Positions 1 through 32,016 of a stretch of DNA of 32,016 nucleotides are shown here, piece by piece. Each line of letters starts with the position of its first letter. Position 1 is the stretch's first letter. A program made the translations under genes and the position numbers. The stretch is taken from positions 1 to 32,016 of the forward strand of contig WAKX01000022.1 in the NCBI GenBank assembly GCA_015523125.1, in the 5' to 3' direction. The notes beneath the pieces were generated by a model. The model worked only from the letters and a program-made list of their open reading frames with translations, had not been told where the DNA came from and ran no database searches. This DNA comes from DHVE2 group archaeon (lineage in GTDB: Archaea > Thermoplasmatota > Thermoplasmata > Thermoplasmatales > Aciduliprofundaceae).

Positions 1-82
1 CCCACTCCTCCGGGAGTTCGCCGAGCTCGGTTTTCTTTAATTTCCGTTTCGTATTTAATCCAAGTTCTTTACTTTCTGACAT
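1..82 (-). CDS. hsdS: Type I restriction-modification specificity subunit HsdS, N-terminal 27 residues (truncated by window edge)
   Basis: Minus-strand reading from the ATG at 82 gives 27 residues with no stop before the window edge. They end in Leu-Gly-Glu-Leu-Pro-Glu-Glu-Trp, the kind of lead-in that opens the first target-recognition domain of HsdS proteins (typically a 'lG-x-lPe-x-W' pattern). HsdS recognises the DNA target and pairs with HsdM for methylation. The start shares one base with the stop of the gene before it (TAATG), and a GAGGGG ribosome site lies just upstream, so it is translationally coupled into the same operon. hsdM lies about 4.4 kb upstream in the same orientation, which supports the call. 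Only the first few percent of the gene is visible, so target domains cannot be judged. Confidence 0.72.
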   Translation of the reverse strand, partial: MSESKELGLNTKRKLKKTELGELPEEW

Positions 83-1971
83 TATGATCCCCTCTCTTTA
101 CTCTCTTTAAAATCTTCATCAATTTTCAAACTCATCCCATCAATATATTTTTTGAGTTCTTTTATCATTTTTTTATCTAACTTCTCATACTCAAAAAGCC
201 GAATTATGTCCTTCAGTTTTACATTTCTGAAAGCTCTGTTTACTTTCACCTCATCGGACATGACTTTATATCCGATGTTTTCCTTTTTGAGTATATTTAT
301 CTGTTCCGGTCTAATCGGATGCCAAGTGTAGAAAAATCCAATTTTTCTCTTTTCAGAGGGATATTTTTTGATTTTGTTTTTTAGTTTTTCAATTTCAGTC
401 CCTAAATCATAATTGCTCAGCTCTGTTTTACACTCAATTATTTTTATCTGCTTTTCGTCTTCTATTAGAATATCATGTTCCAAGCCATTTATTTTTTGCC
501 TCCAAACCACTCGCTTATCATTGTCAAAGGATTCCATATAATACACCAGCATCTCCAAAAATGCACCTTTTATATCCTCAAGCAATAATCTCTCAAAGGA
601 CGGATGCATGGTTAGTGCTCTCCACAACTCAAGTTTAGATTTTAAAGGTGATTTGCTCATTAAATATTTCCTGAATTCTTCTTTTGAAATTTCATATTCT
701 GTAATTTCTATCTCATCCCAGTACTTATCTAAATGCTGCTCTATTAGATTATATAACGAAAAATTAAATCCAGAATAGTCGCCGCAGCAATCTAAAAATA
801 TGATCCATCCCGAATAGTCCGCAATACTTCCTCTACTCTCTATTAATATGCCATAGGAATAATCGTGTCCCATATTGTTTGGGTGTATGAATTTTATAAC
901 GAGAAGCTTATCCTCAATTTCATATTCTCGTCTAATATGAATGTTGCCAACAAACAAAGAGAGTATTGTTGGGGTACTATTGAAAATAAGCCCATTTGAA
1001 GAATCAATGACTTCCACAGAATACCACAATAGCAAATAATCCAGATACTCAGATGTACCCAACTTGAGAGTGCTAGGTTTTTCTAACAACTTACCAAATA
1101 ATGATTTGGGAACTGTGGAGGATATAAAAAATAATGGAACTGCACCTAGAAGACCTCCTATTTTTGATTCTATAGGATTGATAATCTCTTTCTCAATAAT
1201 TTCAAAGTATTCATCCAGTTTGACAGTTGAATTTACATTATGCATATTTATAAGTGAGGTATTTTTAATTTTATCGCCTAATAACATGTGCCAGATATAT
1301 TGTAGAGTGTAGGCGTATCCTCTTAATCCCTTCCTCCATTTATCTGTAAACTCAAGTTCCATATACCACCATGAAGGTTTGCCATCAAAGGGGTTTAGAA
1401 TTATTCCCTGGGGATAACCCTGTCTTAGGTCATCTAAAAAGGTAAACACACAATCTATAGTAGCATAATTTAAAAGCTCTGATTTTGAAACGGATATATT
1501 CCTATTCGGCTCAGCATATTCTTCGTATATATTCCTAAAAATTTCGAGGACATTATCACGAAATAACTTTACCGATTTCTTTAACTCCTCTGGAGTTTTT
1601 GAATTTATTACTTTCCTTCTGAACTTATCCAAATTTTTTATTAGATGTGATTTCTCGCAAGTTGATGGAAACTTATTCATTGGAGTACCATTAAATCTCG
1701 CACGATAAAATACAAAATCCTCCTTAAGACCTAAATCTTGTTCAATAGCAAGCAAATAAATGAACGTGTTAAGTGAAGATCCCAATAGAATTTTGAACCC
1801 CTCAAAAACCTCAGGTAATATCATTTTATAATTGCTCCATAACCACTTCTCAAAGTCCTCTACATTCATAGCAATATTAAGCGCATTCCATGAGCCTAGC
1901 ATTAAACTGAATATCTCAGAGCCTAGTGAGTTGTAATCTCTGTCTGTTTTCTGAGATTTGTTTTTAGGCAT
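82..1971 (-). CDS. 629-aa PD-(D/E)XK nuclease-like protein inside a type I R-M operon
   Basis: The start is the ATG at 1971 rather than a longer in-frame reading that runs back into the upstream gene: a GGAGGTG ribosome site lies 6 nt before it, and it overlaps the upstream stop by 8 bp. The protein is 629 aa with no signal peptide. Residues 1-480 match nothing I recognise. The C-terminal part carries a restriction-endonuclease-fold signature: Glu-His-Asp500 on one strand, then Ile-Ile-Glu513-Cys-Lys515, i.e. D-x12-E-x-K, followed by a Lys/Glu-rich helix and another beta strand (Lys-Ile-Gly-Phe-Phe-Tyr). This suggests a metal-dependent nuclease, but the substrate is unknown. It lies between a membrane protein and hsdS and overlaps both, so it is probably co-produced with the R-M system. 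It is not a canonical HsdR: no Walker or DEAD motifs are seen. Confidence 0.6.
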   Translation of the reverse strand: MPKNKSQKTDRDYNSLGSEIFSLMLGSWNALNIAMNVEDFEKWLWSNYKMILPEVFEGFKILLGSSLNTFIYLLAIEQDLGLKEDFVFYRARFNGTPMNKFPSTCEKSHLIKNLDKFRRKVINSKTPEELKKSVKLFRDNVLEIFRNIYEEYAEPNRNISVSKSELLNYATIDCVFTFLDDLRQGYPQGIILNPFDGKPSWWYMELEFTDKWRKGLRGYAYTLQYIWHMLLGDKIKNTSLINMHNVNSTVKLDEYFEIIEKEIINPIESKIGGLLGAVPLFFISSTVPKSLFGKLLEKPSTLKLGTSEYLDYLLLWYSVEVIDSSNGLIFNSTPTILSLFVGNIHIRREYEIEDKLLVIKFIHPNNMGHDYSYGILIESRGSIADYSGWIIFLDCCGDYSGFNFSLYNLIEQHLDKYWDEIEITEYEISKEEFRKYLMSKSPLKSKLELWRALTMHPSFERLLLEDIKGAFLEMLVYYMESFDNDKRVVWRQKINGLEHDILIEDEKQIKIIECKTELSNYDLGTEIEKLKNKIKKYPSEKRKIGFFYTWHPIRPEQINILKKENIGYKVMSDEVKVNRAFRNVKLKDIIRLFEYEKLDKKMIKELKKYIDGMSLKIDEDFKESKERGS

Positions 1972-2992
1972 TGCGGGCACCTCCAAATTTTGACATGTGC
2001 GATAGAACCTCCTCAAATGCTTCAACCCAGCAATCGGTAAAACTCTCCGGCTTCTCCTTTCTCTCCGGCAACTCATTTTCTACTCTTGTTACCATACTTT
2101 CTATTTCCTCAAAAAGATAAAGATTACCTAAGATTGCATTTCGAAGCTCTGTAAAGTCAAGCTTTTCGATATCATTTTTAATTTCCTCAACCTTTTCCTT
2201 AAAATATGATTCGCACAGCTCAATATACAGAGCTTTATCTTTCTTATCTAATTCCTCCAATGCCATTTCTGTTATTTTTATTTCAGAGTCTTCATCCGGT
2301 TTATACGGAAATGCAACGGCTATTTTTTTACTTCTCTCCAGACGCATTAAAATAGGAAATCCCCCTATTGCATTTTTCCTTTTTTTAGCGTTTATTTTTT
2401 CATAAAGCGTTGAATTTTTGTGATTGATGTAGTTTAAAAAATCAAAATACGATATTTTGGAAAATATATTCTTAAATGTTTGTGTGAACGATTTCAGTAC
2501 TTCATCGCTTATTTTTTCTCTATAATACCGCAGATAGAATTGAAATAATCCCGCCAATATTCCTATTGCTGAGATAACACTTACATATTCCGTTATCGAA
2601 TAGTCGAAATGCACAAACCCCAATAAAGAAATCAAACCGATATATCCAACCCATACAATTAAAATGAGAAACAAATCATTGAGGATATTGAAAAAGGATA
2701 AGCGCAAATAAGCAAGGAATTTATCTCTTTTACCTGATTCAAAAACCCATTCCCAAACTTTTTCGGATTCGAATTCATTTGCTGATTTCGATAAAAACCA
2801 TTTCGTCTTTACTAAGATTGCAGATAATAGTAAACCAATAACAAAAATAGTGATGGCTTCAATAACGCTGTTTATAGACAAAATAACGCAGTATAATGCA
2901 AAAATGATTAAGTTAGCAAATAAAAATGATGCCCTTTCGATATAGGTAAGCTTACGTTTAAAATATCTTAAACTTCTTTTATTTGTGCTCAT
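1964..2992 (-). CDS. Four-helix membrane protein with charged cytoplasmic domain, R-M-locus associated
   Basis: 342 aa. The start at 2992 has an AAGGAGGAT ribosome site 4-5 nt upstream. The N-terminal half has four likely membrane segments at about residues 21-40, 43-61, 99-126 and 134-154, with a basic N-terminus (RYFKRK) and a charged 35-residue loop between the second and third. Residues 155-342 are soluble, helical and charge-rich (225-320), likely cytoplasmic. No enzyme motif is visible. The family is not recognised. It sits directly upstream of, and overlaps by 8 bp, the gene for a nuclease-like protein, in a type I R-M operon. A membrane protein beside a nuclease resembles the layout of many defence cassettes with membrane effectors, but that role here is inference from position only. 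It has its own probable promoter at about 3085-3092. Confidence 0.6.
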   Translation of the reverse strand: MSTNKRSLRYFKRKLTYIERASFLFANLIIFALYCVILSINSVIEAITIFVIGLLLSAILVKTKWFLSKSANEFESEKVWEWVFESGKRDKFLAYLRLSFFNILNDLFLILIVWVGYIGLISLLGFVHFDYSITEYVSVISAIGILAGLFQFYLRYYREKISDEVLKSFTQTFKNIFSKISYFDFLNYINHKNSTLYEKINAKKRKNAIGGFPILMRLERSKKIAVAFPYKPDEDSEIKITEMALEELDKKDKALYIELCESYFKEKVEEIKNDIEKLDFTELRNAILGNLYLFEEIESMVTRVENELPERKEKPESFTDCWVEAFEEVLSHMSKFGGARNA

Positions 2993-3053
2993 CTACATCC
3001 TCCTTCGATTTATGCTTATTTTCTTCACTCTTCTCTAATGCTGTTTCTGTCAT
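2979..3053 (-). CDS. Possible 24-aa leader peptide before the membrane-protein gene
   Basis: A 24-codon frame starts at ATG 3053 and stops at 2979, overlapping the start of the membrane-protein gene by 14 bp. Its ribosome site GGTGAT lies 4 nt before the ATG, in the same arrangement (GGTGATTAAAATG) as the malic enzyme gene in this window. The peptide is highly charged (Glu/Lys-rich, no hydrophobic stretch). A TATA-like box lies about 35 nt upstream, so the peptide would be the first thing translated from that promoter. Its function may only be translational coupling. Alternatively it is the tail of a decayed gene, since the frame stays open upstream for 13 more codons. Confidence 0.3.
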   Translation of the reverse strand: MTETALEKSEENKHKSKEDVDEHK

Positions 3054-3084
3054 TTTAATCACCAAATCAGCAATATCTGTTTGG

Positions 3085-3092
3085 TTTTTAAA
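3085..3092 (-). promoter_or_regulatory. Candidate TATA box for the membrane protein-nuclease-hsdS part of the locus
   Basis: Minus-strand TTTAAAAA centred near 3088. A start about 26 nt downstream falls near 3062, just before the GGTGAT ribosome site (3058-3063) of the 24-aa frame. This would let the downstream genes be expressed apart from hsdM. Confidence 0.35.
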
Positions 3093-3111
3093 TTACTTTT
3101 TTGAACCAAAA

Positions 3112-3141
3112 TTGGTAACCCTCTTGGTAAACACTTGGAAA
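3112..3141 (+). repeat. Three tandem TTGG(T/A)AA repeats, 11-12 bp apart
   Basis: TTGGTAA at 3112, TTGGTAA at 3124 and TTGGAAA at 3135 lie about one helical turn apart, directly upstream of the TATA-like box at 3146-3153. They also flank the divergent TATA at 3085-3092. Helical phasing next to two promoters suggests an operator, but the copies are short and AT-rich. The 8-mer TGGTAAAC inside the second copy also occurs in the hsdM promoter region (6211-6218). Confidence 0.35.
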
Positions 3142-3145
3142 CCAT

Positions 3146-3153
3146 TACATATA
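3146..3153 (+). promoter_or_regulatory. Candidate TATA box for a small RNA
   Basis: Plus-strand TACATATA centred near 3149.5, about 26 nt before the first base pair of the predicted RNA fold at 3173. This is the usual archaeal TATA-to-start distance. Confidence 0.4.
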
Positions 3154-3172
3154 CTCGAGTAAATTGCTCTTT

Positions 3173-3237
3173 GCGGATAAGCCTCCGGCTCGCGCTGTGT
3201 ACCGGATGGTGCACGTCTCCCCGCGCCGTGGGGCCGC
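3173..3237 (+). ncRNA. Candidate structured small RNA, GC-rich, four stems
   Basis: A 65-nt block is markedly GC-rich against AT-rich flanks, often a mark of structured RNA in AT-rich archaeal DNA. On the plus strand it folds as a closed multibranch: outer stem GCGG (3173-3176) with CCGC (3234-3237); hairpin AGCC/GGCT (3180-3190, loop TCC); a 7-bp hairpin 3197-3203 with 3208-3214 (loop GGAT); and a 6-bp hairpin 3219-3224 with 3228-3233 (loop GCC). Two pairs are G-U wobbles (3200-3211 and 3223-3229) that would be C-A mismatches in the complement, which favours the plus strand. A TATA-like box lies about 26 nt upstream, and a T-tract (TTTTTCTCTTT) follows at once. It is not a tRNA: there are no standard arm lengths or T-loop. 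Function is unknown. A 66-codon minus-strand frame (3059-3259) overlaps it. Confidence 0.45.
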
Positions 3238-3319
3238 TTTTTCTCTTTCTGTCGCTCATCTATTTCACCTCAATTTTTCGGGGAAAGATTTATTTACCAT
3301 GATATTCATACACCTCCAT

Positions 3320-3348
3320 GCAGGTAGTTCCTCGTCGGCATTACCTGC
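3320..3348. repeat. Inverted repeat in the gap after the 361-aa gene
   Basis: GCAGGTA (3320-3326) pairs perfectly with TACCTGC (3342-3348) around a 15-nt loop. A 9-bp palindrome-like CCGA-A-TCGG adjoins it at 3349-3357. It lies about 25 nt past the stop of the minus-strand 361-aa gene. No T-run follows on that strand, so it does not look like a terminator. It could be an mRNA processing or stability element, or a protein site. Confidence 0.35.
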
Positions 3349-3372
3349 CCGAATCGGATACTAAATACTAAT

Positions 3373-4458
3373 TCAAATACCACTTTTTATTTTTCTGTTG
3401 AGTTCTTTTCCTTTGATCACCTTTATATCGTACATATCTTGATATGTTTTAGCTATCTTCTTAGATTTTTCACCCACATATACCATAATATCCCCGTTTT
3501 TTATTTTGTCCGTATCAATGTAAGGATCAAATAGCTGAAAACTTCCGTTCAACATAAATGCGTATGTTGCAGCGTTAATATACACGTCGGTTTTTGGTAG
3601 AATTTTTGAAAATTTAATCTCTTTTTCTTCTTCGTTAATATGAACCACGCCTTTGAAATATTCCTTGATACGATCAACCAATATGAAGACCATCGGATGT
3701 GCTAAATAATTAGAAAAATTTATTTTGTTATCATTGTACCACACATATTTGTTAAGAACTTTGTCATCCAAAAATCTGACATTAACGGGAAAATAGCCGT
3801 CCCAAACCTTTTCAATGTTTTCTGGTTTCAGATGCAACTTTTGATTTTTTAGTTTTATATCCGTTAAAAAAGCAATTAAATCCGCAATAGATATTAAAGG
3901 ATTACACTCATCTCCGTGGGAGTAAATTTTCATATTGGTTCCTACTCGCATCACTAAATCATCCCATGCACGGGTACTTTTAGAGGAAAAACTATCTATG
4001 AGATACTTTGTACTTTCATCGTATTTGGGCAGTGCTGTCCATGCAGTCAGATAGGAGAACATGGGAGATAAATTCCTCAAAAAATCCTCTGTTTTTATCT
4101 CTTTTACAGGTGCGTATACACCTCCCACAGTAACAAAATTCACCTTCTTTGGAGGTAATATAACATAGGACACATGCACATAATCAATAAACGGCGTAAT
4201 TTCATCAATAATATGATCCGCAAACGGTATAGCCCTTTTCATAGTAAACTCCTCAATAAGATCGCGGAAAGAGTAAATTAATCGATTTGTATATGACTCG
4301 AAACTTTTTTTGTATTTTTGGATGAGCTCTCCATACTGATTTTTAATTTCTTCGTCAGAACCATTAAATTTAACTCCCACTCCTAAAGGCGTATAAAACT
4401 CATGACCTACAACGTTTCGAACTCTAAACTCCTTTGCGTCAAAGGCCATACTTCTCAT
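3373..4458 (-). CDS. Unknown 361-aa protein co-translated with HsdM
   Basis: Starts at ATG 4458, overlapping the hsdM stop (ATGA) with a GGGTGAT ribosome site, so it is very likely made together with HsdM. It is 361 aa, soluble, with no signal or membrane segment. I do not recognise the family with confidence. Around residues 180-200 it has His-Gly-Asp-Glu-Cys-Asn-Pro-Leu-Ile-Ser-Ile-Ala-Asp-Leu-Ile-Ala, resembling the 'Q/S-I-A-D-L-I-A' helix near the C-terminus of DUF3800-type RNase H-fold proteins. An acidic strand (Asp-Glu-Ile...Phe-Ile-Asp-Tyr) at about 85-95 could be its partner. The resemblance is weak and should be treated as a hint only. Position suggests a role in the R-M system or a linked defence function. 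A 319-bp gap separates it from the next gene of the locus. Confidence 0.55.
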   Translation of the reverse strand: MRSMAFDAKEFRVRNVVGHEFYTPLGVGVKFNGSDEEIKNQYGELIQKYKKSFESYTNRLIYSFRDLIEEFTMKRAIPFADHIIDEITPFIDYVHVSYVILPPKKVNFVTVGGVYAPVKEIKTEDFLRNLSPMFSYLTAWTALPKYDESTKYLIDSFSSKSTRAWDDLVMRVGTNMKIYSHGDECNPLISIADLIAFLTDIKLKNQKLHLKPENIEKVWDGYFPVNVRFLDDKVLNKYVWYNDNKINFSNYLAHPMVFILVDRIKEYFKGVVHINEEEKEIKFSKILPKTDVYINAATYAFMLNGSFQLFDPYIDTDKIKNGDIMVYVGEKSKKIAKTYQDMYDIKVIKGKELNRKIKSGI

Positions 4459-6170
4459 TTTATCACCCTCAGATACTCCTCGATCTTCCCGTTTATTTTT
4501 CTCATCTCCTCGTCAATTCTCTTTATCTCTTCCCATTCTTTTTCCACATCGATCTCTTCTTCCTCGATCTCCGGGAACGCGTAGAGTGTCACGTTGAGAT
4601 TGTAATCGTTATCCTTGATTTCCTCTAAATCCACAACCCTCGCAAATCCGTCGTCGTCGTTGAAATCTTCGTACGCTTTTACTATCCGCTCTATATTCTT
4701 CTCGCTCAAAATGTTCAATTTGCGCACGTCCGGGTGCTTCTCGTACTCCTGCGAAGCGTTGATGAACAGTATTTTCCCTTTCCTCTCCTCCTTCTTTTCC
4801 TTGTTGAACACTATTATCGCCCCGGGCGCGCCGGTGTTGTAGAACAGCTTCTCGGGAAGTAAAATAACCGCCTCCACCAGATCCTTCTCAACGATTTTCT
4901 CCCTTATTTTTTTCTCCCTTCCCCCGCGGAACAGTGCGCCATTATCTATGACTACGCCTACCATTCTCCGCGATGAATAAAGCATGTGCTGTATCCACGC
5001 CCAGTCGGCGCTCTGCTTCGTTGGAAAACCGAACTTAAAGCGTTCCTGCCAGAATTCGCCGTTCTTTAGCTTATTCTCATCGTAGCCGTCCTGATTCCAC
5101 GGTGGATTTGCAATCACAATGTCAAAAATTCTGGGCTTTCCCCCGTGCATTATTTTGGGATAGAGCAGGGAATCACCTACCCGAATATCCGCGCTCTTGA
5201 TGTCGTGGATTATTAGATTCATCTTGCAGAGCCCGAAGGTAACCGGATTGTACTCCTGCCCGTATAGAAATAGCTTTCTCACCTCCTTCCCGTATTTCTC
5301 CTCCACATTCCGATAAGACTCAATTAACATACCTCCAGAGCCAACGGCGGGATCGTACACCTTCTCGCCGGGCTTCGGGGCAACTATGCGAACCAGCAGC
5401 TTAATCACTTCCCGCGGCGTGTAAACTTCTCCCTCCTTGGCTTTGAGAGGCGCGAAATAGCGGAGAATCCATTCGTAGGCATCGCCCAAAACATCCGAAG
5501 AAACCGTTCCTAAATTGATCTCGCTGAATATCTCCATCAATTGATGCAAAATCTGCAAATTCTCTCGATTTGTTGTAAATGATATGAACTCCACGCTGTT
5601 GAACACTCCCCGCAGCTCCGGATTCATCTCGGCGATTTTCTTCATCGCATTGCTGAGCCGCTCTGGAAGGGTGTTCACATCCTTTCTTATCTCGTCCCAT
5701 AGAAACTCTTCGGGAATTGAGAACGTGTGAAAATCCGGATTTTTCGCTTCTTCCTTTGCGATTTTCTCGGGTATCCCGTCTTCAATCAGCTCCTGCACCT
5801 TGTTCCTGTACTCTTCCATCCACCTGTCGCTTATCCTTTTGAGAAATAGGAGAATGAGAATGTATTTGTAATCAACCCGAGTCCTGATCAGATCAGCAGC
5901 CTTCTTCAAAAGCCCTTCTAAATCCCCACGGGTGAACTCTTCCTTTTTCCTCACTAACCGGTAAATTTTCACCCGCCTATCCTCGATATCCACCCGCTCT
6001 CTTAAAAGCCCTTCTTTCTTTATGTCGGATAGAATTCTGGACACTTCCTCAATCTCATCGCCAAATTTCTCATTCAACACGCGATACGCTTCCTCGCGCC
6101 CGAACTCTTCATCTCCGAAGTTCTCCAAAAGGCACTCGTATCTTCTCTGAATCCATGGTTTTAGCCCCAT
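4455..6170 (-). CDS. hsdM: Type I restriction-modification methyltransferase subunit HsdM with N-terminal winged-helix extension
   Basis: Adenine N6-methyltransferase subunit of a type I R-M system, acting on DNA with HsdS. 571 aa from ATG 6170. A GTG two codons upstream is possible, but the TATA box centred at 6196.5 puts the transcript start on the 6170 ATG, which suggests a leaderless message. Residues about 8-75 look like a winged helix (alternating helices, then a charged beta wing), which usual HsdM lacks. The HsdM N-terminal helical domain follows (about 83-230). The SAM site Asp-Pro-Ala-Val-Gly-Ser-Gly-Gly is at 273-280, preceded by Tyr-Thr-Pro-Arg-Glu-Val. The catalytic motif Asn-Pro-Pro-Trp is at 355-358. 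First gene of the locus; it overlaps the next gene by 4 bp. The motifs are intact, so it is probably active. Confidence 0.95.
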   Translation of the reverse strand: MGLKPWIQRRYECLLENFGDEEFGREEAYRVLNEKFGDEIEEVSRILSDIKKEGLLRERVDIEDRRVKIYRLVRKKEEFTRGDLEGLLKKAADLIRTRVDYKYILILLFLKRISDRWMEEYRNKVQELIEDGIPEKIAKEEAKNPDFHTFSIPEEFLWDEIRKDVNTLPERLSNAMKKIAEMNPELRGVFNSVEFISFTTNRENLQILHQLMEIFSEINLGTVSSDVLGDAYEWILRYFAPLKAKEGEVYTPREVIKLLVRIVAPKPGEKVYDPAVGSGGMLIESYRNVEEKYGKEVRKLFLYGQEYNPVTFGLCKMNLIIHDIKSADIRVGDSLLYPKIMHGGKPRIFDIVIANPPWNQDGYDENKLKNGEFWQERFKFGFPTKQSADWAWIQHMLYSSRRMVGVVIDNGALFRGGREKKIREKIVEKDLVEAVILLPEKLFYNTGAPGAIIVFNKEKKEERKGKILFINASQEYEKHPDVRKLNILSEKNIERIVKAYEDFNDDDGFARVVDLEEIKDNDYNLNVTLYAFPEIEEEEIDVEKEWEEIKRIDEEMRKINGKIEEYLRVIK

Positions 6171-6192
6171 AACCACAAATCGCTATAGTACT

Positions 6193-6200
6193 ATTTAAAT
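6193..6200 (-). promoter_or_regulatory. TATA box of hsdM
   Basis: The palindromic ATTTAAAT is centred about 26 nt before ATG 6170, with no ribosome site between, which suggests a leaderless hsdM mRNA. An inverted repeat lies just upstream. Confidence 0.5.
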
Positions 6201-6212
6201 TTTTCTAAAATG

Positions 6213-6239
6213 GTAAACCTCTTAAGCGATGTGGTTTAC
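6213..6239. promoter_or_regulatory. Inverted repeat upstream of hsdM TATA, possible operator
   Basis: GTAAACC (6213-6219) and GGTTTAC (6233-6239) form a perfect 7-bp inverted repeat with half-sites 20 bp apart, two helical turns, on one DNA face. It sits just upstream of the hsdM TATA box. The left arm, as TGGTAAAC, also occurs in the tandem repeats at 3112-3141. A dimeric regulator of R-M expression is a reasonable guess. Confidence 0.4.
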
Positions 6240-6254
6240 AAAAAAGAAAAAGAT
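6240..6254 (-). terminator. T-rich terminator of the malic enzyme-sucC-sucD operon
   Basis: Directly after the sucD stop the minus strand reads TCTTTTTCTTTTTT, the oligo-T form typical of archaeal termination, between two convergent functional units. Confidence 0.5.
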
Positions 6255-7121
6255 TTATTTATATACTTTCTTCAGCGCCTGCGGGATTTCCCACGGGAAC
6301 TCTGCCACGGGCACGCCGGCTTCGTTGAACGCCTTGATTTTGCTCTCTGCTGTGCCCTTGCCTCTCGTGATTATTGCTCCCGCATGGCCCATGCGCTTGC
6401 CCGGAGGCGCGGAACGCCCTGCTATATACGCCACGACTGGCTTGCTCACATTCTTTTTGATGTATTCAGCCGCTTCCTCTTCCGCGGTGCCTCCTATTTC
6501 TCCAACTAAAACTATGGCTTCGGTGTCTTCGTCCTTCTCAAAGAGTTCTAGGACATCAACGAAGTTCAGGCCGGTGATTCTATCCCCACCCAAACCAATT
6601 ACGGTGCTCTGCCCGTAGCCGTTTAGGGTGAGAGCGTTCACAATTTCGTATGTGAGCGTGCCACTTCTTGATGCCACCGCAACCGTTCCCTTCTTGAATA
6701 TGTGGTTTGGCATTATACCCATCTTGGTCTTTCCCGGCACCGTGATTCCAGGGCCATTGGGACCTATCACAATATGTCCGTGGCTTCTCGCATAGGTAAC
6801 GATGTCCAGAGCATCGTGGAGAGGCACTTTTTCCGTCAGAATGTAAACAACGCGAATTCCGTTGTACATGGCTTCGAAAGCCGCATCCTTCACGAACGGG
6901 GCGGGCACTGTGATCATGGTTGCATCCGGTTCGTGAACTAATGTCTCTTCCACGGTGTCGTAAACGGGTACATCATGAACCTTCATTCCCCTCTTGCCGG
7001 GAGTTACCCCCGCTACAACCTTTGCACCGAACTTGATCATCTCCCCACTGTGGAAATGACCCTGATGTCCGGTTATTCCCTGCACGATTATCTTGGTGTT
7101 CTCATCAATTATCACGCTCAT
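6255..7121 (-). CDS. sucD: Succinate-CoA ligase (ADP-forming) alpha subunit
   Basis: Interconverts succinyl-CoA + ADP + Pi with succinate + CoA + ATP together with the beta subunit. 288 aa, the normal length. The N-terminal CoA-binding Rossmann part contains Gln-Gly-Ile-Thr-Gly-His-Gln-Gly (about 14-21), typical of SucD. The phosphorylated histidine is His246 in Gly-Lys-Arg-Met-Gly-His-Ala-Gly-Ala. Pro-Asn-Gly-Pro-Gly (about 120-125) is also characteristic. The start overlaps the sucC stop (ATGA), so the two subunits are co-translated. Last gene of the malic enzyme-sucC-sucD operon. In a fermenter this pair can make ATP from succinyl-CoA. The direction in vivo cannot be told from the sequence. 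Confidence 0.96.
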   Translation of the reverse strand: MSVIIDENTKIIVQGITGHQGHFHSGEMIKFGAKVVAGVTPGKRGMKVHDVPVYDTVEETLVHEPDATMITVPAPFVKDAAFEAMYNGIRVVYILTEKVPLHDALDIVTYARSHGHIVIGPNGPGITVPGKTKMGIMPNHIFKKGTVAVASRSGTLTYEIVNALTLNGYGQSTVIGLGGDRITGLNFVDVLELFEKDEDTEAIVLVGEIGGTAEEEAAEYIKKNVSKPVVAYIAGRSAPPGKRMGHAGAIITRGKGTAESKIKAFNEAGVPVAEFPWEIPQALKKVYK

Positions 7122-8224
7122 TGCGATCCCTCCATTATCGTCTTGAGTTTTTCAATCGCATGCCTCATGTCTGCGAAGGCATGAATTCCCGCGTCCGCGA
7201 GCATCTTGCGGCCCTCTTCTTCATGCACGCCGCTCAGGCGCACAACTATAGGCATATCTATATTGAAAGTTTCCTTCGCAGCTATAATTCCCTGCGCCAC
7301 GGTGTCGCATTTCGTAACACCACCGAATATGTTCACGAGAATCGCCTCAGGGTTCGCCTTCAAAACATATGTGAACGCATTCTTAGTTATATCCACACTA
7401 TCCGTTCCACCCAAATCCAAGAAGTTTCTGGGCTTGAGCCCGTAGAGGAGAAGGGTATCCAAGGTAGCCATTGTGAGCCCAGCGCCATTAGCGATTACTC
7501 CAACATTGCCATCAAGTTCAACGAACGCGTAGCCCGCTTTATTCGCCTCTAGCTCCAGCGGGGTTTTCTCCTCAGCATTCTCCTCCAAGTCCTTGTGCCT
7601 GTAGAGCGAGTCGGAATCTATCACGACTTTGGAATCCGCGGCGATTAGCTTTCCCTCGCTCAGAACGAGAGGATTGATTTCAACCAGCTCGGCATCGTAC
7701 TCGCGGAACATGCGGTAGAGATTCATCAGAATCTTCGTGAACTGCTTCGCTAAATCCCCTGTGAAACCCATCTTCTTGGAAAGTGCACGGCCAACGAAGG
7801 GTTGTACACCTATTTCCGGATTTACGCGGTATTTGAATATTCTCTCGTCCGGTACGCTCTCGATCTCCACTCCGCCTTCAGGCGAGGCCATTATAAGAGG
7901 CGCACGAGTTGAACGATCTATGAGAATACTCAGATAGTACTCCTTTTCGATTTTCAGCTTCTCTTCCACCAAAACCGCGCGAACCTTGTGCCCTTTGATT
8001 TCCATCGATAGAATTTCCTTAGCTTTCTCCACGGCTTCATCTCTGGTGGAAGCGAATTTCACTCCTCCGCTCTTGCCGCGTCCTCCTGTGAGAACCTGCG
8101 CTTTTATAACGACGTCCTTTGTCACATCCTTTATATCCTCTGGCTTGAAAGCCACGTATCCCTCAGGTGTCGGAACGCCAAATTTCCGATATAGTGCTTT
8201 TCCTTGGTATTCGTACAGATTCAT
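7118..8224 (-). CDS. sucC: Succinate-CoA ligase (ADP-forming) beta subunit
   Basis: Nucleotide- and succinate-binding partner of SucD. 368 aa. N-terminal ATP-grasp domain opening Met-Asn-Leu-Tyr-Glu-Tyr-Gln-Gly-Lys-Ala, as in most SucC proteins. The nucleotide-binding Gly-Gly-Arg-Gly-Lys-Ser-Gly-Gly is at 47-54, and Val-Glu-Ile-Asn-Pro-Leu-Val in mid-protein is a metal/ATP site. The C-terminal ligase domain has Asn-Ile-Phe-Gly-Gly-Val-Thr-Lys-Cys-Asp (near residue 310). It starts 12 bp after the malic enzyme stop and overlaps sucD by 4 bp. It appears complete with no unusual residues. Confidence 0.96.
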   Translation of the reverse strand: MNLYEYQGKALYRKFGVPTPEGYVAFKPEDIKDVTKDVVIKAQVLTGGRGKSGGVKFASTRDEAVEKAKEILSMEIKGHKVRAVLVEEKLKIEKEYYLSILIDRSTRAPLIMASPEGGVEIESVPDERIFKYRVNPEIGVQPFVGRALSKKMGFTGDLAKQFTKILMNLYRMFREYDAELVEINPLVLSEGKLIAADSKVVIDSDSLYRHKDLEENAEEKTPLELEANKAGYAFVELDGNVGVIANGAGLTMATLDTLLLYGLKPRNFLDLGGTDSVDITKNAFTYVLKANPEAILVNIFGGVTKCDTVAQGIIAAKETFNIDMPIVVRLSGVHEEEGRKMLADAGIHAFADMRHAIEKLKTIMEGSQ

Positions 8225-8236
8225 GACTCATACCCC

Positions 8237-9577
8237 CTACTCTTTGTATTGTCGAATATATCCATGCTTCATCAAAAACTGAACTTTATCACGTGCCTCT
8301 TTTATTATTTTCTCCGCGTTTTCATAAATCTCACTTCTGGAGAGTTTCTTTCTGGCAACTCCCTGCTCCATGGCTTTCATCGCCACTGCTGTAGCTTCTC
8401 TCGGAAATACTATCCAATCGTCCATTGTAGGAATTATATAATCTTCGCTCAATCCTTTCTCTTCAGCCACCTTTGCAAGCTCATAAGCGGCGGCTATCGC
8501 CATTTCATCGGTTATAGTCTTTGCATGCACATCCAAAGTACCCCTGAATATTCCAGGGAACCCCAGTGAGTTATTTACCTGATTCGGGAAATCTGAGCGG
8601 CCTGTAGCCACTATCCTTGCACCGGCCTCCTTTGCATCCCACGGCCATATGTCCGGTAAAGGATTAGACACGGAGAAAACAATTGCATCATCGTTCATTT
8701 CCTTTACCCACTCTTTCTTTATTAATCCTGGTTTAGCTTTGGACGCTGAAACCATGATATCTGCACCTTTCATTGCATCTTCAATTCCCCCAATAATTCC
8801 TTCTCCATTTGTTATCTTAGCAAACTTCCACTTGTACGGATTTGTCTTTTCTAAATCTGTGCGGCCGGGATGAAGAGTTCCTTTGCTATCAACCATCACT
8901 ATATTCTTCGGCGGCACACCTGCAGCTATAAGTATCCTCACAAAGGCTATGTTTGCAGCTCCTGCCCCAATAATTGCAAATTTAGCCTCGTTTAATTTCT
9001 TTCCTACTACTTTCAAAGCCCCAATCACCCCTGCCAACTCCACAGCCGCTGTGCCTTGCTGATCATCATGCCAAACAGGGATATCCGATTCTTCCCTAAG
9101 TCTGTCCAATATGTAGAAGCACTTTGGAGATGAAATATCCTCTAAATTTATGCCTCCAAATGTTGGAGATATGGCCTTCACAGTCTCTATGAACTTGTCC
9201 GGATCCTTTGCATCGAGCATGATGGGAAAAGCATCCACGCCCCCCAAGTACTTGAAAAGAAGCGCTTTTCCTTCCATAACGGGCAGTCCTGCGAGTGGGC
9301 CGATATCTCCAAGTCCTAACACTCTCGTTCCATCAGATACTACTGCCACATAGTTCCACTTGTTTGTATGCTCAAATACCTTATCCGGATTCTTTGCTAT
9401 ATCCTTGCACGGCTCCGCCACACCAGGGGTATACCATACTCCAAAATCTTGGAATGTATTTATAGGCACCTTTGGTATCACTTCTATTTTTCCCCTGTAA
9501 TAAGGATGCATTTTCATTGCTTTTCTTGCGGGCTCTTCTGCTTTTTTAATAAGCTCTTCCTCTGTTACTTTTTCCAT
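8237..9577 (-). CDS. maeB: NAD(P)-dependent malic enzyme (malate dehydrogenase, decarboxylating)
   Basis: Oxidative decarboxylation of malate to pyruvate and CO2, or the reverse, with Mg/Mn and NAD(P). 446 aa from ATG 9577. This start has a GGTGAT ribosome site 4 nt upstream, and the TATA box at 9612-9620 puts the mRNA start near 9590, so an in-frame ATG at 9604 is probably untranscribed. Seen: catalytic Tyr49 (Tyr-Thr-Pro-Gly-Val-Ala), catalytic Lys104 (Met-Glu-Gly-Lys-Ala), metal ligands Asp171-Asp172 (His-Asp-Asp-Gln-Gln-Gly), dinucleotide loop Gly-Ala-Gly-Ala-Ala-Asn (204-209), and Ser-Asn-Pro in the substrate site. The short size without a phosphotransacetylase domain is the archaeal/Gram-positive form. 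First gene of an operon with sucC and sucD. Cofactor choice cannot be read. Confidence 0.94.
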   Translation of the reverse strand: MEKVTEEELIKKAEEPARKAMKMHPYYRGKIEVIPKVPINTFQDFGVWYTPGVAEPCKDIAKNPDKVFEHTNKWNYVAVVSDGTRVLGLGDIGPLAGLPVMEGKALLFKYLGGVDAFPIMLDAKDPDKFIETVKAISPTFGGINLEDISSPKCFYILDRLREESDIPVWHDDQQGTAAVELAGVIGALKVVGKKLNEAKFAIIGAGAANIAFVRILIAAGVPPKNIVMVDSKGTLHPGRTDLEKTNPYKWKFAKITNGEGIIGGIEDAMKGADIMVSASKAKPGLIKKEWVKEMNDDAIVFSVSNPLPDIWPWDAKEAGARIVATGRSDFPNQVNNSLGFPGIFRGTLDVHAKTITDEMAIAAAYELAKVAEEKGLSEDYIIPTMDDWIVFPREATAVAMKAMEQGVARKKLSRSEIYENAEKIIKEARDKVQFLMKHGYIRQYKE

Positions 9578-9611
9578 TTTAATCACCGGCAAGCTGTATG
9601 CCATACATTAT

Positions 9612-9620
9612 CTTATACTT
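9612..9620 (-). promoter_or_regulatory. TATA box of the malic enzyme-sucC-sucD operon
   Basis: Minus-strand AGTATAAGA, about 26 nt before a likely start near 9590. This leaves a short leader holding GGTGAT before ATG 9577, and the box settles the start codon. Confidence 0.5.
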
Positions 9621-9699
9621 TCCGCCTAATTCCTGCAGCAAAGGAATATCAATGAATTCCAAATAAAGATTACCATAAACAAATATAATCTAAAAGTAC

Positions 9700-9759
9700 G
9701 GACATATAGAAAAACAAAGAGAAATCGTGCCATGATGGCACTTTAAAAATCCTGTTTCT
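9700..9759 (-). terminator. Likely terminator after the hdr-fumarate reductase operon
   Basis: The 15-bp inverted repeat GTGCCATGATGGCAC (9727-9741; 5-7 bp stem) follows the last gene of the operon. On the minus strand it is followed by T-rich sequence including TTTCTCTTTGTTTTTC. The rest of the gap up to 9605 is AT-rich and holds only the malic enzyme promoter. Confidence 0.45.
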
Positions 9760-11457
9760 TCACTGCATCACCGGCAGGTCAATCTTCCTCGCCAGCACTC
9801 TCTTTCCGCGGTAATCCGGTAGGAGAATCGGAGACCTGCGCTCTGGAGGCACGTTGATCTTCTTCACCTCTTCCGTGAAGAGTTTCACATGCTTCAGAGT
9901 CAATTTTCCGGGTTTTCCAGTACTGCGGGCAACCTTAGCTGCGCTTATGCCTGCTCTTCTTCCGAACACGTTGTAATCGAGCAGAGAATTGCCCATTAGA
10001 CGATTCTTTCCGTGCACTCCACCTTCCACTTCTCCGCCCGCGAAGAACCTCGGGTATGGCGAGCCATCACCTCTAAGGACTTGCGCATTGGCATTTATCT
10101 CAACACCACCATTCTGATAGTGCAGGGTGGGGAACACTAAAATCGGGTCCTTGGTCATATCTATACCGAATCTCTTGTACATGCGGTACATTGCATCTAA
10201 ATTCTTTCGTATTGCACCTTCACCTTGCAATTCTTCAATCATGGGTGAATCGAGCCACACACCGCGCATCCCTGTAGGGGTCTTCACGCAGTTACCCTTA
10301 CCAAAGCATTCCCGTATAAACATAGATGCTTCAACATCCCTCGGTTCCAACGGGAACACAAATCTTTCACCGTATTTATTAACCGGAGTAGCGCCCATTG
10401 TTCTAACTTTCTCTGTAATAAGTAAGCCAACTATCTGCTCAGGATACGCCGCTCCGGTTGGGTGGTACTGCACAGATTCCAGATCCCTCAGCCTTGCGCC
10501 TGCGCGATAAGCCATCACGAGTCCATCAGCTGTAGCCCCATAGTGATTCGTCGTCGGGAACCCACGTATATGCAATCTACCCCAGCCACCAGTAGCAAGC
10601 ACCGTGGATTTTGCCCTTACCACATAGTATTCCTTAGTCTCCATGTTCCACAGAATCGCTCCTCCTATCTCGCCATCTTCAGTGGTGATTAACTCAACGG
10701 CAGGGCTGAACTCTAACACAGGAATTTCCCGATTCCTCGCTTCATCCCTTATCACGCGCATGATCTCCATTCCTGTATAATCCTTTGCAGAGTGCATCCT
10801 TCTGCGCGAGGTGCCACCACCCCATCTCTCTATGAAGTTGCCCTTCTCGTCCTTGTCATACATCACTCCTAACTCTTCGTGCCATTTTATTATTTTAGGC
10901 GCATCCTCTGTGAGTGCCTTCACCAATTCGTGCTTGTTGGCGAAATGTCCTCCGCCTAAAACATCCATATAATGTATAATCGGGGAATCCCAAGGTCTAT
11001 CCGCTGCCTGAATACCGCCCTGAGCCATCATAGAATTCGCATCTCCGTGCCTGAGCTTCGTCGCTATCAGGATATTCTCCGCGGGCACGCCTTCGTAATT
11101 GGCCCAGAGTGCAGCAACGGTACCTGCGCCGCCACCGCCAATTACAAGAACATCCACATCGTAATCAATATCGTTCAAATCAACTTCATCGGGATTCAGC
11201 GCTGGCCACGCTTCTAAGATATCTGCAACTTCATTGGGCACAATCTCGCCTTGATTAACACCAACTCTTAGTTTTCTCTTTCCACCAGGTGCATAATCAG
11301 GATGGAACTTGCTCAAAACTTCTTCTCTCTCTTCATCGCTGAGAGCCAACTCCTTTTCCTTCTCCTTTTCTTTTATTCTCTGGTCCCTCGTCTTTTCAAC
11401 CATCTCTATGCTTTCCCTCATGTATTCGGGGTATCCATCAATAAGTTTCAGGGTCAT
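9760..11457 (-). CDS. Fumarate reductase/succinate dehydrogenase-family flavoprotein subunit (Hdr-linked)
   Basis: FAD subunit that would reduce fumarate or oxidise succinate. 565 aa. Residues 1-100 are an unusual charged extension (Lys/Glu-rich 20-50). The FAD Rossmann motif Gly-Gly-Gly-Gly-Ala-Gly is at 107-112. The Ala-Gln-Gly-Gly segment is at 145-148. The position that in membrane Frd/Sdh is the histidine covalently bound to FAD aligns with Asn141, so FAD is probably non-covalent, as in L-aspartate oxidase. Active-site features follow: Tyr-His-Pro-Thr-Gly, the Thr-Glu-Lys-Val-Arg-Thr arginine segment, His-Tyr-Gln-Asn-Gly-Gly, and the C-terminal Gly-Gly-Glu-Val-Glu-Gly-Gly-Val-His-Gly...Gly-Asn-Ser-Leu-Leu-Asp FAD signature. 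It follows the FrdB-like gene by 1 bp and ends an operon of Hdr genes with no membrane anchor. A thiol:fumarate reductase (TfrA)-like role is the best fit; another 2-enoate substrate is possible. Confidence 0.85.
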   Translation of the reverse strand: MTLKLIDGYPEYMRESIEMVEKTRDQRIKEKEKEKELALSDEEREEVLSKFHPDYAPGGKRKLRVGVNQGEIVPNEVADILEAWPALNPDEVDLNDIDYDVDVLVIGGGGAGTVAALWANYEGVPAENILIATKLRHGDANSMMAQGGIQAADRPWDSPIIHYMDVLGGGHFANKHELVKALTEDAPKIIKWHEELGVMYDKDEKGNFIERWGGGTSRRRMHSAKDYTGMEIMRVIRDEARNREIPVLEFSPAVELITTEDGEIGGAILWNMETKEYYVVRAKSTVLATGGWGRLHIRGFPTTNHYGATADGLVMAYRAGARLRDLESVQYHPTGAAYPEQIVGLLITEKVRTMGATPVNKYGERFVFPLEPRDVEASMFIRECFGKGNCVKTPTGMRGVWLDSPMIEELQGEGAIRKNLDAMYRMYKRFGIDMTKDPILVFPTLHYQNGGVEINANAQVLRGDGSPYPRFFAGGEVEGGVHGKNRLMGNSLLDYNVFGRRAGISAAKVARSTGKPGKLTLKHVKLFTEEVKKINVPPERRSPILLPDYRGKRVLARKIDLPVMQ

Positions 11458-11458
11458 T

Positions 11459-12277
11459 TTAATCCTCTCCCATAAGTTCTAACGGATCTTCAATCAATTT
11501 TTCCTCCTTCTCTCTTCCTTCATAAAGAATCTTGTAGTAAAGCGACTTGAATTCTTCTGGATTTTCTCTCAATTTAGCAAGATTCTCGAAGGGCTTCTCG
11601 TACATTCCGCTCTCTATCTCTTTCAATCTTCTTGCAAGCCACTTGCTCTTCGGCTGGTAATATTTCCCGTACAATCTGCGCGCGAATTGAGCCATGTGGT
11701 AATGCTGTATTTCCGCAGGGCATCTCAATGAGCAAAGACCGCACTGAATGCAGTCAAAGCTCAGCTCCGCCACTTTCTTTATGTCGCCGCGAATAGCATA
11801 TTGAATGTAGTACATCACATCTAACTCCTGCGGGCAGGCCTTGGTGCACGTGTTGCACGACACACATCTCGCTATTTCAGGGTAATACTCCAAAAGTGTC
11901 GTCGGGGTAGGTTCAATTTTGTCAAGGTCATAAGTAGCCTTATTTGCAGGCACAAACGGAATCTGCGAGAGGTACATTCCGTCCTCTACAGTGGTCTGAC
12001 AGGCCAATGCTGTCCTGAATCTGTACTCCCCTTTCTTACGATACACGGTTGCGCAGGCACCGCAAAACCCTGCACGGCATCCAGAGCTTCGTATGAATCG
12101 ATAGCCCGCATACTCCAAGGCCTTCATTATTGTTAGTCCAGCAGGCACCCTGTAGGGCTTGCCCATAACATAGATTGTAACCCAATGCTCCACATCCTCT
12201 GGTGGCGATGCTGCCTTCTTGATATCATCCATTATCTGCTTGCTATCCACATCCAAGATTTCTATCTTCTTGCCCAT
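11459..12277 (-). CDS. Fumarate reductase/succinate dehydrogenase iron-sulfur subunit, HdrC-like clusters, no CCG domain
   Basis: Electron-transfer partner of the flavoprotein. 272 aa from ATG 12277, which shares a base with the upstream stop (TGATG) and has GGGGTGA 6 nt before it; a GTG one codon earlier is less likely. The N-terminal [2Fe-2S] ferredoxin domain has Cys67, Cys72, Cys75 and Cys93. Two C-x2-C-x2-C-x3-C-Pro sets (138/141/144/148 and 176/179/182/186) would hold two [4Fe-4S] clusters. Ordinary SdhB has one [4Fe-4S] and one [3Fe-4S] set, so this part looks like HdrC. Methanogen TfrB carries a C-terminal CCG (HdrB-like) domain; here it is missing, and a separate HdrB is encoded in the same operon. 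Residues 190-272 are helical and charged. Soluble; no anchor gene nearby. Confidence 0.87.
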   Translation of the reverse strand: MGKKIEILDVDSKQIMDDIKKAASPPEDVEHWVTIYVMGKPYRVPAGLTIMKALEYAGYRFIRSSGCRAGFCGACATVYRKKGEYRFRTALACQTTVEDGMYLSQIPFVPANKATYDLDKIEPTPTTLLEYYPEIARCVSCNTCTKACPQELDVMYYIQYAIRGDIKKVAELSFDCIQCGLCSLRCPAEIQHYHMAQFARRLYGKYYQPKSKWLARRLKEIESGMYEKPFENLAKLRENPEEFKSLYYKILYEGREKEEKLIEDPLELMGED

Positions 12278-13344
12278 CACTCTTCACCCCCAAATAGGCC
12301 TTCGAACTCATGCAACTCATCCTCACGGAAGTCCATGACCGGAGGAATGTCATCGTTCACACCGGGCTTGTAGTTGAACACCTTCTGCAAATCGTTACCC
12401 ACTATTCCGAATAGTCTGTAAAGAGGGATATCCATCGGACAAGCCTGCTGGCAGAGACCACAGCCTATGCACGAGGTACCCATATGAATCAACCTGCCCA
12501 CATGGAAGAGAGATTTATCCGTAGGCAATCGAATTCCATCCTTGTCATCCGCCCAGTTATAAAATTTGTTGGATTCGTAATCAAACACGCTGTGATCTTC
12601 GAAGAAGCACTCTTTGCAGAAGCAAATTGGGCACATGTCCTTGCAGTTGTGGCAATTCAAGCAAGAGGATAAGAATTCTTCCAAGCCCTTTCTTCCGCCG
12701 GTGATGCGCTCCTCTTTGAGCCATTTCTCCCTGTTATCCCTATGCAATTTAACCCAGGAACTATCATCTCTCTCTCCTTCATTTATGCCCATTCCAGCGA
12801 GGAACTCTTTCCCTTTATCGCTCAGGGAGAAGAACACAGGCTCAGTAGTGTTCACTATACCTAATCCAATATCGCCCACGCCTTTTATGGGCGTTGGATA
12901 CTCACAAACACTGCACGATTCCCTTATTTTGTTGCTTATTTTTCCGCTCTTCATCTCCTCTATCAACTTCTCAGAGCTTGTTGGCTCATACTTGTAATTT
13001 CTTGCGTGAACGGTACCGGGGCAATCGTAAGTCAACACGATAATATTCTCCGGATTGATCTGGTTGAACTTTACCAATTCCTTGTATGTGCGGGATTCGC
13101 AGGGTCTTAGTATAGCCAAAAGTTTTCTCTCGGATTTCTTCAATTTGGTTATTCTTCGAATCATGTCAGCTCCGTTCCACTGCATGACCGGCGCTATTGG
13201 AGTTAATTTATCCACATCTTCTTTTTTCGTTATAAGAGCATATGTGTACGAATCCTGCGTAGCGGAAGGAGCCATCACCGCTTCTATAAGCCCCTTCTCA
13301 AATGCATCCTTTATGAATTTTTTGAGCATTTCGTTCTCAGTCAA
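12277..13344 (-). CDS. FrhB/FdhB-like iron-sulfur oxidoreductase subunit
   Basis: The start is TTG 13344: the preceding AGGAGGTGA is a near-perfect ribosome site ending 5-6 nt before it, whereas the GTG at 13353 lies inside that site. 355 aa. The N-terminal part has Leu-Arg-Pro-Cys-Glu-Ser-Arg-Thr-Tyr-Lys-Glu-Leu (about 80-92), as in proteins related to the F420-reducing hydrogenase/formate dehydrogenase beta subunit, then Cys-Ser-Val-Cys near residue 145. The C-terminal half holds a cysteine-dense Cys-Leu-Asn-Cys-His-Asn-Cys-x3-Cys-Pro-Ile-Cys-Phe-Cys-x2-Cys block and a classic Cys-Ile-Gly-Cys-Gly-Leu-Cys-x3-Cys-Pro set, enough for at least two [4Fe-4S] clusters. It probably brings electrons in or out for the Hdr complex (F420H2, NAD(P)H or ferredoxin; the carrier cannot be read). 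It overlaps both neighbours. Confidence 0.72.
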   Translation of the reverse strand: MTENEMLKKFIKDAFEKGLIEAVMAPSATQDSYTYALITKKEDVDKLTPIAPVMQWNGADMIRRITKLKKSERKLLAILRPCESRTYKELVKFNQINPENIIVLTYDCPGTVHARNYKYEPTSSEKLIEEMKSGKISNKIRESCSVCEYPTPIKGVGDIGLGIVNTTEPVFFSLSDKGKEFLAGMGINEGERDDSSWVKLHRDNREKWLKEERITGGRKGLEEFLSSCLNCHNCKDMCPICFCKECFFEDHSVFDYESNKFYNWADDKDGIRLPTDKSLFHVGRLIHMGTSCIGCGLCQQACPMDIPLYRLFGIVGNDLQKVFNYKPGVNDDIPPVMDFREDELHEFEGLFGGEE

Positions 13345-13783
13345 CTTTTTCACCTCCTAAAGAATCTAAGTACTTGAAATCCGACGGTCCACGCTTCTTT
13401 ATGTAATCGGTGTACTCGTTCATCACCCTCGCAAATTTCGGACCCTCGCTTCCAGAAATCCATTCCAGAAGAACGCGGGTATCGTCGAATCCCAGGGATT
13501 TCAGAACGGTCTTCACGATTGCAACCCTTCTCCTTGCCTTGTAGTTCCCAGTTATGTAGTGGCAATCGCCTGGATGGCAACCACCAAGAATGGTCGCATC
13601 GGCACCTTCCTGCAGAGCGCGCACTAAGTACACGGGGTCAACGGTCGAAGAGCACATAACTCGTATAGGTCTTATGCTCGCAGGATAGTGCAGTCTCGAA
13701 GTTCCTGCAAGATCCGCAGCTGCGGATGTACACCAGTTGCAGAAGAATCCAACAATCACTGGGTCAAACTTTTTCTCGGTCAT
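13337..13783 (-). CDS. mvhD: MvhD-type (hydrogenase delta) iron-sulfur subunit
   Basis: Small [2Fe-2S] protein that in methanogens passes electrons between a hydrogenase or formate dehydrogenase and HdrA. 148 aa, the standard single-domain length. Conserved cysteines: Phe-Phe-Cys-Asn-Trp-Cys (about 14-17), Arg-Val-Met-Cys-Ser, and Gly-Gly-Cys-His-Pro-Gly-Asp-Cys-His-Tyr with following Gly-Asn, the family hallmark. Overlaps the HdrA-like gene by 4 bp (ATGA), and its 3' end carries the ribosome site of the next gene. No MvhA/MvhG hydrogenase subunits are present, so its partner here is probably the FrhB-like protein. Confidence 0.93.
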   Translation of the reverse strand: MTEKKFDPVIVGFFCNWCTSAAADLAGTSRLHYPASIRPIRVMCSSTVDPVYLVRALQEGADATILGGCHPGDCHYITGNYKARRRVAIVKTVLKSLGFDDTRVLLEWISGSEGPKFARVMNEYTDYIKKRGPSDFKYLDSLGGEKVD

Positions 13784-16323
13784 TTTACTACCTCCTTCAA
13801 CATTTCAAACACTCCTGTTGGGCTATACGCCCTTATTATGGCTGCCCCACTGGGGCACACGTTAGCGCAGGCACCGCATCCAACGCACTGCGCCGGACGC
13901 ACCTTCGCTATATGATCTTCCTCGTCGATATATCTTGCTCCTGAGAAGCAGGCATCTACGCATATACCGCAGCCCGCACATTTCCTCGGATTCGTTACAC
14001 TTATGAATTTACCCGCTGGAGAGATTATATCCCTCATAAGGTATAGAGAGCTTTGAGCCGCGAATCCGGCCTCTTCCATTTCTTCCTCAATGCTCATGGG
14101 CCTGTGGGCAAGACCCGCAACAAAGATTCCGCCGAATGGCTCTTCGAAGAGCATGAACTGATTGCTCGCCCTCTCTATGCCGTACCTCGGCTCCTCTGCA
14201 AAATAGAAAAATCCTTCTTTGTCCAATTTCATTCCGAGCATTTCAGCGATTTTCCGGTTTATTTCCCTTGGTTTCACCAACGCGATTGGCTCTCCTTCTC
14301 CCTTCTTCGCGTTTGGAGGAGCGAGGTCAAGGAGAGAATAGGATTTCATAAGGTCGTAAGTTGCCTCAACACCCTTTCTCTTAGCGTATATAGAAGAGAC
14401 GCTTGAATGCAACGTATCTCCGTCCATGCGGGAATTGATATGCGTGCCTTTCTCTTCAATATCCGCACCTGTGGCGATTATTATCACTCCCGCATTTATC
14501 TCTCCTCCGTTATATTTTATTGTGAAGTTACCCAATGAGCCATCTATAGCTTCAACTTCTTCTTTTATCCACTTCGCCCTCTTCATTACCCTATCTTTCA
14601 GGGACGTGTACCACTTCTCTAGCTCATCGTTGCTCATTTGGAGTACCTCTGGCTTCACACCGGGTGCATCGAAAACCTTGTCAAACTCTGGAGTAATCAA
14701 GTACACCAAAGAAACCTTTTCCAATAGATAATCTGCTGCAATAAGCGCAGATACGTCGCCTCCAATTATAGCAACCGTCTTTACAGTTTCAGTTAGAGGT
14801 ATATCCACGTAGACATCTTTCCTTGCCTTTGCTATGGCAGCGTTCAACATCGCATTTACCTTTCTCGCGTTCGCACCCACTCTTGATGCGTACTCTCTGA
14901 GCTGCACAAGTTCAACATAAGATGGTGCAATACCCGCTTTCGCAGCGGTCATTTCCAGCATAGCACCGCGAAGTGCAGGGCTGCAGGCCCCGAACACGAC
15001 ACGATTTATTCCCTTCTCCTTTATCTCTTTCACAATCTCCTCAGGGTGCAAACACAGGTAATCTTTCTTAATCACGTAATCCGCATCCACATCTATATTG
15101 AACCCTTGGGCTGCACACTCGCATATGAACACGCCAACCTTCGGATTGAAATCATCCTGCTCAAAGCGCGGAATTTCCATAGCTATGGGTTTTCCCTCGC
15201 CCAAATACTTCTCCACCTGCGGAACTATTGCGGTACCTTGATATATAGCCTCAGTGCTTCCGGTGGGCTTGTAATATTCCCCTATGACGAAAACTCCGTC
15301 CCTATTCGTTTCAAATGTGAACGGCTTTGTCTTTGCGAATCCGTGCTCCAAATCAACCCCAATATTCTTAGCGAGCTTCACCCAGTCTTCTGGAATAGCT
15401 TGACCTGGCATTATGGCCAGAAGGTCAACATGCACATCGTTCACCTTCACACCTTTTCCATCCTGTGTAATGGAGATTGAATCAATCATGTGAATGTTTA
15501 TACCCTTCTCCACGGCTTCATCGTACAATCTCATCTGGTTGTGGCCGTATAACCTGATTTCTTTCAGGAATATGTGCACATCAAGCTCGGGATCCATCTC
15601 CTTAAGAGCGAGGGCTTCTCTGAACACTATGGTCTGATCCTCATATGAGCCGATGTACCCCTCAAACCCAGCAGGAGAGAAGAAACCAACGCTATTAGGA
15701 TATTCTCCATCGTCAGTCTTCAAAAACTCTTTGTGCATACCCTTTCCCCTGAACATCCATGCAAAATCATGGAACGTCTTGACATTTTTCAATCCTGCTC
15801 CGAATTTTTCTATGGACTCAGGAATGTACTCAGGGGAGAGAACTACAGCTTCAACCTTCACTTCCTCTTCCTTTTCTTGGGGTATTTGAATGGCCTTTGC
15901 AGGACAAACATCAACGCATTCTTCCGCATTTTTTATTATTCTCATTCCGGGACCAAGTGGCATGGGAATGTACTTCACATCGCATTTCTCATGACACAGG
16001 TCGCAACCTATGCATTTGAATTCATTAACCGTCTGTGGCCTATGCTTGAACTTTACCTTGAAATTCCCCGGACCGCCTTCCACGTCGATGAGCTCGGAAT
16101 TATGGTAAAATTCTATGTTGCCAGTTAAATTTGCAGTTTGAAGTAAAATCGCTTTCGAATATCCGTTCATTATATCCCTCGGCTGCTGTTGCTGCATTTG
16201 CGTCATCTTATGCCAGAGAAACTCACCGCGATTGAGCATTATTACCTTGTGCCCAGCGCGAGCGAAATTCGCCGCAGCGCGATAAGAGGCAAGAGTTGTA
16301 CCATAGACCAAAACTTTTCCCAT
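13780..16323 (-). CDS. Large HdrA-like protein with degenerate FAD motifs (second HdrA of the complex)
   Basis: 847 aa, start ATG 16323 with GGAGGTG 5 nt upstream, one base after the hdrA stop. It is built from HdrA parts in an unusual order. A Rossmann-like start (3-30) reads Tyr-Gly-Thr-Thr-Leu-Ala-Ser where Gly-x-Gly-x2-Gly is expected. A ferredoxin-like set starts at Cys104 (Cys-Ile-Gly-Cys-Asp-Leu-Cys-x3-Cys) with Cys136/140. A middle block, 396-500, resembles the HdrA N-terminal domain (Val-Phe-Ile-Cys-Glu-Cys, Gly-Ala-Cys-Ser-Pro). A second Rossmann-like start at 516-540 reads Ile-Ile-Gly-Gly-Asp-Val-Ser. The C-terminus (778-847) has two intact [4Fe-4S] ferredoxin sets. The Cys-Pro-Gln-Cys and Cys-x2-Cys-Cys motifs of true HdrA are absent. 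FAD binding is doubtful in one or both halves, so it may be an electron conduit or scaffold paired with HdrA. Confidence 0.85.
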   Translation of the reverse strand: MGKVLVYGTTLASYRAAANFARAGHKVIMLNRGEFLWHKMTQMQQQQPRDIMNGYSKAILLQTANLTGNIEFYHNSELIDVEGGPGNFKVKFKHRPQTVNEFKCIGCDLCHEKCDVKYIPMPLGPGMRIIKNAEECVDVCPAKAIQIPQEKEEEVKVEAVVLSPEYIPESIEKFGAGLKNVKTFHDFAWMFRGKGMHKEFLKTDDGEYPNSVGFFSPAGFEGYIGSYEDQTIVFREALALKEMDPELDVHIFLKEIRLYGHNQMRLYDEAVEKGINIHMIDSISITQDGKGVKVNDVHVDLLAIMPGQAIPEDWVKLAKNIGVDLEHGFAKTKPFTFETNRDGVFVIGEYYKPTGSTEAIYQGTAIVPQVEKYLGEGKPIAMEIPRFEQDDFNPKVGVFICECAAQGFNIDVDADYVIKKDYLCLHPEEIVKEIKEKGINRVVFGACSPALRGAMLEMTAAKAGIAPSYVELVQLREYASRVGANARKVNAMLNAAIAKARKDVYVDIPLTETVKTVAIIGGDVSALIAADYLLEKVSLVYLITPEFDKVFDAPGVKPEVLQMSNDELEKWYTSLKDRVMKRAKWIKEEVEAIDGSLGNFTIKYNGGEINAGVIIIATGADIEEKGTHINSRMDGDTLHSSVSSIYAKRKGVEATYDLMKSYSLLDLAPPNAKKGEGEPIALVKPREINRKIAEMLGMKLDKEGFFYFAEEPRYGIERASNQFMLFEEPFGGIFVAGLAHRPMSIEEEMEEAGFAAQSSLYLMRDIISPAGKFISVTNPRKCAGCGICVDACFSGARYIDEEDHIAKVRPAQCVGCGACANVCPSGAAIIRAYSPTGVFEMLKEVVK

Positions 16324-18330
16324 TTAGAACACCTCCGCAAGCACATCAACTGCACGAACTACTTGGCCTTTCTTGAAATTCACCACTTGTATAGCGGTAG
16401 TGGGACAATTTGCACTGCAGGCACCGCACCCTTCGCAAAGCGCCTCGTTGACCACGGAGACATGGCGAATCGGATCAATAGTAATGGCATCGTAAGCGCA
16501 CTGGTCCTTGCAGCGACCGCACCCTGCGCAGATTTCAGGGTCAACCTTCGCCAGAAGTGGCTCCTTCTCCAACTGTGGCTTGGATAGAAGAGCCATGGCC
16601 TTAGCGGCAGCACCGCTTCCCTGCGACACGCTATCGGTGATATCCTTTATGAACTGCGCCGCGCCCGCTATGAACACGCCACCAACGGGGGTCTCCAGAG
16701 GCTTTAGCTTGAGGTGCGTTTCTTTGAGCCAACCCCACTCATCGTACGGAATGCGCAATTTCTTTGCCAATTCTTTAACGGTAGAAGAACCCTTTGCGGC
16801 CGTGGCGAGGACAACCATGTCCACATCCACTTCCACAATTCTTCCGGTGAGGGTATCAACACCCTGCACGCGATACTTGTCTCCAACCTTGTAAACCTTT
16901 GAAACCTTACCACGAATGAAATTCACTCCGTACTCTTCCTTGGCACGATGATAGAATTCCTCGTATCCCTTGCCGTTGGAGCGAATATCTATGTAGAAGT
17001 CATAAACAGCTGCATCGTGCAGTGCGTGCTTAACCAACATCGCCTGCTTTATGGTGTACATGCAGCATATCCTCGAGCAGTATGGCACGCCGTTCTGCGG
17101 ATCACGCGAACCGACGCAGTGCACAAAGGCAATGCTTTTAGGTATTTTGCCATCCGACGGCCTGCGGGGAATTCCGGCAGTTGGCCCAGAAGGAGCCAAT
17201 AGCCTTTCAAACTGCAGGGCAGTGATAACATCGGGGTATTTACCTCCGAGCTCCGGAAATGCCTCCGCGGGCATAACCTCGTAGCCCGTGGCAACGATAA
17301 TAGAGCCAACCTCTTCCTCCACAATTTCTTCGTTGTTCTGGAAATGTATCGCGTTAGGCTCGCAGACATCGGCGCACTTGGAGCATATTTTCACATTCTT
17401 TTTTGGTTTTATTTTACCCTCTTTTACTTTCTTTTCAAATTGCAAACGAATGCAGGAATTTTCATCGATAAGTGCTTTTAAAGGCACAGCCTGCTCATTC
17501 GCAATGTATATTGATGTCCTCTTTGCCATTTTCAGATCAAATTCAGAATCAACATGCGCAGGGCAAACCCTTAAACATTCACCGCACCCCGTACACTTAT
17601 CCCAGTCCACATACGTGGCCTTCTTCTTTATTTTCACCTTGAAATTGCCCATGAACCCTTCCACATCTTCAACTTCACTGTATGTGTACAGCTTGATATT
17701 TGGATGGCCACCTACATCGTTCATCTTTGGAGTGAGAATACACTGGGGGCAATCCAGCGTGGGAAATGTTTCAGAGAGACGAAACATGTTTCCGCCTATA
17801 GATGGCTCCTTCTCCACCAGAATCGTCTCTATGCCAGAATCCGCTATATCTAAAGCAGCCTGCATGCCTGCAACTCCACCACCTATGACCAAAACCCTCC
17901 TTGTCACAGGAACTTCAATTGGCTCCAGTGAGGCATTTGCCTTCAGTTTTTCAATCGTCGCGTTGATTATTCTTATTGCCTTACGAGTAGCTGCCTCTGG
18001 GTTATCCTCGTGGGGCCAAGCTGCCCACTCTCGTATGTTTGCAATTTCAACACGATAGGGATTCAATCCGGCGCGGGCGGCGGCATTCCTCATTGTTTTC
18101 TCATGGAGAGTAGGAGAACAGTTTGCGACTACAACTCCATCAAGATTGTACTTTTTAATGGAATCTTCAATTAGCTTCTGACCCGGCTGGGAGCACATAA
18201 AAACATAGGTGGTGGAAAAAGCAACATCCTCTCGTTTTCCAATTTCTTCTGCAACGCGCTTAACATCAACAGTGCCAGCGATGTTACGACCGCAATGGCA
18301 TATAAACACACCAATTCTCTTCATAGCCAT
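16324..18330 (-). CDS. hdrA: Heterodisulfide reductase subunit A, FAD and multi-[4Fe-4S] protein
   Basis: Flavin subunit that in known Hdr complexes bifurcates electrons between ferredoxin and a disulfide. 668 aa, the usual full length. The N-terminal domain starts Val-Phe-Ile-Cys-His-Cys-Gly (8-14) and includes Asn-Cys-Ser-Pro (70-73). FAD Rossmann Gly-Gly-Gly-Val-Ala-Gly at 150-155, then Cys-Pro-Gln-Cys (194-197). First ferredoxin set from Cys246 (Cys-Thr-Gly-Cys-Gly-Glu-Cys-x3-Cys-Pro), then Cys-Ser-Lys-Cys-x3-Cys. Cys-Val-Gly-Ser-Arg-Asp with a following Cys-x3-Cys-Cys is typical of HdrA. Two C-terminal ferredoxin sets are intact. It overlaps the hdrB stop by 10 bp; GGAGGTG lies 8 nt before ATG 18330. 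No CoM/CoB pathway genes are seen, so the disulfide or other acceptor in this organism is open. Confidence 0.95.
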   Translation of the reverse strand: MAMKRIGVFICHCGRNIAGTVDVKRVAEEIGKREDVAFSTTYVFMCSQPGQKLIEDSIKKYNLDGVVVANCSPTLHEKTMRNAAARAGLNPYRVEIANIREWAAWPHEDNPEAATRKAIRIINATIEKLKANASLEPIEVPVTRRVLVIGGGVAGMQAALDIADSGIETILVEKEPSIGGNMFRLSETFPTLDCPQCILTPKMNDVGGHPNIKLYTYSEVEDVEGFMGNFKVKIKKKATYVDWDKCTGCGECLRVCPAHVDSEFDLKMAKRTSIYIANEQAVPLKALIDENSCIRLQFEKKVKEGKIKPKKNVKICSKCADVCEPNAIHFQNNEEIVEEEVGSIIVATGYEVMPAEAFPELGGKYPDVITALQFERLLAPSGPTAGIPRRPSDGKIPKSIAFVHCVGSRDPQNGVPYCSRICCMYTIKQAMLVKHALHDAAVYDFYIDIRSNGKGYEEFYHRAKEEYGVNFIRGKVSKVYKVGDKYRVQGVDTLTGRIVEVDVDMVVLATAAKGSSTVKELAKKLRIPYDEWGWLKETHLKLKPLETPVGGVFIAGAAQFIKDITDSVSQGSGAAAKAMALLSKPQLEKEPLLAKVDPEICAGCGRCKDQCAYDAITIDPIRHVSVVNEALCEGCGACSANCPTTAIQVVNFKKGQVVRAVDVLAEVF

Positions 18331-19211
18331 TTCTTAAGCACCTCCTCTGGAGAGATGTAATGCTTATCAAAGTGAAGTACGTCCTGCGAGGTCAAACCGA
18401 ATGCTATTGCCATTAACTGAGTGAAATAAACTATTGGCATATGCTCAAATTCGCTGTGCTTTTGCTTGGCAATTTCCTGCCTCTTATCAAGATTGAAGAA
18501 ACATAAGGGGCAAGAGGTGGCGATGACGTCTGCACCCATCTCCTTCGCAACGCTCACAAGCTTGTAAGTTCTCTCACCCACAATTTCCTTCTTGTCGACG
18601 GTGTGATAAGAGCCGCAGCATTCATTCTTAAGTGGATAATCCACAACCTCAGCACCCAAAAGTTTTAGCAAGTCTTCCAAAATGTGAGGATCTTCGCGAT
18701 CATCTATCGCGATTTCTTCGGGGCGGAGCAGAAGGCACCCATAGTACGGAGCTACTTTCAGCCCTTTTAGCGGCTTTTTCACCATGCTTTTGATTTTGTC
18801 AAAGCCCACATCGTTCTTTAAGAATTGAAGATAGTGAAGTACATTGATATTCCCTTCGTAATTTGCTTCTTCGTCCATGAAAAGGTCCAAAGTTTTCAAC
18901 TTGTCGCGATTTTTCATCACATCTATATGCGCTCTCCTCAAATTGTTGTAGCACATAGAACACACGGCAATCACGCGATTATCCCCTATCTCTTTCCCAT
19001 AATTCTGCGCCTTTATAAGATTGCGGACGTTGGCAATTGTGAATTTCACACTGTCTTGCGCGAGGCCGTACACGGCACCGCAGCAGGTCCAGCCTGGAAG
19101 TTCCACAAAATCGTACCCCAGGACTCTGGCACTTTCAACCGTGCTGTCTTCAAGGTTCTTTGCCACACCCTTCAATGTGCATCCCGGATAAAACATAACT
19201 TTCTTTCCCAT
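18321..19211 (-). CDS. hdrB: Heterodisulfide reductase subunit B, two CCG domains
   Basis: Catalytic disulfide-reducing subunit; in characterised HdrB each CCG domain holds a noncubane [4Fe-4S] cluster. 296 aa. Both CCG cysteine sets are complete: Cys11, Cys43-Cys44, Cys84, Cys87, and Cys159, Cys198-Cys199, Cys234, Cys237. No membrane helix, so it is the soluble HdrB type. GAGGTGA precedes ATG 19211. It follows hdrC by 9 bp and overlaps hdrA. With the FrdB-like subunit lacking a CCG domain, this is the only CCG protein in the cluster, so it either reduces a disulfide or hands electrons to the fumarate reductase pair. Confidence 0.95.
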   Translation of the reverse strand: MGKKVMFYPGCTLKGVAKNLEDSTVESARVLGYDFVELPGWTCCGAVYGLAQDSVKFTIANVRNLIKAQNYGKEIGDNRVIAVCSMCYNNLRRAHIDVMKNRDKLKTLDLFMDEEANYEGNINVLHYLQFLKNDVGFDKIKSMVKKPLKGLKVAPYYGCLLLRPEEIAIDDREDPHILEDLLKLLGAEVVDYPLKNECCGSYHTVDKKEIVGERTYKLVSVAKEMGADVIATSCPLCFFNLDKRQEIAKQKHSEFEHMPIVYFTQLMAIAFGLTSQDVLHFDKHYISPEEVLKKWL

Positions 19212-19220
19212 TTTTTCACC

Positions 19221-19622
19221 TCAAGGCGTGAATTTTCTGAAATTGCTCACCATTGCTATCGGCGGCAATTCTTCCCTCTCTTCCACTTTATACGGGTCCA
19301 CGTAATCATAATTCTTCCTGAGCTGCAACTCTCGAATCGCTTCCATCACCGCCGCTAAATCCAACCCAACAGGGCAGCGAACGGTGCAAGTAAAGCAGGC
19401 GGCGCAAATCCAAGGAGTCTTCGCATTAAGCAGCGTGTCCACGTCTCCCTCCTGCAAGAACATGAAAACCTGATTCGGCAAGACGTCCATGAACTCGGCC
19501 ATAGGACAGCCAGAAGAGCATCGACCGCACTGGTAGCACGAGAAAATGTTTTGTCCGCTGATCTCTATAATTTTTTGGACCCTTTCGTCTTCGTGCGGAT
19601 CCTTCGTTATTGTGTATTTCAT
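19221..19622 (-). CDS. hdrC: Heterodisulfide reductase subunit C, two [4Fe-4S] clusters
   Basis: Electron carrier between HdrA and HdrB. 133 aa. Two sets: Cys-Tyr-Gln-Cys-Gly-Arg-Cys-x3-Cys-Pro (about 35-46) and Cys-Ala-Ala-Cys-Phe-Thr-Cys-x3-Cys-Pro (about 74-85). A GGAGGT site lies 7 nt before ATG 19622. First gene of the eight-gene operon, with a TATA box at 19665-19672. The soluble, short form without haem- or membrane-associated parts is the HdrABC type. Confidence 0.93.
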   Translation of the reverse strand: MKYTITKDPHEDERVQKIIEISGQNIFSCYQCGRCSSGCPMAEFMDVLPNQVFMFLQEGDVDTLLNAKTPWICAACFTCTVRCPVGLDLAAVMEAIRELQLRKNYDYVDPYKVEEREELPPIAMVSNFRKFTP

Positions 19623-19664
19623 AATATAAACCTCCGGAGTAGTTGGGCGGTGATGAAGTTATCC

Positions 19665-19672
19665 ATATTTAA
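19665..19672 (-). promoter_or_regulatory. TATA box of the hdr-fumarate reductase operon
   Basis: Minus-strand TTAAATAT centred at 19668.5 predicts a start near 19642 and a leader of about 20 nt carrying GGAGGT. No other strong promoter is obvious before the eight genes down to 9760. Confidence 0.5.
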
Positions 19673-19752
19673 CTTTTTGGCGAATTTAAAAACCTCAAAA
19701 TGCGTGTTTTGCGAATTTTAAAACAATTTCATTTCTCTTTAACGAAAATCGT

Positions 19753-19769
19753 AGAAAAAAGAAAAAAAG
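19753..19769 (-). terminator. Oligo-T terminator after the sedolisin gene
   Basis: Directly after the stop, the minus strand reads CTTTTTTTCTTTTTTC, separating this gene from the same-strand hdr operon. Confidence 0.5.
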
Positions 19770-22280
19770 CTATTTTTCTCTCTTTCTGCGCCACACCGCA
19801 ATTGCACCCACTAAGAATATCAGCAGCGGAAGCATCAGTATGTCGGAGAACTCTGGAACCGGTTGGTTGACCACCAAAGTAACATGCGTGCTCGCCGATA
19901 GATTTCCCCAGTGATTGGATGTGTGATTATAGGTATACGCCAAAATAGTCAATGAGTAGGTGCCTGCCGGCGTAGATGATGTGGTGGTTAGGGTAAAATT
20001 AATCCATGCCACCGCTCCGTTACCGGACGGATGGACATACGTCACATTTGTGGTATAAGTTACACCAGATGGAAGACCTTCTATCTGAAAATGCCCCATC
20101 TCAGATGTCCAATCGTAAGGGAACCATATTTTGATATTATAGTATGTTGATTCTCCCGCATTAACCTTCTGACTGCTCTGGAATGAAGACATGTACGGCC
20201 CTATATCATGTATGAATTCCCACGCATTAATCACACCCCAGCCAGTAACCTGATCCCAGCCGACTCCGGCTGAACCACCGCCCCCCGTGCTTCCCTCGGT
20301 TACATCGAAAAATGGCGGTGATGATTGATACATACCATTGTGATAATAGTCATACCCTATTTTGTATATTGTAGGCGCAAAAAATCCAAACCCATATATT
20401 GTGGTATCTCCCGTCACAGATCCATGGCCATCGTAATATCTTCCTGCATAAGCAGCCATGGCCGCAAGTTCTCCAGCAGTTACTGGGCAGGCAACCGATG
20501 TCCCCGCTATACCAAACCATCCAGTCTGAAGATTTCCACTACTATCTGCTCCGGTTGTATATATTATAGTTCGATTCCCAACGGCTGATATATCTGCAGT
20601 GACCCTCCCGCTGTATGTTCCCACGTATGTTTTCTGCCATGAAGGCTCTGAATATTTTGAACTGATACCACTCTGGGTCCCCCAATGATCATTGTTATTC
20701 CCTCCAGCACCTGTGGCCGTGGAATCATACCACACAATTTCATCGCTTCTTGGGTCATCAATATTAGTGTTGTTCCCCATTGTTTGATAAGTGTCGTTAG
20801 TAAAATCAGTGCTGTTATCGTCCACTCCATTGGGTATAGGAGACGTACCACCCACGGCAATGAATCCGTAGTTATCATAAGCCGCAGTAGATGGCTCACT
20901 CGGAGATGTGGTGTCACCATCATCTCCACTTGAAGCGAGTACAGTTACTCCCAAAGCATTCAAAGCCTGAACATCGGCCATGGTTGTCGAGTCCACACTG
21001 CTATCTCCATCGCCCCACGAGTTGCTAACCGCAACCAAGGTGGAATTCTTGGCTAGAGTATTCAATATATAGTTGTAGTTGTCGGCTGGGAAATTTTTCT
21101 GCGAAGAATCAGAATATACACAAACCACATCTACTCCAGGAGCGAGGGTTCCTATCATCTCCAAATCCAATTCGTTTTCCACATTCACATTACCATCTAC
21201 ATTGCTCCCCGGTGGTTTGCAATCACTTTCGGTAGCGTATCCCCACACATGGGGCATCCCTCCCGCTTTTTGTTCCCATGCGGGAATCACATGCTTCCAG
21301 TAATTGTATACATTATTTGGGTCAAATGGTGCGTATTCTTTTATGTGGATACCCAAGAGATACTCACCCCCTTCCCAAAGAACCGTGGCCACTCTTAGCC
21401 CCTTTGCAAAGATAGGAGTGCTCGTTGGTGCTGCCGCGGCTGAATTATTATACAATTGAACTATATGATACATCTTCTGGAGATCCGAAGCAAAAACATA
21501 CCTCGTCCCAGTGCTAGAACTCGTGTGGAAATTAAGGTGATAAACCCTCGAATTATCAGTCCCACTGATCCCATTAAGATAAGGAATTATGTTCCCGGGC
21601 AACTCCAGCGGTTCCATGGCGGCATAAAATTGTTTTCTTGTATGTATCCCATCGCCTTCAAACAACCCTATCTTGGTGTGAAATACCTTCTCTATATTTC
21701 CAACGGTATCCACGATGGATATAGCGTTTCTAAGTTGCCATGTGTGCTCTATATGGAGCTTTATATGGGCATCGTTCATTCCCTCCAACCACTCCAAAGT
21801 AGCGTTGTATATCTGAGCCGATGGGGCATATTTTTCCTTGAATTGCTCCCATGTTAGAAAATGCCTGTAATTTGAAGATTGAGGATTGTTTACCCCTTCC
21901 AAAAAATAGTTCAACTTATCGCTGTTTTTCCATTTGAAACCTATTACTATACCAATTTTCTGAGTGACGTTTGCATTACCCAGAAATTCGTGATTGCTCA
22001 CAAGCGATGGATTATAGCTCTTTTCATAAGGTACTTCAACCCCCAGTACAAACCCGTTGTGCGCCCTGTTCACCGGTTGATGAATTAATACAACCAGCGA
22101 GGATATTATAAGAATTGTGATTATCGGAATAACCACAGCGCTCTTTACTCTCTTTTTCTTCTTTGGTTTTATTCCCCCGCTCTTGCTCATCCCATTTATA
22201 TAACTGCTTTTTTCAGACAAAACGTGTTCACTAACCCCGTTAGTATATCCTCTATCACCACCCAACCCACTCGATTTCAT
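19770..22280 (-). CDS. Membrane-anchored sedolisin (S53, kumamolisin-like) serine-carboxyl peptidase
   Basis: Extracellular acid-type endopeptidase. 836 aa from ATG 22280, which lies about 27 nt from the TATA box at 22304-22311, so the mRNA is probably leaderless; an ATG four codons upstream would precede the mRNA start. About 46 Gly/Ser/Lys-rich cytoplasmic residues precede a membrane segment at 47-67. A pro-kumamolisin activation domain follows (about 80-260). The peptidase domain is about 290-700: Glu368 and Asp372 (E-x3-D), oxyanion Asp453 (Ser-Ser-Gly-Asp), nucleophile Ser595 (Gly-Thr-Ser-Val-Ala-Cys-Pro), and a Gly-rich calcium site before Thr-Gly-Trp-Gly. A beta-sandwich tail (700-805) leads to Pro-Glu-Phe-Ser, a hydrophobic helix and Arg-Arg-Lys-Arg at the end. 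All catalytic residues are present. Probably supplies peptides for fermentation. Confidence 0.93.
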   Translation of the reverse strand: MKSSGLGGDRGYTNGVSEHVLSEKSSYINGMSKSGGIKPKKKKRVKSAVVIPIITILIISSLVVLIHQPVNRAHNGFVLGVEVPYEKSYNPSLVSNHEFLGNANVTQKIGIVIGFKWKNSDKLNYFLEGVNNPQSSNYRHFLTWEQFKEKYAPSAQIYNATLEWLEGMNDAHIKLHIEHTWQLRNAISIVDTVGNIEKVFHTKIGLFEGDGIHTRKQFYAAMEPLELPGNIIPYLNGISGTDNSRVYHLNFHTSSSTGTRYVFASDLQKMYHIVQLYNNSAAAAPTSTPIFAKGLRVATVLWEGGEYLLGIHIKEYAPFDPNNVYNYWKHVIPAWEQKAGGMPHVWGYATESDCKPPGSNVDGNVNVENELDLEMIGTLAPGVDVVCVYSDSSQKNFPADNYNYILNTLAKNSTLVAVSNSWGDGDSSVDSTTMADVQALNALGVTVLASSGDDGDTTSPSEPSTAAYDNYGFIAVGGTSPIPNGVDDNSTDFTNDTYQTMGNNTNIDDPRSDEIVWYDSTATGAGGNNNDHWGTQSGISSKYSEPSWQKTYVGTYSGRVTADISAVGNRTIIYTTGADSSGNLQTGWFGIAGTSVACPVTAGELAAMAAYAGRYYDGHGSVTGDTTIYGFGFFAPTIYKIGYDYYHNGMYQSSPPFFDVTEGSTGGGGSAGVGWDQVTGWGVINAWEFIHDIGPYMSSFQSSQKVNAGESTYYNIKIWFPYDWTSEMGHFQIEGLPSGVTYTTNVTYVHPSGNGAVAWINFTLTTTSSTPAGTYSLTILAYTYNHTSNHWGNLSASTHVTLVVNQPVPEFSDILMLPLLIFLVGAIAVWRRKREK

Positions 22281-22303
22281 AAATATAACCATGCTTTAAG
22301 TAA

Positions 22304-22311
22304 TATTTAAA
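22304..22311 (-). promoter_or_regulatory. TATA box of the sedolisin gene
   Basis: Minus-strand TTTAAATA, centred about 27 nt before ATG 22280, with no ribosome site in between, indicating leaderless transcription. Confidence 0.5.
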
Positions 22312-22414
22312 TTTTGTTCAAAGTTTCTCTAACTCACTAAATATTTTCTCGTTATTTGTTTATTGCGCAGTACTATCACATATGGTATCTCATTCATAAC
22401 CTCTCAGGGAAAAC

Positions 22415-22422
22415 TTATATAT
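22415..22422 (+). promoter_or_regulatory. TATA box of the L21e-rpoF-DUF655 operon
   Basis: Plus-strand TTATATAT predicts a start near 22445 and a short leader holding GGTGAT (22452-22457). It is divergent from the sedolisin promoter, about 105 bp away. Confidence 0.5.
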
Positions 22423-22461
22423 GGCAAATCTTTTATACCCCTGCAATTTAAGGTGATTCCC

Positions 22462-22767
22462 ATGAAGATGTCGCACGGTCCAAAGGCAAGATCTCGTAAG
22501 AAAATGACGAAGAAGGTAAGAGAGAAAGGTTTACCTCCGATAAGAAGGTATCTGGCAAAATTCGAAGTCGGTGATTATGCAGCCGTGGCCATAAACCCAT
22601 CGGAGCACTACGGATTCCCGCATCACAGATTTCAGGGGAGAACGGGAGTCATCGTTGGTACCCAAGGAGAATGCTACAAACTGAAGATAAGGGACGGAGG
22701 ACTGGAAAAGATTCTCATCGTGCACCCTGTGCACTTGAAGAAGATTGAGGTGCAGAAGGTGCAGTAA
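22462..22767 (+). CDS. rpl21e: 50S ribosomal protein L21e
   Basis: Large-subunit ribosomal protein found in archaea and eukaryotes. 101 aa, the normal archaeal length. The start is ATG 22462, chosen because GGTGAT lies 4 nt before it, as in other genes here; an ATG two codons later is possible. Basic N-terminus with Ser-His-Gly-Pro-Lys-Ala-Arg-Ser-Arg-Lys-Lys, then the SH3-like core with Phe-Gln-Gly-Arg-Thr-Gly-Val-Ile-Val-Gly and the final Val-His-Pro-Val-His-Leu-Lys segment, all typical of L21e. First gene of a conserved archaeal run with rpoF and a DUF655 gene. Confidence 0.95.
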   Translation: MKMSHGPKARSRKKMTKKVREKGLPPIRRYLAKFEVGDYAAVAINPSEHYGFPHHRFQGRTGVIVGTQGECYKLKIRDGGLEKILIVHPVHLKKIEVQKVQ

Positions 22768-22768
22768 A

Positions 22769-23083
22769 ATGAGAAAGTACCTTACTTTAGCGGAAGTGAA
22801 AGAGCTCCTCATGGAAGAAAATGAAAAAAGGGAATTAAACGCTTTGCAAAAGGCCGCTTTGGCACATTCGGAGGCGTTCGTTAAATTGAGCGTGGAGGAT
22901 ACAAAGAAGTTAGTGGATGAACTCCTAAAATTGGATTTTGTAACGGAGAGGCATGCCGTGAAGATTGCGGATATTTTACCCGTGCATCCTGATCAGGTTC
23001 GAGCAATATACGCAAAAGAGAAAATCGTGCTGCCTCCAGAACAGATAAAAGAAATTTTAGATGTGGTGGCAAAATACTTATAA
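22769..23083 (+). CDS. rpoF: DNA-directed RNA polymerase subunit F (Rpb4 homologue)
   Basis: Forms the stalk of archaeal RNA polymerase with subunit E. 104 aa from ATG 22769, one base after the L21e stop; a GGTG ribosome site lies inside the L21e end. The pattern fits the Rpb4/RpoF HRDC-like fold: an N-terminal Tyr-Leu-Thr-Leu-Ala-Glu-Val-Lys start, helices, then Ile-Leu-Pro-x-His-Pro-Asp-Gln-Val-Arg-Ala-Ile-Tyr and a Leu-x-Pro-Glu-Gln-Ile-Lys-Glu-Ile-Leu end, the most conserved part of the family. The L21e-rpoF-DUF655 order is widespread in euryarchaea, supporting the call. Confidence 0.93.
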   Translation: MRKYLTLAEVKELLMEENEKRELNALQKAALAHSEAFVKLSVEDTKKLVDELLKLDFVTERHAVKIADILPVHPDQVRAIYAKEKIVLPPEQIKEILDVVAKYL

Positions 23084-23089
23084 GGGGGC

Positions 23090-23644
23090 GTGAAATTGGA
23101 AGATTATGCATTTATTTTGGATTATTTACCGCAGGGAAGAATCGAGGAAAAGAGTTTTAAAAGAACCCCTCTGGCAATAGCGATAGGGGAGAATGAATTT
23201 AAGCTGTTTGAATTGATTCCGAAACCAAATGTTTCCCTAATAATCGGAGAGAGGGTGTACATAGGAAAAGATAAAGATAAGAGAAATAAAATTCTGCATG
23301 TGAAGAGGAGAATCGCGTACGACGAGCTCACCAACGCCGCAAAATCCGAGCTCCCATACGTGCTCGAAGATATCATAAGGCATCGAGAGCCTTTCTTTGT
23401 GAAATTTTTCAACGAAGCGGGGCCAATAACCACGAGATTGCACATGCTGGAACTTCTCCCGGGATTAGGGAAGAAGACCATGTGGGCGATATTGGAAGAG
23501 AGAAAGAAAGGAGAGTTCAAATCGTTCGAAGACCTAAAGAATAGAGTTAAATTACCGCATCACCCGGAGAAGTTGATAGCGAATAGAATAGTGTACGAGT
23601 TGCAACACAGATACGAGAAGTACAAAATTTTTGTGGCAAAATAA
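23090..23644 (+). CDS. DUF655 family protein (OB-fold plus helix-hairpin-helix, probable nucleic-acid binding)
   Basis: 184 aa from GTG 23090. A TTG at 23096 is an equally good start: it gives Met-Glu-Asp-Tyr-Ala, closer to family N-termini, and better spacing from the GGGGGCGTGA ribosome site. An N-terminal beta-rich part (Tyr-Leu-Pro-Gln-Gly-Arg...; Val-Ser-Leu-Ile-Ile-Gly-Glu-Arg-Val-Tyr-Ile-Gly) resembles an S1/OB-like barrel. At about 120-140 the helix-hairpin-helix Leu-Leu-Pro-Gly-Leu-Gly-Lys-Lys is clear. The molecular role is not known. It lies 6 bp after rpoF and just before ksgA, the usual archaeal setting, which points to translation, ribosome or transcription functions. Confidence 0.88.
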   Translation: MKLEDYAFILDYLPQGRIEEKSFKRTPLAIAIGENEFKLFELIPKPNVSLIIGERVYIGKDKDKRNKILHVKRRIAYDELTNAAKSELPYVLEDIIRHREPFFVKFFNEAGPITTRLHMLELLPGLGKKTMWAILEERKKGEFKSFEDLKNRVKLPHHPEKLIANRIVYELQHRYEKYKIFVAK

Positions 23645-23653
23645 TTCCCACAT

Positions 23654-23664
23654 CTTTTTTAATA
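23654..23664 (+). promoter_or_regulatory. T-tract/TATA region between DUF655 and ksgA
   Basis: CTTTTTTAATA just after the DUF655 stop can act both as the oligo-T terminator of the upstream operon and as the TATA element for ksgA. The ksgA GTG at 23685 lies about 26 nt downstream with no ribosome site, so that message is probably leaderless. Confidence 0.4.
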
Positions 23665-23684
23665 CCTAAACACCATGCGGAATT

Positions 23685-24401
23685 GTGCCCCGCTACAGCC
23701 AAAACTTCCTGATCAACGAGAAAATCGCAGATTTCATGGCAAATACCATAGAAATCAAAGAGGGTGATGTTATTCTGGAGATAGGTCCCGGCCGGGGGAT
23801 CCTCACGGAGCGCTTGCTGAAAAGGGGAAAAGTTATTGCAGTGGAAATAGACCAAGAGCTCTGCGAGGCCCTGCGGGTTAAGTTCGGGAAAGATATAGAG
23901 GAGAAAAAATTGAATTTGATTTGCGGAGACGCACTCAAACTTTCTCTCCCTGAGTTCACCAAGGTGGCGGCCAATATCCCGTACCATATTTCATCACCAC
24001 TTATTTTCAAAATAATGGAGCACGAGTTCGAAGATGGAGTGATAATGGTTCAAAGGGAATTTGCGGAGAGACTGGTGGCAGAGCCGGGCTCGAAAAAATA
24101 CGGGAGACTGAGCGTAATGATGTACTACCACGGAAATGCGGAGATAATAAAAATAGTGAAACGGGGCAATTTCAGGCCCATGCCCAAGGTGGATTCCGCG
24201 ATAGTGAAAATAAAAAAAGAAGATAGATTCTGCTACAGGCGGGAAATTTTGGAACGCGTGGTGAGAGAAATATTCTCCCAGAGAAGAAAAAAAATAAAAA
24301 ACATATTAGGCGAGGTGCCCCACGGAGAGAAAAGAGCTGAGGAATTGACTCCAGAGGAAATATGCGAGGTGGCAAAACATGTTGATGGGCTTCGTGATTA
24401 A
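23685..24401 (+). CDS. ksgA: 16S rRNA dimethyladenosine transferase KsgA/Dim1
   Basis: Dimethylates two adjacent adenines in the 3'-terminal hairpin of 16S rRNA during small-subunit maturation. 238 aa, in the archaeal size range. GTG start at 23685; N-terminus Pro-Arg-Tyr-Ser-Gln-Asn-Phe-Leu (the family has G/S-Q-N/H-F-L). SAM motif I Glu-Ile-Gly-Pro-Gly-Arg-Gly at 32-38, motif II acidic Val-Glu-Ile-Asp, Gly-Asp-Ala-Leu (80-83), and catalytic Asn-Ile-Pro-Tyr-His-Ile-Ser near 95-101. The C-terminal Phe-Ser-Gln-Arg-Arg-Lys-Lys helix is also characteristic. It overlaps the next gene by 23 bp, so the two are probably coupled. Confidence 0.95.
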   Translation: MPRYSQNFLINEKIADFMANTIEIKEGDVILEIGPGRGILTERLLKRGKVIAVEIDQELCEALRVKFGKDIEEKKLNLICGDALKLSLPEFTKVAANIPYHISSPLIFKIMEHEFEDGVIMVQREFAERLVAEPGSKKYGRLSVMMYYHGNAEIIKIVKRGNFRPMPKVDSAIVKIKKEDRFCYRREILERVVREIFSQRRKKIKNILGEVPHGEKRAEELTPEEICEVAKHVDGLRD

Positions 24402-25455
24402 CCCAATCGCGGGAATGGGCGGGAGAGTTGGACTGAAGGGAACAGACGGAGTGTACGAAGAAGCTCTGAAACGGGGAGCAAAACCGGTGACGCCTGATAA
24501 AGCAAGGAGATTTCTATCCACACTCAAAGGAAATTTTAAGATTCTCACAGCCTCGGGCGGTATGGGGGAAAATATCGTTAAAGAATTTGGAATCCCATAC
24601 GAGATTGTTTACAAAATCAAAGGACAAAGTAGCGCGGAGGACACAAAGGAAGCGTGCAGGGAATTTATAAAGAAAAACGCGGATATAATCGTGTTCGTAG
24701 GGGGCGATGGCACCGCGAGGGACGTTGTTAGCGTGGTTGATTCGAAAATCCCAATTATAGGGGTGCCCAGCGGAGTGAAGATGTACTCTTCTGTATTCTG
24801 CATCACCCCGGAGGCATGCGGAGAACTTATAGAAAAATTCTCCCAAGGCATGACAAAATTGAAGGACGGCGAGGTTTTGGATATCGACGAGGAAGCGTAT
24901 CGAGAGAATAAATTGAGAATAAAGCTCTACGGATTCGCAAAAACCCTGTATTTCGAAGATTTCGTTCAAAGCAGCAAGAGCGAGTACGGCGCGGAAGATG
25001 AGGAGGATAAAGAAGCGATTGGGGAGTACTTCGTGGAGAACATGGAGGAAGACACTTTATATATCATCGGGGCGGGAACCACCACCGCAAAAATCGCCGA
25101 GATGATGCACCAAGAGAAAACATTACTGGGAATTGACGCATATTACGGGGGAAAGAGAATCGCAGAAGATATGAACGAGAAAAGGATATTGGAAATTTTG
25201 GATAAATACGAGAAGGTGAAATTGGTTGTCACGCCCATAGGCTCGCAGGGATTCGTGTTCGGAAGGGGAAATCAGCAGATAAGCGAAAAAGTGCTCCGAA
25301 GAATAGGAAAGGAGAACATAATGATAGTGGCTACTCCTAAAAAACTGGAAGAATTGAAGGTTTTAAGAATGGACTTAGAGGACTGCGAGTTTTTAAAAGG
25401 GTACTACAGGGTTCTCATTGGGTACGGAAAATTCAAAATGATGAAAATGGTGTGA
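24379..25455 (+). CDS. ATP-NAD kinase/AcoX family protein
   Basis: 358 aa. ATG 24379 has GAGGTG 7 nt upstream; a second ATG two codons later would give the neat N-terminus Met-Gly-Phe-Val-Ile-Asn-Pro-Ile-Ala-Gly-Met-Gly-Gly. That glycine-rich start is the standard opening of the archaeal ATP-NAD kinase-like family. Gly-Gly-Asp-Gly-Thr-Ala-Arg-Asp (108-115) is the nucleotide kinase signature. Later Gly-Ala-Gly-Thr-Thr-Thr and Thr-Pro-Ile-Gly-Ser-Gln-Gly-Phe-Val-Phe-Gly-Arg-Gly-Asn-Gln are also seen in this branch. It is longer than canonical NAD kinase and the true substrate is uncertain. It overlaps ksgA by 23 bp and ends with no gap against the convergent sepF stop. Confidence 0.88.
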   Translation: MLMGFVINPIAGMGGRVGLKGTDGVYEEALKRGAKPVTPDKARRFLSTLKGNFKILTASGGMGENIVKEFGIPYEIVYKIKGQSSAEDTKEACREFIKKNADIIVFVGGDGTARDVVSVVDSKIPIIGVPSGVKMYSSVFCITPEACGELIEKFSQGMTKLKDGEVLDIDEEAYRENKLRIKLYGFAKTLYFEDFVQSSKSEYGAEDEEDKEAIGEYFVENMEEDTLYIIGAGTTTAKIAEMMHQEKTLLGIDAYYGGKRIAEDMNEKRILEILDKYEKVKLVVTPIGSQGFVFGRGNQQISEKVLRRIGKENIMIVATPKKLEELKVLRMDLEDCEFLKGYYRVLIGYGKFKMMKMV

Positions 25456-25830
25456 TTAAGAGAGCCCCTTGATTTTCTTTCTCGATATCTTCATTCCCGT
25501 GGGAGTGACAACTAAAAGGTTCTTTCCCACGCCCGCAACGTCTCCGTTCACATCCCTTGCAATATTTTTCAGCTCGCTTATTATTCTCCTCAAAGTGAGA
25601 TCATCGTTTGCGATTGAAGAGTAATCGATCATGAGGATATCGCCATTGTAAACGATATCTGAGAGCTTTCTCACATCTTCGTAGCGGTAAACTTCGGCCA
25701 CGCGCACGACCGGCCCCGAGGCCATGGACTCCATGCCCGTGTCAAATTCGTTCAAATCTATATACTTGCGCGGCTCCTTGGTAGCGTATCTCTCACCTGG
25801 CTTGACTGACTTCCTTTTAAGAATTGGCAT
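25456..25830 (-). CDS. sepF: Archaeal SepF-like cell division protein (FtsZ membrane anchor)
   Basis: 124 aa. Archaeal SepF tethers FtsZ to the membrane. The N-terminal 15 residues (Met-Pro-Ile-Leu-Lys-Arg-Lys) are short and basic with a few hydrophobics, consistent with a weak membrane-targeting element. Lys-Tyr-Ile-Asp-Leu-Asn-Glu-Phe (22-29) is typical of archaeal SepF. The DUF552 core from about 40 contains Val-Ala-Glu-Val-Tyr-Arg-Tyr-Glu-Asp-Val, Gly-Asp-Ile-Leu-Met-Ile-Asp-Tyr, and the ending Leu-Leu-Val-Val-Thr-Pro-Thr-Gly-Met-Lys-Ile. GAGGTGG precedes ATG 25830, and a TTTAAAAT element sits at about 25856-25863. No ftsZ in the window. Confidence 0.88.
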   Translation of the reverse strand: MPILKRKSVKPGERYATKEPRKYIDLNEFDTGMESMASGPVVRVAEVYRYEDVRKLSDIVYNGDILMIDYSSIANDDLTLRRIISELKNIARDVNGDVAGVGKNLLVVTPTGMKISRKKIKGLS

Positions 25831-25879
25831 TTTAAACCACCTCTAAGTAGTGTAATATTTTAAAGAATAAAAATTTTTC

Positions 25880-27160
25880 TCAGATTTCGTATTTTTCAAT
25901 CTTCATTCTCCGCATGGCATTTTCCGCCGCGATTTTTATCACATCGTAGAGCTCGCACACCGCAGGGCAGTAGGATTTCTCCATGAACGCGAGGTCCCAG
26001 ACCTTACTCCCGCGCCTTATCAAAGCAGAGACTATATCTATTCTCGAAGATGCTCCTTTGCCAACGGCCTGCGCGCCCCGGAGTGTTCCATCTTTATCCG
26101 CATATATCTTCATCACTATCTTCTCGTCGCTGTAGGGATTGAGCCGACTCCAGCCTCTACCCGATATTTCTCCTCTTTCGCCGACGCTGGCCACTTCGTA
26201 ATCACCGAAGGCAGAAACGAACGCGCCGTTGGGCTTTCTTAGGGTTGCGTCTCCTCCAGTTGAATTTATGGCTGCCACTATGGCCTGATTTAGCGCAGTA
26301 GTTGCCAGCTGAATGACTCCGTAGGGAGTGCGAACGCAGTCTCCTATCGCGTAGATATTCTCGTCGGAAGTTCGCATTCTCTCATCCACCATTATGAATC
26401 CACGATCATCCAATTCCACCTTTCCCTGAAGAAGCTTTGAGCTCGGCCGTACCCCGGTGCTCATTACAACCATGTCAAATTCGACCTCCTCTCCACCTAT
26501 TATCGCTGCCCTCACCCTTTCGTCGCCTAAGATTTTCTCCACTTTCACCCCGTACCTCGTTTTTATTCCCTCTTCCTTCAATTTCTCATCCACGTACTTC
26601 GCAATATCCTTGTCCAAAACCGTGGGAAATGGCCACTGGAGAAGTTCCACGAGAGTCACATCGAGCCCTCTTTTCCTAAGGGCGTAGGCCATCTCAACAC
26701 CTATTGCTCCCGCTCCCACAACCAAGGCTTTTTTCGCGCTTTTGGCCCATTCTTTTATACGGGTTGCATCTTCAACGGTGCGAACAGTAAATACGCCCTT
26801 TTTATCTCTCCCTTCTATTGGCGGAATCCAAGGCTCGGCGCCTGCGGAGTATATCAACTTATCGTAATTCACCTCTTTTATTTCCCCGCTATCCAAGTCC
26901 TTTGCCTCCACTATCTTATTTTTCGTATCGATTTCCACAACCTCGTGCTTAAGGAGAATTTCAACGTTTTTGCTCTTAGGAAAAGGATGAATTATATCCT
27001 CCTCGCCTATCTCCCCTTCCACAACCAAGGGAATTGAGCAAGGGGAATACGTTTCGTAGCTTCTCTTTTCTATTATTTTTACCTTCTCGTTCCTGTTGTG
27101 CATTGCTATCCATCTGGCCGCGTAGAGCCCACCAGTGCCGAGACCAATTATGACTATCAT
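25880..27160 (-). CDS. CoA-disulfide reductase/NADH oxidase-family flavoprotein
   Basis: FAD- and NAD(P)H-dependent pyridine nucleotide-disulfide oxidoreductase of the single-cysteine class. 426 aa. FAD motif Gly-Leu-Gly-Thr-Gly-Gly (6-11). Redox Cys41 in Tyr-Ser-Pro-Cys-Ser-Ile-Pro, the place of the CoADR/Nox active cysteine. NAD(P)H motif Val-Gly-Ala-Gly-Ala-Ile-Gly mid-protein; second FAD motif with Tyr-Ala-Ile-Gly-Asp-Cys-Val. In the C-terminal dimer domain it has Tyr-Cys398-Pro-Ala-Val-Cys402 where relatives commonly have Tyr-Ala-Pro-Pro, giving an extra C-x3-C. Relatives act as CoA-disulfide reductases, NADH oxidases or NAD(P)H elemental-sulfur reductases; the last two roles would suit a sulfur-using archaeon. 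No ribosome site precedes ATG 27160, but a TATA box lies about 25 nt upstream, so it is probably leaderless. Confidence 0.88.
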   Translation of the reverse strand: MIVIIGLGTGGLYAARWIAMHNRNEKVKIIEKRSYETYSPCSIPLVVEGEIGEEDIIHPFPKSKNVEILLKHEVVEIDTKNKIVEAKDLDSGEIKEVNYDKLIYSAGAEPWIPPIEGRDKKGVFTVRTVEDATRIKEWAKSAKKALVVGAGAIGVEMAYALRKRGLDVTLVELLQWPFPTVLDKDIAKYVDEKLKEEGIKTRYGVKVEKILGDERVRAAIIGGEEVEFDMVVMSTGVRPSSKLLQGKVELDDRGFIMVDERMRTSDENIYAIGDCVRTPYGVIQLATTALNQAIVAAINSTGGDATLRKPNGAFVSAFGDYEVASVGERGEISGRGWSRLNPYSDEKIVMKIYADKDGTLRGAQAVGKGASSRIDIVSALIRRGSKVWDLAFMEKSYCPAVCELYDVIKIAAENAMRRMKIEKYEI

Positions 27161-27180
27161 AAGGGGGAATATCTCTGTGA

Positions 27181-27188
27181 GATTTTAA
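27181..27188 (-). promoter_or_regulatory. TATA box of the CoA-disulfide reductase-like gene
   Basis: Minus-strand TTAAAATC centred about 25 nt before ATG 27160, with no ribosome site between. Divergent from the C11 peptidase gene. Confidence 0.4.
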
Positions 27189-27217
27189 GATGACGGTGCG
27201 AGAACGATTAACAAAAA

Positions 27218-27226
27218 TTTTTTATG
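27218..27226 (+). promoter_or_regulatory. Candidate TATA region of the C11 peptidase gene
   Basis: TTTTTTATG predicts a start near 27248, just before GGTGAT (27251-27256), which in turn sets ATG 27262 as the start. A second AT-rich candidate (GAATTATAATG, 27231-27241) is nearby. Confidence 0.3.
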
Positions 27227-27261
27227 TTTTGAATTATAATGTCTGAGAAAGGTGATTGGTT

Positions 27262-30200
27262 ATGTCTAAGAAATGGGTGGGTATCGCGCTGCTAATTTTT
27301 ATGGTGACGGCCAATTTGATTGCACTGTTTCCCTCGAATGGCTCTTTTGAGGCCCGGATTATCGAAGGAAATCACATTCTTTGGGCAGAAAACGGAAAAT
27401 TGTACTACAACTCTGGAAATAGAAACGTAGTGGTTCCCGGAACAGAAAATGATATAGTGGCAAATGTGAAGTACATAACCGAAGAAAATAATATATATGC
27501 GATTTATCAAGATTACTCCGTTAGATGCGGAGAGGTAAAGTATATACATTACGATGGAAAATGGAGCAAGCCTCTCTCCGTCGGCCGTGATTACGGTGCA
27601 ATCGCGAGATACGATGGAAAAACGTACATTATATCCTCGGACATGGAAAAGGTGTACCTGACAAAGATAGGGATAAGAATAAACACAAAGGTAATATGGA
27701 ATCACAGGGCCGTGGCAACGGCCATTGGCATACTCGATGGGGAGCTTTATGCATTCTGGGCGGATATCCGCGGGAATGTTTACGATATCACTATTGATAA
27801 GCCCCAAGAAATTCAAAAGGTTTACAGCGGAGCGGGGAGCGTTTACCGCCTCTCAGTCGAAAAAGGAGAACTAAAGGTAATTGAAAGAAAAGATGGATAC
27901 GAGATGGAGAAAACATTTGCTATGCGTTCCAAATGGAGCCTTCAGTCATCGAAGATTCTAACATCTCCTCTAAGAACCTCCAGCGGGTTCTTATCATCTC
28001 CAGCAACCGAGCTGCAATCTTCGAAGAGTCTAAAATCTCCAATTATCAATAGAGGAGTACCCACGAGAAGCATCGCTGATGAATTCCACCAGAGGCAGAA
28101 CGAGACGGGCCGGTGGGTCATGATAGTATATCTCGATGGAGATAACAATCTAGGAGATGACGGCTCGGAGTACGACGTCGGCGATTTAAACGAAATGGAA
28201 AGCGCCTACGACGATAACGATGTGGGGCTTTTCGATATCGTGGTTCTCTGGGATCATAAGGGCAGCGATGACCCCAACACGCATGTTCTCTGGATCAGAC
28301 ACGATACCACCGGCAAGGAGACAACCGATTCAGTTAGTACTGTAACATCCCCTAAGCTCGACGAATACTATCCCCTGCTGGCTAACGATGCGGACCACGA
28401 GCTATATTTGAGCAATTACAGCGTTTTCGTGGATTTTGTTGAATGGGCCGTTAAGAATTTTCCAGCAGAACATTATTTCGTGGACCTGTGGGACCACGGC
28501 GGCGGATATTCGGGGGTAATATGGGACGACGATGCAGGCGGGGATTCATGGGGCCATGATCACATAACCATCGGGGACATGCACGACGCATCGCTACAGC
28601 TCTATAACGATATTTACCCCACTTTGGGAAGAACACTGGACATAATTGGCTACGATACCTGCCTCACGGACCACGGGGGCATACAGTACCACAACAAGAT
28701 AATGTTCGATTACGTTGGCGCGTCGGAACACACTGAGGGCGGCTATGGCTGGTCCTACGACACCGTTTTAAGCGAGATGATACAAAATCAGGGCGAGATA
28801 ACTGCGGATAAGCAGGCATACAACTTAGCATACCATGTAAACGACGACGGAGGTATCGTAACTTATGCGGTAATTAACACAACCCTCTGGGACTACAAAT
28901 GGATGCCCGCCTACAACGCATTAGCGCAGGCGATGAAGCATAAGGCGGGGAGCGAGAACAAGGGCATAAGTGACGCCTTCAAAAACTCAGCGGATGCGGA
29001 TTCCAGCTACTGGACCTCCGCGCATGATTATTGGGACATGATAAACAACCACATAATCGGCGACGGAGAGATAAGCGACTCCACAATACTTTACTGGGCC
29101 CACAGATGCGTTGATAACATGACGAGAAATTCCGGCTCATACAGCCCGGGGAAGCTCATACCCTATTCTCAGGACACAGATACAAACGGCAAAAAATTGA
29201 TGATGGCGGAGAGCACCGATTCAAGCGAGATAAGCAACCATGCTGGCGAAGCATGGATATTTCAAGAGAACCAGTGGGACGAGATGATATCCCACATAAA
29301 TTCGAAGAGCGATGTGAACAACGAGCCGCCCACGGTGGAGATAACTTCTCCCGCGGATCACTCACAGGTATCTAAAACTCAGGGAGTATTGAGAATACAG
29401 GGCACCGCCTCTGACTCCGATGGCTCCGTGGAGAAGGTTCAGGTGAAGATAGACCGTGGTTACTGGCAAGACGCCACGGGCACAGATAACTGGTACTACG
29501 ACTGGGACATATCCAACATGCCATACGGGTGGCATCACATAATGGTTCGCGCCTACGACGGCGAGGATTTCTCATGGGAGTGGAAGAGCATAGATGTGAA
29601 CATAATTGAGAGCAACATAGATCTGACGATAACCGACACTCATCTATCCTCCTCCACGGTTAATGAGGGAGATACGATAACCATTTACGCCACTGTTAAG
29701 AACGTTGGAAATGAAGATGCGAACAATGTTTACGTTGGTTTCTATTACGATTCCATTTCCCCGTCAACGCACATAGGAAACGTCTCCGTTGGCACTTTAT
29801 CTTCGGGGATGAGCGACGATGTGAGCATAACATGGAACACGGCGAACCATGCGGGACAGCACACAATATTCGCCGTTGCTGACCCGGATAACATAATCTC
29901 CGAAACGAATGAGAACAACAATACGGGCACCACAACCGTGGCGGTTAATGGTTATGGTGTGCAACTTAGTGTTGATTCATCCGCGAAGAGTGTGCAGCCG
30001 GGCGGGAGCGTAGATTATACAATAACTGTGAAAAATACGGGTACGCTTCAGGACACATTCGATTTGAGTACGAGTTCAACCAGCAATGGCTGGACTGCGA
30101 CGCTTTCATCAAACAAAGTCACATTAGATGCTGGAGCGAGCACAACCGTGACTCTCACTGTGACCGCGCCCAGCAATGCAAATAACGGAGATTCTCAGAA

Positions 30201-31485
30201 CATCGTTGTAACTGCGATTAGCGAGGGAGACAACAGCAAGAGCGATAGTGTCACGACTACGACTACTGCAACAACGCTTTCCGTGACATCCATTAAGATA
30301 TTCAACAATATAGAGGCGGTTGTGAATTTCACAACAAGCTCTGCGGTTAAAGCTTACATCGTTTACGGAATAGGGCCAAATCATATGGATATGCAAACTT
30401 CGGAAGAGATTACCGCGAAAGAATATCACGAAATCGCCCTGCAAAATCTCACGCCTAAAATAACCTATTACTTCAAAATTCACATGACCGATGGCAGCAT
30501 AAACGCATGGAGCTCAGTTTATAATTTCACATCCACGGGATTCAATGATTTAGAGGCAAACGACAATCCAAGCAGTTTGCACCACTGGGAAGTATATGCA
30601 TGGAATTATTCATCGCACAATTCCGAGCCCAGCATTTGGCAGTGGGGCTCGCCTTCCAACGTTGGGCCATCCAGCGCGCATTCCGGATCTGATTTAATAG
30701 GCACCGTTCTCAACGGGGATTACGGAGTTGATGAGCAGGTTCAGGAGCTCATGACTCCGTGGATTGATCTGAGACGAACTTCATGGGTCACACTCTCTTT
30801 CTACGCGTGGTACGATTTAGAGAAAGACAGCGATGGTATGTGGGACGGAGTTACTATAAAATTCGAAAATGATGCAGGAAACGTATTGCTCCTTGATCCG
30901 AATAACAACGCGAGCCAGTACGATGGAAAGAGCGTGTCGGATCAGGGATTAAACAACACATATATATTCGGCGGCTCTTCTAATGGGTGGGTACTTAAAA
31001 CTTTCAATACATCGGCTATAAACGACCCAAATGTAAATAAAAATTTACTGGGTCACAAAGTGCGCTTTATTTTCTACTTTGAGAGCGATGAGTACACGCA
31101 CAATTACCCCGGCTTCTACTTTGATGACGTGAAAATAGAAGTGGGAATTCCCCTGTACCACATATACGGATACGTGAAAGATTCATCTGGGAACACAGTA
31201 GCAAATGCACAGGTTTGGATTAATGACACGACCCTCGGCATATCTTACAAAGTCACCACGGATTCATCGGGAAGGTACGATGTCTACACTCACAACGGAA
31301 TAAACGGAGACCATGTGAACGTGGATGCCATGAGCAACGGGCAGAGAGGAAGCAATTCGAGTACCCTGAGCGATAATACGGAGATAGATATCACCATAGA
31401 AACGATACCGGAGTTGTCGTGGATGTCCATAGTTTTCATAACCATGGCCATTGGGATACTGGTTTACAGGAAAAGGAAACTCTAA
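27262..31485 (+). CDS. Multidomain clostripain-family (C11) cysteine peptidase, cell-surface anchored
   Basis: 1407 aa from ATG 27262 (GGTGAT 5 nt upstream). Signal peptide about 1-28. Residues 30-215 are beta-rich repeats, perhaps propeller-like. A Ser/Leu linker with a repeated Leu-Gln-Ser-Ser-Lys follows (230-268). The C11 domain is about 280-685, with catalytic His412 (Trp-Asp-His-Gly-Gly) and Cys467 (Gly-Tyr-Asp-Thr-Cys-Leu-Thr). Then an Ig-like domain (688-780), CARDB-type domain (785-890), a second CARDB/NEW3-like domain (896-1000), a fibronectin III-like domain (1006-1090), a MAM/lectin-like domain (1093-1295) and a carboxypeptidase-regulatory-like domain (1297-1375). It ends with Pro-Glu-Leu-Ser, a membrane helix and Arg-Lys-Arg-Lys. 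Clostripains cut after basic residues; specificity here is not readable. Domain names past C11 are by sequence feel. Monocistronic; a T-run follows. Confidence 0.88.
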   Translation: MSKKWVGIALLIFMVTANLIALFPSNGSFEARIIEGNHILWAENGKLYYNSGNRNVVVPGTENDIVANVKYITEENNIYAIYQDYSVRCGEVKYIHYDGKWSKPLSVGRDYGAIARYDGKTYIISSDMEKVYLTKIGIRINTKVIWNHRAVATAIGILDGELYAFWADIRGNVYDITIDKPQEIQKVYSGAGSVYRLSVEKGELKVIERKDGYEMEKTFAMRSKWSLQSSKILTSPLRTSSGFLSSPATELQSSKSLKSPIINRGVPTRSIADEFHQRQNETGRWVMIVYLDGDNNLGDDGSEYDVGDLNEMESAYDDNDVGLFDIVVLWDHKGSDDPNTHVLWIRHDTTGKETTDSVSTVTSPKLDEYYPLLANDADHELYLSNYSVFVDFVEWAVKNFPAEHYFVDLWDHGGGYSGVIWDDDAGGDSWGHDHITIGDMHDASLQLYNDIYPTLGRTLDIIGYDTCLTDHGGIQYHNKIMFDYVGASEHTEGGYGWSYDTVLSEMIQNQGEITADKQAYNLAYHVNDDGGIVTYAVINTTLWDYKWMPAYNALAQAMKHKAGSENKGISDAFKNSADADSSYWTSAHDYWDMINNHIIGDGEISDSTILYWAHRCVDNMTRNSGSYSPGKLIPYSQDTDTNGKKLMMAESTDSSEISNHAGEAWIFQENQWDEMISHINSKSDVNNEPPTVEITSPADHSQVSKTQGVLRIQGTASDSDGSVEKVQVKIDRGYWQDATGTDNWYYDWDISNMPYGWHHIMVRAYDGEDFSWEWKSIDVNIIESNIDLTITDTHLSSSTVNEGDTITIYATVKNVGNEDANNVYVGFYYDSISPSTHIGNVSVGTLSSGMSDDVSITWNTANHAGQHTIFAVADPDNIISETNENNNTGTTTVAVNGYGVQLSVDSSAKSVQPGGSVDYTITVKNTGTLQDTFDLSTSSTSNGWTATLSSNKVTLDAGASTTVTLTVTAPSNANNGDSQNIVVTAISEGDNSKSDSVTTTTTATTLSVTSIKIFNNIEAVVNFTTSSAVKAYIVYGIGPNHMDMQTSEEITAKEYHEIALQNLTPKITYYFKIHMTDGSINAWSSVYNFTSTGFNDLEANDNPSSLHHWEVYAWNYSSHNSEPSIWQWGSPSNVGPSSAHSGSDLIGTVLNGDYGVDEQVQELMTPWIDLRRTSWVTLSFYAWYDLEKDSDGMWDGVTIKFENDAGNVLLLDPNNNASQYDGKSVSDQGLNNTYIFGGSSNGWVLKTFNTSAINDPNVNKNLLGHKVRFIFYFESDEYTHNYPGFYFDDVKIEVGIPLYHIYGYVKDSSGNTVANAQVWINDTTLGISYKVTTDSSGRYDVYTHNGINGDHVNVDAMSNGQRGSNSSTLSDNTEIDITIETIPELSWMSIVFITMAIGILVYRKRKL

Positions 31486-31487
31486 CA

Positions 31488-31494
31488 TTTTTTT
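31488..31494 (+). terminator. Oligo-T terminator after the C11 peptidase gene
   Basis: TTTTTTT two bases past the TAA stop, before the next gene's own leader. A second T-rich stretch follows at 31513-31524. Confidence 0.45.
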
Positions 31495-31549
31495 CATTCG
31501 TGGAAGAGAACCTTTTTAATTTTTGTTCCCATGTCCCTCCGGTGATAAG

Positions 31550-31771
31550 ATGAGTTATGTGGGCAAAAAAGTATACGTGATTTCCGAGCTGAGTTTCGGA
31601 GAAATTGTTGAAGAAGAAAACGATAAAGTTCTGGTGAACGTGAGGTCGTTCAGCAAGAGGTTCCAGAAATGGTACCCCAAAGATTCTGTGAGACTATGGA
31701 GCGAAGACATTGAGGAGGCATGCGGCTCAAACCGCAAGTGCTGGACAATCTGCGGTGGCAAGTTAGAATAA
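31550..31771 (+). CDS. Small 73-aa SH3/KOW-like protein with three cysteines
   Basis: ATG 31550 with GGTGAT 3 nt upstream. Residues 1-45 alternate strands and turns like an SH3 or KOW barrel (Gly-Lys-Lys-Val-Tyr-Val-Ile...Gly-Glu-Ile-Val-Glu-Glu...Val-Leu-Val-Asn-Val), ending Tyr-Pro-Lys-Asp-Ser-Val-Arg-Leu-Trp. The C-terminal tail has Cys-x6-Cys-x3-Cys, which could bind a metal or form a disulfide. I do not recognise the family; nucleic-acid or protein binding is only a guess from the fold impression. It stands alone, with the oxidoreductase gene about 75 bp downstream from its own promoter region. Confidence 0.65.
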   Translation: MSYVGKKVYVISELSFGEIVEEENDKVLVNVRSFSKRFQKWYPKDSVRLWSEDIEEACGSNRKCWTICGGKLE

Positions 31772-31781
31772 TCGTGAAAAA

Positions 31782-31790
31782 TTTATATAT
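31782..31790 (+). promoter_or_regulatory. Candidate TATA box of the 2-oxoacid oxidoreductase operon
   Basis: TTTATATAT predicts a start near 31812 and a leader of about 35 nt holding GGTGAT (31838-31843). An alternative ATAAATA at 31811-31817 would give a very short leader. Confidence 0.4.
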
Positions 31791-31846
31791 TTTTTGATTG
31801 GGAGAAGCCAATAAATACCATAATGCAATTATCCCGTGGTGATAGA

Positions 31847-32016
31847 ATGATAGAAATCCGTTTTCATGGAAGAGGAGGTCAGGGTTCGGTTATAGCCTCA
31901 AAGATCCTGGCCAAAGCGTTTTTCATGGAAGGTAAGTACGTGTCAGCGTTCCCGTACTACGGAGTGGAGCGCAGGGGCGCTCCCGTCACGGCCTTCACGC
32001 GCATGGACGAGAAACC
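31847..32016 (+). CDS. 2-oxoacid:ferredoxin oxidoreductase gamma subunit, N-terminal 56 residues (truncated by window edge)
   Basis: From ATG 31847 (GGTGAT 3 nt upstream) the frame stays open to the edge. The N-terminus [10 protein letters not shown] with following Ala-Ser-Lys-Ile-Leu-Ala, then [13 protein letters not shown], is the hallmark of the gamma subunit/domain of pyruvate or related 2-oxoacid:ferredoxin oxidoreductases. These make acyl-CoA, CO2 and reduced ferredoxin. Which 2-oxoacid is used cannot be told from this part. It is probably first in an operon with the delta, alpha and beta subunits beyond the edge. The reduced ferredoxin could feed the Hdr complex encoded at 9760-19622. 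Confidence 0.9.

Follow-up and report, generated by a model that had tools for sequence, protein, structure and literature searches.

We found that positions 3171-3239 (plus strand) of the window, the 32,016-nt stretch of archaeal DNA analysed here, are one copy of a structured archaeal RNA family about 70 nt long. Within the host's phylum the family occurs in over 30 genomes; it is also present on one Methanobacterium plasmid and in two archaeal head-tail virus contigs. Outside the host's own family the RNA typically lies tail-to-tail with a DUF3800 gene whose product measures about 190-230 aa and carries the motif DESGDLG. In the window the RNA is solo and placed antisense within a type I restriction-modification (R-M)/defence locus, as it is in several related genomes. 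Taken together, the family, its strand, structure, promoter and DUF3800 pairing, and its solo and viral copies are close to certain. DUF3800 is widespread with no role assigned to it, and recurs beside structured RNAs and in defence settings. With an archaeal RNA family that is well supported and strictly linked in space to DUF3800, the roles of both become directly testable; plasmid II of Methanobacterium congolense supplies a cultivated example of the paired unit, and the solo R-M and viral copies add to the test cases.

The RNA block of the window

Coordinates of the RNA and its neighbors are given in Table 1. The original prediction described a GC-rich block in AT-rich DNA, resembling no tRNA or other known RNA, as a structured RNA gene on the plus strand, opposite to the R-M operon. 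This description held: the GC fraction is 0.70 across 3171-3239 in an AT-rich window, ARAGORN and Rfam find no tRNA in the block, an Rfam search of the RNA and its relatives matched no family, the R-M genes run on the other strand, and covariation in relatives, strand-specific wobble pairing and a fixed-distance promoter identify a plus-strand RNA gene. The RNA is single-copy in its 1.54-Mb genome (G000, of which the window is contig 22). Covariance model R1 scores it at 91.9 bits (E 9.9e-22) and model R2 at 67.7 bits, the window sequence being in the training set of both.

Folding energy, put forward earlier as a check, proved unremarkable against shuffled sequences (z -0.79 for 3166-3252 and -1.44 for 3178-3242). 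Because these values lie within the shuffled range, folding energy alone would miss this RNA, and only comparative evidence decides. Two other folding signals were seen in the window: an inverted repeat, GCAGGTA...TACCTGC, that separates the antisense ORF from the 361-aa gene (3320-3348; z -2.3, plus strand), and the strongest GC-corrected signal of the window, around 22711-22775 (5.2 sd on the plus strand, with the minus strand also strong).

Table 1. Features of the window around the RNA gene
Feature	Position	Strand	Basis or remark
TATA-like promoter box ACATATAC	3147-3154	+	sequence inspection and family-wide box
RNA	3171-3239	+	R1/R2 model positions 1-69; cmsearch, family covariation
Closing stem, GCGG with CCGC	3173-3176 with 3234-3237	+	covariance model
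5' bulge AUAAG (family consensus GGUAAGNCC)			followed by the interrupted middle helix and terminal hairpin
Terminal hairpin GUGUACC-GGAU-GGUGCAC	3197-3214	+	most conserved part of the RNA family
T-rich tract after the closing stem	3238-3249	+	possible transcription end
Antisense ORF, 66 codons	3059-3259	-	Shine-Dalgarno-like GAGGTG; the RNA family does not conserve its frame
664-aa protein, weak nuclease-like (PD-DExK) similarity	82-2076	-	PADLOC CARF_PDDEXK 4.7e-4 only
342-aa protein, no family match	1964-2992	-	on the RNA's 5' side; N-terminal segments hydrophobic by eye
361-aa protein, no family match, not DUF3800	3373-4458	-	between hsdM and the RNA
hsdM-like type I DNA methyltransferase	4455-6176	-	PF02384 3.5e-112, PF12161 2e-16; first R-M gene

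Relatives and consensus fold

Relatives match the window at 96% over 200 nt (G007), 97% over 58 nt (G009) and, in another genus, 83% over 69 nt (G016). Conservation between the window and its relatives is confined to the RNA block, and the flanks differ. R1, built on five sequences, found matches at E <=1 in 48 of 400 genomes of the class, about 20 of them below 1e-4; its weak matches (L050, L052, L055-L057) aligned poorly and were excluded from R2 and from later counts. R2, built on 38 sequences, found matches at E <=0.01 in 24 of 390 genomes of the phylum, some of whose assemblies are incomplete, and 31 RNA places at 30 DUF3800 loci. Searched as DNA, the window region gave no match in plasmid and phage collections, and blastn of the consensus against plasmids gave chance matches only.

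The consensus fold is a single long interrupted hairpin: a 4-bp stem closes it, the middle helix is interrupted, and the terminal hairpin has 7-8 bp. The covariance search recommended in the original prediction found compensatory changes far above both controls: in the 41-sequence alignment 90% of cells are paired and double changes occur at 19 of 23 pairs, with a covariation score of 0.409 against 0.149 for shuffled and at most 0.086 for slid alignments. Such pairing counts are biased toward the model to which the alignments were fitted, although the margin remains large. Solo copies (15, assigned from gene context; assembly gaps could hide some DUF3800 partners) show 89.4% pairing, double changes at 13 of 23 pairs, and covariation of 0.300 against 0.128 shuffled and 0.182 at the best slide; the corresponding scores for DUF3800-linked copies are 0.386, 0.149 and 0.098. 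Six of the eight terminal hairpin pairs are invariant among the solo copies, and a U-G pair there is retained in all 15; double changes at this hairpin are present in the DUF3800-linked set. G-U pairs outnumber A-C pairs about 3:1, at 37 to 12 in the solo and 144 to 46 in the DUF3800 set, and the RNA therefore lies on the plus strand in the window.

The multibranch fold with three hairpins that had been drawn from the window sequence survives in part. Its closing stem and 7-bp hairpin are conserved. Its 4-bp and 6-bp side hairpins are not, being 51.7% paired in the 15 aligned solo copies, against 51.0% when shuffled, with no covariation. For this one sequence the multibranch is slightly lower in energy (-29.1 against -27.0 kcal/mol for the consensus fold), which makes that reading a reasonable one.

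The same strand carries the predicted TATA-like box upstream and T-tract downstream. Aligned on the RNA 5' end, the family has an upstream consensus of AAA at -33 to -31 and a TTTATA-like element at -28 to -22 (BRE/TATA). A box starts within -28 to -22 in 45 of 66 copies, compared with 1 of 66 in each of three 7-nt control intervals from -56 to -36; intervals closer to the RNA or much farther upstream contain as many as 10 of 66. In the window the box is some 4 nt closer to the RNA, was missed by the box-count pattern, and so is not among the 45. The fraction of T is 0.87 at the first base past the solo RNAs and 0.93 at the second. Judged from its fixed-distance BRE/TATA element, the RNA would be transcribed independently, as a small RNA gene.

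Alternatively, the conserved block could be coding sequence for a small protein on the minus strand (GPTARGDVHHPVHSASRGLTR), and a Shine-Dalgarno-led start codon does occur in some loci, among them all four close DHVE2 ones. However, the RNA copies range from 66 to 75 nt with indels that are not multiples of three, so that the frame is lost; a comparable read-through frame is absent from 4 of 15 solo copies; most codon changes between the window and G007 (one pair, compared by eye) are non-synonymous; and it is the RNA stems that co-vary. What is conserved is thus the RNA and not the 66-codon minus frame whose conservation had been named as grounds for rejecting the gene, and a coding explanation is extremely improbable. 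A protein search with the 66-aa product found close relatives only. Several solo loci, including the window at 3260-3273, have a Shine-Dalgarno sequence and start codon antisense to the RNA and just before it, and ribosomes may therefore read across the RNA in the R-M mRNA, possibly avoiding polarity.

Solo and viral copies

A search of the window genome for DUF3800 gave no match. Type I R-M or defence loci hold the RNA, in antisense orientation, in the host's family and in families f9, f18 and f29; genes for AbiEi/AbiEii, Schlafen AlbA_2/HATPase, NYN and PIN proteins neighbor the solo copies, and the RNA of G201 separates hsdM from hsdS in a set ordered hsdM-hsdS-hsdR. The solo RNAs appear functional, since the structure and, mostly, the promoter are kept. 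A putative link of the RNA to defence is strengthened by its DUF3800 partner elsewhere together with the recurrent R-M, AbiE and Schlafen-like neighbors.

Both viral copies are in contigs of archaeal head-tail viruses: one (L015, 1099-1171) is upstream of a terminase pair and the other (L110, 8763-8829) is among tail-type genes, as judged by eye. They have the same strand as the neighboring virus genes, no DUF3800 nearby, and no TATA box at the usual position; with no box and this orientation, they may come from viral transcripts. The L015 copy has both arms in common with the window RNA, a longer and compensated middle helix, and no antisense ORF. An 18-mer pattern for the hairpin matched viral contigs six times; L015 alone extends across the whole RNA, and the other five look like chance matches.

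The DUF3800 partner

A recognisable convergent DUF3800 gene accompanies 39 of the 56 copies in A7, at -13 to +14 nt in 33 of the 39; the commonest spacing is 3-7 nt. The other 17 include extra copies and copies beside disrupted or variant-motif DUF3800 genes. One 5.5-kb contig (L058, G251:C167, 2069-5437) holds four tandem, divergent units of DUF3800 and convergent RNA. M. congolense plasmid II has the same gene order, with the RNA convergent with DUF3800; by eye, about 115 nt are inserted into that RNA, whose 3' arm reaches its end close to the stop codon of DUF3800. In one genome (G060, L124) the RNA is kept and DUF3800 was not seen; in another (G059, L125) the RNA is kept with a short GESSDLG remnant (GESSD).

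The intact short DUF3800 genes of DESGDLG type that were examined carry the RNA or, in 10 genes by eye, its look-alike in the same place together with a TATA box. The RNA model has no match beside DUF3800 in families f11 and f17; the DUF3800 genes there (L132-L142) have a convergent TATA box, a UAAGNCC element and a GC hairpin past the stop (by eye), probably a related motif. This look-alike is seemingly present in two copies at L142 and L140. Longer DUF3800 proteins (250-280 aa) found in the same search had no RNA match.

Acidic residues of the DUF3800 protein are conserved. The protein matches the PADLOC phage-defence candidate PDC-M04A (1.8e-7), and a search of PDB with the DUF3800 profile found no solved relative. 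The fold of DUF3800 is that of RNase H, and an association with ncRNAs has been reported (PMC10910872). It has earlier been linked to ncRNAs and CRISPR loci, and is reported as an accessory to Cas12a2 and in VI-F/V-A2 loci (PMC10910872; PMC12669027). On a Ligilactobacillus salivarius plasmid (L152, 775-1228, minus strand) three Rfam salivarius-1 RNAs adjoin a DUF3800 gene, and are possible further DUF3800-linked RNAs.

Proposed function

Our preferred explanation is that the window holds an RNA gene of a DUF3800-paired family whose copy here acts as a solo antidote or regulator; as a whole it has about an even chance of being right. A structured RNA of about 70 nt would be made from its own archaeal promoter. 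Its family supplies the RNA of a compact pair of genes, the other gene encoding DUF3800, a predicted RNase-H-fold nuclease. The DUF3800 protein would bind the conserved terminal hairpin and the GGUAAG bulge, and the RNA would hold the nuclease inactive until infection upset the balance, much as an RNA antitoxin does. Going a step further, the solo copy in the window would most simply be a trans-acting antidote or regulator within the R-M/defence locus. Binding, inhibition and the antidote role are tentative, and we give them somewhat less than an even chance on what the sequences suggest. Copies that are solo or viral may have been kept as antidotes or as decoys. A bolder form of this proposal, in which an archaeal RNA-antitoxin/nuclease system of new layout (a nuclease gene with a convergent RNA gene under a promoter of its own) has seen its RNA spread alone into R-M loci as immunity while viral decoys defeat the nuclease, is unlikely.

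The antidote reading is modestly favored by an asymmetry: intact short DUF3800 genes were not seen without the RNA or its look-alike, while the RNA is often found without DUF3800 (in R-M/AbiE loci, the two viruses, and G059 and G060), as an antidote-toxin relation predicts. The asymmetry fits equally well a DUF3800 protein that needs the RNA as a cofactor; moreover, genomes with a solo RNA and no DUF3800 have no obvious threat, and an idle short antidote would be expected to decay. The RNA could instead belong to a working ribonucleoprotein, as scaffold or guide for targeting or cutting by DUF3800, with solo copies serving another protein in trans. That DUF3800 has an RNase H fold, is an accessory to Cas12a2, occurs in VI-F/V-A2 loci and was not seen without the RNA or look-alike would suit such a particle, but no variable guide-like segment was noticed, the best-conserved part is a closed hairpin, and the DNA next to the 3' end of the RNA is where the DUF3800 gene stops. 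We consider it rather doubtful.

Regulation in cis, with antisense transcription or a folded antisense region tuning the downstream R-M genes, would account for the antisense orientation of all checked chromosomal solo copies in R-M/AbiE loci and for the Shine-Dalgarno-led ORF that crosses the RNA in about half of the solo loci; yet the same structure and promoter are found in DUF3800 units without R-M genes, and the viral copies lie on the virus-gene strand, making regulation of the operon quite improbable. Cassettes of defence genes might also be recruited through the block, acting as an attC-like or REP-like recombination site in single-stranded DNA: its orientation to its neighbors is constant, gene-hairpin units form tandem arrays, genes vary on both sides, and the strand that bears the structure is not the gene strand, as with attC. 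A fixed-distance BRE/TATA promoter is expected of a transcript and not of such a site, though, and by inspection the ends have no integron R-box (GTTRRRY) and no integrase is consistently nearby; a recombination site is highly unlikely.

Comparison with known systems

The RNA resembles integron attC sites as a hairpin opposite the gene strand that follows each ORF in arrays. It differs in its conserved terminal hairpin and its own promoter, and the attC R'/R'' boxes (RYYYAAC / GTTRRRY) are absent by inspection from the aligned ends, GCGGGUAAG ... GGUCCGC. The omega RNAs of IS605/TnpB elements are likewise structured RNAs at the 3' end of a nuclease gene, but they share the gene's strand and overlap its end, whereas the archaeal RNA is on the opposite strand with its own promoter, and no guide was seen in it.

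Type III toxin-antitoxin systems (ToxIN, CptIN, TenpIN), which serve phage defence, offer a proposed likeness in a small structured RNA restraining a nuclease. Their antitoxin RNA is usually an array of tandem repeats, located upstream of the toxin within one operon. In contrast, the archaeal RNA is single, on the opposite strand and on the 3' side past the stop codon, and no sequence relation was seen.

Closest in kind are the Rfam DUF3800 RNA motifs, which like the archaeal family are small independent structured RNAs and, like most of that family but not the window copy, lie beside genes for DUF3800, with its RNase H fold. The Weinberg 2017 survey reportedly describes eleven (DUF3800-I to -XI); the models that we encountered are DUF3800-I (RF02969), -III (RF02962) and -IX (RF02968). 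The Rfam DUF3800 models gave no match to the window or to the relatives searched, even at a permissive E-value. In the bacterial DUF3800-I of Thiothrix (a sub-threshold match) the RNA is upstream of the gene on the same strand. The archaeal RNA is downstream and convergent, has an archaeal promoter, and also takes solo and viral forms, a contrast that rests on the Rfam models and this one bacterial example. While bacterial DUF3800-linked RNAs are already known, the archaeal RNA family and its arrangement with DUF3800 appear to be new.
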